Shown in pieces: positions 1 to 64,000 of a DNA stretch of 64,000 bases. Both the position numbers and the translations under genes were made by a program. Origin of the DNA: Geoalkalibacter subterraneus (GTDB lineage Bacteria; Desulfobacterota; Desulfuromonadia; Desulfuromonadales; Geoalkalibacteraceae); contig NZ_CP010311.1 in assembly GCF_000827125.1 (NCBI RefSeq), positions 434,001 to 498,000 of the forward strand, read 5' to 3'. Positions within the stretch are counted from its first letter, which is position 1, and each line of letters opens with the position of its first letter. The notes below the pieces were generated by a model. The model made no database searches. It worked only from the letters and a program-made list of their open reading frames with translations, and had not been told where the DNA came from.

Positions 1-1
1 G

Positions 2-1117
2 CTGATCGAGGAGAACGAGAAGGATCTGGCGGCGACCCGCGAACGGGACCTGGCTCCGGCCATGGTGGATCGCCTGGTGCTTGACGAGAAGCGCATTCGC
101 GCCATGGCCGACGGCTTGCGCGAAGTGGCGGCGTTGCCTGATCCGGTGGGCGAGGTGACCCGTATGTGGCGGCGCCCCAACGGGCTGCAGGTGGGGCAGG
201 TGCGCATCCCTCTCGGGGTGATCGGCATCATCTACGAGTCGCGCCCCAATGTGACGGCCGACGCTGCGGGCCTGTGTCTTAAAAGCGGCAACGCCGTGGT
301 GCTGCGTGGCGGATCGGAAGCGATTCACTCCAACACGGCGATCGGTGCCGTGTTGCGCAGGGAGCTGGAACGTTACAATTTACCCGCTGCCGCCGTGCAG
401 GTCGTGACGACCACGGAGCGTGCGGCGGTGCTCGAGCTGCTGAAGCTTGAAGAGGAGATCGACCTGATCATCCCGCGCGGCGGCGAGGGGCTGATCCGCT
501 TCGTCTCGGAGAATTCACGCATTCCCGTGATCAAGCACTACAAGGGTGTCTGTCATACCTATGTCGACGCCGATGCCGACTTCGAGATGGCGGAAAAGAT
601 CTGCATCAACGCCAAGGTTCAGCGTCCGGGCGTGTGCAACGCCATGGAAACGCTGCTGATTCACAAGGATATCGCCGAAACCTTCGTACCCCGCATTGCC
701 CAGGCGATGCGCGCCGAGGGCGTGGAAATGCGCGGCTGCCCGATCACCCGCGAGTTCGCCGAGGTGAAAGAGGCGACCGACGAGGACTGGGGGGCGGAGT
801 ATCTCGACCTCATCCTCGCGGTGCGTGTGGTTGAGGATATGGACGAGGCGATGGATCATATCGCCCGCTACGGCTCCCTGCACACCGAGGTGATCGTGAC
901 GCGCGACTACCGCAACAGCCAGCGCTTTCTGCGCGAGGTCAATTCGAGCGTGGTCATGATCAACGCATCTTCGCGCTTTTCCGACGGGAACCAGTTCGGG
1001 CTCGGGGCCGAAATCGGCATTTCCACCACCAAGCTGCATTCCTTCGGCCCCATGGGGCTCGAAGACCTGACCACCCGTAAATTTGTCGTGATGGGTGACG
1101 GGCAGGTGCGCGAATAG
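2..1117 (+). CDS. proA: Gamma-glutamyl phosphate reductase (5' end outside window)
   Basis: Reduces gamma-glutamyl phosphate to glutamate-5-semialdehyde with NADPH, the second step of proline synthesis in the cytoplasm. The frame is open from base 2, and its first residues ([17 protein letters not shown]) match the ProA N-terminal region, so the start codon lies before the window. The aldehyde-dehydrogenase-type active site is visible as [12 protein letters not shown], with the catalytic cysteine, and the segment [19 protein letters not shown] is typical of the family's C-terminus. nadD begins 10 bases after the stop, so the two are probably co-transcribed. Identity is very secure; only the N-terminus is missing. 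Confidence 0.97.
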
Positions 1118-1127
1118 GAGTGGTTCG

Positions 1128-1775
1128 ATGCGTGTCGGGATTCTGGGGGGGACATTCAACCCGATCCATGTGGCGCATCTGCGCATCGCGGAAGAAGTTC
1201 GCGAGGCCTGCGCGCTGGACCAGGTCCTGTTTATTCCGGCAGCCGCCCCGCCGCACAAAAAGGTGAGCGGCCAAACTGCCTTTGATCATCGTCTGGCGAT
1301 GGTGGAGGCCGCCATCGAGGATAACCCCTGGTTTGCCGCCAGCGATCTCGAAAGTCGGCGCAGCGGCAAGAGTTATTCCGTGCACACCCTGGATATTCTG
1401 CGGGCGGAGTACCCTGATAACGAGTATTTTTTTATCATGGGGATGGACTCCTTTCGCGAGATTTCCAGCTGGCGCGAGTACGGCAGGCTGTTCGAGCTCT
1501 GTCACATTGTGGTAACGGCGCGTCCCGGCAGTCAGGGCGGCTCACCGCTTGATCTCCTTCCAGTTGCGGACCGCAATGAGTTCTGCTATGATGGCGCCTT
1601 CCGCGGACTGGTGCATCGCTCCGGTTTTACAATTGTTTTCGTGGAAGAGACATTTCTTGACATTTCATCGACCCGTATCCGGGATTTGTGTCGGGATCAA
1701 CGCTCGGTTCGATACCTGGTTCCACCTGCGGTCGAGCAATACATAAGCCATTTTGCCCTTTACCGGGCCTCGTGA
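1128..1775 (+). CDS. nadD: Nicotinate-nucleotide adenylyltransferase
   Basis: Adenylates nicotinate mononucleotide to deamido-NAD in NAD synthesis. The 215-residue product has the nucleotidyltransferase signature GGTFNPIHVAHL at its N-terminus and the SSTRIRD (SxTxxR) motif near the C-terminus. An in-frame start lies upstream inside proA, but the ATG at 1128 is chosen because MRVGILGGTF is the expected family start and AGGAG sits eight bases before it. The order proA-nadD-rsfS-rlmH is a common arrangement in this bacterial group. The stop codon overlaps a possible GTG start of rsfS. Confidence 0.96.
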   Translation: MRVGILGGTFNPIHVAHLRIAEEVREACALDQVLFIPAAAPPHKKVSGQTAFDHRLAMVEAAIEDNPWFAASDLESRRSGKSYSVHTLDILRAEYPDNEYFFIMGMDSFREISSWREYGRLFELCHIVVTARPGSQGGSPLDLLPVADRNEFCYDGAFRGLVHRSGFTIVFVEETFLDISSTRIRDLCRDQRSVRYLVPPAVEQYISHFALYRAS

Positions 1776-1786
1776 GGATTTTGATT

Positions 1787-2173
1787 TTGCAGTCTGATCA
1801 ACGGGCGCGTCTATGCGCCGCTTATGCCCTGGAAAAAAAAGCTGAGAATCTGCGTTTGCTGGACGTGCGGGGGCTCTCTTCCCTGACCGACTATCTGTTG
1901 ATCGTGTCCGGACGCTCCGACCGCCAGGTTGAAGCCATCGCTGAAAGCATCCGGCTCGGCATGAAGAAAGATCATGAGCTTCTGCCGCTGGCGGTGGAAG
2001 GATTGAAAGAGGGCAACTGGGTTCTGATCGACTACGGCGATGTCATGATTCATGTTTTTCAGCCTCATGTCCGCGATTTCTACGACCTTGAGGGGTTGTG
2101 GCAGGAGGCGCGCGAGGTCGGGCTCGAACCTGAACCGCAGGCGGGAGCGCCCAGGCAGGCCGGGCAGGGGTGA
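1787..2173 (+). CDS. rsfS: Ribosomal silencing factor RsfS (Iojap family)
   Basis: Binds ribosomal protein uL14 on the large subunit and blocks subunit joining under poor nutrition. The core reads KAENLRLLDVRGLSSLTDYL followed by the DYGDVMIHVF segment, both diagnostic of the Iojap/RsfS family. The start is uncertain. TTG at 1787 has a TGAGGA ribosome site eight bases upstream, whereas GTG at 1772 overlaps the nadD stop as GTGA. The C-terminus ends in a short proline/glutamine-rich tail and overlaps the rlmH start by four bases, so translational coupling is likely. Confidence 0.93.
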   Translation: MQSDQRARLCAAYALEKKAENLRLLDVRGLSSLTDYLLIVSGRSDRQVEAIAESIRLGMKKDHELLPLAVEGLKEGNWVLIDYGDVMIHVFQPHVRDFYDLEGLWQEAREVGLEPEPQAGAPRQAGQG

Positions 2174-2646
2174 AGATCCGGCTGCTGTGCGTCGGGCGCC
2201 TGAGCGAGGCGTATCTGCGCGATGGAGCGGATGAGTTTCTCCAGCGCGTGCGGCGCTACCTGCCGACGGATGTCGTCGAGTTGAAGGAAGAGAAAATCGG
2301 CGGGCGCCGCCCCGATATCGCCCGGATTCGCGAGCGGGAAGGGGAGCGGTTGCTGGCAAAGATCTCCGACGGATCTTGCCTGATCGTTCTCGATGAACGG
2401 GGGCGAGGCATGACCTCGCCGCAGCTGGCGGGTTTTCTGGAAGAACACATGGTTCATGCCACGCCGGCGCTCGATTTTGTCATCGGCGGCCCCTATGGAG
2501 TCAGTGACGCCGTCAGGCAGCGTGCAACCCTCGTGCTTTCATTGTCGAAATTGACCTTGACTCATCAGATGGCGCGCCTGTTTCTGCTTGAGCAGCTTTA
2601 TCGCGCCATGACCATTGTGCGCAATGAACCCTACCACAACCGCTGA
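2170..2646 (+). CDS. rlmH: 23S rRNA pseudouridine-1915 N3-methyltransferase
   Basis: SPOUT-family methyltransferase that methylates pseudouridine 1915 of 23S rRNA on the assembled 70S ribosome. It has 158 residues, close to the 155 of the E. coli protein. The family's C-terminal signature is present (LTHQMARLFLLEQLYRA, then NEPYHNR), as is the SAM-binding knot segment FVIGGPYGVSD. The GTG start lies within the rsfS stop region (GTGA), a tight coupling that fits the shared ribosome role of the two proteins. Confidence 0.96.
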   Translation: MKIRLLCVGRLSEAYLRDGADEFLQRVRRYLPTDVVELKEEKIGGRRPDIARIREREGERLLAKISDGSCLIVLDERGRGMTSPQLAGFLEEHMVHATPALDFVIGGPYGVSDAVRQRATLVLSLSKLTLTHQMARLFLLEQLYRAMTIVRNEPYHNR

Positions 2647-2676
2647 GGGGCTTGCCCCGGCAAGGAGTTTTCGTTT

Positions 2677-3030
2677 ATGAGTCCGGAGGAAATGGAGCAG
2701 GCCAGGCAAAACCTGCTCAAAATGCGCCGAGAAATCCTTCGGGAAGTAATGGCGTCGCAGCAGGCCGGCAATGAGCTGGGGCAGGACGGTGTGGGTGATA
2801 TCGGCGATATCTCCTCGAACACTTATACCCGCGATGTTCTGATGAATCTTAGTGAAGCGCAGCGGCAGAAGATACGTGATATCGACGCCGCTCTTGAACG
2901 GATCGAGGAAGGGGAATACGGCGTGTGTCTTCGCTGTGGGGAAGAAATTTCACCTCGCAGACTGGAAGTCCGCCCCTTTTCCCGGTATTGTGTGGAATGT
3001 AAGACCGAAGTCGAAAAATTCGGCGAATAG
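2677..3030 (+). CDS. TraR/DksA-type C4 zinc-finger protein
   Basis: Small (117-residue) member of the DksA/TraR family, whose members bind in the RNA polymerase secondary channel and modulate transcription, often with ppGpp. A helical hairpin region occupies about residues 1-75, with an acidic turn (GDIGDISS) at the tip. The zinc finger has cysteines at 84, 87, 105 and 108 (CLRCG and CVEC). It is shorter than E. coli DksA (151 residues). The ATG is preceded by AAGGAG. It sits 30 bases after rlmH and just before the LapA-LapB gene. Whether it is the main DksA of the cell cannot be told from this window. Confidence 0.85.
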   Translation: MSPEEMEQARQNLLKMRREILREVMASQQAGNELGQDGVGDIGDISSNTYTRDVLMNLSEAQRQKIRDIDAALERIEEGEYGVCLRCGEEISPRRLEVRPFSRYCVECKTEVEKFGE

Positions 3031-3069
3031 AATCCAATCGAATCGGGGCCACTGCCCGGGGAGAGTTCC

Positions 3070-4428
3070 ATGACTCTGATGACCTTCCTGTTGTTGATCA
3101 TCTTTTTCCTGTCTTTTTTCATCTACTTTTCCAATCTTAACCCGCAGACGGTGACCATCTATTACCTTGCCGGCGAGTCTTTTTCCGCGTCGGCCGCCTT
3201 CATCGTCATCGGTGCGCTTCTCATCGGGTTGTTCCTCGGCTCCATGGCCTATGGCTACGGCATGCTCAGCACCCGCATGCGGGACTGGCGCAAGGACCGT
3301 CACTACAAAAAGACGCGCGAGATATCGGCCATGTATCGCGAAGGCGTCGGCCGCCTGCTGTCCGGCGACCTGAAAAAAGCGCGGGTCCTTCTGCAGAAAA
3401 CTCTCGACAAGGATCCCAAGCGGGTCGATACTCAGATCGCCATGGCGACTCTCTGTCTACAGGAAGGTCAGTCAGAAGAGGCGCTCAAGTGGTTGAACCG
3501 TGCACGGGAGCTCGAGCCAAAGAGCCTCGAGGTGCTTTTCAAGCTGGCCGCGACCCTGGAAGAGCTGGGACGCGATGATGAGGCGGAGCAGATTTACAAA
3601 GAAATACTCAATATAGACAAGGACAATCGCAAGGCCATCCGCGGTGTACGCGACCTGGCCATGAAAACGGAGCGCTGGCTCGAGGCCCTCGAATTGCAGA
3701 AGCGCCTTCTCAAGGCAATGCAGGGAAGCCCGCGCATTGCCGACGAGAAGAAGAAGCTGCTCTACATCAAGTACGAGGTGGCCCATCAGCAGCTCGAAGC
3801 CGGCGAGATCGATACCGCCAAGAGCGAGTTCAATGATGTCATCAGCCAGGATCCCGAATTTGTGCCGGCGCGCGTCTCGTTGGGCGATGCCCTTCATCAG
3901 CAGGGCAAAATCGAAGAAGCCGCCCGAATCTGGCAGGACGGCTACCGCCGTCTGCACAAGGGGATTTTCCTGGCCCGCCTTGAAGATCTTTACCTGGAAG
4001 CGGAAGATCCTGCGACCCTGCTTAATTTTTATCGCAACGCCATGAGTCAGGATGCCAACGACGTGATCCTGCGTCTCTATTATGCGAAGCTGTGCCTGCG
4101 TCTGGAAATGGTGGACGAGGCCGGCGAGCAGATCTTTGCCATTGAAAGTTCCGGCAGCGAGCATCCGCTGGTGCATTTTCTGGCCGCAGAAGTTCATCGC
4201 CGCCGCAAGCGCACCGACGAAGCGCTGGAAGAGTACCGCATGGCCATGGGCATGGGGGGGCGCATGGAGGTCTCCTATGAATGTGAAGCCTGCGGTGAAA
4301 TCTTTGGTGAGTGGCTCAGCCGCTGCCGCGAGTGTGGTGCCTGGGGAACCCTGGGACTGAGTGGTCGCAGCGCCCTGGCCAACGTCAAGCCGGTGGAAAT
4401 GCGCGAGATCTATCACGGAGAACAGTAA
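3070..4428 (+). CDS. LapA-LapB fusion: membrane-anchored TPR protein with rubredoxin-type metal site
   Basis: The 452-residue product joins two proteins that are separate in E. coli (LapA/YciS and LapB/YciM), which control lipopolysaccharide synthesis by regulating LpxC turnover. Residues 1-80 hold two hydrophobic segments (about 4-21 and 42-62) with the LapA hallmark [11 protein letters not shown] between them. About residues 95-385 are tetratricopeptide repeats. The C-terminus carries cysteines at 405, 408, 419 and 422 (CEAC and CREC), the rubredoxin-like metal site that packs on the LapB repeats. The function in LPS control is inferred from the family. Confidence 0.88.
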
Positions 4429-4433
4429 TTCTG

Positions 4434-5984
4434 ATGAAGCTTTCCGCCAAACGGCCTGTGGCCCTGGTAATTCTCGATGGGTGGGGTATCAATCCCGAAT
4501 GTGAGGGGAATGCCGTCTGCCTGGCCGACACGCCGAATCTTGACCGGCTGTTTGAAAAATACCCCCATGCCCGCCTGGGAGCATCCGGAGAAGCTGTCGG
4601 TCTTCCCGACGGGCAGATGGGAAACTCCGAGGTTGGTCATCTCAACATCGGTGCCGGCCGTATTATTTACCAGGAGTTCACCCGCATTACCAAGAGCATC
4701 AAGGATGGAGACTTTTTCTCCAATCCGGTGTTGACCGAGGCGGTCGCCCGCGTCAAAGAAAACGGCGGCACTCTGCATCTGATGGGGTTGCTCTCCGACG
4801 GCGGGGTGCATTCCCATATCGGCCATCTGTACGCGCTGCTCGAGTTGGCCCAGCGCCAGGGGCTTGAAGATGTGTGCGTGCACGCCTTCCTTGACGGCCG
4901 CGATACCCCTCCCCGCAGCGGGGCGGACTACCTGCGGCAGCTTGAAGAAAAGATAGCGGAGCTGGGCGTCGGACGGGTCGCGACTGTGATGGGACGTTAT
5001 TACGCCATGGATCGTGACAACCGCTGGGACCGGGTGGAGCGGGCTTATCGTGCCATGACGGAAGGAATCGGCGAGCAGGTGAGCAGCAGCGCTGAAGCTA
5101 TCCGCCAGGCCTATGCCGCCGATCAGGGTGACGAGTTCGTGGAGCCGCGAGTCGTGGTTCGTGATGGTGCCCCGGTCGGGACTGTTGGGGATGGTGACGG
5201 CATCATTTTTTTCAATTTCCGCAGTGATCGTGCCCGTGAGATCACCCGCGCTTTCACCGAGGCGGAATTCAGAGGATTTGTTCGCAGCACAGAGCCGCAT
5301 TTGGCGACTTACGTCTGCATGACCGAATACGATGCGACATTTGATCTTCCCATAGCTTTCCCGCCGACAAGTTATAAACGGATCCTCGGGGAAGTGGTCT
5401 CTGCCGCCGGCAAGAAGCAGCTACGCATAGCCGAAACCGAAAAGTATGCCCACGTCACTTTCTTTTTCAACGGAGGAAGTGAGGAGCCCTTTTCGGGTGA
5501 GGACCGGGTCCTGATCCCTTCACCCCAGGAAGTTGCGACCTACGACCTGAAGCCTTCCATGAGCGCCGAGAAGGTCACGGATGAAGTGGTGGAGCGTCTT
5601 GAGAGCGGGCAGTATGATCTGGTGGTTCTCAACTTCGCCAATCCTGATATGGTTGGGCATACCGGAATCCTTGAAGCTGCCGTTGAGGCGATGGAAACTG
5701 TTGATCGCTGCGTTGCGCGTGTTGTCGAGGGAGTCTTGGCGCAGGGTGGCGTGCTTCTGATCACAGCGGATCATGGCAACTGCGAACAGATGCGCGATGC
5801 ACAGGGAAAGGCTCACACCGCCCACACCTCCAACCCGGTGCCGGTTATCCTGGTGGGCGATGACTGTGAGGATGTCAGGCTGCGTAACGGTATTCTTGCC
5901 GACCTGGCCCCAACCATTCTTTCATTGATGGGGCTTGATGTCCCCGAAGAGATGGATGGATCCAGCCTGATCGTTTCCCCCTAG
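4434..5984 (+). CDS. gpmI: 2,3-bisphosphoglycerate-independent phosphoglycerate mutase
   Basis: Interconverts 3- and 2-phosphoglycerate in glycolysis and gluconeogenesis, using manganese and a phosphoserine intermediate. The 516-residue length is normal. Visible motifs are ILDGWG near the N-terminus, the catalytic serine in [27 protein letters not shown], and the C-terminal metal site TADHGNCE. The ATG at 4434 is chosen over an upstream in-frame codon inside the preceding gene because [18 protein letters not shown] is the expected start. The gap to the LapA-LapB stop is only five bases, suggesting one transcript. Confidence 0.97.
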
Positions 5985-6041
5985 GGTTGCGATTGGATGC
6001 GTTGTTCAGTCTCTTAGGCTTCTATCCCGGTTTTGCCGTCC

Positions 6042-6806
6042 ATGTCTCTACTCAAGCAGCAGGGCCGTAGCCTGCTTAGGATGTTTCTGCCTCCCTGCTG
6101 CCCTTTGTGCGGACGTTCTCTTCAGGAGGATCAATCACCGCACAGCTTCTGCACGGAATGCCTTTCGAAAATGCCCCCGGTATCATCCCCATGCTGCCCC
6201 CGCTGTGCCCTGCCGTTTGCCCGCTCCGGTGGTCCTGACCATCTCTGTGAGGACTGTACCCGCAAAAGCCCGTCCTACGAGTGGGCCGCTGCTGCGGGCT
6301 GCTTTGACTCCTCTCTGCGTGAAGCGATCCATGCGTTCAAGTTCAGCCAGCGTCTCGATCTTGATCGCCCCCTTTCCAACCTGATTATCCAGCGTCTTGG
6401 AGATCGCCTCGCTTCGTTTCGAGCGGACCTGCTGATACCCGTGCCCTTGTATCCCGCGCGACTGCGCCAGCGCACCTTCAATCCTCCCCACCTTTTGGCA
6501 CAGCGGTTGTCGCGTTTCACTAAATCTCCAGTCTCCCCCGGTGCTCTTCGGCAGATACGCCCGCATGCCAGTCAGCGGGAGTTGTCACGCGAGCGGCGCC
6601 TTCTCAATCCGATTGGATCCTATGAAGTCGCGCTGCCGGTGGAAGGCCGGCGCGTACTGCTGGTTGATGACGTGATCACCACGGGATCTACCGTCAATGA
6701 ATGCGCAAAGGTTCTGCGTTCGTCGGGTGCTGCTTCTGTCGCGATCGTCGCCGCCGGACGTGCTCCGCGCCATTCTGAAGGCGGCTCTTATTTTCGTGAA
6801 AAATGA
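6042..6806 (+). CDS. ComF family phosphoribosyltransferase-like protein
   Basis: Member of the ComF/GntX family, needed for DNA uptake in naturally competent bacteria. Its biochemical role is unresolved. The N-terminus has a zinc-ribbon-like set of cysteines (CCPLCGRS, CTEC, CCPRC, CEDC), and the C-terminus has the phosphoribosyl-pyrophosphate loop LLVDDVITTGSTV. The ATG at 6042 is preferred to an in-frame TTG nine bases earlier. It is 57 bases after gpmI. A short GC hairpin follows the stop, but no clear terminator. Whether this organism is competent cannot be said from the window. Confidence 0.88.
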   Translation: MSLLKQQGRSLLRMFLPPCCPLCGRSLQEDQSPHSFCTECLSKMPPVSSPCCPRCALPFARSGGPDHLCEDCTRKSPSYEWAAAAGCFDSSLREAIHAFKFSQRLDLDRPLSNLIIQRLGDRLASFRADLLIPVPLYPARLRQRTFNPPHLLAQRLSRFTKSPVSPGALRQIRPHASQRELSRERRLLNPIGSYEVALPVEGRRVLLVDDVITTGSTVNECAKVLRSSGAASVAIVAAGRAPRHSEGGSYFREK

Positions 6807-6824
6807 CCAGGGCCGCAAGCTGCG

Positions 6825-6853
6825 GTGACATTTTTGCGTCAAACTGTCATAAT
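6825..6853 (+). promoter_or_regulatory. Candidate sigma-70 promoter for the PAS histidine kinase
   Basis: GTGACA, a 17-base spacer and CATAAT lie about 45 bases before the kinase ATG. Each hexamer differs from consensus at one or two positions. Confidence 0.4.
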
Positions 6854-6895
6854 GAACCGATTCTGTAAGACAATTTTTCGCAACAGGACAGCTCA

Positions 6896-8398
6896 ATGAA
6901 AGACAAACCCTTAGATCCTCCTTCTCAGTTTCTCGCGGCACTTTCCACGAGGGGGCTTCTCAATCACCTTCCGCAGGGTGTTTTCCTGGTGGACCATTCC
7001 CAGACGATTGTCTACTGGAACCCTGCCGCGGCTCAAATCACTGGGTTTTCCGCCGAAGAAGCAGTGGGCAGGCACTGCTCGTTTCTCTCCGGTATCCCGT
7101 GCGGGCGCAACTGCGGACTCTATGATCCGCAGACCCCTAAGCCTATCAGTGGAGTGCGGTGCACCATTCGAGGGAGAAACGGTCAGCGCATCGATCTGTC
7201 CAAAAGCGTTGATTTTCTCTACGACGATAAGGGCGAGATTCTGGGAGGTGTGGAATCTTTTGTCGATATCTCCCCCATGAAAGGGCTTGAAAGACGCCTG
7301 CGGCGTCATGCCCTCGACTGTGAACAGGAGGTGCGCCGCCGCACTGCTCAGCTCGAGGAGGAGCGCTCCCAACTGCGGGCCATGCTTGATGCCATGAGCG
7401 ATTTCGCCTATATCGTCTCCAATGGATTCCGTGTTGAATACATGAATCGCGCAATGATTGACGCCTTTGGCAATTGTGTCGGCTCTTGCTGCTACGAAGC
7501 TTTTTTCCAACGTGAAACGCCTTGCGTCGATTGCCCCATCGAGGAAGTACGGGAAGGGCGCACAGTGCATCGCGAATGCACTTTCCCCTCCTTGAGTCGT
7601 ACCTATGAGGGGATCGATACGCCGGTTCACGGCAGCAGCGGTGTGCTGGGCAAGCTGGCCGTTTTTCGCGACATCACGGTGAGAAAAGAAGCAGCGGAGC
7701 GGTTGATCGAAGCCAACCGTGAACTCGATGCCTTTGTCTATACAGTATCCCACGACCTGCGTGCTCCGATGACCCCGATTATCGGTTACGCTGAATACCT
7801 GCAACAGAACTATGCCCAGGTTCTGGATGAGAATGCCATGAAGGCGTTGAGAGATATTGAGATGCAGGGACATCGCATGATGGCCCTGATGGAGGATCTG
7901 CTGATCCTTTCCCGTGTCGGTCGGCTCGAGGCGCCGCGCAGGCAGAGCGATACGATCAAGGTCGTCGAGCAGGTCCTCAGCGATCTGCGCTCAGCCCTGA
8001 CGGAGAAACAGGTGGCTGTTCATATCGGCGATCTCCCTAATTTAAGGATTCCCGATACCCTGCTGAGCGAAATTTTCTCCAACCTGATCGGCAATGCAGT
8101 CCGCTATGCAGGTGTTGAGGGCAAATCCATTGAGGTTGGCGGAACGGTACAGGGGAGCCGCAAACAGATCTTTGTTCGTGATCACGGTGTCGGCATTCCG
8201 CCCGAGGAGCGAGGACGCCTGTTCGATCCATTTTTCCGTGGCGAGAATGCGCGTGAAATTCCGGGGACAGGGATCGGTCTGGCGATCGTCCGTAAAATTG
8301 TACGTTTGCACGGCGGCAGGATCTGGGTGGAAGCGACTGAGGGGGGGGGAGCGACCTTTCGGCTTGAGTTCGACGAGACGACAGAACTCTCTTTTTGA
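6896..8398 (+). CDS. PAS-PAS sensor histidine kinase, cytoplasmic
   Basis: A 500-residue sensor kinase with no membrane segment. The first PAS domain (about 15-125) contains the cysteine pair CGRNCG. A short coiled coil (ERRLRRHALDCEQEVRRRTA) leads to a second PAS domain (about 155-265) with CCYEAFF and PCVDCP. The HisKA domain has the phospho-acceptor histidine in SHDLRAPMTPIIGY, near residue 285, and the ATPase domain has RDHGVGIPPEERGRLFDPFF and GTGIGLAI. The cysteine sets recur in PAS domains of Geobacter relatives and could bind metal or sense redox state, but that is inference. No response regulator is adjacent, only the CheV-type gene downstream. Confidence 0.9.
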   Translation: MKDKPLDPPSQFLAALSTRGLLNHLPQGVFLVDHSQTIVYWNPAAAQITGFSAEEAVGRHCSFLSGIPCGRNCGLYDPQTPKPISGVRCTIRGRNGQRIDLSKSVDFLYDDKGEILGGVESFVDISPMKGLERRLRRHALDCEQEVRRRTAQLEEERSQLRAMLDAMSDFAYIVSNGFRVEYMNRAMIDAFGNCVGSCCYEAFFQRETPCVDCPIEEVREGRTVHRECTFPSLSRTYEGIDTPVHGSSGVLGKLAVFRDITVRKEAAERLIEANRELDAFVYTVSHDLRAPMTPIIGYAEYLQQNYAQVLDENAMKALRDIEMQGHRMMALMEDLLILSRVGRLEAPRRQSDTIKVVEQVLSDLRSALTEKQVAVHIGDLPNLRIPDTLLSEIFSNLIGNAVRYAGVEGKSIEVGGTVQGSRKQIFVRDHGVGIPPEERGRLFDPFFRGENAREIPGTGIGLAIVRKIVRLHGGRIWVEATEGGGATFRLEFDETTELSF

Positions 8399-8425
8399 TG
8401 TCCAAAGATGTTTTCAGGGGAACAG

Positions 8426-8458
8426 AATTTTGGGATTTACAAAATTTTATTTTTTTTA
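8426..8458 (+). terminator. Rho-independent terminator after the PAS kinase
   Basis: A 7-base stem (AATTTTG/CAAAATT) is followed by a run of T residues. The stem is AT-rich and weak. The region to 8535 also holds the AT-rich leader of the next gene. Confidence 0.5.
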
Positions 8459-8535
8459 TAAACTTAGGTTAATTATTTGGATCCCAGTACAGCCCCGACA
8501 AAAACAGACCTGTGACAAAACCGGAAGGTGAGGTT

Positions 8536-9483
8536 ATGGCGGCCACTGAAAAGCATGAAATTCTGCTCGAGAGCGGAACCAACGAAGTTGAAATTATTGA
8601 ATTCTATCTGGGTTCGCAATCCTTCGGCATCAATGTGCATAAATTACGGGAGATCGTGCCCTATGATCCTGATGCCGTAACCCGTGTGCCGGAAAGCATC
8701 CCCTCCATGATCGGCATGCTGCTGCTGCGCGGGCAGACGGTGCCGCTGATCGATCTGCGCGAGCATCTGCGCAAACGGCAGGGCGAGCTGGATCCGGATA
8801 CCCGCAAGGTGGTTCTGGTCTGTGAGTTCAACCGGGAAGTCAATTGTTTCCTGGTCGACGGCGTGAACATGATCCATCGCGTCTCCTGGAAAGACATGCG
8901 TCCCATGGACGAGTTCTTCACGCCCTACCGCCCGCGTTTCACCGGCAGCATCGAGGTGGAGGGTCGTGAAATCATGATTGTGGACCTGGAGCATGTCATC
9001 TCGGAGATTTTTCCGGAGCAGGCCGACATGATGGGGCAGGCTGAAGTGCCGGATGATTTCAAGCGCGACAGCCGCCAGGATGTCAAGCTGATGGTCGCTG
9101 AGGATTCCAACATCATCCGCAATCAGATCGTGACGATCCTTCAGAATTCCGGCTACAAGCAGGTGACCTCTTTTGTCAATGGAGAAGAGTGTTATAACGC
9201 ACTTCTTGCACTGCGGGATGAGATGCGCAACACGGGAGTGGATCTGAGTGACCGGCTCAATCTGCTGGTGTCCGATATCGAGATGCCGAGCATGGACGGC
9301 TTGACCCTGTGCCGCAAGGTCAAGACCGAGCTGGGAATGAAAAATCTGCCGGTCATCATGTTTTCCTCCCTGATCAACGAGCAGCTGGCTTACAAGTGCA
9401 AGGAGGTCGGTGCCGATTCCCACATCAGCAAGCCGCAGATCAATGAGCTGGTTAAGCTGGTCGACGGCTTCTGTATCAAATGA
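8536..9483 (+). CDS. cheV: CheV-type chemotaxis coupling protein (CheW-REC)
   Basis: Couples chemoreceptors to the CheA kinase and can be tuned by phosphorylation. The CheW domain is at about residues 15-165 (EIIEFYLGSQSFGINVHKLR) and a receiver domain at about 180-315, with the phospho-acceptor aspartate in LLVSDIEMPSMDG and a conserved KPQ lysine near the C-terminus. The ATG at 8536 is preferred to an upstream GTG because GGTGAGG lies just before it. No other chemotaxis gene is in the window, so the partner CheA is unknown. A strong terminator follows. Confidence 0.92.
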   Translation: MAATEKHEILLESGTNEVEIIEFYLGSQSFGINVHKLREIVPYDPDAVTRVPESIPSMIGMLLLRGQTVPLIDLREHLRKRQGELDPDTRKVVLVCEFNREVNCFLVDGVNMIHRVSWKDMRPMDEFFTPYRPRFTGSIEVEGREIMIVDLEHVISEIFPEQADMMGQAEVPDDFKRDSRQDVKLMVAEDSNIIRNQIVTILQNSGYKQVTSFVNGEECYNALLALRDEMRNTGVDLSDRLNLLVSDIEMPSMDGLTLCRKVKTELGMKNLPVIMFSSLINEQLAYKCKEVGADSHISKPQINELVKLVDGFCIK

Positions 9484-9535
9484 TCCAGGAGCAGGCATAC
9501 ATCGGTTGAGGCCGCCCGCCTGAAAAAACAATATA

Positions 9536-9584
9536 AAACGACAACGCCCCGCAGCCTGTTTCAGGTCGCGGGGCGTTGTCGTTT
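9536..9584. terminator. Bidirectional rho-independent terminator
   Basis: A perfect 17-base inverted repeat (9536-9552 with 9568-9584) has a GC core (GCCCCGC) and A/T ends on both sides. It lies between the convergent cheV and LutB-type genes and can end transcription of both. Confidence 0.88.
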
Positions 9585-9602
9585 AGAGACTGACGCGGAT
9601 TT

Positions 9603-11747
9603 TCATTCGAAACGCTCGGCCAGCAGTTCGATGGTGTGAGCCGCACGGACTGTCGAACCTTTTTTCTCCAGAGCTCCGCGCAGCATGATCAGGCAGCCGG
9701 GACAGTCCATGGCCACCACCTGTGCTCCGCTGGAGATGATGTCGTTGACCTTGTCCTTGGTGATTTCGCGCGAAATCGACGGGTGGCTGGTGAAGGAATA
9801 GGAGCCGCCGAAGCCGCAGCAGCGATCCGCATGGGCCATTTCGATAAGTTCGAAGCCGCTCTTTTCAAGCAGAGAACGCGGTTCGCGCCAGACACCGGCG
9901 CCACGCCGCAGGTGACAGGAGTCGTGGTAGGTGGCCTTCCCGCCGGCGGCCGCCGGCAGCTGTTCGGTTGCCTCAAGCACGTTATGGATGAAGGCCGAGA
10001 TGTCGATGGTTTTCTCCGCAAGGAGTTCGGCCTTCTGTGCCCAAACCGGGTTGTCCCGCAGGTGCTCCACGAAATCGCGCTTCAGCGCCAGGGTGCAGGT
10101 GGGGCAGGTGGTCACCACGTAGTCGGGATTCTCCGCCAGCATCGCCTTGACGTTCTGCTCAGCCAGTTCCACCATTGTCTCGCGGTCGCCCGAGTAGAGG
10201 GCGGGGATGCCACAGCAGTTCTGCTCCTGAGGATAATAGACCTCGACCCCCAGTCGGTTGAGCACCCTGACCAGCGCGGTGCCCATTTCTGGATAGATGA
10301 AGTCATTGGCGCATCCGCCGAAGAAAGCGACCCGATGGCGCGGCTTGTCGACCTTCTGCTCGATCTGTGGTAGAAGGTCGCGCAGCGGTTTCTCGGCAAT
10401 GGTCGGCAGGGTGCGCCACTCGGTGAGGGACGAAAAATAGGCAGGCAGATGACGAATGCTGCGCTCGCCTTTGCTCACCGGTTTCTGCAACAGGCTGGCG
10501 GCGCGGATCAGGCTGTGGAAAAGCCTGCGGTTGCGCATCACTTTTTTGAAGACGAGGGATTTGGCCGTGCCGATTCCTTCCTCATCCCCGATCACCGAAC
10601 GCAGATGCAGGATGATGCCCTCCAGGTCGATGTTGCTCGGGCAGATGGCGACGCAGGCGCGGCAGCCGATACAGGCGCGCACGATTTCAGCCGCCTTGTC
10701 CAGGCCGTGAAAGAAGGCCGTCAGAATAATACCGATGGCGCCGATGTAGACATGGCCGAACACATGGCCGCCCACCGTCTGGTAGACGGGGCAGACGTTG
10801 GCGCAGGCCCCGCAGCGGATGCAGCGCAGGGCGTCACGGCAGCGCGGTGATTCGGCCAGGGCGCTGCGCCCGTTATCGAGCAGGACGATGTGCAGTTCTT
10901 TCTGTCCGTCGCCGCAGGGAACCGCGCCGGTGATCCAGGTGACGTAACTGGTTATGGGCTGGCCGGTGGCGTTCTTGGGCAGTACACGAACCACCTTGGC
11001 GGCGTCTTCCAGGGTCGGCACAAGCTTTTCAATGCCCACCAGGGCCACATGAATTTTGGGCAGGGTTGCCACCAGGCGGGCATTGCCCTCGTTGGTGACC
11101 AGTGCAATGCTGCCGTTCTCGGCGACAGCGATATTGGCGCCGGTGATGCCCATGTCGGCATCCAGATACGTCTGGCGCAGTTGTTCACGCGCCACTCGCA
11201 CCAGATGGGCGATCTCAGCGGGTTCCTCGCGGCCGGTCACCTTGCCGAAGAGATCGGCCACTTCTTCCTTGAACATATGGATGGCCGGCATCACCATGTG
11301 GCTGGGGCGCTGGTCCGCCAATTGAATGATCCACTCACCCAGGTCGGTCTCAACGGCCTTGACGCCCGCTTGTGCCAGCGCGTGGTTGAGGTGAATCTCC
11401 TCGCTTGCCATGCTCTTGCTTTTGGCCACTGTTTTTACACCGCGTTTTTTGGCCAGATCAGCAATGTAATTGTTGGCGTCCCCTGCGGTTTTAGCCAGGT
11501 AGATGGTGGCACCGGCGGCACCGGCGTTGTCCGTGAAGCGGGTGAGAAGTTCCTCGCGCCGTTCCCGCACCTCGTCTTTCATCGCGGCGATATCGCGCCG
11601 CAGTTCTTCAAAATCCAGACCGGCAAAAGCCGTAGCGCGGGACACCAGGTAGGCATCCCCAAAAATATGCAGGGCTTCCTGCAGTTTAGGTGAGGTCAGA
11701 GCCTGATCGATGCGTTGCTTGTATTCCTGGGTACGCTGCTTGGTCAT
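9603..11747 (-). CDS. LutB-LutA fusion: lactate-oxidising iron-sulfur protein
   Basis: The 714-residue protein joins LutB (LldF) and LutA (LldE), subunits of the iron-sulfur L-lactate dehydrogenase complex. The LUD domain is at about residues 60-310. A twin 4Fe-4S segment at about 310-385 has CIRCGACANVCPVY and CIGCRACVAICPSN. The C-terminal half carries the two cysteine-rich CCG repeats of LutA (NCCGIPALYSGD and RCCGFGGSYSF). The complex passes electrons from lactate to quinone at the inner membrane. lutC follows the start codon upstream on the same strand, so the order of transcription is lutC then this gene. The fusion is known in related bacteria. The substrate could also be another 2-hydroxy acid. 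Confidence 0.9.
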   Translation of the reverse strand: MTKQRTQEYKQRIDQALTSPKLQEALHIFGDAYLVSRATAFAGLDFEELRRDIAAMKDEVRERREELLTRFTDNAGAAGATIYLAKTAGDANNYIADLAKKRGVKTVAKSKSMASEEIHLNHALAQAGVKAVETDLGEWIIQLADQRPSHMVMPAIHMFKEEVADLFGKVTGREEPAEIAHLVRVAREQLRQTYLDADMGITGANIAVAENGSIALVTNEGNARLVATLPKIHVALVGIEKLVPTLEDAAKVVRVLPKNATGQPITSYVTWITGAVPCGDGQKELHIVLLDNGRSALAESPRCRDALRCIRCGACANVCPVYQTVGGHVFGHVYIGAIGIILTAFFHGLDKAAEIVRACIGCRACVAICPSNIDLEGIILHLRSVIGDEEGIGTAKSLVFKKVMRNRRLFHSLIRAASLLQKPVSKGERSIRHLPAYFSSLTEWRTLPTIAEKPLRDLLPQIEQKVDKPRHRVAFFGGCANDFIYPEMGTALVRVLNRLGVEVYYPQEQNCCGIPALYSGDRETMVELAEQNVKAMLAENPDYVVTTCPTCTLALKRDFVEHLRDNPVWAQKAELLAEKTIDISAFIHNVLEATEQLPAAAGGKATYHDSCHLRRGAGVWREPRSLLEKSGFELIEMAHADRCCGFGGSYSFTSHPSISREITKDKVNDIISSGAQVVAMDCPGCLIMLRGALEKKGSTVRAAHTIELLAERFE

Positions 11748-11802
11748 GGGTTCCGCCCCGTGGACAAACCTGCCTGGTCCGATGGTCAGTCCAGTTTTAT
11801 GG

Positions 11803-12366
11803 TTAATTCTCTATGAAATCGTCCGAAAGGCCTTCCAATAGCAGAACGTGTAGCTCGCAGGGCCCATGCACGCCAATGGTCAGCACCCGTTCGATGTCGG
11901 CGGTGCGGCTGGGGCCGGAAATATAAGCGAGAAAACTGCGCGGTGTCTGCTGCTGAAGGCGGCGAAGAAGAGGGACGGCTTCAAGCCCGTCGGCGACGAT
12001 CTTGCACGGATCAAGCAGCGCGAAATGGCGCTCGGGCAGCGTTGTGGCAAGCCGTAAGGCCTCGTTGGTACTTTCCAGTACGATAGTTCCGGTGTCAGCG
12101 ATGGCGAAATTGGAGCCAGTGATGCCGGCTGCCGCAGCGGGACCTTCAGCGCGCAACTTACCAGTGGCGATTTCGCTGCCGCGTTGGCGCAACTCCCTGG
12201 CCAATCCAAGGCGCTCAAGACTTGGGCTGGGGCCGAGCATCGCCAGACCGCCAGCATGCGTATGGATATAATCGGCGGCGGCGGCAACATCCCCCACAGG
12301 TAGAACTTTGGCACCGACGCGGGTGGCGGCTTCGCTGAAACCCTGCACAAGTTTTGCGTTAATCAT
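11803..12366 (-). CDS. lutC: LutC/LldG family lactate utilisation protein
   Basis: A 187-residue LUD-domain protein, the third component of the LutABC (LldEFG) L-lactate oxidation system. Recognisable segments are GITGSNFAIADTGTIVLEST and ERHFALLDPCKIVADGLEAV, as in LutC, and ISGPSRTADIERVLTIGVHG followed by LHVLLLEG near the end. It is first in its operon, with a good sigma-70 promoter and a GntR-type palindrome in front, and precedes the LutB-LutA fusion by 55 bases. The ATG has only a modest ribosome site. Confidence 0.9.
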   Translation of the reverse strand: MINAKLVQGFSEAATRVGAKVLPVGDVAAAADYIHTHAGGLAMLGPSPSLERLGLARELRQRGSEIATGKLRAEGPAAAAGITGSNFAIADTGTIVLESTNEALRLATTLPERHFALLDPCKIVADGLEAVPLLRRLQQQTPRSFLAYISGPSRTADIERVLTIGVHGPCELHVLLLEGLSDDFIEN

Positions 12367-12385
12367 GTGGAGTCTCTGTTGAAAA

Positions 12386-12396
12386 TGGTCATACCA
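12386..12396. promoter_or_regulatory. Candidate GntR/FadR-family operator (TGGTnnnACCA)
   Basis: The perfect palindrome TGGTCATACCA lies between the lutC -10 box and its start codon. TGGTnnnACCA-like sites are bound by PdhR/LldR/FadR-type repressors, several of which respond to lactate or pyruvate. The position just downstream of the predicted transcription start suits a repressor. No regulator gene is in the window. Confidence 0.45.
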
Positions 12397-12407
12397 CTAA
12401 TTTTAAA

Positions 12408-12436
12408 ATCTTATCTCGCAGTGAATTGTCTGTCAA
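12408..12436 (-). promoter_or_regulatory. Sigma-70 promoter of lutC operon
   Basis: On the minus strand, TTGACA and TAAGAT are separated by exactly 17 bases, about 45 bases before lutC. Confidence 0.65.
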
Positions 12437-12537
12437 CAGCAAACAATGATTTCACTTAAACAGTATATTCCGTTAAGCATGTAATTTTTAGCCGTTTATC
12501 TGGTTTTTCCTCGCCAAAACGTAATTTTGAAATTGTG

Positions 12538-12566
12538 TTGACAAGAGCAGAAAAGGCAGGTAATTC
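12538..12566 (+). promoter_or_regulatory. Sigma-70 promoter of the decayed lactate permease / glcDF unit
   Basis: TTGACA and TAATTC with a 17-base spacer, divergent from the lutC promoter. About 100 bases separate the two -35 boxes. Confidence 0.6.
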
Positions 12567-12570
12567 TTTT

Positions 12571-12596
12571 AAAAGGTAAGGCCAGCTTACCTTTTT
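12571..12596 (+). promoter_or_regulatory. Hairpin/attenuator-like palindrome after the +1
   Basis: The inverted repeat AAAAGGTAAG...CTTACCTTTT has a five-base loop and ends in T residues. It starts about five bases downstream of the -10 box, so it could be an operator or an early terminator. It cannot be resolved from the sequence alone. Confidence 0.45.
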
Positions 12597-12646
12597 GCTG
12601 GTTTACCGCTTTGGCCCATTTTCCGTGTGGAAGGGACTTCCGCCCT

Positions 12647-13160
12647 ATGGATTTGCTGCTTTCGCTGTTTCCCATCATTTTGCTGATCTATCTGATGACC
12701 CGCAAAAAAGCGGTTCCCTCCTATCGTGCCCTGCCGCTGGTAGCGGCAATTCTCTACATGTTGAGTGTCAGCGATGTCGTGGCACTAAAATCCGTTATCG
12801 ATGTGCTGGCACTCAACAGGTAACGCCATGGCTCAGGTGGTCGGGCCGTACTGGCAGTTCTTTGCTTCATACCTAGGGGCCCTGGGTTCATTTTTTTCGG
12901 GGTCCAACACCGTGTCCAACCTGACCTTCGGCGGCATCCAGCTCTCCATTGCCCAGGAACTGGGGCTCAACCCCCAGACAATCCTGGCTATGCAGTCCGT
13001 GGGCGGCGGTATGGGCAATATGGTGTGTATCAACAACATCGTCGCCGTCTGCTCGGTGCTGAGCATAAGCCACAAGGAAGGCTTTATCCTCAAGCGGACC
13101 GTGGTGCCCATGCTCCTCTATGGTATGAACGCCGCGCTGGTCGGAATCTTTCTTATGTAG
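12647..13160 (+). pseudogene. L-lactate permease remnant (internal deletion plus frameshift)
   Basis: Two short frames are the ends of one LldP/LctP lactate permease (normally about 550 residues). The first, from 12647 to 12823, gives an N-terminal membrane segment (LFPIILLIYLMTRKK) of about 58 residues. The second, in another frame, overlaps it from about 12801 and runs to 13160, giving the permease C-terminus (GPYWQFFASYLGALGSFFSG, then SNTVSNLTFGG, ending in LLYGMNAALVGIF). Roughly 400 central residues are missing and the halves are out of frame, so no working transporter can be made. It lies at the expected place between the lut promoter and glcD. The organism must use another lactate permease, if it still uses lactate. 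Confidence 0.82.
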
Positions 13161-13220
13161 AAAGGTCGCTCTTCAATCGGCTTCTGAAAAACAGCTGCAA
13201 CCTAGAGTAAGGAGACCTGA

Positions 13221-14654
13221 ATGATCTCTACCACAGCTATTGCCCACCTCAAAGAAAAGCTAGGCGATTCCCAAGTCCTGCATGAAAAAGAAGATTTACT
13301 CACCCTCGGATATGATTCCACCCCCGGCGTGCATCACCTGCCGGAAGTGGTGGTTTATCCACAGACTGCCGAGCAGATGATCTGGGCCATGGAGATTGCC
13401 CACCGCGAAGGATTGCCGCTGACGCCGCGCGGTTCCGGTACGGGGCTGTCCGGCGGCAGTGTGCCGGTCAGGGGGGGGATGGTCATTGGCCTCTCGCGCA
13501 TGAACCGCATCCTGGAGATCGACGAGGAAAACCTCACCGCGACGGCGGAAGCCGGTGTCGTAACCCTCGACCTGTTCAATGCGGTCGCCGCCAAGGGGCT
13601 GTTTTACCCACCCGATCCCGGCTCGCAGAAGATATCGACCCTCGGCGGAAACGTGGCGGAAAATGCGGGCGGGCTGCGCGGGCTCAAATACGGCGTTACC
13701 CGTGATTACGTGATGCAGCTCAAAGGGGTGCTGCCCGACCGCAGCCTGTTCTGTACCGGCGGCAAGAGCGTCAAGGATGTGGCCGGCTACGGTTTCAAGG
13801 ATCTGATGTCCGGCAGCGAAGGTACGCTGGGGCTGATCACCGAGGTGACGGTGAAGCTGATTCCGCCCCCGCAGGACAAGCGCACCATCCTGGCCTATTT
13901 TAATGATGTGCGCACTGCAGGAGAGGCCGTTTCGCGCATTATCGCCGCTAAAATCATTCCCTCCACCATGGAGATCATGGACCGTGCGACCATCAACTGT
14001 GTGGAGGATTACGTGAAGATCGGTCTGCCGCGCCAGATGGCGGCGCTGCTGCTGATCGAGGTTGATGGCCATCCCGCCCCGGTGGCGGAGGAAGCCGATG
14101 GGGTGCGTGCTATTCTCGAGCAGGTCAAGGCCGCCGAGATTCACGTGGCGCGCGATGCCGCACACGCCGCCGATCTGGCTGCCGCCCGCCGCACGGCACT
14201 GTCGGCGCTGGCGCGGGTTTCTCCCACCACGCTGCTCGAAGATGCTACTGTGCCGCGCTCGCGCCTGGCTGAAACCTTCGGCGAAATTGAGCGGCTGACA
14301 CAGAAGTACGGACTGAAGGTGGGCACTTTCGGCCATGCCGGAGACGGCAATCTTCACCCCACCGTGCTGTGCGACGAGCGCGATCAGGACGAGATGAAGC
14401 GCGCTCACGATTTCTACAACGAATTGTACGAGCAGGTGCTGGCCTCGGGCGGAACCGTCTCCGGAGAACACGGCATCGGTCTGGCCAAGAAAGCCTACCT
14501 GTCCCGTCAGATCGGCGAGGGGGGCGTGCGTGTTATGAAGCGCATCAAGCAGGCCTTCGACCCCGAGGGGATTCTCAACCCCGGCAAGATTTTCGATGAA
14601 GGCGACCCCTGCACCACCCCGCATGTGGAGGAGGGCTTTCGTGTCTCTCACTGA
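13221..14654 (+). CDS. FAD-linked D-lactate/glycolate dehydrogenase (GlcD type)
   Basis: Oxidises a 2-hydroxy acid (D-lactate or glycolate) with FAD, passing electrons to the partner iron-sulfur subunit encoded next. The 477-residue protein has the FAD_binding_4 motifs PRGSGTGLSGGSVPV and ENAGGLRGLKYGVTRDY, and the C-terminal FAD-oxidase motifs FGHAGDGNLHPTVLCD and SGEHGIGLAKK. The ATG follows AAGGAGACCTG. Its last 14 bases overlap the next gene. Location with lutBC suggests D-lactate as the likely substrate, but glycolate cannot be excluded. Confidence 0.92.
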   Translation: MISTTAIAHLKEKLGDSQVLHEKEDLLTLGYDSTPGVHHLPEVVVYPQTAEQMIWAMEIAHREGLPLTPRGSGTGLSGGSVPVRGGMVIGLSRMNRILEIDEENLTATAEAGVVTLDLFNAVAAKGLFYPPDPGSQKISTLGGNVAENAGGLRGLKYGVTRDYVMQLKGVLPDRSLFCTGGKSVKDVAGYGFKDLMSGSEGTLGLITEVTVKLIPPPQDKRTILAYFNDVRTAGEAVSRIIAAKIIPSTMEIMDRATINCVEDYVKIGLPRQMAALLLIEVDGHPAPVAEEADGVRAILEQVKAAEIHVARDAAHAADLAAARRTALSALARVSPTTLLEDATVPRSRLAETFGEIERLTQKYGLKVGTFGHAGDGNLHPTVLCDERDQDEMKRAHDFYNELYEQVLASGGTVSGEHGIGLAKKAYLSRQIGEGGVRVMKRIKQAFDPEGILNPGKIFDEGDPCTTPHVEEGFRVSH

Positions 14655-15960
14655 ATCCAAGGAGCGTACGGGCAATTTCCGACCGCAGGACGCTCCTCAT
14701 TACGACGACGTGCTGCAGTGCATGCGCTGTGGCTTCTGTCTGCCCACCTGCCCCACCTATGTGCTTACCGGCCGCGAGCGTTCCAGTCCCCGTGGACGCG
14801 TAGCTCTGGCGCGCGCGGTGGCAGAGGAAAAACTTGAATTCAGCCGTGCCGTGCGCGATGAGGCCTTTTTCTGCCTGGATTGCCGCGCCTGCACCAGCGC
14901 CTGCCCCTCGGGTGTGCGGGCCGGGGAGGTGATGGAGGTCTGCCGCGATCAGGCGCAGTCTTTTTATCCCCTGGGGCGCACCGGCAAAGCGCTGCGGGAA
15001 TTCATCCTCGAAAAAATGGTGCCATCGCCCGGTCTGATGGAGGCGTCCATGCTGCCGACGCGCCTCTACCAGAGGCTCGGCATCCAGTGGCTGGTGCGCC
15101 ATCTCAAGGTGCTCAATCTCGGTCCTGACTGGATGGCCAAGGCCGAGGGGATGATCCCTGAGTTGCACAAGCCGCTGCGGCCTCAGCTGCCGCCGGTCGT
15201 CCCCGCCAAGGGGGAGAAGCGCGGGCGGGTTGGTTTTTTTCTCGGCTGCGTCATGACCCTGATGTATCCAAGCGTGTCCCGACAGACCGTGCGTGTGCTG
15301 GCCCAGCAGGGCTTTGACGTGGTGACGCCGCGCGACACCAAGTGCTGTGGAGCACCTCATCTATCCGAAGGCGACCGGACCACGGCGCGCCGCCTGGCCA
15401 AATTCAACCTGGATCTGTTCATGGCGGAGGAGATCGACTATATCGTCACCGACTGCGCCGGTTGCGGCGCCGCGCTCAAGGAATACGAAGAGCTGCTGGC
15501 GGAAAGTGCCGATCAGCGCAGCCTGGAAATTTTCCGCAGCAAGATCCGTGATGTGTCGGAATTTCTGTTCGAGGTGGGTATCCGTGAGGAAGGGCTGGTT
15601 CCGGTAAATGCGACAGTGACCTACCATGAGCCCTGCCATCTATGCCACGCACAGGGGATTTCCCGTCAGCCGCGTGAGGTGATAAAGCATATCCCCGGCG
15701 TTGAGCTGCGCGAAATGAATGAATCGAACTGGTGCTGTGGGTCAGCCGCCACCTGGGGGCTCAAGTACAGCGAAGAGAGTCAGAAGGTGCTTGACCGGAA
15801 ACTCGAAAATGTTCGCGCAACCAATGCTGATTACCTGGTGACCGCCAATCCCGGTTGCCACCTGCAATTGGCCTGGGGGGTGCGTGAAGCGGATATGCCG
15901 CAGAAAGTGCTGCACCTGATGGAGCTTATGGGACGCGCCCTGCCGCCCGATTCAGAATAG
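14641..15960 (+). CDS. Iron-sulfur subunit of D-lactate/glycolate dehydrogenase (GlcF type)
   Basis: Electron-transfer partner of the FAD subunit. The twin 4Fe-4S motifs CMRCGFCLPTCPTY and CLDCRACTSACPSG lie within about the first 100 residues. The two CCG cysteine-rich repeats (KCCGAPHLSEGD and WCCGSAATWG) occupy the C-terminal half. A GTG start at 14641 is chosen because GGAGGAGGG precedes it and the upstream in-frame ATG lies deep in the previous gene. The product is then 439 residues, and the genes overlap by 14 bases, so translation is coupled. The protein probably sits on the inner face of the membrane and reduces quinone. Confidence 0.92.
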   Translation: MSLTESKERTGNFRPQDAPHYDDVLQCMRCGFCLPTCPTYVLTGRERSSPRGRVALARAVAEEKLEFSRAVRDEAFFCLDCRACTSACPSGVRAGEVMEVCRDQAQSFYPLGRTGKALREFILEKMVPSPGLMEASMLPTRLYQRLGIQWLVRHLKVLNLGPDWMAKAEGMIPELHKPLRPQLPPVVPAKGEKRGRVGFFLGCVMTLMYPSVSRQTVRVLAQQGFDVVTPRDTKCCGAPHLSEGDRTTARRLAKFNLDLFMAEEIDYIVTDCAGCGAALKEYEELLAESADQRSLEIFRSKIRDVSEFLFEVGIREEGLVPVNATVTYHEPCHLCHAQGISRQPREVIKHIPGVELREMNESNWCCGSAATWGLKYSEESQKVLDRKLENVRATNADYLVTANPGCHLQLAWGVREADMPQKVLHLMELMGRALPPDSE

Positions 15961-16073
15961 TTGTCAGCGTTTGTGATCCGTGTCGGGGCCTCCGTCCGAA
16001 AAGGCGGAGACCTCGATTCACCGAACTTCCACCCCATGCTACGCCAGAGAAACAATCACTTCTCCTCGCTCTC

Positions 16074-16328
16074 CTACCCGATCCCCAGCTCATCCTGCAG
16101 CCGCAGGACGAAATTCTTGGCCCGTCCCGAGGGCGCCAGCATGCCGTAGGCCATCGCTTCCCTGAGTTCCTTTTTGGTGGCGCCGTGTTCCTTCGCGACC
16201 GCGAAGTGCTTGCTCAGTCAGTCGGGGCAGCCGACCGCTACGGCGCAGGCCACGCGGATCATCTCGCGGGTTTTGACATCCAGTACTTCCTCGTATTCAT
16301 AATCGAAGACTTTTTTGCGGATATTCAT
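16074..16328 (-). CDS. Putative selenoprotein: AhpD-like carboxymuconolactone decarboxylase family protein with in-frame UGA
   Basis: An 84-residue reading frame starts at an ATG with AAAGGAG six bases upstream and ends in TAG. It is interrupted only by TGA at codon 37 (16218-16220). Protein similarity is continuous across the TGA: the sequence reads AVGCPD-U-LSKHF, which is the AhpD CxxCxxxH active site with the second cysteine replaced. E22, C34, U37 and H41 match the spacing of the catalytic Glu118, Cys130, Cys133 and His137 of mycobacterial AhpD. A SECIS-like hairpin follows the UGA. Such proteins act as thiol peroxidase/reductase partners or unknown redox enzymes. A point-mutated pseudogene is the alternative, but the rest of the frame is intact. 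Confidence 0.82.
16191..16206 (-). promoter_or_regulatory. Bacterial SECIS-like hairpin
   Basis: In the mRNA, the 6-bp stem CUUCGC/GCGAAG encloses the four-base loop GGUC. The loop lies at positions +18 to +21 after the UGA. In E. coli fdhF the GGUC of the SelB-binding loop falls at almost the same distance (+19 to +22). Confidence 0.78.
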
Positions 16329-16499
16329 GGGTACTCCTTTCTCTGATCGGGAAATTCCTGCTTTCAGGATAAGGGTAGATCATGCGCTGGCGAATGCAAC
16401 CCTGCTATATTGCAGAAGGATCGAGCAACCCTCTGGCAAAGTGCGGCGAAAAACGCTACCATGCCCGGATTGATCTGATTTGCCGCGGGAGGAAATACG

Positions 16500-17189
16500 A
16501 TGTTCCAGATGGAGTTGGCTCAGTTTGAACAGGCGGCCAAGGAGAGACGCCCCGACCGTGCAGTGCTGGTGCGCGGGCAACATTGGCAGGATGATTGGCG
16601 TGAGCTGTTCGCAGTGGTGGCGCTCAAAGAGATCCGCCTTGATCTGCTGCCGCGGCGCGATTGCTTGGTGGCGGAACTCTATCCGCTCACTTTCTACAAC
16701 CAGCGTGACGGGAAGATCGATGACGAACTGAGCGCACGGCTTGGCTATACCCGGGTCAACCGATTTTTTCTGCTGGTCGATCAGGAGCGGGGCAAGTGCC
16801 GCTTCGGGCCGCCCCACGGTCAGATCGGCCTTGATTCGGTATGGCGCAGTTTCGGCCTGGGCGGCTACCTGATGGCGCAGCTGATTGCCTGGGGGCGCGA
16901 CCGCTATCCCGGCGCCGCCGTGACGACTGAACATCTTGATCTGAGCCAGGTTGAAGTTTTGCGGCCTCTGCTCAACGGTTTCTGCAAGCGGGCAGGGTTC
17001 GAGACGATCTTCCATGCCGAGGATTCCGTGACCTGTTTTGTCAAACGCCTTGAACTGCTCAACCCGGACTACAATCACCAGCGGGTCACCGAGGTGGAGG
17101 AGCTGGCCCCGGAATACTGGTTTGTTCCCGGTCTGCTGGGCGACAAGGCCGCTGAGAAGGTTCAGTCGGTTCTGTCGACCCGCCATTGA
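16500..17189 (+). CDS. Hypothetical protein, possible GNAT-like fold
   Basis: A 229-residue soluble protein that I do not recognise. The segment SFGLGGYLMAQLIAWGRDR resembles the acetyl-CoA pyrophosphate loop and following helix of GNAT acetyltransferases (RxxGxG/A), and KRAGFETIFH resembles the late GNAT strand, but this is weak pattern evidence only. The N-terminal half is rich in charged residues, and the C-terminal part has paired aromatics (APEYWFVPGLLG). GGGAGGAAATACG gives a strong ribosome site. It is divergent from the UGA-containing gene and precedes a small membrane protein. Confidence 0.6.
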   Translation: MFQMELAQFEQAAKERRPDRAVLVRGQHWQDDWRELFAVVALKEIRLDLLPRRDCLVAELYPLTFYNQRDGKIDDELSARLGYTRVNRFFLLVDQERGKCRFGPPHGQIGLDSVWRSFGLGGYLMAQLIAWGRDRYPGAAVTTEHLDLSQVEVLRPLLNGFCKRAGFETIFHAEDSVTCFVKRLELLNPDYNHQRVTEVEELAPEYWFVPGLLGDKAAEKVQSVLSTRH

Positions 17190-17269
17190 CGCCGGTTTCT
17201 TTGTTCCATGGGAACTGCAATCCCATGCTGTACAGTGACGAGTTTGCAGGGAATATTCAGGGAGCGGGC

Positions 17270-17569
17270 ATGGACCAGGTTATTCTGACCATCGACATGA
17301 TCACTCATACGGCCATTCATCTTTTTGCGCTGAGCATTCTGTGGATCATTATTGCCGGGCAGCAGGCTAGACGCAAAGACCCCCGTGAGCCGGAAGCCAA
17401 GGGGCGCTGGGGGCAGGTCAATCATCTGCTGCTGTGGCCGCATCGCGAATACGCGCTGCGCAAGCGTCATCACTGGATTTTGTGGGTCAATCTCGGTAGC
17501 GCCGCCATTTTTCTGGCCGGGTTTCTGTTGATGGGGCTGACGGCGATTTTTTATCGGGGTGGGAGTTAA
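17270..17569 (+). CDS. Small membrane protein, function unknown
   Basis: A 99-residue protein with two predicted membrane segments (THTAIHLFALSILWIIIAG near the N-terminus and LGSAAIFLAGFLLMGLTAI near the C-terminus), joined by a basic, tryptophan-containing loop. ATG 17270 is preferred because AGGGAG lies five bases before it. An in-frame ATG at 17225 and a TTG at 17186 are alternatives. I do not recognise a family. It is followed by the terminator of the 6S RNA gene on the other strand. Confidence 0.65.
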   Translation: MDQVILTIDMITHTAIHLFALSILWIIIAGQQARRKDPREPEAKGRWGQVNHLLLWPHREYALRKRHHWILWVNLGSAAIFLAGFLLMGLTAIFYRGGS

Positions 17570-17588
17570 ACACAGGAATTGCAGAAAT

Positions 17589-17619
17589 AAAAAAGGCCCG
17601 CATATCAAATGCAGGCCTT
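17589..17619 (-). terminator. Rho-independent terminator of the 6S RNA gene
   Basis: On the minus strand, a 9-bp stem (GGCCTGCAT with ATGCGGGCC, one G-U pair) is followed by six T residues. On the plus strand no T run follows. Confidence 0.8.
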
Positions 17620-17624
17620 GCACA

Positions 17625-17812
17625 AACTGTCTCCGGGATGCCGATTGCCGTGTCGGAAGATCTCGCCCCTGTAACCAAGGACGGCTTCTGAAAGCCGCTT
17701 CAGGCTTCCCGCTGCAAGGCGGGCCTGCTCACCACGACTTTACACGAAGCGCGATTCAACATCATGCTGGCGAGTGTTTCGTCAGCGAAAATCGCACATC
17801 CCAGAGAAGTCA
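17625..17812 (-). ncRNA. ssrS: 6S RNA
   Basis: Global regulator that mimics an open promoter and holds sigma-70 RNA polymerase. A 10-bp closing stem joins 17797-17806 to 17631-17640 (one G-U pair). Blocks match E. coli 6S RNA in order: TTCTCTGGGATGT at the 5' end (E. coli TTCTCTGAGATGT), GGTGAGCA followed by a CG hairpin and GAAGCCT in the second half of the bubble region, GGTTACAG, and GGCATC then CGGAGA at the 3' end. The length of about 180 bases is right, and a rho-independent terminator follows. The ends are estimates. It lies between two genes read in the opposite direction. Confidence 0.85.
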
Positions 17813-17931
17813 AAGAACAGAAAGTAAAAGGCTTTTTTCCTCAGCAGCCTTTAACTGCATACTATATAAAATCCTGCCCCGAGGCAAGTATTTTTAACCC
17901 ACAGAACGCAACAAGGAGAACCGAAGGTTTT

Positions 17932-19611
17932 ATGAGCAGCGACGACAAAAAAGTCATTTATTCCATGATGAAAGTGGGCAAGTACCACAACAAGAAGCCG
18001 GTTCTGAAAGACATCTCTCTGTCCTATTTCTACGGCGCCAAGATCGGCGTGCTGGGTCTCAACGGCTCGGGCAAGAGTACGCTGCTGCACATCATGGCCG
18101 GGGTCGATAAGGATTTCGTCGGCCAGGCCTCGCTCTCCCCCGGCTACAGTGTCGGTTTCCTCGAACAGGAGCCGCATCTCGACGAGAACAAGACCGTGCG
18201 CCAGGTGGTGGAAGAAGGTGTGCAGCAGACCGTTGATCTGCTCAAGGAATTCGAGGAGATCAACCTCAAGTTCGCCGAGCCCATGTCCGACGACGAAATG
18301 AACAAACTCATCGAACGGCAGGGCGAGGTGCAGGAGCAGCTCGACGCCCATGACGCCTGGGACCTCGACAGCCGCCTGGAGATGGCGATGGACGCTCTGC
18401 GCTGCCCGCCCGGAGATTCGCCGGTCAAAGTGCTCTCCGGCGGCGAAAAGCGCCGCGTGGCCCTGTGCCGGTTGCTGTTGCAGAAACCCGACATCCTGCT
18501 GTTGGACGAACCGACCAACCATCTCGACGCTGAAACCGTCGCCTGGCTCGAGCACCACCTGCAGCGTTACGAGGGGACGATCATCGCCGTGACCCATGAC
18601 CGTTATTTTCTCGACAATGTGGCCGGCTGGATCCTTGAGCTCGACCGCGGCGAGGGAATCCCCTGGAAGGGCAATTACAGCTCATGGCTGGAGCAGAAGC
18701 AGGAGCGGCTGCGGCGCGAGGAAAAGAGCGAGAGCGATCGGCAGAAGACTCTGGAGCGTGAGCTGGAGTGGATCCGCTTGACCCCCAAAGCGCGCCACGC
18801 CAAAAGTAAGGCGCGCATCACCGCCTATGAAAAGATGTTGGCGCAGGAGTCCGACCAGCGGGCCCGCGACCTGGAACTTTATATCCCGCCGGGACCGCGC
18901 CTGGGCGGCGTCGTCATCGAGGCCGACAGTGTTGCCAAGGGGTATGGAGACCGCTTGCTGTTCGAGAACCTCTCCTTCCAGCTGCCGCCCGGTGGGATCG
19001 TCGGCGTGATCGGCCCCAATGGCGCGGGCAAAACCACCCTGTTCCGATTGATCACCGGACAGGAGCAGCCCGATGAAGGCAGTTTCAAGGTGGGCGATAC
19101 GGTCAAGCTGGCCTATGTCGACCAGAGTCGTACCCTTGACCCCGACAAGACCATCTGGGAAGAGGTGACCGGCGGCGAGGAGATGGTCCGCCTCGGCAAG
19201 CACCAGGTCAACAGCCGCGGCTATGTGGCGCGTTTTAATTTCTCCGGCAGCGACCAGCAGAAAAAAGTCGGAGTGCTCTCCGGCGGCGAGCGCAATCGCG
19301 TGCATCTGGCTAAGATGCTCAGGGAAGAAGGCAACGTGCTGCTGCTGGACGAACCGACCAACGACCTGGACGTCAACACTATGCGGGCGCTGGAAGAAGC
19401 GCTGGAGAATTTTGCCGGATGCGCGGTAGTGATCAGCCACGACCGCTGGTTTCTCGACCGCATCGCCACTCACATTCTCGCTTTCGAGGGGGACAGCCGC
19501 GTGGTCTATTTTGATGGCAACTACAGCGAATACGAGGCGGATTACAAGAAACGCGTCGGCGCTCAGGCCGATCAGCCCCATCGCATCAAGTACCGCAAGA
19601 TGGAGCGTTAG
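17932..19611 (+). CDS. ettA: Energy-dependent translational throttle protein EttA (ABC-F ATPase)
   Basis: ABC-F protein that binds the ribosomal E site and gates entry into elongation according to the ATP/ADP ratio. At 559 residues it is near the 555 of E. coli EttA and aligns along its whole length. Two ATPase domains are visible, with Walker A NGSGKST and NGAGKTT, signature LSGGEKRRVAL and LSGGERNRVHL, and Walker B LLLDEPTNHLDAE and LLLDEPTNDLDVN. The diagnostic segment ELDRGEGIPWKGNYSSWLEQ is present. ATG 17932 is chosen; the longer frame upstream runs into the 6S RNA region and is not protein-like. A strong terminator follows. Confidence 0.95.
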   Translation: MSSDDKKVIYSMMKVGKYHNKKPVLKDISLSYFYGAKIGVLGLNGSGKSTLLHIMAGVDKDFVGQASLSPGYSVGFLEQEPHLDENKTVRQVVEEGVQQTVDLLKEFEEINLKFAEPMSDDEMNKLIERQGEVQEQLDAHDAWDLDSRLEMAMDALRCPPGDSPVKVLSGGEKRRVALCRLLLQKPDILLLDEPTNHLDAETVAWLEHHLQRYEGTIIAVTHDRYFLDNVAGWILELDRGEGIPWKGNYSSWLEQKQERLRREEKSESDRQKTLERELEWIRLTPKARHAKSKARITAYEKMLAQESDQRARDLELYIPPGPRLGGVVIEADSVAKGYGDRLLFENLSFQLPPGGIVGVIGPNGAGKTTLFRLITGQEQPDEGSFKVGDTVKLAYVDQSRTLDPDKTIWEEVTGGEEMVRLGKHQVNSRGYVARFNFSGSDQQKKVGVLSGGERNRVHLAKMLREEGNVLLLDEPTNDLDVNTMRALEEALENFAGCAVVISHDRWFLDRIATHILAFEGDSRVVYFDGNYSEYEADYKKRVGAQADQPHRIKYRKMER

Positions 19612-19628
19612 CGAGCGTCTATTTCTTG

Positions 19629-19680
19629 ACACAAAAAAAACAGCTGGACTCTTCTCAGGAGACCGGCTGTTTTTTTGTGT
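19629..19680 (+). terminator. Rho-independent terminator after ettA
   Basis: Long inverted repeat (ACAC, A-run, CAGCTGG with CCGGCTG, T-run, GTGT). The U tract forms part of the stem. Confidence 0.85.
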
Positions 19681-19718
19681 TGGATAAAAATGGGTGATGG
19701 GAGATGTCAGCGGGCGGC

Positions 19719-19826
19719 ATGGGATCGCACCTCCCATGTCAAGGGACGCTTTTCGCCATCCCTGGCCGCTTGACTGGCGCCCTCCCTGGCGCCAGACACC
19801 CTTGTCATGGGAGGTGCGATCCCATG
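19719..19826. repeat. Dispersed palindromic element, copy A
   Basis: A 108-base intergenic element with 28-base terminal inverted arms (one mismatch; the core reads GGGATCGCACCTCCCATG). An inner hairpin TGGCGCC-CTCCCT-GGCGCCA lies at about 19775-19794. Copies lie at 35291, 57613 and 60895. It sits between the ettA terminator and the htpX stop. Confidence 0.85.
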
Positions 19827-19844
19827 GGGCAGATGGATGAAAAG

Positions 19845-20732
19845 CTACTGGCCGCGTTTCAACGCCTCGATCCGCTCCTCCAGGGGAGGGTGGGTCATGA
19901 ACAGGCGCTTGAGGCCATGGCCGATGGGGCCGGAGATGCCGAAAGACTTCATCTGGTCCGGCAGGTGCGGCTGGTTGACGCTGAGGCGCAGCTTCTCCAG
20001 CGCGCCGATCATCTTTTCGCGCCCGGCCAGGCTGGCGCCGCCGGAGTCGGCCCGGAATTCGCGCTGGCGGCTGAACCAGAAGACGATGGTGCTGGCGAGG
20101 ATGCCGAACACCAGCTGGGTGACGATGGAGGTGATGAAAAAGGCCGGGCCGTGGCCTTCCTCCGTCTTGAAGACCGTCCGGTCAACAATGTGCCCCACCA
20201 CCCGCGAGGCGACAATGACGAAGGTGTTGACCACCCCTTGGATGAGAGCCAGTGTGACCATGTCGCCGTTGGCGACGTGGCTCACCTCGTGGGCCAGTAC
20301 TGCTTCCGCCTCTTCGCGATCCATCGCCCGCAGCAGGCCGGTGCTGACTGCCACCAGGGCATTGTTGCGGCGCATCCCGGTGGCAAAAGCGTTGGCATCG
20401 GGAGCATCGTAGATGGCCACTTCCGGCATGCCGATACCAGCGACTTCCGCCTGGCGGCGCACGGTTTGCACCAGCCAGTCCTCGACCTCATTGCTCGGTG
20501 TGGTGATGACTTTGGCGCCGGTGAGGCGCTTGGCAGTCCATTTGGAGATGGCCAGAGAGATCAATGAGCCGCCGAAACCAAAAACAGCGGCAAAAACTAT
20601 CAGATTATAAAGATCGAGACCGACCCCCTGTTCATCGAGAATGCGACCGACGCCGAGCAGGCTCAGTACAACGCTCAGGACCAGGACGATCGCCAGGTTG
20701 GTAATGACGAACAGCATGACTCTTTTGAACAT
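19845..20732 (-). CDS. htpX: Membrane zinc metalloprotease HtpX
   Basis: Inner-membrane M48 protease that degrades misfolded membrane proteins. Two hydrophobic segments lie near the N-terminus, then the zinc site HEVSH in [15 protein letters not shown], then two more hydrophobic segments around [14 protein letters not shown] and [15 protein letters not shown], and the third zinc ligand in [13 protein letters not shown]. The 295-residue length is normal. The C-terminus ends in the family motif [15 protein letters not shown]. It is a single-gene unit between ettA and the OmpA-like gene. Confidence 0.95.
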
Positions 20733-20953
20733 GTTTCTTTTTCCTCCAAGCTAGCTGGTTGACGTTCAGGCAATAATTTTTTGTTATCGCGCTGAAAAAA
20801 GGAGCGCCGCCAGAGGGAAGTACCGAAACAGGCGACGATGAGATTTATTATGAAGAATGGGGGGCAAGTGTCAAGAAAATCCGGATAAATTCGCATCGGC
20901 CTAGAGGCGTTTGATTTTTATCGGCCTGCAAGGTGTGCGCACAAAAGAGGAGT

Positions 20954-20989
20954 ACAAAAACGCCCGCGCTGAAAAATCTGCGCGGGCGT
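20954..20989 (-). terminator. Rho-independent terminator of the OmpA-like lipoprotein gene
   Basis: A perfect 10-bp GC stem (ACGCCCGCGC with GCGCGGGCGT) is followed on the minus strand by TTTTTGT. The remainder of 20733-21018 shows no gene. Confidence 0.85.
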
Positions 20990-21018
20990 TGCAAATAAAG
21001 CCAGTTGGTGGAATAGCG

Positions 21019-21669
21019 TTAGTTCAGCGGGGTGATTCGAATCTCCACCCTGCGGTTGAGTTGTCGCCCATGTTCGGTGCTGTTGTCGGCAATCGGGTTG
21101 GCTTCGCCGTACCCGATGGTGTTCATGCGCGCGGCGCTGACCCCCTGAGCCAAGAGAGCGTTCTTGACGGCCTCGGCGCGGCGCTGCGACAGCTGCAGGT
21201 TGTATTCCTCGCTGCCGGTGCTGTCGGTGTGCCCCGAGATGGTCAGGCGGGTCTGGGGGTACTGGGAAAGAACGTTGGCGACCCGGTTGATCTCGTCATA
21301 GGCGCCCGGCTTGAGAGAGGCCGAATTGACGTCGAACATGACATCCGATTTGAAGGTCAGGGCAATGGTGTTGGCCTGGCGCTGGATGCTTGCGCCTTCG
21401 ACTCCGGCCACCGCCTGCTGCAGGGCGGCTTCCTGCTTATCCATATAGCTGCCGATAGATCCTCCGGCCAATCCGCCGACCACCGCACCGATGCCGGCAC
21501 CGATGAGGGTCGACTCGGTATCGCCGCCGATCGCCTGACCCAAACCTGCACCTGCCGCGGCACCGACACCGGTGCCGATGCCTGCACCCTGCTGGGTTTT
21601 GGTGAGGGGCTGGGCACAGCCTGCGGCAATCAGGGTGACAGCCATCAGGGTGATCAGAACTTTTTTCAT
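21019..21669 (-). CDS. OmpA family lipoprotein with glycine-zipper segment
   Basis: A 216-residue outer-membrane lipoprotein. The signal peptide ends in a lipobox (LIAAGC), so the mature N-terminus would be cysteine 18. Residues about 28-80 are glycine/alanine-rich (GIGTGVGAAAGAGLGQAIGG), as in YfiB/YiaD-type proteins. The C-terminal OmpA domain (about 100-216) binds peptidoglycan, with ISGHTDSTGSEEYNLQLSQR and NRRVEIRI. It probably tethers the outer membrane to the wall. It is a monocistronic unit with its own promoter and terminator. Confidence 0.93.
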   Translation of the reverse strand: MKKVLITLMAVTLIAAGCAQPLTKTQQGAGIGTGVGAAAGAGLGQAIGGDTESTLIGAGIGAVVGGLAGGSIGSYMDKQEAALQQAVAGVEGASIQRQANTIALTFKSDVMFDVNSASLKPGAYDEINRVANVLSQYPQTRLTISGHTDSTGSEEYNLQLSQRRAEAVKNALLAQGVSAARMNTIGYGEANPIADNSTEHGRQLNRRVEIRITPLN

Positions 21670-21714
21670 GATATCCTCCGTTTAATGTGAATATGAAATT
21701 ATATCTCGGGGGCT

Positions 21715-21742
21715 ATTATACTGTGTGGAACCGGCGATGCAA
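21715..21742 (-). promoter_or_regulatory. Sigma-70 promoter of the OmpA-like gene
   Basis: A consensus TATAAT box on the minus strand with TTGCAT 16 bases upstream, about 45 bases before the start codon. Confidence 0.7.
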
Positions 21743-21925
21743 CCTTCATCGGCCGACATGTCGCCCGATGTCGCCTGCAAAAGGGCCTATGCGGTGCTCT
21801 TTCGGCGCTCCGGAAGTGCCTGAATCAGGGTTAATATCAGGCTGGGGCGCCAAATCCTTGAAAAGCTGAATTGCTGCGTGGTAAATTTGCCACTTTCCAT
21901 ATGAAACTGAACAGGAGTTTGTGTC

Positions 21926-22213
21926 ATGAAAATATCCCGTGAAGAGGTGGAGCATGTCGCCCGTCTGGCGCGGCTGGCTCTGCCCGAGGATGAAATCGAT
22001 CGCCTGACCGGCGAAATGGACGCCATTCTCGGCTATGTTGAAAAGCTCAATGAACTCGATACGGAGGGGATCGTTCCGACCGCGCATGTGGTGCCGGTGG
22101 AAAATGCCCTGCGTGAAGATGAAGTCAAACCCTCCCTCGGGGCTGAAAAAGCACTCGCCAACGCCCCGCAGTCTGCCAACGGCTGCTTCCGGGTGCCGCG
22201 CGTGATTGAATAA
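21926..22213 (+). CDS. gatC: Asp-tRNA(Asn)/Glu-tRNA(Gln) amidotransferase subunit C
   Basis: Small (95-residue) stabilising subunit of the GatCAB enzyme that converts misacylated Glu-tRNA(Gln) and Asp-tRNA(Asn). Typical segments are VEHVARLARLALPEDE and the LGYVEKLNELDTEGI hinge. It is the first gene of a gatCAB run read in one direction. The ATG has AGGAG upstream. The 98-base gap to gatA has a possible one-arm remnant of the dispersed repeat. Confidence 0.95.
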   Translation: MKISREEVEHVARLARLALPEDEIDRLTGEMDAILGYVEKLNELDTEGIVPTAHVVPVENALREDEVKPSLGAEKALANAPQSANGCFRVPRVIE

Positions 22214-22311
22214 GTACATCTATTCGCCTCATTGGAGCTGCGACCCCACGTTGAAAAGTTAAGAATACATCAGGGACATGTGCCGCCGATCAGGCGGAAT
22301 GGAGATACATC

Positions 22312-23769
22312 ATGAATTGGACTGATCTGACTCTGCGCGAGCTGGGAGAGAAACTCCGGGCACGTGAAGTTTCTTCGCAGGAGTTGACCCGCGCCTGCTT
22401 TGAGCGCGTCGATGCTACCGACCAGCGTGTCAACACCTTTATCACCCGCTGCGAGGAATCGGCTTTTGCCGCCGCGGAAGCGGCGGATCGCCGCATTGCC
22501 GAAGGGCAGGCTGGGCCGCTGACGGGCATTCCGGTGGCCGTCAAGGATATCTTCAATACCGAAGGAGTTCTGACCACCTGCGCCTCGCGCATCCTCGCCA
22601 ACTACACCGCGCCCTACGATGCCACCGCCGTTGCGCGCCTCAAGGAGGCGGGAGCGGTGATCGTCGGCAAGCTCAACATGGATGAATTCGCCATGGGCAG
22701 CTCCAACGAAAATTCGGCGTATGGCGCCGTGAGAAATCCCTGGAATCTCGAATGCGTCCCGGGCGGTTCATCGGGGGCGTCCGCCGCCGCCGTTGCGGCG
22801 CGCCAGACCGCGGCGACCCTGGGCACGGATACCGGTGGTTCGGTGCGTCTGCCTGCCTCACACTGCGGGGTGGTGGGGCTTAAACCCACATACGGACGCG
22901 TCAGTCGCTACGGCGTCATCGCTTTTGCTTCGTCGCTCGACCAGGTGGGCCCGGTGGCTCGCACCAGCGCCGACTGTGCCGCCATGCTGGGTGCGGTGGC
23001 CGGTCACGACCCGATGGACTCGACCTCAATCGACACGCCGGTGCCGGATTATCTTGCCGGCCTCGATGAGCCGCTCAAGGGGCTGAGAATCGGACTGCCG
23101 AAGGAATATTTCATCGATGGACTCGACGCTGATGTCGACAAGGCGCTGAAAGAGGCGATGGATGTTTATCGCGACCTCGGTGCCGAGTTCGTTGATGTCA
23201 GCCTGCCGCATACTGACTACGCCGTGGCCTGCTACTACCTGATCGCCACCGCCGAGGCTTCGAGCAACCTGGCCCGCTATGACGGCGTGCGCTACGGGGT
23301 GCGCGACGAGGAGGCGAACCACCTGATCGATATGTACATGCAGACCCGGGCGCGCGGTTTCGGCTCCGAGGTCAAGCGGCGTATCATGCTGGGTACCTAT
23401 GCCCTGTCGTCGGGTTATTACGCTGCCTATTATCTCAAGGCGCAAAAGGTGCGCACCCTGATCCGGCAGGATTTTCTCGATGCTTTCGAAAAATGCGATG
23501 TGCTGATGACGCCGGTTGCGCCGACTCCCGCATTTCGCATCGGCGAAAAAATCGCCGATCCGTTGACCATGTATCTTTCCGATATCTTTACTATTTCAGT
23601 TAACCTGGCAGGGACATGCGCTCTTTCTACCCCGTGCGGGTTTTCCGGCGAAAACCTCCCCATCGGCATGCAGTTGGTGGGCAGGCCTTTCGACGAGCAG
23701 ACCATTCTGCGGGCCGGCCATGCCTTTGAGCAGGCAACGCCGTGGCACAAAAAACAGGCGCCTCTCTAA
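22312..23769 (+). CDS. gatA: Asp-tRNA(Asn)/Glu-tRNA(Gln) amidotransferase subunit A
   Basis: Glutaminase (amidase) subunit that releases ammonia from glutamine for transamidation. The Ser-cisSer-Lys triad is visible: the lysine in [13 protein letters not shown], and the serines in [13 protein letters not shown] and [14 protein letters not shown]. The 485-residue length is normal, and the C-terminal segment [17 protein letters not shown] is typical. It lies between gatC and gatB. Confidence 0.97.
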
Positions 23770-23780
23770 TGCCCTGGTTG

Positions 23781-23799
23781 GGGCGCACCGAGTGCGCCC
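23781..23799. repeat. Short GC palindrome between gatA and gatB
   Basis: GGGCGCAC-CGA-GTGCGCCC, a perfect 8-bp stem with a three-base loop and no T tract. Possible mRNA processing or stability hairpin. Confidence 0.4.
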
Positions 23800-23845
23800 T
23801 GAACACAAAAATGGTTGCCCCACGCTTAATTCAAGAGGAACGATC

Positions 23846-25294
23846 ATGATTTCAAAATATGAAACTGTCATAGGGCTGGAGGTTCATGTCCAGCTCACGA
23901 CGGATACCAAGATCTTCTGCGGCTGTTCGACCCGTTTCGGCGAAGCGCCCAACAGCCAGACCTGCCCCGTTTGCCTGGGGCTGCCGGGCGCCCTGCCGGT
24001 TCTCAACAGGAAAGTGGTCGATTTCGCCATCCTGACCGGGTTGGCGACCAATTGCAGCATTGCGCCGCGTTCTATCTTCGCGCGCAAGAATTATTTCTAT
24101 CCCGATCTGCCGAAGGGCTATCAGATCAGCCAGTACGAGCTGCCCATCTGTGAACATGGGCGGCTCGACATCGAGACCGAGGAGGGTGGCCCCAAGTCCA
24201 TCGGCATCACCCGCATCCACATGGAGGAGGACGCAGGCAAATCGATGCACGGTGAAACGCCGGAGACCGTCAATTCCTCCCTGGTCGATCTCAATCGCGC
24301 CTGCACGCCGCTGCTTGAGATCGTGTCGGAGCCCGACATGCGCTCCGCCGACGAAGCGATCGCCTACCTCAAGAAACTTCACCAGATCGTGGTCTACCTC
24401 GGCGTGTGCGACGGCAGCATGGAGCAGGGCTCCTTCCGCTGCGACGCCAATGTCTCGGTGCGTCCCCATGGCCAGGCACGCTTCGGCACCCGCGCCGAGA
24501 TCAAAAACATCAACTCCTTCCGTTTCATCAAGCAGGCCATCGAGTACGAAGTCGAGCGCCAGGTGGAGCTGATTGAAGATGGCGGCCACGTGGTGCAGGA
24601 AACCCGCCTGTTCGATCCCGACACTGGCATGACCCGCTCCATGCGCGGCAAAGAGGAAGCCCACGATTACCGCTATTTCCCCGACCCCGACCTGGTGCCG
24701 CTGGTGATCAAGGAGGATTGGATCGAGCGGGTCCGGACCCGGATGCCCGAACTGCCTGAAGCGAAGATGGAACGCTTCATGCGTGATTACGGGATTCCCG
24801 CCTACGACGCCGAGGTGCTGACCGCCGACCGACCCCTGGCCGAATATTACGATGCCTGCGTCAAGCTGCATGGCGGCGGAAAAATCTGCGCCAACTGGGT
24901 GATGGGTGAGGTCACGCGCGGACTCAACGAGCAGGGAATCGCCATTGCCGACTGCCCGGTGACCCCCGAGATGCTGGCCGGCATGCTCAAGCGCATCGAT
25001 GACAACACCATCTCCGGCAAGATTGCCAAAAAAGTTTTCGATGCCATGTGGTCGACCGGCAAGGACGCCGATACCATTATCGAGGAGCAGGGGCTCAAAC
25101 AGGTCACCGACACTGGCGCCATCGAGGCCATGGTGGACGAGATCCTGGCCGCCAACCCGGACCAGGTCGAGGAATTCCGCGGCGGCAAGGAGAAGGTGCT
25201 GGGCTTTTTCGTTGGCCAGGTGATGAAGGCCAGCAAAGGCAAAGCCAACCCCGGCATGGTCAACGAGCTTCTCAGGAAGAAGCTGCAGGATTAA
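23846..25294 (+). CDS. gatB: Asp-tRNA(Asn)/Glu-tRNA(Gln) amidotransferase subunit B
   Basis: The tRNA-binding, kinase-like subunit that activates the Glu/Asp side chain with ATP and receives ammonia from GatA. The 482-residue protein starts with [20 protein letters not shown], has a zinc site (CGC and CPVCLG), [16 protein letters not shown] and [10 protein letters not shown], and ends in the GatB/Yqey domain with [13 protein letters not shown]. The ATG at 23846 follows AGAGGAA. An upstream in-frame ATG lies in gatA and is rejected. A palindromic repeat follows the stop. Confidence 0.97.
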
Positions 25295-25302
25295 TTTTTT
25301 TC

Positions 25303-25392
25303 TCAACGCAGAGACGCAGAGATCGGAGAGGCGGAGATTTTTAAACTTCAAAGATCTCTCCAGGCTCGGCTTTCTCTGCGCCTCTCCGTTGA
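25303..25392. repeat. CGCAGAG-type palindromic intergenic repeat
   Basis: Imperfect 20-base terminal inverted arms (left TCAACGCAGAGACGCAGAGA; the right arm complement differs at two positions) flank an AT-containing centre. Internal near-repeats GGAGAGGCGGAG and CGCCTCTCC are present. It fills the gatB-mtnA gap. Confidence 0.7.
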
Positions 25393-25414
25393 TTGTTTTT
25401 AAAAAGGATGTCTC

Positions 25415-26458
25415 ATGTCCATCAAACCGATCCAATTCAAAGACGACACCCTGTTGATGATCGACCAGCGGCTGCTGCCCACCGAGGAGGTCTGGCTCGA
25501 GTATCGCGACTACCGCAGCATTGCCGAGGCGATCAAGACCATGGTGGTGCGGGGCGCCCCGGCCATCGGTGTGGCGGCGGCTTACGGCGCGGCTTTTGGC
25601 GCGCGTGAGATCGAGGCGGAGGATTTTGCCGCCTTCCGCCCCCGTTTCGAAAAGGTCTGCCGGGTGCTGGCCGAAACCCGACCCACTGCGGTCAATCTGT
25701 TCTGGGCGCTGGAGCGCATGACCAACTTCGCCCTGGCCCATCAGGAGCTGTCCCTGCCTGAGCTGCGTGAACGGTTGATGGCTGAAGCGCACGAGATTGC
25801 CGCAGAGGATGAGCGCATCAACCGCGCCCTGGGAAAAAACGGCGCCGCGTTGATTCCGAACCCGGCCCGGGTGCTGACTCACTGCAACGCCGGCGCCCTG
25901 GCCACCGCAGGCTACGGGACCGCCCTCGGTGTGGTGCGCGCTGCTGTGGAGGCTGGGCACGAGCTGATGGTGTATGCCGACGAGACGCGCCCGTTCCTGC
26001 AGGGTGCGCGCCTGACGGCCTGGGAGCTGATGAAGGACCGTATTCCGGTGACGCTGATCTGCGACAACATGGCCGGTTATCTCATGAGCCGGGGCGAGAT
26101 CGACTGCGTCATTGTCGGTGCCGACCGCATCGCCGCCAACGGCGACACGGCCAACAAGATCGGTACCTACACGGTGGCCGTCCTGGCTCGTGAACACGGC
26201 ATCCCCTTTTATGTCGCCGCGCCCATTTCCACCATCGACCTGAGCCTGCCCGACGGCAGCCAGATCCCCATCGAGGAACGCGGCCCGCGCGAAGTCACCC
26301 ATATGGGGGGCAGGCAGCTGGCGCCCGATTCCATCGGGGTGCGCAACCCCGCCTTCGATGTTACCCCCGCACGGCTGATTACGGCGATCATCACCGAGCA
26401 TGGCGTGGTGCGCGATAATTTCACCGCCGGGCTGAAAAGCCTTGTCGAGCAGGGGTAG
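25415..26458 (+). CDS. mtnA: S-methyl-5-thioribose-1-phosphate isomerase
   Basis: Converts methylthioribose-1-phosphate to the ribulose form in methionine salvage. The 347-residue protein has the family motifs [15 protein letters not shown], the catalytic cysteine in [19 protein letters not shown], and the aspartate in [19 protein letters not shown]. The ATG has AAAAAGGATG upstream. glnE starts three bases after its stop. No other methionine-salvage gene is in the window, so downstream steps are elsewhere, or the enzyme serves an anaerobic variant of the pathway. Confidence 0.95.
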
Positions 26459-26461
26459 CCT

Positions 26462-29400
26462 ATGACCCGAACACAGCTGCAGGAGGCGGTAGAAGCCTGC
26501 CGAGATGCGGACGAGGCCTGTCTTGCCGAAATCCTTGGCGGACTTGGCTACCTGCAGCCTCGCCGCAGTGCCACCAACCTGGTGCTGCTGGCCGAAAATC
26601 CCGATCTGGCCGGGCTGCTTGATCTCATAATCGTTGACGCCCTCGAGAGCGCTTCACCGGACGACACTCTCAACGCTCTGGAACGACTGGCCAATACGGC
26701 TGAATCCGAAGACCTTCTGGCCGTCATCAACGCCCCTGAAATGCGCCGGCGGTTATTCGTCATTCTGGGGGCGTCTCCCTTTTTGGCCAGCCTTCTCTGT
26801 CGCGACAGCCACTACCTGCGCCGCCTTCTGGTGGAAAACGACCTTCTGCGCAGTAAAAGCGGCAGCCAGATGATCCGCCAGTTGCGTGAACTGATCCCCG
26901 ACGGGAGCGATTTCTCCTTTCTGCAGCAGGAGCTTCGCCGCTATAAACGACGTGAAATTCTGCGCATCGGCGGCAGGGATCTGTGCGAGCTGGCCGACCT
27001 GACCCAGACCACTGCGGAGCTTTCCGATCTGGCCGGGGCCTGTCTTGATCGGGCCATCGAAATCTGTTCGGCAATCCTTCAGCAGGAATACGGCCCGCCC
27101 CAGGTTGTCGAAGAAGAAGGCAGCGAACCCTACGAACCCCGGTTCTGCGTGCTCGGCATGGGGAAATTCGGTGGCCGGGAGTTGAATTTTTCTTCGGATA
27201 TCGACCTCATTTATCTTTATTCTTCGGAGCGCGGCGAAACTCTCGGGGTGAAAAACGAGCGCGGCGAGATCAAAAACCGCATCGAGGTCCACCCCTATTT
27301 CGTCAAGCTGGCCGAGATGGTGACGCGCGCCATCGGGCAGGTTACCGAGGACGGGTTTGTGTTCCGGGTCGACTGCAACCTACGTCCGGAAGGGAGCCGC
27401 GGTGAAATGGCCATCTCCCTGCGAGGTGCGGAAGTTTATTATGAAAGCTGGGGGCAGAGCTGGGAGCGCGCCGCCATGCTCAAGGCCCGGCCGGTGGCCG
27501 GGTCGAAAGAACTGGGTGAACGGGTCATCAAGACCCTGACGCCTTTTATTTACCGGCGGTACCTCGATTACGGCATGGTCGAAGATATCAAGGCCATGAA
27601 GCAGAAGATCGACCGCAATCTGTCCCGGGCCCGCGAAGGAGAGGTAAACCTTAAGCTGGGCTGGGGCGGAATCCGCGAAATCGAATTTTTCGTGCAGGCC
27701 CTGCAGTTGATCTACGCCGGCAAAAATGTTCATCTGCGCGAGCGAAATACCCTCAAGGCGCTGGAGCTGCTGCGTCGCGAAGAGCTGATCGGCGACGAGG
27801 AATGCCGCAACCTCAGCGAAGCCTATGTTTTTCTGCGTACGGTTGAGCATCGCCTCCAGATGGTACAGGAGCGCCAGACGCACAACCTGCCTAAAAAAGA
27901 AGAAGAGATGGCGCTGCTGGCCCGGCGCTGCGGTTTTGCCGAAATGGATGGATTCACCCGCACCCTGGCGCGCCATCGCGAAAATGTCCATGCCATCTAT
28001 CGCGACCTGTTTTTCACCAGCGAGGAGAAGATCAAGGAGGAGATCCGGCCGGAGGTCAACTTCCTGTTCGATCCCAACGCCGATCCCGATCTGGTCAAGG
28101 ACCTGCTGGCCGAAAAAGGGTTCAAAAACGTGGAAGGCGCCTACGAGAATCTGGTGGTTCTGCGGCGCGGCGGCAGTGCCGCTTTTCTCACCGAGCGGGC
28201 GCGACGCATGCTCGAGCGCATCGCGCCGCTGCTGCTGCAGGAGGTGCTCGACAGTCCCGAACCGGAGATGGCACTCACCAACCTGGAGCGTTTTCTCTCC
28301 GCCCTGCGGGCGCGCTACTCCTTTTACGCGCTGTTGGCGGAAAACCACGAAATTCTCAAACTGCTGATCAACCTGTTCGGCACCAGCCTGTTCCTGTCAC
28401 GCATTTTCATCCAGCATCCTGAAATTCTCGATGCTCTCGTGTCCCGTCATTATGCCGTGATCAACAAGGACAAGGAGCGGCTGCGCGAGGATATCAAAGA
28501 CCATTTCGCGCGTGCTCACGATTACGAGGAGAAGCTCGAGGCCCTGCGCCGCTATCGCAACGAGGAGTTTCTGCGCATCGCCCTGCACGATCTTTCCGGG
28601 CGGCTCGGTCAGGCGGAAGGGACGGGACAGCTGTCCATGCTGGCGGAAGTCTGCCTGGAGCAGGCGGTGGAACTGGCGCGCGAGGAATTGCGCCCCCGGT
28701 TTGGCCTCCCCATGTGTGAGGACGACAACGGCCTTGAGCGCGAAGCCGCTTTTGCCATCGTCGGCATGGGCAAGCTCGGCGGCCGCGAGCTGACCTACCA
28801 CTCCGATCTCGATATCATTTTTATCTATGAAACCGACGGAACCAACCGTCCCGCCTCCGGCACCGATCCGGAACGATTCCGGGAATTGACCAACCATCAG
28901 TATTTTTCCCGCCTGGCTCAGCGTATTATCTCGATCCTGACGCTGCAGACCCGCGAGGGGGTGGTTTATAAGATCGACACCCGCCTGCGGCCGTCCGGCA
29001 ACCAGGGGCCGCTGGTCACCAATCTACCCGCCTACCAGCAGTATCACGACTCCCGCGCCGCGCTCTGGGAGCGCCAGGCGCTGACCAAGGCTCGCACCGT
29101 GACTGGCCCGGACTGGTTCGCAAAACGCATCGATGAGGTCAACCAGGCGCAGGTCTATGAAAAACCGGTTCCCGACACCCTCAGGAGTGAAATCTACCGC
29201 CTGCGGGGTCGGATGGAGAGCGAGATCGCCAAGGAGAGCGCCGATCACTTCAATATCAAGACCGGCCGTGGCGGGATGGTCGATGTCGAGTTCTTGGCCC
29301 AATATCTGCAAATCCTCCATGGGGGTAAGCACCCGGAATTGCGCTGCACCAATACGCTTGATCTGCTGGATGCCCTGGAGGAGAAGGGTATTCTGAGTTT

Positions 29401-29668
29401 TGCCGACCACGCCGAACTCAGTACCGGCTATGCCTTTTTGCGTCGCCTGGAAAACAAATTGCGGCTGGTGCACGATCAGTCGATCAGCGAACTCTCCGGT
29501 GATCGGACCTATCTGGAAAAGCTGGCGCGACGCCTCGGCTATCCTGAGCGGCCCATGCGCCCCGACCAGGCGTTTCTGGCGGATTACCGCAACACCACAG
29601 AAAAGATCCGCGCCATATTCGAACGCTTTCTTGGATCCGAGGCCGATACGAAGGCATCGGAATCCTAA
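26462..29668 (+). CDS. glnE: Bifunctional glutamine synthetase adenylyltransferase/deadenylase
   Basis: Adds AMP to or removes it from glutamine synthetase according to nitrogen status, under control of PII. The 1068-residue protein has two nucleotidyltransferase domains. The deadenylase site is in GMGKFGGRELNFSSDIDLIY (about residue 240) and the adenylase site in GMGKLGGRELTYHSDLDIIF (about residue 770), each followed by a PII-uridylyl-transferase-like helical domain (GGIREIEFFVQ and GGMVDVEFLAQ). Length is slightly above the E. coli protein (946). It is nearly fused to mtnA by spacing. No promoter of its own is obvious. Confidence 0.96.
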   Translation: MTRTQLQEAVEACRDADEACLAEILGGLGYLQPRRSATNLVLLAENPDLAGLLDLIIVDALESASPDDTLNALERLANTAESEDLLAVINAPEMRRRLFVILGASPFLASLLCRDSHYLRRLLVENDLLRSKSGSQMIRQLRELIPDGSDFSFLQQELRRYKRREILRIGGRDLCELADLTQTTAELSDLAGACLDRAIEICSAILQQEYGPPQVVEEEGSEPYEPRFCVLGMGKFGGRELNFSSDIDLIYLYSSERGETLGVKNERGEIKNRIEVHPYFVKLAEMVTRAIGQVTEDGFVFRVDCNLRPEGSRGEMAISLRGAEVYYESWGQSWERAAMLKARPVAGSKELGERVIKTLTPFIYRRYLDYGMVEDIKAMKQKIDRNLSRAREGEVNLKLGWGGIREIEFFVQALQLIYAGKNVHLRERNTLKALELLRREELIGDEECRNLSEAYVFLRTVEHRLQMVQERQTHNLPKKEEEMALLARRCGFAEMDGFTRTLARHRENVHAIYRDLFFTSEEKIKEEIRPEVNFLFDPNADPDLVKDLLAEKGFKNVEGAYENLVVLRRGGSAAFLTERARRMLERIAPLLLQEVLDSPEPEMALTNLERFLSALRARYSFYALLAENHEILKLLINLFGTSLFLSRIFIQHPEILDALVSRHYAVINKDKERLREDIKDHFARAHDYEEKLEALRRYRNEEFLRIALHDLSGRLGQAEGTGQLSMLAEVCLEQAVELAREELRPRFGLPMCEDDNGLEREAAFAIVGMGKLGGRELTYHSDLDIIFIYETDGTNRPASGTDPERFRELTNHQYFSRLAQRIISILTLQTREGVVYKIDTRLRPSGNQGPLVTNLPAYQQYHDSRAALWERQALTKARTVTGPDWFAKRIDEVNQAQVYEKPVPDTLRSEIYRLRGRMESEIAKESADHFNIKTGRGGMVDVEFLAQYLQILHGGKHPELRCTNTLDLLDALEEKGILSFADHAELSTGYAFLRRLENKLRLVHDQSISELSGDRTYLEKLARRLGYPERPMRPDQAFLADYRNTTEKIRAIFERFLGSEADTKASES

Positions 29669-29699
29669 ACAGGAATCTGAACAAAGGAAAACAGATTTT

Positions 29700-29798
29700 A
29701 TGCAAAGACAACGACTGTGATCTCTTATTCTTTTACTGTTTCTGGCTTCCCTGCTGCTGATGGCGGGCTGCAATGTGCCCTGTGTCCCCTGTCTCTGA
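29700..29798 (+). pseudogene. Small lipoprotein with in-frame stop
   Basis: From an ATG with AAAGGA upstream the frame reads MQRQRL, then TGA (29718-29720), then a hydrophobic stretch (SLILLLFLASLLLMAG) and a lipobox cysteine with CNVPCVPCL before the next stop. Together these look like a 32-residue lipoprotein precursor broken in its signal peptide. Selenocysteine is very unlikely at that position and no SECIS-like hairpin follows. No other in-frame ATG or GTG precedes the hydrophobic stretch. Low confidence that it was ever a gene. The rest of the gap to 29857 shows nothing else. Confidence 0.35.
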
Positions 29799-29856
29799 TT
29801 CGGTGGCGGCTGGCGCTGTCGGCCCGGTTCTGCGCCCGGAGTAAGTTGAGAATCCC

Positions 29857-31227
29857 ATGAGCACCATCCTGCTGGTTGACGATGTTGAACTGTTTCTCGA
29901 GCTGGAGCGCTCTCATCTGGAGGGACGCGGCTACGGCATTGCCACCGCCACTTCGGGCGAGCAGGCGCTGGCGCGACTCGCAGAGGTTCGTCCCGACCTG
30001 GTGCTGCTCGATCTTTATCTGCCGGATATGAACGGTGATGAGGTCTGTCGGCGGATCCGCTCTCACCTCGAATGGCAGCAGCTTCCGGTGATCATGGTCA
30101 CCGCTGCCGGCAAACAGGCTGAAATCGGCAAATGCCTGGATGCCGGATGCGATGATTACATTACCAAGCCGGTCAACCGGCAGGATCTGCTGGAGAAGGT
30201 GCAGCGCCTGCTGGGCAAAGTCCGGCGCCGCACCGCCGAGCGACGGCCTTTTGCGATTCAGGTGGAAGTATCGACCGGGGGGCGCAATTTTACCAGTTAC
30301 GCCCGCGACCTTTCACGCAACGGCATCTATATCCGTAGTAGCAGCGCTCTTGCGGTGAATACGGCGGTCGAGCTCCAGCTGCAGTTCCCCGAGGGGCGCG
30401 AACTCAAAGTCATGGGGCGGGTCAGGAGGGTCGAACCCGGAAAAGAGGGTGATGAAGGCGGGATGGGGATCTATTTCATCCTGCCTGACGATACGGCCCG
30501 CGCCGAGCTCGATCGACTGATTGCACAGGGAGAGAAGAGGGACGAGGCGCCGAGGGAGGCGGCCTCCCTGGAGCAGCAGCTTGCGTTTATGGGGCGCGAG
30601 AAGGCGCATCTTGAAAAAGAAAACCGTCGTCTGGCCGCCCGTGTTGATGAGCTTGAGGCCGAAAATCGCGAATTTGCCGAACACATCGTGCAGATCGAAG
30701 AGATCAACAGCAACCTGAGCAATCTTTATATCGCATCTTCAAGGTTGCATTCGGTGCTCGATCGCCACAAGGTGCTGGAGATCATCAAGGAGATCGTCAT
30801 CAACTTCGTCGGCGCAGAACGTTTTGCCATTCTGACGCTCGACCGAGATCAACAGCAACTGGTGTGCGAGACCGGCGAGGGACTCGATGTCGAGGGATTT
30901 AAGCCTGTCGCCCCCGGTGAAGGATTTCTCGGGCAGGTCTTTCAGGATAAAAAGATTTATCTGCGAACAGGCCCCCTGTCGTCACCCGGCGAAGAGTCCG
31001 AGGCGCCCCTGGTGGTGGTGCCCCTGACCATCGGCGACGAGGTTCTGGGGCTGCTGGTGGTTTACGCTCTTTTCGTTCAGAAGGACCGGCTTGAAGAGAT
31101 AGACCACCAGCTGTTCTCCATGCTCGGTGAACATGCCGCCACTGCCCTTTTCTCAGCGACGCTTCACGAGGAAACCGAACGCAAGCGCGCTACCTATAAA
31201 GGGTTCATGGATCTACTGCTCAGGTAG
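29857..31227 (+). CDS. Response regulator with REC, PilZ, coiled-coil and GAF domains
   Basis: A 456-residue regulator. The receiver (1-120) has ILLVDDVE, the phospho-acceptor aspartate in LVLLDLYLPDMNG and the KPVN lysine. A PilZ domain (about 125-210) follows, with the D/NxSxxG motif as DLSRNGIY but only a partial RxxxR arm (RRTAERR). A heptad-rich coiled coil (about 225-285) links to a GAF domain (about 295-440). There is no DNA-binding or enzymatic output. PilZ domains usually bind cyclic di-GMP, so this may integrate phosphorylation, c-di-GMP and a small ligand. Partners are unknown, and no kinase is adjacent. Confidence 0.85.
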   Translation: MSTILLVDDVELFLELERSHLEGRGYGIATATSGEQALARLAEVRPDLVLLDLYLPDMNGDEVCRRIRSHLEWQQLPVIMVTAAGKQAEIGKCLDAGCDDYITKPVNRQDLLEKVQRLLGKVRRRTAERRPFAIQVEVSTGGRNFTSYARDLSRNGIYIRSSSALAVNTAVELQLQFPEGRELKVMGRVRRVEPGKEGDEGGMGIYFILPDDTARAELDRLIAQGEKRDEAPREAASLEQQLAFMGREKAHLEKENRRLAARVDELEAENREFAEHIVQIEEINSNLSNLYIASSRLHSVLDRHKVLEIIKEIVINFVGAERFAILTLDRDQQQLVCETGEGLDVEGFKPVAPGEGFLGQVFQDKKIYLRTGPLSSPGEESEAPLVVVPLTIGDEVLGLLVVYALFVQKDRLEEIDHQLFSMLGEHAATALFSATLHEETERKRATYKGFMDLLLR

Positions 31228-31259
31228 AAGATTCACTGGGATTCCAGCGGGTGCCTGAT

Positions 31260-33119
31260 TTATTCCGGCGGCAGCAGGATTCCTTCGCTGACGGCGAATT
31301 CGATGAACTCCTCCCCTTCCTGGCGGTTGACGCTGCCGTCGAAAATTTCCTGCGGCGAGCGGCTGCCGTCGCTACCCTGCAACAGCCTGGCAAAGTCTTC
31401 CTCCAGCGATTCGCAGACAATTTCTCCTCCCCGCCGCAAAAAGAGAGCGGTGGATCCTACCGGGCGAAAAAGGTTGACGAATTGCCGCAAATCCATCTCG
31501 TCGACCTGCAGCAGGTCGATGATCTCATAGCGAAAGCGCACCACCCGGGACGCGGGATTGAGTCGCCAGCGGGTTGTCCATAAATCGAGAGGGCGAAGCT
31601 GTTCGCTCTCCGCCGGTATCGTTTCCGGCCCCAGGACGGTTTCAGCGTAATGGTAATGATAGCGGATCAGGTCGCGTGCTGCAGGCAGAAGATGGCCGCA
31701 GCCTTTGTCTTTGAGGAGGTAAGCGGTAAAATCCATCTGCAGATCACGGATGTCCCGGGGTTGCCAGCTCTCCACATTCTCAATCTGTTGCCGGGACAGA
31801 TTGCGCTCTTGCTGCAGCCAGTGCAGGAAAAAGTCGAGCAGATCGCAGGGATCGAAATCGACGGCTTCCGCCAGGGGGAGAAAAAAGCCGACCGCCCGCC
31901 CGCGATTGTAAAAAATGTCGGTTGCGGCCGCCAGCAGTCGGGCCTGACGGAGTTTTTCACCCTCAAAGCCTGGGGCTGCAGTGATTTCATAAGGCGGCTG
32001 CGGCTGGAACTCGAGCCCCAGATCCGCATGATCGCGGTGCAGGGCCGTCCCGGGCAGCACCGCAAGAGGAAAGATATCAACCTGATTGGGGCGCAATTCC
32101 AGGGCGAACCGCAAAGTGTTGCGGAATCCCTCATAATTATCGCCGGGCAGGCCGTAGATGATGTCGAAGCCGTAGGTGATCCCATCCACAGAGAGGAGCG
32201 ATATTTTCTGGCGGAACAGTCCCTGGTCCAATGTGCGGTGGATGCGCTTGAGGGCTGCCGGAGTGACGGTCTGCAGGCCGATTTGCACCGAACAGGAGAG
32301 CCCGGCGAGCAGCTGGGCGCTTTCACGATCGAGAAAGTCGGCCTTCGCCTCCAGGTGAAAATGGATGTGGGGAGCTTTTTCGTTCAGCAGCCGAAGCAGT
32401 TTTTTGCCCCGCTCGGGAGGGTGGTTGAAGGTTGAATCGAGCACCCATATCTGGCTGACGCCGTTTGCGACGAACAGGTGCAGTTCATCCTCAAGGCGTT
32501 TTTCATCGATGGGGCGCAGTTGATTGTTGCCGCGGCCGTCGTAGCAGAAATCGCAGGTAAAGGGGCAGCCACGTGCAACTTCCCACAATACTCCGTCTTC
32601 CCGGGGCGCCAGAACCCCTGTCAACCAAGGGGACGGAACGTCCTGCAAAGAGGGGGGTGTGACGTCTTGCTGGAGGGATTCCGGCTCCCCCGGGGTGCAG
32701 ACTCCGGGGAGGTCCAGCGGTTTTCCTTGATGGATGCGTGCCACCAGCTCGGGGAAAATGGTTTCTGCCTCGCCGCGCACCACGGCATCGAAAACGCCGC
32801 TTGCCAGGAGTTTTTCGGCGACGGCTCCGGCCTCGGGGCCGCCGCAGATGACAGGCAGCTGCGGCTGACGTTTTTTCAGTTCGCCGGCCAGTTCGATAAC
32901 TGAAATATGGTTCCAGACGTAAAGGGGAAAACCCACCAGGGTGGGAGCGTACTTTATGATCCGCGCCGCCAACTCCTCGACGCTTTCGTCCTGGTAAAGG
33001 TCGACAAGGTGTGTCGCAGAGCGTATTTCAGGCGGCAGCGTCGCCGCCAGGCAACCTGCCGCCAGGGGTATGGCCTGGGCGGAGGGGCGAACGTGAAGCG
33101 TGGCAAGTACGATGTGCAT
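31260..33119 (-). CDS. B12-binding-domain radical SAM protein (DUF4080 type)
   Basis: The N-terminal half (about 1-140) is a cobalamin-binding-like Rossmann domain (LVGFPLYVWNHISVIELAGE, ICGGPEAGA). A radical SAM domain follows, with the cluster motif CPFTCDFC in ARGCPFTCDFCYDGRGNNQ and the SAM strand QIGLQTV. The C-terminal region resembles DUF4080. Substrate and reaction are unknown. The start at 33119 is chosen over an ATG 27 bases upstream because GGGAG lies six bases before it, giving 619 residues. It converges on the REC-PilZ-GAF gene with only 32 bases between. Confidence 0.85.
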   Translation of the reverse strand: MHIVLATLHVRPSAQAIPLAAGCLAATLPPEIRSATHLVDLYQDESVEELAARIIKYAPTLVGFPLYVWNHISVIELAGELKKRQPQLPVICGGPEAGAVAEKLLASGVFDAVVRGEAETIFPELVARIHQGKPLDLPGVCTPGEPESLQQDVTPPSLQDVPSPWLTGVLAPREDGVLWEVARGCPFTCDFCYDGRGNNQLRPIDEKRLEDELHLFVANGVSQIWVLDSTFNHPPERGKKLLRLLNEKAPHIHFHLEAKADFLDRESAQLLAGLSCSVQIGLQTVTPAALKRIHRTLDQGLFRQKISLLSVDGITYGFDIIYGLPGDNYEGFRNTLRFALELRPNQVDIFPLAVLPGTALHRDHADLGLEFQPQPPYEITAAPGFEGEKLRQARLLAAATDIFYNRGRAVGFFLPLAEAVDFDPCDLLDFFLHWLQQERNLSRQQIENVESWQPRDIRDLQMDFTAYLLKDKGCGHLLPAARDLIRYHYHYAETVLGPETIPAESEQLRPLDLWTTRWRLNPASRVVRFRYEIIDLLQVDEMDLRQFVNLFRPVGSTALFLRRGGEIVCESLEEDFARLLQGSDGSRSPQEIFDGSVNRQEGEEFIEFAVSEGILLPPE

Positions 33120-33172
33120 GGGCGCTCCCTTTTGAGGTCGATTCATCGGGGTTTAAGCCCTTGACCCAGGCT

Positions 33173-33742
33173 TTAGTGCTTTTTGGCGCGGACCTTGATT
33201 TTGGGCTTGCCTCCTTCGACGACCACGCGGAACTCAACCTCGCGTTCGCCGAAGGTTTCCTTGATGCGCCCGCGCTGAGCCTCGATGAAACGTGCGATCT
33301 TTTCCCGGTCTTGCCCGTCGCCGCCTGGGTTGTTGCCGCCGGCTTGGCGCAACTGTTCGACGAGGCGGTCAATTTCCTCCTCGCGCCGGCCGGACCCGGC
33401 TGAAGCGTTGCGGCTGGCCGGGGATGGACGCGCGGGAAGACCGGTCGCTCCCCGCACGAAGCGTCCCTCATCCATCAGGCGCAGAATTCGATCCCAATAT
33501 CCGGCGTAGCTGTGGAAGCGTCCGGCCAGGGTCTGATACTTGAAGCGCAGATCGGTCTGCATGATTTTGCGATTGGCGAAGTGGCGCAGGCGCGCCGCAA
33601 GTGCCTCCCGCAGCTTGATCGGCTCAAGTTTTTCGGCGCCACCGAAATATTTCTCGTAATGTATCTGCAACTCTCGCAGATCATTCTCGATTCGGTGCAG
33701 CGCCTGCTCTATTTTAATGCGATCGCTCATAGACATATTCAT
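33173..33742 (-). CDS. MXAN_5187 C-terminal-domain-like protein
   Basis: A 189-residue charged protein with a helical N-terminal half (RIKIEQALHRIENDLRELQI, then HYEKYFGGAEKLEP), a glycine/serine-rich linker (ASRNASAGSGRREEEIDRL) and a basic C-terminus ending KVRAKKH. The N-terminal segment matches my memory of the domain named after Myxococcus MXAN_5187, a family of unknown function in former Deltaproteobacteria. That recognition is moderate. The start at MNMSMSDR is chosen; further ATGs lie two and four codons later. It is 53 bases upstream of the radical SAM gene on the same strand, so they may be one unit. Confidence 0.65.
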   Translation of the reverse strand: MNMSMSDRIKIEQALHRIENDLRELQIHYEKYFGGAEKLEPIKLREALAARLRHFANRKIMQTDLRFKYQTLAGRFHSYAGYWDRILRLMDEGRFVRGATGLPARPSPASRNASAGSGRREEEIDRLVEQLRQAGGNNPGGDGQDREKIARFIEAQRGRIKETFGEREVEFRVVVEGGKPKIKVRAKKH

Positions 33743-33886
33743 CAGTGCCCCAAATATACTGAAGGGTGCGGGTGAATGCAAAATAAATGGTTTGCTCCAG
33801 TGCCGTCACATGGCGCATTGCTTGACGCGCTTCGTCCTTTCCGAGATAATTGGTCGAATTTCTGAGTCTTTCTTTGAGGAGGGTTT

Positions 33887-35269
33887 ATGCCGGATAAACA
33901 GTTGGCTGCGGTGATTCTCGCTGCGGGCAAAGGAACGCGGATGAAATCCCGGACGGCCAAGGTGCTGCATCCCCTGGCCGGTTTGCCGATGGCCGCTTAT
34001 CCCACCCGCCTTGCGCGCGATCTCGGGTGTGACCCGCGTGTCATGGTGGTGGGACACCAGGCGGCGGAGGTCGAAAGCGCTCTGAAGGGGGAGGGGCTTG
34101 AGTTCGCCCTGCAAAACGAACAGCTCGGCACGGGGCACGCGCTGCTCTGTGCCGCTCCCTCCCTGGAGGGATTCTGCGGCGATCTTTTGCTGCTGTGCGG
34201 GGATGTTCCCTTGCTCCGCCGTGAGACGCTTGAAAATCTGCTTCGTTATCATCGCAGCGAGCAGGCCGCTGTGACTGTTTTGACCGCGGAGATGGCCGAT
34301 CCCCATGGTTATGGACGCATCGTGCGCGACGGCGAAGAGGTGCTGCGGATCGTCGAGGAGAAGGATGCCTCGCGCAAGGAAAAATGCATCCGTGAAATCA
34401 ACACCGGTATCTATCTGTTTGCCGCGCCCTTTGTGTTCGAGGCGCTGCAGGGTCTGGGGCGCGACAATGCCCAGAATGAATATTACCTCACCGATGTGCT
34501 GGCGGCCGCCCGCTCCCGGGGGGAAAAGGTGCGCGCCCTCGGGGTGGATGATCCCATGGAAATCATGGGGATCAACGACCGGGTGCAGTTGGCCTGCGCG
34601 GCAGGCTATCTGCGGCAGCGGATCAATCGCGGGCACATGCTCTCGGGCGTGACCCTGATCGACCCCGCTACGACCTATATCGATGCAGAGGTCGACATTG
34701 CGCCTGATACAACCGTTTATCCCAATGTTCACCTGCGCGGTCAAACCCGCATCGGCAGCGACTGTATTATCGAGCCGGGCGTGGTGGTCACCGATTGTGA
34801 AATCGGCGACCAGGTCCACATCAAATCTTCCACCGTCATGACAGAGGCACAGGTCGGGCGGGCCTGTACCCTCGGTCCCATGGCGCACCTGCGCCCGGGG
34901 ACCTCCCTGGCCGGACAGAATAAGCTGGGCAATTTCGTTGAAACCAAGAAAGCGGTGCTGGCCGAAAAGGCACAGGCCAGCCATCTCACCTATATCGGCG
35001 ATGCCGAGGTGGGGCGCAACGTCAATATCGGCTGTGGAACCATCACCTGCAATTACGACGGCGTCAACAAGCACCGCACCATCATCGAGGATGATGTCTT
35101 TGTCGGATCCGACACCCAGTTTGTCGCTCCGGTGCGCATCGGGCGCGGGGCACTGATCGGGGCGGGGTCCACCATCACCAGGGATGTCCCGGCCGACGCC
35201 CTCTCCCTGGCGCGTAGCGAGCAGAAAATCATCGAAGGGTGGGCGGCGCGCAAGCGCAGGAAAAAGTAA
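33887..35269 (+). CDS. glmU: Bifunctional UDP-N-acetylglucosamine pyrophosphorylase / glucosamine-1-phosphate acetyltransferase
   Basis: Makes UDP-GlcNAc for peptidoglycan and LPS. The N-terminal uridylyltransferase has the loop ILAAGKGTRMKS, QLGTGHALL and LLCGDVPLL. The C-terminal left-handed beta-helix (about 250-460) carries hexapeptide repeats and the acetyltransferase segment ETKKAVLAEKAQASHLTYIG, followed by NIGCGTITCNYDGVNKHRT. The 460-residue length is normal. The order glmU-glmS, separated only by a dispersed palindromic element, is common and places both amino-sugar steps in one locus. Confidence 0.97.
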   Translation: MPDKQLAAVILAAGKGTRMKSRTAKVLHPLAGLPMAAYPTRLARDLGCDPRVMVVGHQAAEVESALKGEGLEFALQNEQLGTGHALLCAAPSLEGFCGDLLLLCGDVPLLRRETLENLLRYHRSEQAAVTVLTAEMADPHGYGRIVRDGEEVLRIVEEKDASRKEKCIREINTGIYLFAAPFVFEALQGLGRDNAQNEYYLTDVLAAARSRGEKVRALGVDDPMEIMGINDRVQLACAAGYLRQRINRGHMLSGVTLIDPATTYIDAEVDIAPDTTVYPNVHLRGQTRIGSDCIIEPGVVVTDCEIGDQVHIKSSTVMTEAQVGRACTLGPMAHLRPGTSLAGQNKLGNFVETKKAVLAEKAQASHLTYIGDAEVGRNVNIGCGTITCNYDGVNKHRTIIEDDVFVGSDTQFVAPVRIGRGALIGAGSTITRDVPADALSLARSEQKIIEGWAARKRRKK

Positions 35270-35290
35270 ACTGATAGTATTCACCTTGTG

Positions 35291-35396
35291 TGGGGTCGCA
35301 GCTCCCATGACAAGGGTGTCTGGCGCCATGGAGGGCGCAAGTCAAACGGCCAGGGACGGCGAAAAGTGTCCCTTGACATGGGAGTTGCGACCCCAT
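35291..35396. repeat. Dispersed palindromic element, copy B (inverted)
   Basis: About 106 bases lying in the glmU-glmS gap. Its reverse complement matches copy A (19719) with only a few substitutions. Terminal arms are about 26 bases with one mismatch. Confidence 0.85.
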
Positions 35397-35446
35397 GCTG
35401 AACAGTTGCGACTGATCATTCATTTCTCATTTTCAGAGGTTTTTAT

Positions 35447-37276
35447 ATGTGTGGAATTGTCGGATATATCGGGGCGCAGCAGGCTTCGCCCATTGTTCTT
35501 GAAGGGTTGAGGCGGCTTGAATATCGTGGCTACGACTCGGCCGGCATCGCGACATTTGATGACGGGCACATCGAGATCCGTCGCGCCGAAGGCAAGCTCT
35601 CCAACCTGGAGCAGCAGCTGCGCGAGCGGCCGGTGACCGGCCGCCTCGGCATCGGGCACACCCGCTGGGCGACCCACGGCCGCCCCTCCGAGATCAATGC
35701 CCACCCCCATAAGGCCGGCGACATTGTGGTGGTGCATAATGGCATTATCGAAAACTACCTCGATCTACGCGAGCGATTGCGCGACCAGGGGCATGTTTTC
35801 AGCTCTGAAACCGACACTGAAATCATTGCCCATCTGGTGGACGAACATTACCGTGACTGTGGCGATTTCGCCTCTGCCGTGCGGGCGGCACTCAAGGAGG
35901 TGCGCGGCGCCTATGCCGTGGCCATGCTCTGCGAGCAGGAGCCCGACAAGCTGGTGGCGGCCAAGCTGGGCTCTCCACTGGTGGTCGGCCAGGGGCAGGG
36001 GGAGAATTTTGTCGCCTCCGACATCCCCGCCATGCTGTCTCACACCCGGGAGATGATTTTTCTCGAAGATGGCGAGATGGTGGTTTTTACCCCCGATGAA
36101 CTCAAATTCACCACCCTGGAAGGCGCTCCACTGGAAAAGACCCCGCGCACCATCACCTGGACACCGCTGATGGCGGAAAAGGGCGGCTATCGCCACTTCA
36201 TGCTCAAGGAGATCTATGAGCAGCCGCGGGCCATGGCCGACACCCTGGCCGGGCGTATCCGCGAAGAGGCCGGAGACATCTACCTTGAGGATCTCAATCT
36301 GGATGATGAAACGCTGCGCTCCATGGACAAGGTCAACATCGTCGCCTGCGGAACGTCCTGGCATGCCGGTCTGGTCGGCAAGTTTCTCGCTGAAAAACTG
36401 GCCCGCGTGCCGGTGGAGGTCGATATCGCCAGCGAATTCCGCTACCGCGATCCCATCGTGACGCCCCGCACCCTGACCGTGCTGATCAGCCAGAGCGGCG
36501 AAACCGCCGACACCCTCGCCGGTCTGCGCGAAGCCAAGGGCAAGGGGGGCAAGGTCGTCTCCATCTGCAACGTGGTCGATTCTTCCATTGCGCGGGAAAG
36601 CGACGGCGTCATCTACACTCATGCCGGTCCCGAGATCGGCGTGGCTTCGACCAAGGCCTTTACCACTCAGCTTGTCGCCCTGGTGCTGTTTGCCTGCAAG
36701 CTCGGCCGGGTCCGGGGGACTCTTGATGAGAACGAATGCCGTCTGCTGGGAGAGGAGCTGGTCAAGCTGCCGCGCAAGATCGAAGAAGCGCTGGAGCAGG
36801 ATGCCGCCATTGAGGAAGTGGCCAAACTCTACATGAACGCCAGCGACTTTCTCTACCTCGGCCGCGGCAACCAGTACCCCATTGCACTGGAAGGGGCTCT
36901 CAAGCTCAAGGAAATTTCCTACATTCACGCCGAAGGTTATCCCGCCGGGGAGATGAAGCACGGCCCCATCGCCCTGATCGATGAACATCTTCCGGTGGTG
37001 GTGCTGCTTCCCAATAATGAAACCCGCGAAAAAGTCATTTCCAACATGCAGGAAGTGCGCGCCCGCGCAGGGCAGGTCATTGCGATTACCGATCTCGACG
37101 ACAGCCTGGTGCGCGACAACGCCGATCATGTCCTGACATTCCCCGGCATACGCGACGAATTGATGCCGGTGGTCCTCTCCGTTCCCATGCAGCTGCTCGC
37201 CTATCATATCGCCGTTCTCAAAGGGACCGACGTCGACCAGCCGCGCAACCTCGCCAAGAGTGTGACTGTGGAATAG
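35447..37276 (+). CDS. glmS: Glutamine-fructose-6-phosphate aminotransferase (isomerising)
   Basis: First committed step of amino-sugar synthesis: fructose-6-phosphate plus glutamine gives glucosamine-6-phosphate. The N-terminal glutaminase begins [11 protein letters not shown], with the nucleophilic cysteine exposed after Met removal, and has [13 protein letters not shown] and HNGIIENY. Two SIS domains follow (about 290-420 and 460-600), with [17 protein letters not shown] and the C-terminal [13 protein letters not shown]. Length is 609 residues. No glmS ribozyme is visible in the leader, which is occupied by the palindromic element. Confidence 0.97.
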
Positions 37277-37290
37277 ATTGCGATCAGGCC

Positions 37291-38100
37291 ATGATCCGTT
37301 TGATCGTCAGTGCCGATGACCTTGGGGTCAATCCGGCCCGTAATCATGGGATTCTGGAAGCTTTTACCCACGGGATCGTTACCAGCGCCTCCCTGTTGGC
37401 CAATGGGGAGGCGTTTTGCGAGGCGGTTGACCTTGCCAGAGAAGCACAATTGCCGGTGGGCGTTCATCTTAATCTATCCGAAGGGCTCTCCTTGACTGGA
37501 TATCTCCCGGGGCTGACAGATCAGCAAGGGCGTTTCAGGGGCAAGGAGGGGTTGCGCGACTGTCTGAAGCGGGGCGCCTGCCCCATTGATGCAGTTGAGG
37601 CAGAATGGACGTCCCAGATCGAACGGGTCTTTGCCTCAGGTCTTGTCCCCGACCATCTCGACAGTCACCAGCACTGCCATCTTTTCCCGCCACTTTCAAC
37701 TCTTGTGATGGCATTGGCCCAGCGCTTCAGGGTCGGCGCCGTGCGCTGCTCCCGTCCGGCTGAACCCGTCGCGGATGATCCCTGTGGGGTGGTAGGTGAA
37801 GAACTGCGCCTCTATCGCAGGCTCTCCAGGTGCCGGGAACCTGGCCGGATCAAGATGCCGGACGGCCTGTGGGGAATGACGTTGCTGAATCGTCTGGACA
37901 CGGATTCGCTGTGTGGAGTGCTGGAGCGCCTTCCTGAAGGAAGCTGGGAGTTGATGACTCATCCCGGTTATCCCATGGAGGGCGGAAGCGAATTTGAAGG
38001 AGGGGCGCGGCTGGAGGAACTGCATGCGCTGACCTCGGTAGAGGCGCGCGCCGCAGTCGAACGGCGGGGAATCCAGCTATGCAGCTATCGTGAGTTGTGA
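37291..38100 (+). CDS. ChbG/YdjC family carbohydrate deacetylase
   Basis: Metal-dependent deacetylase family acting on N-acetylated sugars (chitooligosaccharides in E. coli ChbG; hopanoid or lipid-linked sugars in others). The metal site is IVSADDLGVNPARNHG near the N-terminus and DHLDSHQHCHLFPP in the middle. A helical C-terminal part follows, with MTHPGYP. The 269-residue length is normal. It starts 14 bases after glmS, so co-transcription with amino-sugar synthesis is likely, but the true substrate is not shown. Confidence 0.85.
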   Translation: MIRLIVSADDLGVNPARNHGILEAFTHGIVTSASLLANGEAFCEAVDLAREAQLPVGVHLNLSEGLSLTGYLPGLTDQQGRFRGKEGLRDCLKRGACPIDAVEAEWTSQIERVFASGLVPDHLDSHQHCHLFPPLSTLVMALAQRFRVGAVRCSRPAEPVADDPCGVVGEELRLYRRLSRCREPGRIKMPDGLWGMTLLNRLDTDSLCGVLERLPEGSWELMTHPGYPMEGGSEFEGGARLEELHALTSVEARAAVERRGIQLCSYREL

Positions 38101-38113
38101 GGACGAACGGTCT

Positions 38114-39190
38114 TCAATCCTGGACCAGGCGCAGCTTGACCGGGGTCTTGTCGCCGTAGATCTGCGTGACATGAGTCTGCATGATCCAGTCAATCCCCTG
38201 GGTGATGCTGTCGACGGTTTGGTTCAAGGGGGCTTCGCCTCCGTCATAGCGGGCTTTGATCTGCTTGCCGTTTTGGTGAAAAACCTTTCCTACTGGATTA
38301 TTCCCCGATCCGACCAGGACCCGGGACTCCTTGGGGGTGCCCGTTACTCTGTATTCGATGGTGCGCGGAGGTGTGTCCGGCAGGGCCTGGATCCGTTTCT
38401 CAACCAGCTGCAATCTTTTCTCGGCCGTTAATTTCAGGTTGCCGGAAAGATTCTGATAGGGCGATCTTTGCGCGGCATGCAGGGCGCGGCGATACCAGTA
38501 GCGGGCCCGGTAGGGATCGGGCCACATTCCGCGGCCGTAGAGGTGATAATCGCCCATAAAGATTGCGGCTTCTGGGTGGCGTCCGGCAGCGAAGGCGGCC
38601 GTGAATTTGTTTGCCGCTTTTCTGTAGTCTCCCGCCAAATGCAATTGATGGCCGAGGGCGAACAGCCCGAATGGGTTGTTGTTGTCAGCCAGGCGTTGAA
38701 AGTAGTCTGCGGCGCTGCCGCCGATATCCTCTTCCTGAAGAAGCCCCTGCCGTATCAGAACTCCCAAATTGTATTGAGTATTTTCGTCCAGATCTTTGCG
38801 CTGCGCCAGCAGGCGCCAGTCAATAACTGCCTGCTTCTCTGAGACAGGCAGAAACCTGCGTGCGTCCTTTCCGGCCTCAGGATAGCTTCTCAGGTAGCGT
38901 TCAGGTAGTTGCGGCAGACTGAGTTCCGCCCGCGCGATCACCGCCGGCATGTGCCCATTGTCAGCCGCGCGGCTGATCATGCCCCAACCGCGCCGCGTCG
39001 CATTTTCGTTTTCTGCGGCGACAACCAGCCCGAGCCCACGGTCGAGTTTCTGGGGGTCGGTGCAGAGCAGGCAGTAGCGGGCGTTAAGCCAGAGGCCGAG
39101 AACCCCGATAAGAACCACAATTGTAATTATGGCCAACTTCGCCCAGAAATGGGTTGTCCCGGAGTCTGCTCGATCCGCCGCAGTGTGCAA
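38114..39190 (-). CDS. Membrane-anchored Sel1/TPR-like repeat protein
   Basis: A 358-residue protein with one N-terminal membrane helix (KLAIITIVVLIGVLGLWL), so the bulk probably lies in the periplasm. Sel1-like repeats occur around residues 140-270 (QYNLGVLIRQGLL, DYFQRLADNNNPFGLFALG and AAIFMGDYHLYGRGMWPDP, each with a conserved tyrosine/glycine pattern). It starts at TTG 39190, with GGAGAG seven bases upstream and ten bases after the 12-haem cytochrome stop. Third gene of the cytochrome operon. It may scaffold or assemble the cytochromes, but that is inference from position. It converges on the ChbG-like gene. Confidence 0.72.
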   Translation of the reverse strand: MHTAADRADSGTTHFWAKLAIITIVVLIGVLGLWLNARYCLLCTDPQKLDRGLGLVVAAENENATRRGWGMISRAADNGHMPAVIARAELSLPQLPERYLRSYPEAGKDARRFLPVSEKQAVIDWRLLAQRKDLDENTQYNLGVLIRQGLLQEEDIGGSAADYFQRLADNNNPFGLFALGHQLHLAGDYRKAANKFTAAFAAGRHPEAAIFMGDYHLYGRGMWPDPYRARYWYRRALHAAQRSPYQNLSGNLKLTAEKRLQLVEKRIQALPDTPPRTIEYRVTGTPKESRVLVGSGNNPVGKVFHQNGKQIKARYDGGEAPLNQTVDSITQGIDWIMQTHVTQIYGDKTPVKLRLVQD

Positions 39191-39200
39191 TTGGTCTCTC

Positions 39201-40037
39201 CTATTCCTGCAGGCTCAGCGTGTGGGCATCGCCGTGGCAGTCATTGCAGCCCTTGAACTCCTTCAGCATCTCGGCGTTGTGCGGACCGGTGCCGTGGCAC
39301 TGTTCGCAGGACGAGATATCGCCGTGCTGCCCGGCATGGCAGAAGACGCAGCTCAGTGCCGCATGCTGCTTGCTTCCCTGTTCCACCTGCTCCACGGCCT
39401 GTCCGTGGCAGGACTGACACAGGCTGTTTTTCACGCCGTTTTCCAGGGTGATGTCAAGGGGCGCATGAGCGGGATGACAGGCGACGCAGCCGGCATTGTC
39501 CCGGTAGGGGGTATGGGGTTCTGCGTGACAGTCGGTGCAGGCCGGGATGGAGCCGTGGCTTGCGTAATGACACTCGGTGCAGTTTAGTGCGGTGTGGGCG
39601 CTCGCCTGTTCCGAAAGAGTTGTCTGAGGTTCGCTGTGGCAGTTGCCGCACTGGTTGGCCAAGCGCTCGACTTCAACCATGCTGGCAACCGGGGCGTGAG
39701 CATTGCGGTGGCAGGAGAGGCAGTCGATGAACGTTTCGCCGTGGGTCAGGCCGTGACACCCCTGACAGCTCGGCATGCGTTCCTCCCAGGTCAGCCCCTG
39801 CTGGAAAGAGTGAAATTTGACATGACACTCCCGGCACTGCAGCTGATGACGCCCGCCCTCATCGCGAATGGTGGTAAAGACGCTTTCGTGACATTTGGCG
39901 CATTCGAGGGTACCCATCTCGGGAACATCCTGCTGGTAGACTCCGGCGCCGGGCGGTTTTTCCGCGGCCGGGGCCAGAGTTGAAAACAGCAGAAACAGCA
40001 GGATGGTGGCGAGTCTCAGGCCCGATAACAATTTCAT
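39201..40037 (-). CDS. Dodecahaem c-type cytochrome (12 CXXCH)
   Basis: A 278-residue secreted cytochrome. A signal peptide (KLLSGLRLATILLFLLFSTL, cleavage near APAAE) precedes 12 CXXCH motifs, the first at CAKCH and the last at CNDCH. Many histidines follow at bis-His spacing (ECHYASHG, ACHPAHAP, FCHAGQHG). Motif order resembles the octahaem module of the giant cytochrome next door. ATG 40037 follows AGGAGGACACTGCA; an upstream in-frame ATG lacks a site. The gap from the giant gene is 78 bases. Likely a periplasmic or outer-surface electron carrier. Confidence 0.92.
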   Translation of the reverse strand: MKLLSGLRLATILLFLLFSTLAPAAEKPPGAGVYQQDVPEMGTLECAKCHESVFTTIRDEGGRHQLQCRECHVKFHSFQQGLTWEERMPSCQGCHGLTHGETFIDCLSCHRNAHAPVASMVEVERLANQCGNCHSEPQTTLSEQASAHTALNCTECHYASHGSIPACTDCHAEPHTPYRDNAGCVACHPAHAPLDITLENGVKNSLCQSCHGQAVEQVEQGSKQHAALSCVFCHAGQHGDISSCEQCHGTGPHNAEMLKEFKGCNDCHGDAHTLSLQE

Positions 40038-40115
40038 TGCAGTGTCCTCCTTTGTCGCAGGGCGCATTCCCCAGGCTTCCGGGCGTCCCTCAACCGCGGT
40101 CTGCGGGGCTCTTGT

Positions 40116-43100
40116 CTACTTGCTCCAGTTGGCCAGATTGTGCGGATCGCGATGACACCGCAGGCAATCAGGGAATTTCTTGTGCAGCCCTGATTCATGG
40201 GGCCAGCCGTGACAGGTGTCGCAGCTGATCGCATTTCCGTGGTCGCCCTGGTGGCATTCCAGGCAGTCAAGTTCGCTGTGCTTCGCCTCGCTTGCCGCCA
40301 GGGTCGCCGTCACTTCGCCATGACAGTTCCGGCAGAATGAACCGGGAATATCGGCCGGCATATAGATCTGCGTCGGGGTGTGGGGTGCATGGCAGTGCAT
40401 GCAGTCTCCCTCACCCATGTCGTCGGTATGGGGCTGGTGGCATTCGGTGCACTGCTGCGCCTGTTTGTGCTGCAGGTGGCAGTTGGCGCAGTCGAGTTCG
40501 GCGTGAAGGGTGGGGACTTTCTCCATGTCCCCTGCCACCGCCGGATGACAGCTCACGCAGGCCTGACGCGTTACGGCGGTTTTGTCCAGTTCCGTCTGCC
40601 GGGGGGCATGGCCGCTATGGCAGTCCCGGCAGTTGTCGACGGCAAAATGAGGATGATCGCCGCTTTTGTGGCAGCGCGTGCAGTCGGCGATGGTTTTCTC
40701 CCCTTTCGGGGGATGCTCCGGATGACAGGAGTAACAGCCGACCGCAGTGCTGTGGGCACCGCCCTGTTGCTCAAGCACGCTGATCGCATCCTGATGGCAG
40801 GATGAACAGAGGGCTGTATCGATACGCCGGTCAAAAGAGATGTTCTGCGGCGCATGGGCATTGTGGCAGGCGCTGCAATCCTGCTGGGTCATCTCCGCAT
40901 CATGGGGAGAGTGGCAGTCGAGACAGGCCTGGGTTCCCGTATGGTCGAAGTGGCACTGATTACAGTCCATCTCGCTGTGGGAGCCTGGGTTGTAGCGCAT
41001 CTGCCGGTCAATCACCTGGTGGCAGGTGGCGCAGGCGGGTCGCACTTCATCCATGGCTGCAAGGTTGATTTCCGCGGGCTCATGCGGTGCGTGGCATGGA
41101 ATGCACGGCTCCAGGGTGTAGTGCTGCTTGTCCAGGCGCGGGTGGCATTCCAGGCAGGGTGCGATTGTCTCCTTGCCTTCCGGAAGATGCTGGGGATGAC
41201 ATGCCGCACAGCCTGCCGCGTCGCGGTGGGGTCCGCCTTTTTCGGTCAAGGTCTGCGCCACGCCCTGATGGCAGGTTGCACAGTGCTGGTCGGAAACCTC
41301 GCCCGTATAGGCGATATCGGTGGGACGATGCGGTTCGTGGCAGTCGCTGCAGTCTTCCGCCGTCATTCCGGGACCGTGGGAGCTGTGACAGCGCAGGCAG
41401 TCGTACCATTGGCTATGGGCAGGATGGCAAACGCTGCAGTCCATCGGACGGTGCGCGCTGTAAAGAGAGGCAAAGGCATCGCCGACCGGACGGTGGCAGG
41501 ACAGGCAGGCCGGGCGTACCGGCTTCAGTGCGGTCAGGTCCATTTCCAGGGGCGTGTGTGGGGAGTGGCAGTCACGGCACCCCTTGACGACAAAGTGTGC
41601 GTTGTCCTGAGGTGCGTGGCAGGTTTTACAATCCTGTGAGGCCGCCATCCCACGCTGAGGATGATCGGCATGGCAGTCGGTGCAGCCCGCGGCAGGATGC
41701 TGCTGGTGGCAGTCAACACATAGCAAAGCATCGCGGTGTGCCGCACCCTGGTTTTTCACCTCCTTGTAGACCTGCTGATGGCAGGCGGCGCACAGGCCTC
41801 CCTGCGGCCCCGAAGCATGATCGATTTCCGTGGGCAGGTGAGCGTCATGGCAGGTTTTGCAATCCTGGGTCGTCATGGTGTTGGCATGAGGATCATGACA
41901 TTCAAGACAGGACAGGATCTCCGTATGACTCTGGTGGCAGGCACCGCAGTTCATTTGTGCGTGCGGGCTCGGCACGATCTGGTTGGGTTTCGCCATGGGA
42001 TCGTCATGGCAGCTCAAACAGGCGTCGTCAGCCTGCGACATCTGGTCCCAGAGCTGGTCGAGAGGCGCGTGGGCCGGATGGCAGCCGCTGCAGTTGGGCA
42101 GTTCGTAATGGGGATTGTCGGCTGCGGCATGACAGTCGGCGCAGGCCGGAATCGCATCCTCTGCCGGGGGGTGGTTCTGGTGACAGTCCGCACAGCTCAT
42201 CCCTTCGCCGTGGCCGCCGCCGAGTTCAGTCAGGGTGGCGTGAATTTCACTATGGCAGGCGGCACAGTGTGCGCCGGCAATATCGCTTTCAAACGCAACG
42301 TTCTCCGGATCATGAGGCCCATGGCACTCCTGGCAGCTGCCCTGGGTCATCTCCTCGGAGTGAGGCTCATGGCAGTCCAGGCAGAGGGGCCGATGCCCGT
42401 GCTGCTGATGGCAGTCATAGCAGGCAATCTCGGAGTGGCTGCCGCTGGACGATACAATCTGCTCCTCGACGCCGGGATGGCAGGTGAAGCAGGCCGGCGA
42501 CAGGTCGGTGGGCGCATCGGCGCTGCGCTCATGAGGCGCGTGGGGCTGGTGGCAGCTGAGGCAGTTATCCAGGGTGAAGTGGGCATTTTTCTCCGGCGTA
42601 TGGCACTGGGTGCAGGCCGTGGGAGTGCTGCCCTCGAGGGGAGGGTGCTGCTGGTGGCAGCGGTAGCAGCCGACCTGCTCCTGGTGAGCGCCGCCTTTCT
42701 GCTCCAGGGTCGTGACAGTTTCCTCGTGACAGGCTGCGCACCAGGATTGGGAGACGCCTGCGAAATAACGGACCGGAACAGGCTTGTGAGCACCGTGACA
42801 GGCCCGGCAATCATCCTCCGTCATGGCGTCGTTATGCGGGCTGTGGCAATCGGTGCAGGCCGGGATCTCGTTATGTTGTGCATGGCAGGTGTTGCAGGCC
42901 ACATTGGCGTGAGCGCCGCCCACAGCGTCCGGTCCCTTTGTGGCCCCGGGATGACAGCTGGCACAGGTTGCACGAACGTCCTTAAAGGAGGAGAAGTCAA
43001 AGTCAAGTGGCGCGTGGGGTGGGTGGCAGCTGCTGCAGTTAGGCAGAGTGTAGTGCTCCGACGCTTCGGGCGAATGGCAGTCGGCACAGGCTGCGATTGT

Positions 43101-44039
43101 ATCCTGGGTCCCCGGGTAGGGGTGGGAGGAATGGCAGTCGGCGCAGGCCAGATTTTTCAGATGAATACTGTTTTTAGGATCGAAACCGGCAAGAGTTTCC
43201 TTGTGACAGGCTGCGCACCAGTCTGCTCGGACCTCATCCCAGGGCTCGGCACTCACCGGGTTGTGGGGCATGTGGCAGGCGCTGCAATCCTGGGCGGTGA
43301 TGGATTTGTCGTGGGTCGGGTGGCAATTGGTGCAGGATGGCGCATCGCTGGAGTGCCTTGAGTGGCAGGTTGTGCATGCCACATTGACATGGCTCCCACC
43401 GACGGAGGCGGGTCCCTGCCCTGCGGCGATATCCTCGTGGCAGCTCAGGCAGACGTCTCTGGCTCCTCTAAGGCTTGAGAATTGGAAAGCTGTTGGCTGA
43501 TGCGGCGGGTGACAGCCGGCGCAATCAGAGAGGGCGTAGTGAGCGGAATCCTGCGGGGCGTGGCATTCGGCGCAGCCCAGAGCATCACCATGAGTCAGAT
43601 GGCAGGTGTTGCAGTCGAGTTCGGAGTGGGCGTCGCGAGCTTTTTTCGCAGTTGCCGCGACATCCGGATGGCAGGTCGAACAGGCCTTGCGGGCATCGGT
43701 CAGGGCGGAGAATTCGAGATCGAGCGGGGCATGGGGCGAATGACAGCCGGTGCACTGGGGCAGCGCATAGTGGTTCTCACCTGCGGGATCATGGCACGCA
43801 CTGCAGGGTGCGATTTCGGTTTCGGCCCCTTTCTGGGGATGAACCCAGTGACAGTTGTCACAGCTGATGAATTCGCCGTGAGCGCCGCCCTTCTGGGCAA
43901 CCTCTCTGGTCTCGTCCGCATGGCATTTGGCGCAGTCCTCGAACATGCGCCCGGATGCGCTCTGTTGCGCCGCCCCGGTTGAGAAGCAAAGAAGCAATCC
44001 GACAGAAACCGTAACTAAGACCCAGCCCCAATTTTTCAT
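40116..44039 (-). CDS. Giant multihaem c-type cytochrome with 65 CXXCH motifs
   Basis: The 1307-residue protein begins with a signal peptide (WVLVTVSVGLLLCFSTGAAQ), and 65 CXXCH haem-binding motifs fill nearly its entire length, by my count from CAKCH to CLRCH, one haem per 20 residues. The motifs recur in an eight-haem module with constant landmarks (GGAH, HP, PHAP, GSH, PH and DCxxCH). Six complete modules, two shorter ones at the N-terminus and a partial one at the end are visible. There is no membrane anchor apart from the signal. It is first in a minus-strand operon with a 12-haem cytochrome. The gene start at 44039 has GAGGAGG. A role in long-range electron transport is inferred. Confidence 0.93.
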   Translation of the reverse strand: MKNWGWVLVTVSVGLLLCFSTGAAQQSASGRMFEDCAKCHADETREVAQKGGAHGEFISCDNCHWVHPQKGAETEIAPCSACHDPAGENHYALPQCTGCHSPHAPLDLEFSALTDARKACSTCHPDVAATAKKARDAHSELDCNTCHLTHGDALGCAECHAPQDSAHYALSDCAGCHPPHQPTAFQFSSLRGARDVCLSCHEDIAAGQGPASVGGSHVNVACTTCHSRHSSDAPSCTNCHPTHDKSITAQDCSACHMPHNPVSAEPWDEVRADWCAACHKETLAGFDPKNSIHLKNLACADCHSSHPYPGTQDTIAACADCHSPEASEHYTLPNCSSCHPPHAPLDFDFSSFKDVRATCASCHPGATKGPDAVGGAHANVACNTCHAQHNEIPACTDCHSPHNDAMTEDDCRACHGAHKPVPVRYFAGVSQSWCAACHEETVTTLEQKGGAHQEQVGCYRCHQQHPPLEGSTPTACTQCHTPEKNAHFTLDNCLSCHQPHAPHERSADAPTDLSPACFTCHPGVEEQIVSSSGSHSEIACYDCHQQHGHRPLCLDCHEPHSEEMTQGSCQECHGPHDPENVAFESDIAGAHCAACHSEIHATLTELGGGHGEGMSCADCHQNHPPAEDAIPACADCHAAADNPHYELPNCSGCHPAHAPLDQLWDQMSQADDACLSCHDDPMAKPNQIVPSPHAQMNCGACHQSHTEILSCLECHDPHANTMTTQDCKTCHDAHLPTEIDHASGPQGGLCAACHQQVYKEVKNQGAAHRDALLCVDCHQQHPAAGCTDCHADHPQRGMAASQDCKTCHAPQDNAHFVVKGCRDCHSPHTPLEMDLTALKPVRPACLSCHRPVGDAFASLYSAHRPMDCSVCHPAHSQWYDCLRCHSSHGPGMTAEDCSDCHEPHRPTDIAYTGEVSDQHCATCHQGVAQTLTEKGGPHRDAAGCAACHPQHLPEGKETIAPCLECHPRLDKQHYTLEPCIPCHAPHEPAEINLAAMDEVRPACATCHQVIDRQMRYNPGSHSEMDCNQCHFDHTGTQACLDCHSPHDAEMTQQDCSACHNAHAPQNISFDRRIDTALCSSCHQDAISVLEQQGGAHSTAVGCYSCHPEHPPKGEKTIADCTRCHKSGDHPHFAVDNCRDCHSGHAPRQTELDKTAVTRQACVSCHPAVAGDMEKVPTLHAELDCANCHLQHKQAQQCTECHQPHTDDMGEGDCMHCHAPHTPTQIYMPADIPGSFCRNCHGEVTATLAASEAKHSELDCLECHQGDHGNAISCDTCHGWPHESGLHKKFPDCLRCHRDPHNLANWSK

Positions 44040-44390
44040 TTGACCTCCTCGAGGCCGCAGTGGCAGTCTGCGACCCATCCCGAAAAACATCTCATCACCT
44101 CCATGCTCCGATAAGAGCTGACCCCATGCGGGCGGAGGCGCAAAAATTCTCAACTTTCAGTTCAACACAGCGGCTTTGCAAGCCTTGAAACTCGGCCGGC
44201 TTGCCGACACGATAGCGTTTACATACCACGGAAAGTCGGTGTAATGAAAGTCTTTTGGTTCTTTCAGCGATGCTATGCATGCCCCCGCAGGGTGCTGCAG
44301 GAAATGTAAACGATTGGTACTTCAGCTTATCGGCTGCAGGGCCGGATGTCCAGTGCCGTGCCGGTCTCGGCGGTTTTTTGGAGCAAAAAG
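44040..44390. other. Intergenic region: leader of the cytochrome operon and of the glycosyltransferase
   Basis: 351 bases with no credible protein gene. On the minus strand a nested stem (GGCAAGCC with GGCTTGC; 44178-44204) is followed by GCAAAGCC, ending about 140 bases before the giant cytochrome gene. The strings faintly recall the GEMM (cyclic di-GMP) riboswitch core, but its GNRA-capped stem is not visible. No clear sigma-70 promoter was found in either direction. Confidence 0.35.
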
Positions 44391-45395
44391 GTGCAGATTC
44401 TTCTTGTTGTCCCCAGCCAGGACCCGGCGACCGGCAACTGGGTCACCGCCCACCGGTTCAGGGATGGACTTGAGTCCCGCGGCCACAAGGTTTCTTTCGT
44501 GGAGGTTGCCCTCGACAGTGCAGATTTCGGCAGTCTGAGGAAGGCGGCGCGTCAAGCCGACGCCGCACTTCTGCTGCATGCCTATCGATCCGGGCGCCCC
44601 TGGCTTGAAGCCGGCCTTGCCGAAACTCTCCCCTTTGGCGTGCTGATGACCGGAACCGACATCAATTTCGGCATGGATGATTCGGCCCAGGCCGCAGTTA
44701 TCGACCAGGTCCTGCAGCGGGCCGCGGCGATATTCATTCAGAGCCGTCAGGCTGTTGGCGCCCTGGAGAAGAGAGCTCCCCGTCTGATTGGGCGCCTGCG
44801 TTACCTTGCACCAGGGGTCAGTCTCGGGCACAGCACCTATGACCTTCGGCAAAAGCAGGGGGTTGGGGCGGACGAAGTGGTTTTTCTATGCCCGGCGGGG
44901 ATTCGTCCGGTCAAAGGAGTGCTTGGGCTGCTGGGGCTTTTTGATCGGGTGGCAAGCTGCCGCAGAGGATTCCGGGTGCTGTTCTGCGGGCCGGTGCTGG
45001 CGCGCGGCTACGCTCGGCGGTTTGAAGCGGCCCTGGCGCATCGCCCGTGGGCCCGATATCTGGGAGTGATCCCTCCCGAGGCGATGGCGGCCGCGATGCG
45101 GGGTGCGGATGTCGTTTTGAACAACTCGCGCGCTGAAGGGTTGTCCAATGCGCTGATGGAAGCGGCGGCGCTCGGGGTCCCCATTCTGGCCCGCGACATC
45201 GAAGGAAACGCCGATGTCGTCGTCCCCGGCTGCAACGGCTTGCTTTATGGCGATGTGAAGAGTTTCTGTCACCATTCTCTCGAATTGATCGATTCTCCCG
45301 AGCTGCGTCGTCGTCTCTCTCGTCCTTCCTCCGTCCCATTGACGGAGCGCAGTGCCGAAATCGACGGCCTGGAGGCCTTCTTTAGGAGCCTCTGA
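44391..45395 (+). CDS. Glycosyltransferase family 4-type protein
   Basis: A 334-residue GT-B glycosyltransferase, probably acting on surface polysaccharide. The N-terminal domain begins VQILLVVPSQDPATGNW. The C-terminal nucleotide-sugar domain holds FLCPAGIRPVKGVLGLLGLF and the typical ADVVLNNSRAEGLSNALMEA, followed by AALGVPILARDIEGNAD, with the EGLSNALMEA helix as in GT4 enzymes. The GTG start at 44391 has GGAG seven bases upstream; in-frame ATG/TTG codons further upstream lack a site. Donor and acceptor are unknown. It stands alone, divergent from the cytochromes. Confidence 0.82.
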   Translation: MQILLVVPSQDPATGNWVTAHRFRDGLESRGHKVSFVEVALDSADFGSLRKAARQADAALLLHAYRSGRPWLEAGLAETLPFGVLMTGTDINFGMDDSAQAAVIDQVLQRAAAIFIQSRQAVGALEKRAPRLIGRLRYLAPGVSLGHSTYDLRQKQGVGADEVVFLCPAGIRPVKGVLGLLGLFDRVASCRRGFRVLFCGPVLARGYARRFEAALAHRPWARYLGVIPPEAMAAAMRGADVVLNNSRAEGLSNALMEAAALGVPILARDIEGNADVVVPGCNGLLYGDVKSFCHHSLELIDSPELRRRLSRPSSVPLTERSAEIDGLEAFFRSL

Positions 45396-45561
45396 ACCCG
45401 CGTTTTCCTGCTGATCCACTCCTGCTTTCCCCTTCGATTTGACTCAAGCGGCCGGTCCATGTTTACAATGACCTTTTATTTGATCTTTCAAACCATTGCG
45501 CTCTCGCCGGGGAAGGGCGAGAAGCGCAATGATTCCGGTAACCTTCAGCAAGAGGAGAATC

Positions 45562-46758
45562 ATGGACACCGCAGGCCGAACCGAACAGCGCGGTCCTACC
45601 GGCGATCTCTGGTCGCAATGGGCCCGGCTCGACTGGAAAGCGGAATTGAAAAACAATGTCACCACCCCCGCACTGCTTGAAAAGTATTTTCCACTGAGCG
45701 CGCGCGAAAAAGCCGACCTCGAACAGGTTGTCGCCGTGCACCCCATGAACATTCCACGTTACTATCTCAGCCTGATCAGGCCGGATGACCCCAACGACCC
45801 CATACGCAAGATGTGCGTGCCCGGCTCCGAGGAGCTGATCGTGGTTGGCGCCATGGGGGATACCACAAAGGATCCCTATGGTGATGACAAGCACGACAAG
45901 GGCAACGGCATCCTGCACAAATACAGCTATACCGCCCTGGTGGTGGCGACGGAATATTGCGCCATGTACTGCCGCCACTGCTTCCGCAAGCGTATGGTGG
46001 GGCTGTCTAACGATCAGACCGTCAGAAATTTTCAGGAGGCCTCAAAATATATCGCCGACCATCCGGAAATCTCCAACGTGGTGATCTCCGGCGGCGACCC
46101 GTTTCTGTTGCCCACCGACGTCATTAAAGCGATGCTGGAGTCGCTCAAGGATATTCCGCACCTTAATTACGTCCGGCTGGGATCGCGGGCGCCGGTGGTC
46201 TATCCCATGCGGTTTTTCGAGCCGGAGCTGCTCGATGTGCTGCGCCGTTTCAACCGGGAAAAGACTCTTTTTGTACCGACCCATTTCAATCATCCGCGCG
46301 AAATCACCCCAGAAGCGACCCAGGCGGTCCTCAACCTGCGCGAGGCCGGCCTCAACGTCCACAATCAGGCCGTTTTTCTGCGCGGCGTCAATGACGACCC
46401 CGAAACCCTCACTGAACTCATGAATGACCTGGTGCGCATCGGTATCAATCCATACTATCTGTACCAGTGCATGCCGGTGGCGCGGGTGCGGCACCATTTC
46501 CAGGTGCCCCTGAAAGAGGGGGTCGATATCGTTGATCGGGCGCGGCAGCAGATGGACGGTCACGCCAAGCGTTTCAAGTTCATCATCGGACATGACATCG
46601 GCAAACTCGAAATCTGCGGTCGTGTCGACGATAAGTTGATCCTGAAGCAGATTCATGCCCGTTCGGAGCACCCCGAGGAGGCTTCCCGCATGCTGATCCG
46701 GCAGTTGACCGATAACGGCGGCTGGCTGGACGATCTGCCCGAGGTTGAGCTGGCCTGA
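45562..46758 (+). CDS. KamA family radical SAM protein (aminomutase-like)
   Basis: A 398-residue relative of lysine 2,3-aminomutase. The cluster motif is CAMYCRHCFRKRMVG, followed by VVISGGDPFLLPTD, LGSRAPVVYPMRF and YYLYQCMPVARVRHHF, as in KamA. The usual PGGGGK pyridoxal-phosphate loop is replaced by GHDIGK, so the lysine is kept but the glycine run is lost. It may therefore act on another amino acid or on a protein such as EF-P. The ATG has AGAGGAGAATC. No AblB acetyltransferase neighbours it. A strong terminator follows. Confidence 0.85.
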   Translation: MDTAGRTEQRGPTGDLWSQWARLDWKAELKNNVTTPALLEKYFPLSAREKADLEQVVAVHPMNIPRYYLSLIRPDDPNDPIRKMCVPGSEELIVVGAMGDTTKDPYGDDKHDKGNGILHKYSYTALVVATEYCAMYCRHCFRKRMVGLSNDQTVRNFQEASKYIADHPEISNVVISGGDPFLLPTDVIKAMLESLKDIPHLNYVRLGSRAPVVYPMRFFEPELLDVLRRFNREKTLFVPTHFNHPREITPEATQAVLNLREAGLNVHNQAVFLRGVNDDPETLTELMNDLVRIGINPYYLYQCMPVARVRHHFQVPLKEGVDIVDRARQQMDGHAKRFKFIIGHDIGKLEICGRVDDKLILKQIHARSEHPEEASRMLIRQLTDNGGWLDDLPEVELA

Positions 46759-46769
46759 TCGTATTTTCA

Positions 46770-46818
46770 GCACAAAAAAACGCCCCCGGTTTCATAACGC
46801 GGGGGCGTTTTTTTGTGC
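46770..46818. terminator. Bidirectional rho-independent terminator
   Basis: A perfect 18-bp inverted repeat (GC core CGCCCCC/GGGGGCG flanked by A and T runs) between the convergent KamA-like and response-regulator genes. Confidence 0.9.
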
Positions 46819-46834
46819 ATGATAGCTGGAGGTT

Positions 46835-47581
46835 TCAGCGGTGGCTGGCCTTGAAGCGCTTCAGCCAGTTCTGGAATTCCTCTTCCTCGTTTTCGAGTTC
46901 GAACGCATTGATCAATCCGCGCCGCAAGCCGATCGCCACCGCCCGGTTGCGCAGGTTGAAGGCATCGCCGAACTTGTCACTGTGAAACTGCTGCTGATCC
47001 ACTCCAAGCTTGTTGTAGAGGGAGTTGAGCCGACTCTGCACGCCGCGGCGTGAAAGATAGCGCCGCTGGGCGATAAGATTGTCGGTCAGCCCCAGGGATA
47101 TATCGAGCAGCGCTTCGTATTCGATATCGGACAGGGCGGTCTGGCTGTGACCTGTGCGGCCCTGCACCTTGCGGACTTCGGGGTCGATCCAGCACTGCTC
47201 GTCCACCAGCACGGTGCGGATGGCCATGCCGATGCGATCGCGCGGGTTGGATTTGAGGACGTAGCCGTAGACCGTTTCCGGCGGCACGATGCGCAGCAGG
47301 GCGCGCACGTACATTTCGTCCTTGTACTGGCTCCAGAAGACGATGCGGGCCATGGGGCGCTTGTCCCACAGGGCGCGGGCGAAATCAATGCCGTTCATCT
47401 CAGGCATCTGGATGTCGCTGATGACCAGCGGTTCATCGTAGCGTGCCGCTATCTTGAGAGCTTCAAGCCCGTTGTCGGCGCGTTCCGGTTCCAGGGCGAG
47501 ATCCTCTTCGGCGAGGAGACGTTCTAGAAATTCGTAATCTTTCGGATTGTCTTCGGCGATAATGATTTTAAGCGGTTTCAT
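46835..47581 (-). CDS. NarL-like response regulator
   Basis: A 248-residue regulator. The receiver domain has IIIAEDNPKD and the phospho-acceptor aspartate in LVISDIQMPEMNG, and the conserved lysine in YVLKSNP. The C-terminal half resembles a LuxR-type helix-turn-helix (LSDIEYEALLDISLGLTDNL, then SRRGVQSRLNSLYNKLGVD), but the recognition helix is atypical. The start at 47581 follows AGGAAG, four bases after the kinase stop, so the kinase and regulator form one unit with the kinase first. Targets are unknown. Confidence 0.85.
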   Translation of the reverse strand: MKPLKIIIAEDNPKDYEFLERLLAEEDLALEPERADNGLEALKIAARYDEPLVISDIQMPEMNGIDFARALWDKRPMARIVFWSQYKDEMYVRALLRIVPPETVYGYVLKSNPRDRIGMAIRTVLVDEQCWIDPEVRKVQGRTGHSQTALSDIEYEALLDISLGLTDNLIAQRRYLSRRGVQSRLNSLYNKLGVDQQQFHSDKFGDAFNLRNRAVAIGLRRGLINAFELENEEEEFQNWLKRFKASHR

Positions 47582-47585
47582 GAGA

Positions 47586-48968
47586 TCAATCTTCCTGTCG
47601 AGCATTGCCGTTGAGCGGCAGGGTCAGCATGAAACGGGTGCCATGACTGAAGCGCGACGGGCCCCATTCGGCCCGTGCGCCGATGGCGCGTGCGCGTTCA
47701 CGGATGTTGTTGAGCCCCCGGCCTTCTCCACGGGAGGCCTGGGAATAATCGAAGCCGGTACCGTTGTCTTCCACGATCAGCACGACATCGTTGTCGCGAC
47801 GATCGAGGGTGACTTCGTAGCGTCCGGCCTGAGAGTGCTTAATCACATTGTGGACAGCTTCCAGCGCGATGCGGTACAGGGAAAGCCGGCACAGGCGAGA
47901 CAGGTTGAGGCTTTCGACCTTGGGCGAAACATAAAGATGGTACTCGGGCAGCCCCCCTTTGTCGAGGTGGCGCTCAAAATGCGATTGCAGCGCTGCGCCA
48001 AGGCCCAGAATATCCAGCGTCTGCGGATGCAGGTTCTCCATGACGTCGCGCAGGTTGGCGATGGCGCGCTGTAGATCTTCCTCGATGCGCTCGACCTCGG
48101 ACTGGTTTTCGCCCTGGCAGCGCAGATGCTGCAGCGCCCTCAGAACATCGGACAGGTCGGAAAGAGACTGGTCGTGGAGATCCATGGCGATGCGTCGTCG
48201 CTCTTCTTCGGCACCTTCGAGCAGCTTTTCGGTGCTGACCACACGGATGAGGCGGTCGGTCATCTGGTTGATGGAGATGGCCAACTCATCCAGTTCGTCC
48301 TGCACCCGGCTGGGGGCATCCGGAGGGGTCAGGTCGCCTTTGGCGATGCGGCCGGCGCTGTCGGACAGATGCTTGATACGCCGCAGCAGGCGCCGGGCGA
48401 AAAACAGGCTCAGAAAAGTTCCGAGTAGCACGGACGTGCCGATACCGATCAGGGCGACCAGAGCGGTTCGTGCTACCAGCTCGTCGATATCCTGCAGGTG
48501 GGCGGCCCGCAGGGAGGTGCGCCGCTCCTGTGACATCTCGGCCAGGGTGACCAGTTGCGGGCGCAGCAGTTCCAGTGCTGCCTTGAAGCGCAGGGCGTCA
48601 TAGCCGCGCTTGGGGTCGAGATCGGTGACGGTCTGCTTCAACAGGGCCCGGGTATTTTCGGGCAGCGGCATCAGGTTGTTGATGCGGTTCACCGCGCCGG
48701 CCAGGTGTTTGTGCAATTCGCTGAGAGTTTCCATCTCTGCAACGTCGAAGCGGCCGACCCGATTGACGTGGGCAATCAGCCCCTGGATCCGCTGCGCCGA
48801 GAGATCGGCTTCGGCCAGGGCGACGAAGGTTTGGGTGATTTTACGCTCCTGCTGCCGTTTGACCGACAGATCCCAGTAGGTGTACTGCAGAAAAATGAGC
48901 AGCAGACTGGTCAGAGTCAGAACCGTTGCCGGCGCAAGCACGATCTGTTGTTTAAGAGTCAGTCGCAT
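47586..48968 (-). CDS. Sensor histidine kinase, HisKA_3 (NarX/LiaS-like)
   Basis: A 460-residue membrane kinase. One helix lies near the N-terminus (VLTLTSLLLIFLQYTYW) and a second at about residue 170 (LVALIGIGTSVLLGTFLSL), so about 130 residues lie in the periplasm. A HAMP domain, then the HisKA_3 acceptor histidine in RRRIAMDLHDQSLSDL, then the ATPase domain with NVIKHSQAG, DNGTGFDYS and RGLNNIRERA. The start MRLTLKQ at 48968 has a weak ribosome site; an upstream ATG at 49004 is possible. Pairs with the response regulator next to it. Signal unknown. Confidence 0.87.
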   Translation of the reverse strand: MRLTLKQQIVLAPATVLTLTSLLLIFLQYTYWDLSVKRQQERKITQTFVALAEADLSAQRIQGLIAHVNRVGRFDVAEMETLSELHKHLAGAVNRINNLMPLPENTRALLKQTVTDLDPKRGYDALRFKAALELLRPQLVTLAEMSQERRTSLRAAHLQDIDELVARTALVALIGIGTSVLLGTFLSLFFARRLLRRIKHLSDSAGRIAKGDLTPPDAPSRVQDELDELAISINQMTDRLIRVVSTEKLLEGAEEERRRIAMDLHDQSLSDLSDVLRALQHLRCQGENQSEVERIEEDLQRAIANLRDVMENLHPQTLDILGLGAALQSHFERHLDKGGLPEYHLYVSPKVESLNLSRLCRLSLYRIALEAVHNVIKHSQAGRYEVTLDRRDNDVVLIVEDNGTGFDYSQASRGEGRGLNNIRERARAIGARAEWGPSRFSHGTRFMLTLPLNGNARQED

Positions 48969-49171
48969 GCCTGTCAAGGTAGCATAGAACGCGGCGGCGC
49001 GCACTGTGGATAAGCACAGTGCGCAGGGCGCCGAATTCCCCGGAAAATATGCGCTAAACAGCCTTTTTCTCTTCTATCGGCTCGGTTATGCTTAACACCA
49101 TCGACGGCCTGTTGTGGCAGGCAGGTTGTCGGTCAAACTCCCTCTTCATGTTTTACCCTCTCTCAACAGAT

Positions 49172-49218
49172 GAAAAGAGCCGGCCGGACGCCTCCATCCG
49201 CCGGCTCTTTTCTTTTTT
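49172..49218. terminator. Rho-independent terminator
   Basis: A 13-base arm (GAAAAGAGCCGGC) pairs with its complement at 49200-49212 and a T run follows on the plus strand. On the minus strand, where it ends the MBL-fold gene, TCTTTTC follows the stem. Confidence 0.75.
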
Positions 49219-49248
49219 CCCGCGTGTTTCTCCCCCCATGCACCCCTG

Positions 49249-50244
49249 TCATCCCGAAAAGAACGACAAAGCCTCCTCCTGCAGGAGCTGCGGCCGGTCC
49301 TGATACCTGGGCGAGTGATGAAACGGCAGCAGTTTGCCGACGGCCGCCCTTCGTGCCAGCTCTCCCGCGATCCGTGCCGTGAGATGGTTTCGTTCCCGGG
49401 CCCGCGCCAGATCCTGGTGGGCGAAAACGGCCTCGATGGCAAGCAGGTCCGCACCCTGTGCCAGGTCCAGAATGCGGGCATAATTTTCCGCGCGCGGCTC
49501 ACAGTCGGTGATGTAGGCGATTTTCATCCCCTTCTGACAGTGGGCGATTTCCTCCCTGATGCGTGACAGGGGAAGGTCCCGGGGCGTGCCACCGCTGGCC
49601 TGAGGGACTTCGATCGGCGTGTCTCCTGCTGCGCCCTCTCGCAACAGATCCTTAAAGCGGGTCAGCCAGCGGCCGCGGGCGTATCCCCGGCGGTCCAGCG
49701 CGTCGGGGTGGATCGCCACATGCAGTTTTTCTTCGAGCGCATATCCCTGCGAGACGATATTCCCATGCAGCAGGGGGCGGGTGCGTACCCGATAGTGCAG
49801 GGTTTCGCACACAAAATCGCTGCAGTTCGGCGGCTCTTCGTCGCGCCTGGAAAACCCCTCCGAAGCGCGAAAGAGGGCCTGCCGTCCCGACTTTTCACCG
49901 GCGGCCTCCCGCACTCGGATCTGAAGTGGGAAACCTCCCACCAGGTTCCAGGTGTAGCCGGCCAGGCGGTGGGAAAGGTGTTCGATAATGCCGGGCGGTC
50001 CGTAGAAATTGAGACAGGTGGGGCGATAGAGATGGTGGCGCAGGAGATGGTCGAAGCCGATCAGGTGATCGATGTGGGCGTGTGATATGAACACATGTCG
50101 GATTTTGAGCAGGTCGCGGCCACTCAGGGGGTGCAGGTCGCCGCAGTCGAACAGAATCGCTTCTCCCCGATGGGCGGCACGCACAAACAGAGCGGGATCA
50201 CCGAACGGACCGTTGACCAGGGAAGAGAAAAACGAAGAACGCAT
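49249..50244 (-). CDS. MBL-fold metallo-hydrolase, ribonuclease Z-like
   Basis: A 331-residue metallo-beta-lactamase-fold protein. The HxHxDH metal motif is FISHAHIDHLIGFDHLLRHH at about residue 55. Further likely ligands are in AYITDCEPR and FHHSPRY. Overall shape resembles ribonuclease Z (tRNA 3' processing), but with insertions (KLHVAIHPDALDRRGYARG) and no standard RNase Z flexible arm, so the substrate is open. The start at 50244 is chosen because AGGGGG precedes it and the longer frame overlaps the kinase stop. It is the last gene of the minus-strand sensor/regulator unit. Confidence 0.7.
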   Translation of the reverse strand: MRSSFFSSLVNGPFGDPALFVRAAHRGEAILFDCGDLHPLSGRDLLKIRHVFISHAHIDHLIGFDHLLRHHLYRPTCLNFYGPPGIIEHLSHRLAGYTWNLVGGFPLQIRVREAAGEKSGRQALFRASEGFSRRDEEPPNCSDFVCETLHYRVRTRPLLHGNIVSQGYALEEKLHVAIHPDALDRRGYARGRWLTRFKDLLREGAAGDTPIEVPQASGGTPRDLPLSRIREEIAHCQKGMKIAYITDCEPRAENYARILDLAQGADLLAIEAVFAHQDLARARERNHLTARIAGELARRAAVGKLLPFHHSPRYQDRPQLLQEEALSFFSG

Positions 50245-50269
50245 CGAGGCCAGCCCCCTGCATCCCTCG

Positions 50270-51712
50270 TCAGGATGCGGTGTTGCGCGGTTTGCCGGGA
50301 GAGATCCTGGGAAGAAATACCTTGAATTCACTGCCTTCGTTGGGCTTCGAGGTGACGGTGATCCGTCCCTCGTGGGCGTCTACGATCCATTTGACAATGG
50401 AAAGGCCCAGCCCTGCGCCGCTTTCCTGCTCCCGGCTTTTGTCGATGCGGTAAAAGCGATCGAAAATGCGCGACAGATGTTCAGGGGCCATGCCGTGGCC
50501 GGTGTCGGAGACGACAATGACGGCCTGGTCCGATTCGCATTGAAGTTTCAGGCGGACACGGCCGCCGGTGGGCGTATATTTAATGCCGTTGGTCAGCAGG
50601 TTGAGTCCCATCTGGTGCAGGCGCAGTTCATCGCCCATCACCTGAACAACCTCTGCTTCGGGCATCTCCAGGGTGACGGCGATGCCTTTGTTCTCTCCGA
50701 GAACTTTGCCCTGCTGATAGAGATCGCGCATCAGGTCGTTGAGATTGACCTGTGTTTTCTCCATCGGCAGTTCGCCGGCTTCGCTTTTTGCCAGCAGCAG
50801 GAGGTCCTCGATGATGCGCCCCATGCGGTCGATCTCCTCGAGGTTGGATTCGAGGGTGGCGCGGAATTCCTCAGGATCTCGCGTCCAGCGCAATGCCACC
50901 TCTGTCTCCCCGCGCAGAACGGTGAGGGGGGTGCGCAGTTCGTGAGCGGCATCGGCAGAAAACTGGCGGGCGCGGCGCATGGCAGAGTCCAGCCGTGTCA
51001 GCAGAGCGTTGTAGCTTTGCACCAGCGTTCCCAGCTCGCCGCGATCTTCACTTTCCGGCAGGCGCTGATCGGCCAGGTTTTCCGCTGTGGTCTGGTCCAT
51101 CTTCTGTGCCAGTACCGTCAGTTTCTCCAGGCGCTTTCTGTAAAGAAACAGGCTCAACGCAGCCATCAAAACCAGGGCGAGTCCACCTGTAATAATGAGT
51201 CGATTCTTCAATTCTGCAAGAATTCGCTCGACGGGTGCCTGGCTGATCGTGACGCGGATGGCGCCGAGAAAGGCGCTTCCTTCCAGCAGCGGATAGTCGA
51301 TGCCGCGCAGGTCGGCGGCGTTGGGGCGTTCCCGGGTGAAAAAGCGAACCTCGGCTTCTGGGGGGGCTCTCCCGGGACCTTCCATTGTTCCCGTAAAAAC
51401 TCCACCTTCCGGCGAAGATGCGCAGAGGCAGGCCCCGCGCAGGTCGAAGACGGCAATGCTGGAATCTTTGCCAACCAGGGGCAGCGCCGCTTCAACTTCG
51501 GTACACAAGTCGGCCAGCAGGGTGGCCGATTGCTCCCCGTGGGCGCTGCCGGCCAGGCTCTGGGTCAGCGCCAGCAGGCGCTCATCCGTTTCGGCGCGCA
51601 GGCTTGCAGCCGTTACCTGGAACCATAAAATGCCGCAGACCCCCAGAACGAGGGCCAGCGGCAGTATAAATTCCAGAGTCATGCGTATGCGTAACGTGTG
51701 CAGCGAGCTCAA
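50270..51712 (-). CDS. Sensor histidine kinase (HAMP, HisKA)
   Basis: A 480-residue membrane kinase, partner of the OmpR-type regulator encoded upstream. One helix at about 14-32 (LPLALVLGVCGILWF) and another at about 170-190 (IITGGLALVLMAALSLFLY) border a periplasmic sensor. HAMP follows, then the acceptor histidine in DAAHELRTPLTVLRGE, and the ATPase with DTGHGMAPEHLSRIFDRFYR and GAGLGLSIVKWI. TTG 51712 is taken as the start because AAGGAA lies nine bases before it; ATG 51682 is the alternative. It lies two bases from the regulator stop. Confidence 0.9.
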   Translation of the reverse strand: MSSLHTLRIRMTLEFILPLALVLGVCGILWFQVTAASLRAETDERLLALTQSLAGSAHGEQSATLLADLCTEVEAALPLVGKDSSIAVFDLRGACLCASSPEGGVFTGTMEGPGRAPPEAEVRFFTRERPNAADLRGIDYPLLEGSAFLGAIRVTISQAPVERILAELKNRLIITGGLALVLMAALSLFLYRKRLEKLTVLAQKMDQTTAENLADQRLPESEDRGELGTLVQSYNALLTRLDSAMRRARQFSADAAHELRTPLTVLRGETEVALRWTRDPEEFRATLESNLEEIDRMGRIIEDLLLLAKSEAGELPMEKTQVNLNDLMRDLYQQGKVLGENKGIAVTLEMPEAEVVQVMGDELRLHQMGLNLLTNGIKYTPTGGRVRLKLQCESDQAVIVVSDTGHGMAPEHLSRIFDRFYRIDKSREQESGAGLGLSIVKWIVDAHEGRITVTSKPNEGSEFKVFLPRISPGKPRNTAS

Positions 51713-51713
51713 A

Positions 51714-52397
51714 TCAATCCGATTCCTTCAGGACGTAGCCCACCCCGCGAACGGTGTGAATGAGTTTCTGATCGAAGTCGCGATCGACCTTCTTGCGCAG
51801 ATAGTTGATATAGACGTCGATGATGTTGGTGAAAGAATCGAAGGTATAATCCCAGACATGTTCCGCGATCATGGTGCGGGTCAGGACCTGGTTGGGATTA
51901 CGCATCATGTATTCGAGCAGTGCGTATTCCTTGGAGGTCAGGTCGATCTCCTTTTCGCTGCGCCAGACCTTGTGGGTGACCGGGTCGAGACGCAGGTCTG
52001 CAAAACGCAGTTCGGCACCGCGATCCTGGGTTCCGCGACGGATCAGCGCGCGTACCCGCGCCAGCAGCTCGGCAAAGGCGAAGGGCTTGGTGAGGTAGTC
52101 GTCAGAGCCGGAATCGAGCCCCTGAACGATGTCGTCCACGGTATCCTTGGCCGTCAGGCACAGCACCGGCGTTGCGATGTCGCGCCCGCGCATTTCGCGG
52201 ATAACCGTGATGCCGTCCTTTTTCGGCAGCATGACGTCCATCAGGATCAGGTCATAGGGGGTGTGCTCGGCCAGGTCGAGCCCCTCGTCGCCGTCATAGG
52301 CAACGTCCACCGCGTACCCTTCTTCTTCCAGACCGCGCTTGATGAAGCTTGCGACCTTCTTTTCATCTTCCACAACCAGAATGCGCATTGTGTCCAC
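51714..52397 (-). CDS. OmpR/PhoB-type response regulator
   Basis: A 227-residue two-component regulator. The receiver has ILVVEDEKKVA, the phospho-aspartate in LILMDVMLPKKDG and the KPFA lysine. The winged-helix DNA-binding domain spans about 125-225 (EIDLTSKEYALLEYMMRNPN, VWDYTFDSFTNIIDVYINYL). The GTG start at 52397 has GGGAG six bases upstream. It comes before its kinase in transcription order. Family members of this form often control metal or envelope stress genes, but no target is adjacent. Confidence 0.93.
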   Translation of the reverse strand: MDTMRILVVEDEKKVASFIKRGLEEEGYAVDVAYDGDEGLDLAEHTPYDLILMDVMLPKKDGITVIREMRGRDIATPVLCLTAKDTVDDIVQGLDSGSDDYLTKPFAFAELLARVRALIRRGTQDRGAELRFADLRLDPVTHKVWRSEKEIDLTSKEYALLEYMMRNPNQVLTRTMIAEHVWDYTFDSFTNIIDVYINYLRKKVDRDFDQKLIHTVRGVGYVLKESD

Positions 52398-52443
52398 GTT
52401 AAACTCCCTTCCTTCTGATAAATTCTGTCATACTGCGAATAAG

Positions 52444-53250
52444 CTACTTCAGTTTCAACTTCACCAGAACCTCGTTGGCCGTTTCTTCAACGGCTTTGCC
52501 GGTTACATCGATCAGGGCCCACCGCTGCTTGCGGAAAAACCGTTTGGCCTGGCGGATCTCCTGTTGAATGTTCTCGTAATCGGTATAGGTGCCGCGTGAG
52601 AACTGCCCCATATTGCGTAACCGCGAAGCCCGCAGCTCTATGAGCCGCTGCGGGTCGATAATCAGCCCTGCCACCCTCCCGGGATCCAGGGAAAAAAGCT
52701 CCTCGGGCGGGTCGATGTCGGCGACCAGCGGCACATTGGCGACCTTCCACCCCTTGTGGGCAAGGTAGATGGAGAGCGGCGTTTTGCTGGTGCGCGACAC
52801 TCCGACCAGCACAATGTCGGCTTTGTGCAGGTTGCGGGTTTCCTGCCCATCATCGTGCTTGACGGCGAACTCGACGGCGTCGATCCGTGAAAAATAACCC
52901 TCGTTGACGCCGTGCAGCAATCCAGGCATCTCCTTGGGGGAAATGCCGAAAAATTCTGAGAGGCGCATGAGCAGCGGCGTGATCAGGTCGATGCCGGGCA
53001 GCCCCAGGGAGTCGCATTCGTCGTGAACGATCTGCGCAAGCTCCCGGTTGACGATGGTATAGACGACCAGCGCCTGGTTTTTAAGGGCTTCATCCAGCGC
53101 CTCGTAGACCTGGTGCTTGGTGCGTACGTTGCTGATGCGCCGTACGCGGGCATTCTTGCCGCGAAACTGGGTCAGGGCGGCGGCGACCGTTTTTTCCGCT
53201 GTCTCCCCCGTGGCATCGGACAGGAGAAAAATATTCTGTCTTTCCGACAT
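52444..53250 (-). CDS. ppsR: Pyruvate, water dikinase regulatory protein
   Basis: Bifunctional serine/threonine kinase and pyrophosphorylase that inactivates or reactivates phosphoenolpyruvate synthase. The 268-residue DUF299 protein begins with [16 protein letters not shown] and has the P-loop [18 protein letters not shown] and the segment [18 protein letters not shown]. Length is normal. The target PEP synthase is not in the window. It is read in the same direction as the two-component system, with a 46-base gap, so it may have its own promoter in the 285-base region upstream. Confidence 0.92.
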
Positions 53251-53534
53251 GTTAGGTCGTATCCCTGAGTTTAATTAGGAAAATTCCACGGCCGGATGGT
53301 AACTCAAGTCCTTTTCTCTGCCAAGAGGAAATTACCCGCCCTTTGACTTATTGTTCTGTCTTGTCTGCCACGGCAAGGGCCGACAGCGCAAAGGCGACCC
53401 GCATCACACCGAGGATTGTGAATCACTGCTGAGTCGCCCTGGACCTCATTAATTGCTATGAATTAGACTTGAACATTAAGGGTTTGTCAAGGTTTTTATT
53501 GTTTTTTTCCAACATCTCTGCTAGAGAAAAGGCC
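53251..53534. other. Intergenic region between ppsR and prmA
   Basis: About 284 bases between divergent genes. An imperfect inverted repeat GGCGACCC...GTCGCC with a long loop is visible near 53390-53440. No open frame looks like a gene and no clear promoter was identified. Confidence 0.35.
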
Positions 53535-54455
53535 ATGAATCAGCACTGGATTGAAATTAGTCTCAAAGTGCCGTCTGCGGCGGCAGACGCCGTGTGTGCG
53601 GTTCTGGCTGCACTCGGATCCACCGGCGTGCGCGAACGTGAGCAGGTCCTTGACACTTTTATCGTACCCGATGCAGACGAGAATCTTCCCGAGGTGCTGG
53701 ACCTGCGCGCTTATTTTCCCAGTGACGAGGACCCGCGGCAGATCGTCGAACGCATCGAGCAGCAACTCGCTCCCCTGCGTCGTGCTTTTCCATCCCCCGG
53801 TTGGTCGGCAGCAACAACCGGCCAGGTGTCCGACGGGGATTGGGCCGAGAGCTGGAAGCAGCATTTTCCCGTGTTCCGGGTCGGGTCTCTGATTGTGAAG
53901 CCCAGTTGGGAAGAGGTTGACCCCGGTGACGCGCACGTGGTTCTGACCCTCGACCCCGGCATGGCATTCGGCACCGGCACACATGCCACCACAAGGCTGT
54001 GTCTCGAATTCCTGGTTGAAGAGTTTGCCGCCCGTGCGTCTGCCCCGAAAGTCCTCGATGTAGGGACCGGCTCGGGGATTCTGGCGCTGGCAGCAGCCGC
54101 TTTCGGCGCCAGAGGGGTGCTGGCCTGCGACATTGACGCCGATGCCTGCCGTGTGGCGCGAAAAAACGCTGCAGCCAACAACCTGGCGGACCGCATCGAT
54201 TTTACCACGAGGGCACTGGAGGATCTCGATACCGGTTTTGATCTGGTGCTGGCCAATATCCTGGCAGAGGAAAATGTCCGGCTTGCCTCCGAGTTGGTGC
54301 GCCGTGTCGCGCCGGGCGGCTTACTGGTTCTTTCCGGCATCCTGCAGGAGAAAGAATCTTTTGTGCGGGAAGGTTTCAGCCGGTTCGGACTGAGCGGCCC
54401 GGAGGTGCGAAGCCGCGACGAATGGGTCTGCCTGACCTACCGCCGGGGCGCCTGA
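53535..54455 (+). CDS. prmA: Ribosomal protein L11 methyltransferase
   Basis: Trimethylates ribosomal protein L11. The 306-residue protein has a substrate-recognition N-terminal domain and a SAM-binding domain with FGTGTHATTRLCLEFL and LDVGTGSGILALAAAAFGA, followed by ACDIDADAC and LVLANILAEE. ATG 53535 is chosen over an earlier in-frame ATG because MNQHWIEISLKV is the expected start. It overlaps rsmE by one base (TGATG), an arrangement often seen for these two translation-related methyltransferases. Confidence 0.95.
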   Translation: MNQHWIEISLKVPSAAADAVCAVLAALGSTGVREREQVLDTFIVPDADENLPEVLDLRAYFPSDEDPRQIVERIEQQLAPLRRAFPSPGWSAATTGQVSDGDWAESWKQHFPVFRVGSLIVKPSWEEVDPGDAHVVLTLDPGMAFGTGTHATTRLCLEFLVEEFAARASAPKVLDVGTGSGILALAAAAFGARGVLACDIDADACRVARKNAAANNLADRIDFTTRALEDLDTGFDLVLANILAEENVRLASELVRRVAPGGLLVLSGILQEKESFVREGFSRFGLSGPEVRSRDEWVCLTYRRGA

Positions 54456-55186
54456 TGCGCTGTTTTTTTGTCGACCCGATTCTCCTCGACAGCAATCCCG
54501 TTCTGCTCGAAGGAGATCTGCACCATCAACTCTCTCGCGTTCTCCGGTTGGCGCCCGGTGCTCCCCTGTGTCTGTTCGATGGCCAGGGCCAGGTTGTACA
54601 CGGCGAACTCGAGGCGCTGTCAAAAAACGTTTCCCGGGTGCGTGTTTTGACCCGGTTTCGTGAAAATCCTCCCCCCCTGTCTCTCCGGTTGATCCAGGCT
54701 CTGCCTAAAGGCGAAAAGATGGACCTGATCTTGCAGAAGGGTACAGAGCTGGGTGTCTCCCGCTTTACCCCCTGGCTGGCGGCGCGAAGTATTGCTCGCC
54801 CTTCCGGGGACCGGCAGGCCAATCGCCTGAAGCGCTGGGAGCGAATCGTGCGCGAGGCGGCACAGCAGTCGCGGCGGCCGTTTCTGCCCCGGATCGATGC
54901 CCCGCAAACGCTCGGGTCGGCGATTGGTGGTCAGGAGCAGCTCAAGCTTGTGCTGTGGGAACAGGAAAGCATGCCGTTGGCGCATGCGCTTCCCACTTCG
55001 CCGCCCGCCGAAGTGGCGATCATGGTTGGTCCTGAAGGCGGGCTGACCGAGGACGAGGTGGCACAGGCGAGCAGCGCCGGCTTTGTTCCGGTCGGGCTGG
55101 GGCGACACATTCTGCGAACAGAGACGGCGGGGTTCGCCGTTGTCGCCATTTTAGAGTACCTCTACGGGGATTTCGGCCGAAGTTAG
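54455..55186 (+). CDS. rsmE: 16S rRNA uridine-1498 N3-methyltransferase
   Basis: SPOUT methyltransferase that modifies U1498 in the 16S rRNA. The 243-residue protein starts MRCFFVDP, has the HHQLSRVLRL segment and LPKGEKMDLILQKGTELGVS, and the knot motif IMVGPEGGLTEDEVA with the C-terminal LGRHILRTETA. Length is normal. Its start overlaps the prmA stop (TGATG). Confidence 0.95.
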   Translation: MRCFFVDPILLDSNPVLLEGDLHHQLSRVLRLAPGAPLCLFDGQGQVVHGELEALSKNVSRVRVLTRFRENPPPLSLRLIQALPKGEKMDLILQKGTELGVSRFTPWLAARSIARPSGDRQANRLKRWERIVREAAQQSRRPFLPRIDAPQTLGSAIGGQEQLKLVLWEQESMPLAHALPTSPPAEVAIMVGPEGGLTEDEVAQASSAGFVPVGLGRHILRTETAGFAVVAILEYLYGDFGRS

Positions 55187-55219
55187 GCGGATTTTCCAGC
55201 TGTCGGGCAAGGAGTCGAC

Positions 55220-56614
55220 ATGAAGTGTCCAAAGTGCGGATTCAACAGTTTCGATTATCTTGAGAGTTGCAAAAAGTGCGGCAATGATCTCAAGGATTTC
55301 AAGGAAAAGTTCGGCCTGCGCAGCCTTCTCTTTCCTCACAATGAGGAGGTTGCTTCCGTCATGGGGCAGGGGTTGTCCGGAACTGCGGTCATGGCGCCTT
55401 CCGCAGTCGCCCCCGCGGAAGCGTCTCCTCCTTCCCAACCGCAGGAGTCGCGCGCTGCTGAAGCCGCGTTCGCTCAGCCTCAGGAGGAAGCAGAAGAAGA
55501 TCCCTTTGATCTTGATTGGAGCGAAGAGGGCGGCGAAGGGCTTGAATTCGGTCAAAAAGACGACGCATTCGCTCTTGATGACACTTCAGGGCAGGCGTTT
55601 GACTTTGAAGCGGAGGAAGATGCTGAAGAGCGGCTTCAGGAGGACTCAACGCCTCCCGCTGCTGCTGAGTCGGATCTGGAGTGGGAAGAAGAACCTCTGC
55701 CGGATCTGAGTTTCTCCGAGGACCAGGCCTTTGATTCCAGCCTGCTGGATGATGCCCCAGGCGAGCAGGAATTAGACGGGTTGGCTGATGCGCCGATTCA
55801 GGACGAGCCAAAAAGCCGGGATGAGAGTTTTGCGGATGACGAATCCGGTCCGGATCTGCCTGGTCTGCATGAACTCGATTTCGAAGATCTCGAAGGAGAG
55901 CCCAGCCTCGAGGACGCCGCGGCTGGTGAACCCAGGGCTGAAGAAGATGCGGCCTGGGGAGAGATCAGCTTTGACGACGACGATTTTAAGCTGGAGGATG
56001 ATCAGGATCATCAGCCAGCAGGCCGCAGCAAAAAAGCCGGGGAGCAGAAGGAGGGCCCCAGCGACCCTTTTGACCAACCGGAGCCGGCCCGCCAGGGGCC
56101 GGCTCCGGATTCTGAATCCCGGAGCATGAGTGAAACGCAGGACGGGGGAGAACGGGTTCATGAGGCGCGTTGCGTTCATCCGATAGCGCGGTTTGGCGCG
56201 TTCTGGCTCGACCTTTTTCTTGTGACCGGGGTTTTTCTGCTTTTCCTGGTCAGCGCCACGCGCTTGTTGTCACCCCTTGAGAGCCCGGCGCTTCTCCCCT
56301 CCATGGGAGATCTCATCCACCTTTCCGTCCCCTACTATCTGCTGCTTTTCAGTGTCTCTTTTCTCTACTTTACCGCTTTCCACTTTTTTACCGGCCAGAC
56401 GCCGGGAAAAATGCTGTTCGGCATGCGCCTTGAGCGCTGCGACGGTTCGACGCTGAGCCTCTCCGATGCGTTTCTGCATTCAGTGGGCGGACTTGCCGCG
56501 CTGTTGACCCTGGGGCTCGGATTCTGGGGCGCCTGCCGCGACCCTCAGGGGCGGGGCTGGAACGACCGTTTCGCCGGGACCCGACTGGTTTTCAGCGCAG
56601 ATGATGAGGTTTGA
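55220..56614 (+). CDS. RDD family membrane protein with N-terminal zinc ribbon and acidic linker
   Basis: A 464-residue protein of three parts. Residues 1-25 carry a zinc-ribbon CPKCG...CKKCG. A 270-residue highly acidic, low-complexity segment follows (rich in E, D, P, A). The C-terminal third is an RDD domain with membrane helices (RFGAFWLDLFLVTGVFLLFL, PYYLLLFSVSFLYFTAFHF and GLAALLTLGLGFWGA), including GQTPGKMLFGMRL. RDD proteins are often transporters or membrane adaptors. The acidic stretch would lie on the cytoplasmic side. Function not known. It starts 33 bases after rsmE. Confidence 0.8.
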   Translation: MKCPKCGFNSFDYLESCKKCGNDLKDFKEKFGLRSLLFPHNEEVASVMGQGLSGTAVMAPSAVAPAEASPPSQPQESRAAEAAFAQPQEEAEEDPFDLDWSEEGGEGLEFGQKDDAFALDDTSGQAFDFEAEEDAEERLQEDSTPPAAAESDLEWEEEPLPDLSFSEDQAFDSSLLDDAPGEQELDGLADAPIQDEPKSRDESFADDESGPDLPGLHELDFEDLEGEPSLEDAAAGEPRAEEDAAWGEISFDDDDFKLEDDQDHQPAGRSKKAGEQKEGPSDPFDQPEPARQGPAPDSESRSMSETQDGGERVHEARCVHPIARFGAFWLDLFLVTGVFLLFLVSATRLLSPLESPALLPSMGDLIHLSVPYYLLLFSVSFLYFTAFHFFTGQTPGKMLFGMRLERCDGSTLSLSDAFLHSVGGLAALLTLGLGFWGACRDPQGRGWNDRFAGTRLVFSADDEV

Positions 56615-56632
56615 ATCTGAAAAAGAGGGTGT

Positions 56633-57247
56633 TCAGCCCATGCGCAGCTTCAGGAAGCTCTCCAGGTCAGGGCAGTTGAGATAGGGGTTGTGCTGCTTTT
56701 CGTAGGCGATGGTGGAGATTGCCTGCGGCCCGTAATTGTGACCGGGGTAGATTTTGGTTTTCGGGGGGAAGCCGGCCAGTCGCTGCAGGCTGCGGTACAG
56801 AGCGCGCGGATCGCTCCCCGGCAGGTCGGCCCGACCGACGAATGTCACGAACAGGGTGTCGCCCGTGAGCAGCGCGTCGCCTGTATAAAGGGAGATGGAG
56901 CCCGGTGAATGACCGGGGGTGTGGAGGATTTCAAGCGTTTCCCGGCCAATGGCAAGGCGGTCGCCGTCGCTGAGCTGACGATCGGCGTCGGGCAGATCGA
57001 GGGGGTGCCCCGCCAGCGGCACCTTTGCAAAATCCAGCACGGCCTGGTTGCCGGCCGTGTGGTCATGGTGTCCGTGGGTATTGATCAGCAGGTCGAGCTG
57101 CAGGTTTCGCTCCTGCAGAATCTGCAGCAGATTCTCCGGCGCGAGGGACGGGTCGACAGCGGCCGCATGCCCGGTTTCGGGGCAGAAAACCAGGTAGGAA
57201 AAGTTGTCCATTCGCCCGGCGGGGATCTGGGTTACTTCCAGCGCCAT
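56633..57247 (-). CDS. MBL-fold hydrolase (glyoxalase II-like)
   Basis: A 204-residue metallo-hydrolase of the hydroxyacylglutathione-hydrolase type. The metal motif is LLINTHGHHDHTAGNQAVL at about residue 55, followed by TPGHSPGS and GDTLFVTFVGRADLPGSD, and a final IYPGHNYG. The start MALEVTQIPAG at 57247 is the family's expected start. It has no long C-terminal glyoxalase II domain, so it could be a persulfide dioxygenase-like or other thioester hydrolase. It is seven bases from the next minus-strand gene, a conserved small protein. Confidence 0.82.
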   Translation of the reverse strand: MALEVTQIPAGRMDNFSYLVFCPETGHAAAVDPSLAPENLLQILQERNLQLDLLINTHGHHDHTAGNQAVLDFAKVPLAGHPLDLPDADRQLSDGDRLAIGRETLEILHTPGHSPGSISLYTGDALLTGDTLFVTFVGRADLPGSDPRALYRSLQRLAGFPPKTKIYPGHNYGPQAISTIAYEKQHNPYLNCPDLESFLKLRMG

Positions 57248-57254
57248 GGTGTGC

Positions 57255-57473
57255 CTACCAGTATTCCGGCACCTGTTCGCCGGTGCCGATCTTGCGGATT
57301 TCACCGTCGATGACCTTGAAGCGGTCGCCGGTGGCGCGTACCAGCCATTCGTCGCCTTCTTCGGGAGGGAGGGGAAACTCACGATTTCCCAGGTACTGAT
57401 CCTCGCCGTCGATCATTCCCCACCAGTCGAGGGCGCCGGTCTGCCAGAGCTTTGTTTTCAGATAAAAGGCCAT
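57255..57473 (-). CDS. Small conserved hypothetical protein
   Basis: A 72-residue protein with many tryptophans and acidic residues (ALDWWGMIDGEDQYLGNREF) and no membrane segment or zinc site. I do not recognise the family. It is transcribed first, seven bases ahead of the MBL hydrolase, so the two probably form one unit, and the coding frame has normal composition for this genome. Confidence 0.65.
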   Translation of the reverse strand: MAFYLKTKLWQTGALDWWGMIDGEDQYLGNREFPLPPEEGDEWLVRATGDRFKVIDGEIRKIGTGEQVPEYW

Positions 57474-57612
57474 GCTTTTGCCTCTCCGATTAGAGTGTTC
57501 CAGCGACTATAAATCACTGCCGGTCTTCAGGTCAACTCCGCCGATCACGGAACGATCGCGGCCTTGATGGGCGCGCGGTATTGTGCATATACTGTGTTTT
57601 TGCAGCTTTTCA

Positions 57613-57703
57613 GCAGGGGTTCGCAACTCACCGTGACAAGGTCCGCTTTTCGCCATCCCCGGCGCCAAGCACGCTGACAGTGGAGATGTGAACCCGCGAG
57701 GTG
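57613..57703. repeat. Dispersed palindromic element, copy D (degenerate)
   Basis: A shorter, decayed copy in the gap before dapF. It keeps GGGGTTCGCA and CACCGTGACAAGG, the conserved core CTTTTCGCCATCCC, and the right arm GTGAACCCGC. The inner hairpin seen in the other copies is lost, as if by deletion. Confidence 0.7.
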
Positions 57704-57772
57704 AATTGATGCTGATCTTTAAGGTTCGAATGCAAATGTGCTCGTTTATGTTCTATCGAAAGGATTTTTGAA

Positions 57773-58618
57773 ATGGCTTTGAAGTTTGCCAAAATGCATG
57801 GCGCAGGTAACGATTACGTGTATGTCAACTGTTTCGAGACGGAGATCGAAGATCCCGCAGCGTTGGCCATAGAATTGAGCAATCGCAATTTCGCCATCGG
57901 CGCCGACGGCCTGATCCTGATCATGCCTTCGGAAGTGGCCGATGTGCGCATGCGCATGTTCAACTCCGACGGCAGCGAATCGGAGATGTGCGGCAACGGA
58001 ATTCGTTGTGTGGCCAAATACGCCTATGACCACAAGCTCGTGGATAAAACCGAGATTACCGCCGAAACCGGAGCCGGCATTCTGACCCTGCAGCTCTTCC
58101 CCAATGCGGATGACAAGATCGAAAAAGTGCGTGTCAACATGGGCAAGCCCCGCCTCAAGCGTGGCGAGATCCCCATGACCGGCAACGCCGAAGACCAGGT
58201 GGTGGGGATCGAACTGGAAGTGCTCGACCGCACTTTCCGCATCACCTGTGCCTCCATGGGCAATCCTCACTGCGTGATTTTCGTGGAGGATGTGGATCAG
58301 TTCCCGGTGGAGAAATACGGTCCGGTGATCGAAAATCATGAAATTTTCCCGCGTCGCACCAATGTCGAGTTCGTCGAAGTTGTCTCACGCACCGAACTCA
58401 AGCAGCGCACCTGGGAACGCGGTTCCGGCGAAACCCTGGCCTGCGGCACCGGCGCTTCAGCGGTTACCGTCGCCGCCGTGCTCAACGATCTTACGGAGCG
58501 CAAGGTGCTCAACCACCTGCTCGGCGGCGACCTCGAGATGGAGTGGGCCGAAGACGGAAGCGTCTTCATGACCGGCCCCGCCATCCAGGTTTTCGAAGGG
58601 GTTTACGACCCCCAATAA
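57773..58618 (+). CDS. dapF: Diaminopimelate epimerase
   Basis: Converts LL- to meso-diaminopimelate for lysine and cell-wall synthesis without a cofactor. The two catalytic cysteines are visible in [15 protein letters not shown] and [19 protein letters not shown]. The protein starts [19 protein letters not shown]. The 281-residue length is normal. Most likely the first gene of a run to yjgA (HAD phosphatase, dtd and yjgA follow). A GC-rich hairpin (GAGGGG/CCCCTC, 58635-58660) lies in the 70-base gap to the next gene and may be a weak attenuator. Confidence 0.96.
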
Positions 58619-58688
58619 CCAATTGCGGTGCCGGGAGGGGGGCCTTTCGCCCCTCTCTTCCAACTCCACACTCCTCACGGGGAAGCCC

Positions 58689-59330
58689 ATGGATGTCACC
58701 ATTTTCGACCTGGACAACACGCTCTATGCGCCCGAGGCGTGCCTGTTCTCCCTCATCGACGTGCGGATCAACCGCTACATGACCGAGGTGGTGGGGATCG
58801 AACCGGAGCGGGTCGATGGTCTGCGGCGTCTCTACTGGCAGCGTTACGGGGTAACCCTCGGCGGCCTGATCCGCCACCACCAGGTCGATCCGGAGGATTA
58901 TCTCGAATACGTCCACGACGTCGACGTGGCCCTCTGTCTGCGCCCCGATCAACGCCTGAGACAGTCGCTGGAAAGCCTGTCCGGCGTCAAGGTGGTGTTC
59001 ACCAACGGGTCGCGCGGCCATGCCGATCGGGTGCTGCAGGCGCTTGATCTTGCGGATCAGTTCAGTGAAATCTTCGATATCCGCGTCGCCGACTACTGTC
59101 CCAAGCCCTATGCCGATCCCTACCACCGGGTGCTGACCCATCTCGGCGCAGACGCCGAGTGCTGCGCGATGATTGAGGATTCGGCGGACAACCTGCGCAC
59201 CGCCAAGGTGTTGGGGATGCGTACCGTCCTGGTGGGTCCTGCTCTGCAGGCGGATTATGTCGACGCGCGGGTTGAGCGGGCCGATCAGGTGTCGGAGGTG
59301 GTCATGGGCTGGCGGGGGCAGTCCCTCTGA
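58689..59330 (+). CDS. HAD superfamily pyrimidine 5'-nucleotidase-like phosphatase
   Basis: A 213-residue HAD-type phosphatase. Motif I is [13 protein letters not shown], motif [16 protein letters not shown], motif III the lysine in CPKPYADPY and motif [21 protein letters not shown]. The pattern resembles the yeast SDT1-type pyrimidine 5'-nucleotidase group. The ATG at 58689 follows a weak GGGGAAG site; upstream in-frame ATGs are not credible. It overlaps dtd by one base (TGATG). The physiological substrate is uncertain. Confidence 0.85.
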
Positions 59331-59779
59331 TGCGGGCGGTTCTGCAGCGTGTAAGTGAGGCGGCAGTCGTTGTCGATGAACAGACGGTCGGAGCGATCGG
59401 CCGCGGTCTGCTGGTTCTGCTGGGCGTCGGGCGCGAAGATGAGGAATCCGATGTGCGCTACCTGGCGCAGAAAACGGCGGGGCTGCGCATTTTCGAAGAC
59501 GAGCAGGGGCGCATGAACCGCTCCGTGAACGATATCGGCGGGGCAGTGCTGGTCGTGTCGCAATTTACCCTGTACGGAGATTGCCGCAAAGGGCGCCGAC
59601 CGGGATTCTCCGATGCCGCGCCGCCGCAGCGGGCGGACAGCCTTTATCGAGACTACGTGGCTCAATTGCAGGCCCTTGGCCTGACGGTCGCCACCGGAAT
59701 ATTTCAGGCCGATATGAAAGTATCCCTGGTCAATGACGGCCCGGTTACCTTTTTACTCGACAGCAAGCGGGAGTTCTGA
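59330..59779 (+). CDS. dtd: D-aminoacyl-tRNA deacylase
   Basis: Removes wrongly attached D-amino acids and glycine from tRNAs. The 149-residue protein begins [17 protein letters not shown] and has [20 protein letters not shown] and the C-terminal [20 protein letters not shown], the DTD cross-subunit Gly-cisPro-type motif. Length is normal. It overlaps both neighbours by single bases, so the run HAD-dtd-yjgA is translationally coupled. Confidence 0.95.
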
Positions 59780-60285
59780 TGAAAGAACCTTATGCGCCCA
59801 CGGCACCCAGCCGCAGCGCCCTCAAACGCCAGGCCCACCAGGTGGAGGAGGTCGTTCAGGGGCTACTGAATCTCGGTGGTTCTCAGCTCGAGCGGTTGCA
59901 GTGGGATCAACCGCTGCGCGCAGAGCTCGACCTGGCCCGCAAAACGCCGCAACACGGGGCCCGCAAACGCCAGATCAAACATCTTTCTGCCCTGCTGCGG
60001 CGCGATTTCGATGCGCTGGAATCCGCACGCACTGTCCTTGAGGAGAGTACCGGCGCTCATCGGGTGCAGGTGCAGGATTTTCATCTATTGGAAGACCTGC
60101 GTGAAAGGTTGTGCCAGGAGCAATCCCGCGCAGATGCTCTCCAGGAGGCGTCACAGCGCTACCCGGCCTGTGACGAAGCGTTGCTGGAGCAGTTGGCCCG
60201 TTCTTACAGCGAAACCGGTGACCGACGCCCCTATCGCGAAATATTCCGCCACCTGCGCACGGCTGCTGAAAAGACGCCGAGGTGA
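59779..60285 (+). CDS. yjgA: Ribosome-associated protein YjgA (DUF615/DarP)
   Basis: A 168-residue protein of the YjgA/DarP family, which associates with the large ribosomal subunit late in assembly. The KRQAHQVEEVVQGLLNL segment, ARKRQIKHLSALLRR and the RPYREIFRHLRTA C-terminus are typical. It is predicted to be mostly helical and basic. It starts on the last bases of dtd. A 36-base gap leads to the next gene. Confidence 0.9.
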   Translation: MKEPYAPTAPSRSALKRQAHQVEEVVQGLLNLGGSQLERLQWDQPLRAELDLARKTPQHGARKRQIKHLSALLRRDFDALESARTVLEESTGAHRVQVQDFHLLEDLRERLCQEQSRADALQEASQRYPACDEALLEQLARSYSETGDRRPYREIFRHLRTAAEKTPR

Positions 60286-60321
60286 AAAGCCGGGGCAGTT
60301 CCGTCTGAAAGGAGTCCGGGT

Positions 60322-60858
60322 ATGACCGTTGTGGCCAAGAGGTTGTTGCTGGCGGCATTGATTGCCGCGACCTGTCTGCCGGCGCATGCCGAAATCTACC
60401 GGTGTCGCCAGGCTTCCGGTTCTCTGCTGATGACCGACGATCCGAGCAAGTTCCCGCCCGGCTGTACTCCGGTTGAAAAAAACGACAGTGAAGGCGAGGG
60501 CGCTGCGGGTTCATTTTCGCTGATGCCTGAAACGGAGGTGCCCAGCGCCGGGAGTGGGGAGGTCGAGCAGGCCGTGAGTGAGCAGCGGCAGCGGCTGGAA
60601 GAGCGCCGCGCCCGGATTGCGGAGTGGCGCGACAAGGCCAGCGAGCTGGCATCGCAGTACGAGCAGGCGGTCGCGCGCCGAAATCAGGCCTATAGCAGCT
60701 GGAGTTATGACAGCCGCGAGGTGGTGCGCAAAAGCCTGGAAGAGATGACGCGCATCAAAAAAGAAAAGCAGCAATTGCTGCAGGAGGTGGAGAAGTCCCG
60801 GATTCCATCGCCTGACCGGCAGGCCATCAGGCAGACGCTCTCTGCGATCCCGGAATGA
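60322..60858 (+). CDS. Periplasmic coiled-coil protein with DUF4124-like N-terminus
   Basis: A 178-residue exported protein. A signal peptide (VAKRLLLAALIAATCLPAHA) is followed by EIYRCRQASGSLLMTDDPSK, which resembles DUF4124, then a glycine/serine linker and a long helical region (about 75-165) rich in E, R and Q. Its role is unknown. It has a good ribosome site (AAAGGAG) and is probably last in the dapF run. An intergenic palindromic element follows. Confidence 0.68.
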   Translation: MTVVAKRLLLAALIAATCLPAHAEIYRCRQASGSLLMTDDPSKFPPGCTPVEKNDSEGEGAAGSFSLMPETEVPSAGSGEVEQAVSEQRQRLEERRARIAEWRDKASELASQYEQAVARRNQAYSSWSYDSREVVRKSLEEMTRIKKEKQQLLQEVEKSRIPSPDRQAIRQTLSAIPE

Positions 60859-60894
60859 TTTTCAGGAAATCTGGCGCAGAAAATAACTGTTCAG

Positions 60895-61003
60895 CATGGG
60901 GTCGTCACTCCCGTGACAAGGGCCACTTTTCGCCATCCCTGGCCGTTTGATTGGCTCCATCCCTGGCGCCAAACACCCTTGACATGGGAGTGACGACCCC
61001 GTG
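60895..61003. repeat. Dispersed palindromic element, copy C
   Basis: About 109 bases in the same orientation as copy A. Terminal arms of 28 bases pair almost perfectly, with core CTTTTCGCCATCCCTGGCCG shared with copy A. It lies in the gap between a plus-strand gene and the trxA terminator. Confidence 0.85.
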
Positions 61004-61020
61004 AGGTGAATAGATATCGC

Positions 61021-61050
61021 AAAAAAAAAGAAAGCCCCTTATGAGAGGCT
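61021..61050 (-). terminator. Rho-independent terminator of trxA
   Basis: On the minus strand, a 7-bp stem AGCCTCT/AGGGGCT (one G-U pair, loop CATA) is followed by a U tract from the A run at 61021-61032. Confidence 0.7.
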
Positions 61051-61082
61051 CTCCTTTTTTGCAGCAGTGAGTCCGGATCGAT

Positions 61083-61412
61083 TTAAAGTGCTTTCTTGAT
61101 CAACCCTTCGAGCTGATTTTTGGGGACTGCGCCCACGACCTGATCCACAACCTGTCCGTCCTTGAACAGGATCAGGGTAGGAATGCCGCGCACGCCGTAC
61201 TGACCAGGAGTTGCCGGGTTTTCATCCACGTTGAGCTTGCCGATCTTGACCTTGCCGTCGTATTCGTCGGCAAGCCCGTCTACCACGGGGCTGATTGCTT
61301 TGCAGGGCGCACACCAGGAGGCCCAGAAATCGACCAGGACAGGGGTCGAGGATTTGAGAACTTCATTTTCGAACGAATCATCAGACAATTGGATGACTTT
61401 ATCGTTTGCCAT
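61083..61412 (-). CDS. trxA: Thioredoxin
   Basis: A 109-residue thioredoxin. The active site reads WCAPCK (with alanine where the common form has glycine), and PVVDGLADEY, KLNVDENP and VRGIPTLILFKDG are typical. It reduces disulfides in the cytoplasm and may serve peroxiredoxins and other thiol enzymes. The start MANDKV at 61412 is chosen from its AAGGAG ribosome site; an upstream ATG in frame is rejected. It stands alone between the repeat element and the divergent hem cluster. Confidence 0.93.
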   Translation of the reverse strand: MANDKVIQLSDDSFENEVLKSSTPVLVDFWASWCAPCKAISPVVDGLADEYDGKVKIGKLNVDENPATPGQYGVRGIPTLILFKDGQVVDQVVGAVPKNQLEGLIKKAL

Positions 61413-61542
61413 GAAAACACTCCTTTTGAGAAAAATCGTCACTGAAATTTACATCAGTTGTTTCAGGAAAGGATAAAGCAGCACCTGAAAAAATCAAGAG
61501 GGAATCGGGTTTGTCCGGTGGTACAGGGGAGATTTACCATTC

Positions 61543-61571
61543 TTGACAGCGGCCGTCGACATTCCTATCCT
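61543..61571 (+). promoter_or_regulatory. Sigma-70 promoter for the SIS-siroheme-ccsA-hemA cluster
   Basis: Consensus TTGACA with TATCCT after a 17-base spacer, about 60 bases before the SIS-domain ATG. Confidence 0.6.
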
Positions 61572-61630
61572 TTCGTTTTCGTTGGCCGACACCTTTACTT
61601 TTTTCTCCTCTATGCGGGGAGGGAGACATC

Positions 61631-62209
61631 ATGGATCAGACTCGAATCGCCGAATCAATGCATAAACATACCGGCGTGCTGGAAGCCAGCCTGCAGAAAC
61701 ACGGCGGGGCGCTGTCACGGCTGGCGCGACGCCTGACCGAAACGTTCCACGCGGGCGGCCGGCTGGTGGTGATCGGCAGCGGTCAGTTCGGGGCGGTGGC
61801 CGACCTTGTGGCCAGTTTTTTCAATTATCGTTTGTCGTTGGAGCGGCCGGTGCTGCCGGCAGTTTCGCTCTGTCGTGATTCGATGCTGGGGTTGTCCCTC
61901 GGCCGCGACGACCAGCTGCAGCAGTTTTTCTCCCGTCAGCTGCAGGCGTTGGGCGGCGGGGGCGATCTGGTGCTGGCGTTCTCCGACGGCGCCCGCGACG
62001 AGGCCGTGGAAGAGGCTTTTGCGGTGGCCCGCGGGGTCGGCAGTTCGACGGCTTTCGTGTTTCGCGGCAGGGAGGAGGCTTTTTTCGGTGAAAAGCCCGA
62101 TTTTCTGTTTGATATAGAGACCGACAGTACCGCTGACGCCCTTGAGGTGAGTCATTTCTGCGGCCGGGTGCTGTGCGAGCTGGTCGAAGCCGAATTGTTC
62201 GGGCTGTAA
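61631..62209 (+). CDS. SIS-domain protein, phosphoheptose isomerase-like
   Basis: A 192-residue SIS protein. Phosphosugar-binding patterns RLVVIGSGQFGAVADLVASF and DLVLAFSDGARDEAVEEAF are present, as in GmhA-like proteins. Its active residues for heptose isomerisation are not clearly kept, so it may serve another sugar-phosphate or regulatory role. It is first in a tetrapyrrole operon, overlapping the next gene by one base, which is a recurring arrangement in Geobacter-like genomes though the reason is unknown. Confidence 0.78.
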   Translation: MDQTRIAESMHKHTGVLEASLQKHGGALSRLARRLTETFHAGGRLVVIGSGQFGAVADLVASFFNYRLSLERPVLPAVSLCRDSMLGLSLGRDDQLQQFFSRQLQALGGGGDLVLAFSDGARDEAVEEAFAVARGVGSSTAFVFRGREEAFFGEKPDFLFDIETDSTADALEVSHFCGRVLCELVEAELFGL

Positions 62210-62898
62210 TGGTGGAGAGCGCAAAGGCACCGGTGCCTGACTATCCCCTTTCGCTGCGTGTGCGGGGACGGTTGTGCGTGGTGGTCGGTGCCGGGGACGT
62301 CGGGCGGCGCAAGGCGCGTGGACTGCTGGATGCCGGAGCCAGGGTGAGGGTGGTCGATCCTGTGGCCGCGCGACTGCATGACCTGGAGGAGGCCCATTGT
62401 CTGCCCCGCCCGTATCGGCCGGAAGATCTCGCTGATGCCTTTCTCGTATTTGCAGCGACCTCGGATCACGACCTCAACCGCCGGGTTGCCGCTGATGCCC
62501 GAAAGGGGGGCGCCCTGGTGCAGATGGCAGACGATCCCGCGGGGAGTGATTTTTCCCTGCCGGCTCTGCTGCGGCGGGACGATTTGACGATAGCGGTTTT
62601 CAGCGGTGGGGGCAGCCCTGCGCTATGCTCCCTGCTGCGGGACGAAATCGATGCCGGTTTAGGCCCTCATTGGGGTGTTTTCCTGGAGATCGCGGCCGCC
62701 CTGCGGCGAAAGCGGTTGACAGGGTCTGATTCAAGCTCCTACAATCGTAATGTTTTAGATCAGTTGGCCGCAGCAGATCTGGCCGGCTTGATCGCGGCAG
62801 GAGATCGCGACGCCATTGAGCGCCTGTTGAGCCGTGTTCTCGGCACAAGTGTCTCTCTCGACCAGTTGGGGGTTTCCTTGTCGAAAGGATCGAAATGA
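62209..62898 (+). CDS. Siroheme synthase-type dehydrogenase/ferrochelatase
   Basis: A 229-residue protein of the CysG N-terminal (Met8p/SirC) type, which oxidises precorrin-2 to sirohydrochlorin with NAD and may insert iron. The Rossmann motif VVGAGDVGRRKARGLLDAG and the segment VFAATSDHDLNRRVAADARK are diagnostic, as is VFSGGGSPALCSLLRDEI. Only the N-terminal half of E. coli CysG is represented; the methyltransferase must be separate. It starts on the last base of the SIS gene and overlaps ccsA by four bases (ATGA). Confidence 0.9.
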   Translation: MVESAKAPVPDYPLSLRVRGRLCVVVGAGDVGRRKARGLLDAGARVRVVDPVAARLHDLEEAHCLPRPYRPEDLADAFLVFAATSDHDLNRRVAADARKGGALVQMADDPAGSDFSLPALLRRDDLTIAVFSGGGSPALCSLLRDEIDAGLGPHWGVFLEIAAALRRKRLTGSDSSSYNRNVLDQLAAADLAGLIAAGDRDAIERLLSRVLGTSVSLDQLGVSLSKGSK

Positions 62899-63731
62899 GT
62901 TTAAACATCATTCTTTTCAAGCTCGCCCTGCTCGTCTATTTCTCGGCCACCATCCTCTACCTGGTCGATATCATTTCTCATCGTCAGAAGGCGGGCCTCG
63001 CCGCGCGCTGGGTGCTGTTGTGCGGCTTTGCGGTGCACAGCGCCACCCTGATCGCGCGTTTTGTCGAAGCCGGCTATACGCCGGTGACCAATCTGCATGA
63101 ATCCCTGTCCTTCTCCGCCTGGTGCGTGGTGGGGATTTTTCTGCTGTTCGATGTGCGCTATCGACTGGCGGTGATCGGCGCCTTCCTGACTCCGCTGGCT
63201 CTGGTGCTGATGGTGATCGGCGGCGTGACGGTGACCAGCGTCGCGGAAATCAATCCCATGCTCAATAGCTGGTGGTTTCCGATTCACGTGGCGCTGGCCT
63301 TTTTCGGCAATGCGGTGTTCACCGTCGCTTTTGCCGTCAGTGTCATGTACCTGATTCAGGAACGTATGGTCAAAAGCAAGAAGTTTTCTGCTCTGTTTTA
63401 TCGGATGCCGTCGTTGAATATTCTCGACAGCATCAATTATAGATGTCTGACTTTGGGTTTTCCGCTGATGACAATGGGGATCATCTCGGGAGCAATGTGG
63501 GCCAATTCGGCCTGGGGTGGGTATTGGCGCTGGGATCCCAAGGAAACTTGGGCCCTGATCACCTGGTTTCTCTATGCGGCGCTTCTTCATGGCCGCCTGG
63601 TGGTCGGTTGGCGCGGGCGACGCGCAGCGATTTTTATGATTGTCGGATTTTGTTTTCTGGTGTTCAGCTATCTCGGCGTAGGACTGCTTCTGCCGGGCGA
63701 ACACAATTTCAAGTCGCTGCAGGGACCGTAA
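62895..63731 (+). CDS. Cytochrome c assembly protein, CcsA/HemX type
   Basis: A 278-residue membrane protein with about eight hydrophobic segments. The WWD-type haem-binding region is [20 protein letters not shown], with conserved histidines around [13 protein letters not shown]-like and [11 protein letters not shown] segments. It acts in cytochrome c maturation (System II haem delivery) or, as HemX, in control of glutamyl-tRNA reductase. In this neighbourhood both readings are possible. Given the many c-type cytochromes nearby, haem handling fits. It precedes hemA by 22 bases. Confidence 0.85.
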
Positions 63732-63753
63732 ACTCTCCAGGAATGATGGCCGT

Positions 63754-64000
63754 ATGAACATAATCGTCGTGGGGCTCAGTCACAAGACTGCCCCCGTTGA
63801 AATCCGTGAAAAGGTGGCGTTCGCTCCGACCGCCATGGAAAAACCCCTGCATGCACTGGTGGCCCTGCCGTCGGTGACCGAAGGATTGATTGTCTCCACC
63901 TGCAATCGTGTAGAGCTGTATGTGACCAGTCGCGATACTGAGGAGGCGATCACTCAACTCAAGCATTTCCTCGCTGACTTTCACCACCTCCAGGTGGAGG
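63754..64000 (+). CDS. hemA: Glutamyl-tRNA reductase (3' end outside window)
   Basis: Reduces glutamyl-tRNA to glutamate-1-semialdehyde, the first step of haem synthesis in most bacteria. The visible 82 residues begin [20 protein letters not shown] and include the catalytic cysteine in [14 protein letters not shown]. The start has a weak AGGA site about 11 bases upstream. The gene runs off the end of the window. It is the fourth gene in a tetrapyrrole/cytochrome-maturation cluster. Confidence 0.95.

Follow-up and report, generated by a model that had tools for sequence, protein, structure and literature searches.

In the 64-kb stretch of Geoalkalibacter subterraneus DNA analysed here (the window; all features described below lie on its reverse strand), positions 40116..44039 encode a giant c-type cytochrome of 1307 amino acids in which a direct motif count found 65 CXXCH and neither CXXXCH nor CXXXXCH motifs (0 of each). 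An earlier note on this DNA had arrived at the same number of haem motifs in a secreted protein and had proposed a count of CXXCH and CXXXCH sites, which is hereby given; its statement that the number is well above that of ordinary cytochromes holds as well. By chance, 2000 shuffles of the mature sequence yielded a mean of 1.4 and a maximum of 6 CXXCH motifs. The haem density is one per 19.6 residues, in line with the note's rounded figure of 20, and the single cysteine outside the motifs, at position 18, lies within the signal peptide. Among the stop-to-stop frames of at least 60 residues in the window, only the giant and the adjoining 12-motif frame contain two or more CXXCH motifs. The gene extends from an ATG at 44039, preceded by an AGGAGG ribosome-binding site (44044..44049), to a stop at 40116; the frame stays open 5' of this ATG as far as a TTG that would give 1345 amino acids, and the ATG is favoured because it goes with both the ribosome-binding site and a likely Sec signal peptide (43968..44039; approximately 24 residues, judged by eye). 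By eye, neither a lipobox nor a second anchor was seen in the protein, in agreement with the earlier view that nothing beyond the signal peptide anchors it. The protein is acidic, with a calculated pI of 5.7 and a calculated mass of about 178 kDa in its haem-loaded form, and passes the cut-offs of the Pfam models Cytochrom_c3_2 (PF14537; 191.1 bits, cut-off 25) and PF14522 (136.4 bits, gathering cut-off 24.8). No sigma-70-like promoter was found between 37900 and 44500, where 1.6 would be expected. The same interval contains nine terminator-like patterns, compared to 5.7 in shuffled sequences, which is uninformative.

The 65-haem giant is confirmed as a genuine single gene. The coding sequence is repetitive and the homologue in one genome (G056) is broken across two frames, both of which could be taken to indicate that two or more smaller genes were artefactually fused through a frameshift or the collapse of repeats, the finding that the earlier note had named as fatal to its claim. 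However, the genome of strain Red1T was sequenced with PacBio at 250x, polished with Illumina reads and finished (PMC4357744); long near-identical repeats are absent among the repeats listed within the gene, the longest being 28 nt at 96%; and the giant is an unbroken single frame in 11 of 12 genomes, including its own. A join of this kind is accordingly rejected, its probability being negligible. The search for homologues of similar size that had been suggested detected giants with 49-77 motifs in at least 11 other Desulfuromonadales genomes.

Directly after the giant, in 12 of 12 cases, comes the gene for a partner, a secreted 12-haem cytochrome, here of 278 amino acids (39201..40037; an alternative ATG at 40067 would give 288 amino acids, and the family scans covered 39201-40034, one codon short). 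The third gene in order here begins 10 bp past the stop of the 12-haem gene, with a TTG start (38114..39190), and encodes a 358-residue protein with Sel1-like repeats, which scores 28.6 bits against the Sel1 model, under the cut-off of 30.7. This protein contains one likely N-terminal membrane helix, judged by eye, and just past it a CXXC motif, CLLC (39062..39073), that all 16 aligned proteins possess. Its relatives, none of which were detected by a contig scan, were found by another genome search. The CXXC/Sel1 gene was not found at 5 of the 10 testable giants. We infer that the three genes are transcribed as an operon, and the conservation of the partner genes gives an indication of the site at which the giants act and of how they mature.

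Each of the 65 haem intervals of the giant contains a further histidine, mostly at +14, +3, +7 or +3, +3, and so do 713 of the 714 intervals of 11 of the 12 giants (G056, with its two frames, was left out of the spacing and histidine statistics). Because such a histidine is found for every haem, mostly at fixed offsets, the haems are likely to be bis-His coordinated. In an alignment of five of the 12 giants (A1), 29 non-motif histidines are invariant in the C-terminal part, which harbors 29 haems; these are unevenly placed, with none in the interval after the extra haem described below and two in another interval. Given this distribution, and an interval in the giant G049 that has no histidine there or nearby, bis-His coordination of the extra haem may not hold for every giant.

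The giant consists of 16 tetrahaem modules, one of which bears an extra haem, and the motif number follows the rule 4n+1 in 10 of the 12 giants, with a haem spacing of 19.4-19.6 residues in each of 11. The five-haem module (41508..41792), with gaps of 24, 12, 18 and 17, opens the constant C-terminal part of 29 haems (40116..41792), whereas the N-terminal part (41793..43934), which here comprises 36 haems in nine tetrahaem modules (ABBABABAB), is variable, ranging from 20 to 48 haems across the seven relatives examined. In this comparison of eight of the 12 giants, the last 29 haems were constant in all eight and the length differences were N-terminal. The module-by-module order was clear only with respect to G024, the best module matches with the other six giants being scattered, and for G121 the module letters are shifted out of register. 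The constancy of the C-terminal part, with its invariant residues, points to specific docking.

The nearest curated models were the decahaem DmsE/MtrA type in 86 of 86 sequence windows and the tetrahaem CctA/STC type in 79 of 86 (alignment A3; 86 of 89 prepared windows, with three of L050 left out). Both MtrA/DmsE, with 10 haems, and STC/CctA, with 4, form bis-His haem chains of STC-like units; by contrast, the giant has 65 haems and scores under the curated cut-offs. Against the DmsE/MtrA decahaem family TIGR03508, it obtained 136.3 bits, compared to the curated cut-off of 192.2, so membership in the MtrA family was rejected on both score and haem number. Furthermore, MtrA sits inside the MtrB barrel, whereas the genome of the giant contains no match to the MtrB family (PF11854), a result with a weak control given that none of the 14 control genomes passed the cut-off either. 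The top PDB profile match was chain A of 6r2q, which is labelled cystathionine beta-synthase in the table and which we take to be MtrA. The entry 6R2Q is referred to as the Shewanella Mtr complex in PMC12133095. In the description of PMC7198977, the haem chain of STC superposes on haems A2-A5 and A6-A9 of MtrA, a precedent for tandem STC-like units forming one chain. Since the DmsE/MtrA scores are below the cut-offs and many multihaem proteins unrelated to the giant match the profile too, motif content accounts for much of the profile similarity. The structure modelling proposed earlier succeeded in part: the C-terminal 12-haem domain (40119..40832) was modelled well (mean pLDDT 89.5, pTM 0.74), whereas a 558-residue model (pLDDT 54.9, pTM 0.27) was too poor to trace a long chain. 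With the 12-haem domain model, Foldseek returned 0 PDB matches, and VIA-align gave Z of at least 2 for 9 of 20 chains, the best being 2.9, which speaks neither for nor against a fold.

The family of giants has already been published, apparently with the present protein included (PMC8465243). In that report, the closest relative of DESUT3_5430, a protein of Desulfuromonas versatilis NIT-T3 with 53 haem sites, is a G. subterraneus protein at 54%; we equate it with the present giant on the strength of the single match under 1e-50 in the G. subterraneus genome, and the giant is 53.8% identical over 1033 amino acids to the G024 protein, taken as DESUT3_5430. The two share full-length homology, the gene order of giant, 12-haem and Sel1-like genes, and four features defined in this analysis, namely, tetrahaem modules, the 4n+1 rule, the constant 29-haem C-terminus and the adjoining 12-haem gene, but DESUT3_5430 has 12 haems, that is, three modules, fewer on the N-terminal side. 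In the literature searched, neither the module rule nor the gene cassette was found to be described. A number of 65 haems is no record: some relatives have 73-77 motifs, and cytochromes with 69 haems in D. soudanensis (DSOUD_0664; according to PMC4914508) and 86 in D. acetexigens (according to PMC12133095) are in print. These are likewise Desulfuromonadales giants, likened here by haem counts alone, and 69 fits 4n+1 whereas 86 does not. The giant cytochromes of ANME archaea, set beside the present one by description, similarly have very high haem numbers, up to 86, but carry S-layer domains, as PMC9012536 describes them, whereas Pfam reported none in the present giant.

It appears fairly likely that the exported giant forms a continuous bis-His chain that serves as a wire and an electron reservoir for extracellular respiration. 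The 16 modules in line, one with the extra haem, would form a single packed chain of 65 haems that works as a stretched MtrA, with electrons entering it terminally or laterally and then hopping from haem to haem. Electron storage, of up to 65 electrons, is possible. Within the cell envelope or on the cell surface, the giant would probably take part in extracellular respiration, with the 12-haem cytochrome acting as its exchange partner, and the membrane-anchored CXXC/Sel1-like protein may tether it or help it to mature. This reading is supported by the further histidines, the module spacing, the 4n+1 rule, the likeness to MtrA and STC, the well-modelled 12-haem domain, the 12-haem partner, the genes next to some of the related cassettes described below, and the physiology of the host, one of a group of haloalkaliphiles that respire metals and electrodes (PMC4357744). 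According to PMC12133095, D. acetexigens expresses high-molecular-weight cytochromes on electrodes and iron oxides. The reading is weakened by the range of 49-77 haems, which argues against a fixed spanning distance. Applying the per-haem step of MtrA (80 Å from haem A1 to A10, as given in PMC7198977) or OmcZ (58.1 Å per eight haems) to 65 haems, the extended length would be roughly 47-57 nm, so the micrometre-scale span envisaged in the earlier note would take some 20 molecules end to end. Tentatively, one may go further and picture a nanowire of about 50 nm made by one molecule without any polymerisation, with a constant 29-haem docking end, an arm tuned over evolution through the gain or loss of entire tetrahaem modules, and a dedicated membrane-anchored CXXC protein as its tether or as the keeper of its 130 cysteines in a state ready for haem attachment, although we are doubtful of this picture as a whole.

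The wire reading is compatible with the giants being joined end to end as filaments, like the extracellular polymers of OmcS or OmcZ. The signal peptide, with neither lipobox nor second anchor seen by eye, fits a freely secreted protein, and PMC4914508 has the 69-haem cytochrome of D. soudanensis as predicted extracellular; nevertheless, we consider such a polymer unlikely, given that a single giant is already long and that none of the 47 PDB profile matches is named OmcS, OmcE or OmcZ (28pb being named only "cytochrome c"), although they may still be related. Slightly less doubtful, but still rather improbable, is a periplasmic electron capacitor, an idea that overlaps the wire reading and in which size sets the capacity while the number of modules drifts. 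Haem numbers that differ mostly in steps of four at one end, and the acidity of the protein, are what a capacitor might display, whereas the constant C-terminal part suggests a more specific role in docking. Finally, enzymes are common among multihaem proteins, and the weak profile and fold matches include an octahaem nitrite reductase, but the further histidine in all 65 intervals leaves no evident open haem site, so a catalytic reductase with a substrate-binding haem is highly improbable.

The usual account of long-range biological electron flow involves polymers of small cytochromes. The giants would instead put a chain of 49-77 haems in one polypeptide whose length follows a simple rule, and with natural length variants of 53 and 65 haems in cultured relatives, the dependence of electron storage or conduction on haem number becomes directly testable.

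The giant has the same neighbours as the 20-haem gene of a cassette that consists of 12-haem, 20-haem, 12-haem and Sel1-like genes (12-20-12-Sel1), although the 20-haem cytochrome lacks the extra-haem module and is preceded by a separate 12-haem gene. In 4 of 14 such cassettes, these genes are followed by those for an apparent outer-membrane barrel and for 10-haem and 13-haem lipoprotein cytochromes; the window contains no match to this conduit barrel. The 20-haem cytochrome aligns with the giant over its final 20 haems, and in a midpoint-rooted tree of nine of the 12 giants and 10 of the 14 complete cassettes, the 20-haem proteins and the C-termini of the giants grouped together with support of 97/94, so by the tree the giant corresponds to the 20-haem gene. 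Within this assemblage, the giant C-termini did not form one group, that of G049 being placed among the 20-haem proteins (91/84). The tree speaks neither for nor against the giant having gained its N-terminus by fusion with the upstream 12-haem gene; the giant N-termini form their own group (98/94) but have long branches, and their fork with the upstream 12-haem proteins, a group with support of only 38/0, is tentative. A plasmid search returned two remote records, at 22-25% identity.

The gene for the giant cytochrome of Geoalkalibacter subterraneus (40116-44039, minus strand) encodes, in agreement with the earlier note, 65 CXXCH motifs in 1307 residues, with 0 CXXXCH and 0 CXXXXCH sites; 2000 shuffles of the mature sequence yielded a mean of 1.4 CXXCH and a maximum of 6. 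The start codon is an ATG with AGGAGG upstream, an N-terminal signal peptide is apparent by eye, and the sole non-motif cysteine lies within that peptide. The objection, raised in the same note, that collapse between repeat copies might have falsely joined two smaller genes does not hold up: the longest near-identical repeat within the gene, among those listed, is 28 nt, so that repeat collapse is no live worry, and the genome of strain Red1T, a metal-reducing haloalkaliphile (3,717,645 bp; two contigs, of which the first has 3,475,523 bp), is a finished assembly of PacBio reads at 250x, polished with Illumina data (PMC4357744).

Two tetrahaem gap patterns, A (24, 18, 17, 24) and B (23, 13, 16, 23), alternate along the protein and repeat as octahaem units about every 158 residues, resulting in 16 modules, ABBABABAB-A5-BABABB, where A5 has one haem more than a tetrahaem module. 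An additional histidine follows the motif in 65 of 65 intervals, the usual offsets being +14, +3, +7, +3 in A and +14, +3, +3, +3 in B, and the same is seen in 713 of the 714 intervals of 11 giants. In the constant C-terminal part, compared in five giants, invariant non-motif histidines are as numerous as haems, 29 of each, but they are unevenly distributed, with none in the interval after the extra haem and two in another. The natural reading of these sequence patterns is that nearly every haem would have bis-histidine coordination.

Giants, defined as matched frames of more than 1000 residues at E <1e-50, with all 12 loci opened, are present in at least 12 of the 136 Desulfuromonadales genomes searched, so homologues of similar scale, which the earlier note proposed to seek in related genomes, do exist. 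At E <1e-80, all matching genomes among the 277 in the class belonged to Desulfuromonadales, and among 395 genomes drawn from the phylum the G. subterraneus genome was the sole match. The five other genomes of the G. subterraneus family gave no match at E <1e-50. Three other genomes gave weaker matches (G020:C51:1601-4381, G051:C1:1306338-1309400 and G012:C21:4848-7511), in open frames about 1095-1105 residues long, which are possibly large cytochromes of another type. The motif counts of the 12 giants are 49, 53, 57, 57, 57, 65, 72, 73, 77, 77 and 77, plus 54 + 16 in genome G056, and conform to 4n+1 in 10 of 12, the exceptions being G121 (72) and the broken G056. The G121 giant (locus L083, 6182-10693) is one haem below 4n+1, the missing haem belonging to the second module ahead of the constant part; the G056 homologue (locus L025, 3244-7457) consists of two overlapping frames on a draft metagenome contig.

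All eight giants compared share a constant C-terminal stretch of 29 haems, preceded by 20, 24, 28, 36, 43, 44, 48 or 48 haems. The 65-haem giant matches its 53-haem relative in strict module-by-module order from its own fourth module onward, so its additional length amounts to three modules at the N-terminus. For the remaining six giants, the best module matches are scattered. The constant C-terminal end suggests docking. The drifting N-terminal part suggests that a precise length is not essential; this speaks more for a flexible wire and reservoir than for a rigid spacer.

Structural modelling of the 29-haem part was poor; the last 12 haems, with 85 related windows as aid, gave a good model (pLDDT 89.5, pTM 0.74). 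Foldseek found no match for this model in the PDB, and in a second fold comparison the top hit, a small tetrahaem cytochrome (Z 2.9, rmsd 3.4 over 59 residues), and two larger multihaem proteins (Z 2.8) were too weak for any claim. At the sequence level, the best match of known structure to the giant is 6r2q chain A, which we take to be MtrA. Many multihaem proteins match the giant profile, so motif content drives much of this similarity. PMC7198977 describes haems A2-A5 and A6-A9 of MtrA as superposing on the STC haem chain, with 80 A from haem A1 to A10. Most simply, the uniformly spaced tetrahaem modules of the giant would lie in line and form a continuous haem chain. The calculated reach of 65 haems is about 57 nm at the MtrA step and, with the 58.1 A per 8 haems of OmcZ (PMC9473688), about 47 nm, and the micrometre span suggested in the earlier note thus has to be abandoned for one molecule. 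At such a reach, a single giant could cross the Gram-negative envelope and more, and it could store up to 65 electrons. The signal peptide would direct it to the periplasm, with export beyond being possible.

The giant gene is followed by the gene for a 12-haem cytochrome (39201-40037, minus strand) and, after a 10 bp gap, by a gene (38114-39190, minus strand) for a protein that has Sel1-like repeats and a likely single membrane helix at its N-terminus. The 12-haem gene is directly downstream in 12 of 12 giants. Among the 10 giants with enough downstream DNA, the Sel1-like gene is third in five (G. subterraneus, G024, G030, G049 and G056) and was not found downstream in G010, G135, G121, G112 and G100; the contigs of G120 and G113 stop too early and fall outside this count. 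The same gene comes next in all 14 complete cassettes of 12-, 20- and 12-haem cytochrome genes seen in Desulfuromonadales and in MAGs named Desulfobulbaceae, Desulfobacteraceae or Deltaproteobacteria. A CXXC is located right behind the membrane helix in 16 of 16 aligned Sel1-like proteins; conceivably, it could keep apoprotein cysteines reduced, or the anchored protein could tether the complex. In a midpoint-rooted tree of 58 rows, the partner 12-haem proteins group with the third cassette genes (100/100) and the giant C-ends with the 20-haem proteins (97/94), the G049 C-end being placed on the 20-haem side of the latter group. These groupings imply that the giant gene occupies the place of the cassette 20-haem gene. 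Most simply, the two would be related by gain or loss of modules, in either direction given the midpoint root.

As an observation, the giant is apparently already known. In PMC8465243, the closest relative of the 53-haem DESUT3_5430 of Desulfuromonas versatilis is a G. subterraneus protein (54%), and the homologues compared have 55-77 haem sites. The 65-haem giant is 53.8% identical over 1033 residues to that of G024, taken as D. versatilis NIT-T3, in agreement with the published value, and the G. subterraneus genome has one match at E <1e-50; we therefore presume that the protein cited there is this giant. A 69-haem cytochrome is described in D. soudanensis (PMC4914508), and for D. acetexigens high-molecular-weight cytochromes, carrying as many as 86 motifs, are reported to be expressed on electrode and iron oxides (PMC12133095). 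A narrow open-access literature search, with supplements outside its reach, turned up no description of the 4n+1 rule for modules, of the constancy of the final 29 haems, of how histidines are spaced in giants or of the cassette that includes the CXXC protein.

Four of the 14 cassettes (loci L026, L027, L042 and L045) are directly followed by three further genes (e.g. L027, 12934-17535). The first encodes a protein that on visual inspection is a likely outer-membrane barrel and has no Pfam match, and the others encode a 10-haem cytochrome and a lipoprotein cytochrome with 13 haems; the three genes have no match in the examined DNA of the other cassettes. A relative of the barrel (56% identity) is encoded elsewhere in the G. 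subterraneus genome, outside the window (G000:C1:729248-730447). This genome also contains, in locus L030 (4817-12307; G000:C1 ~1594816-1602306), frames with 26, 16 and 12 haems, of which the 12-haem one precedes another protein with Sel1 repeats (E 2.3e-13 against the cassette profile) that has a signal-like N-terminus without CXXC just behind it, and, in locus L029 (5227-7058), a tandem pair of 12-haem cytochrome frames, paralogues of the 12-haem domain of the giant. An 18-haem frame in an Armatimonadetes MAG (locus L055, 12130-13656), with gaps alternating between about 29 and 9 residues, represents a different repeat type.
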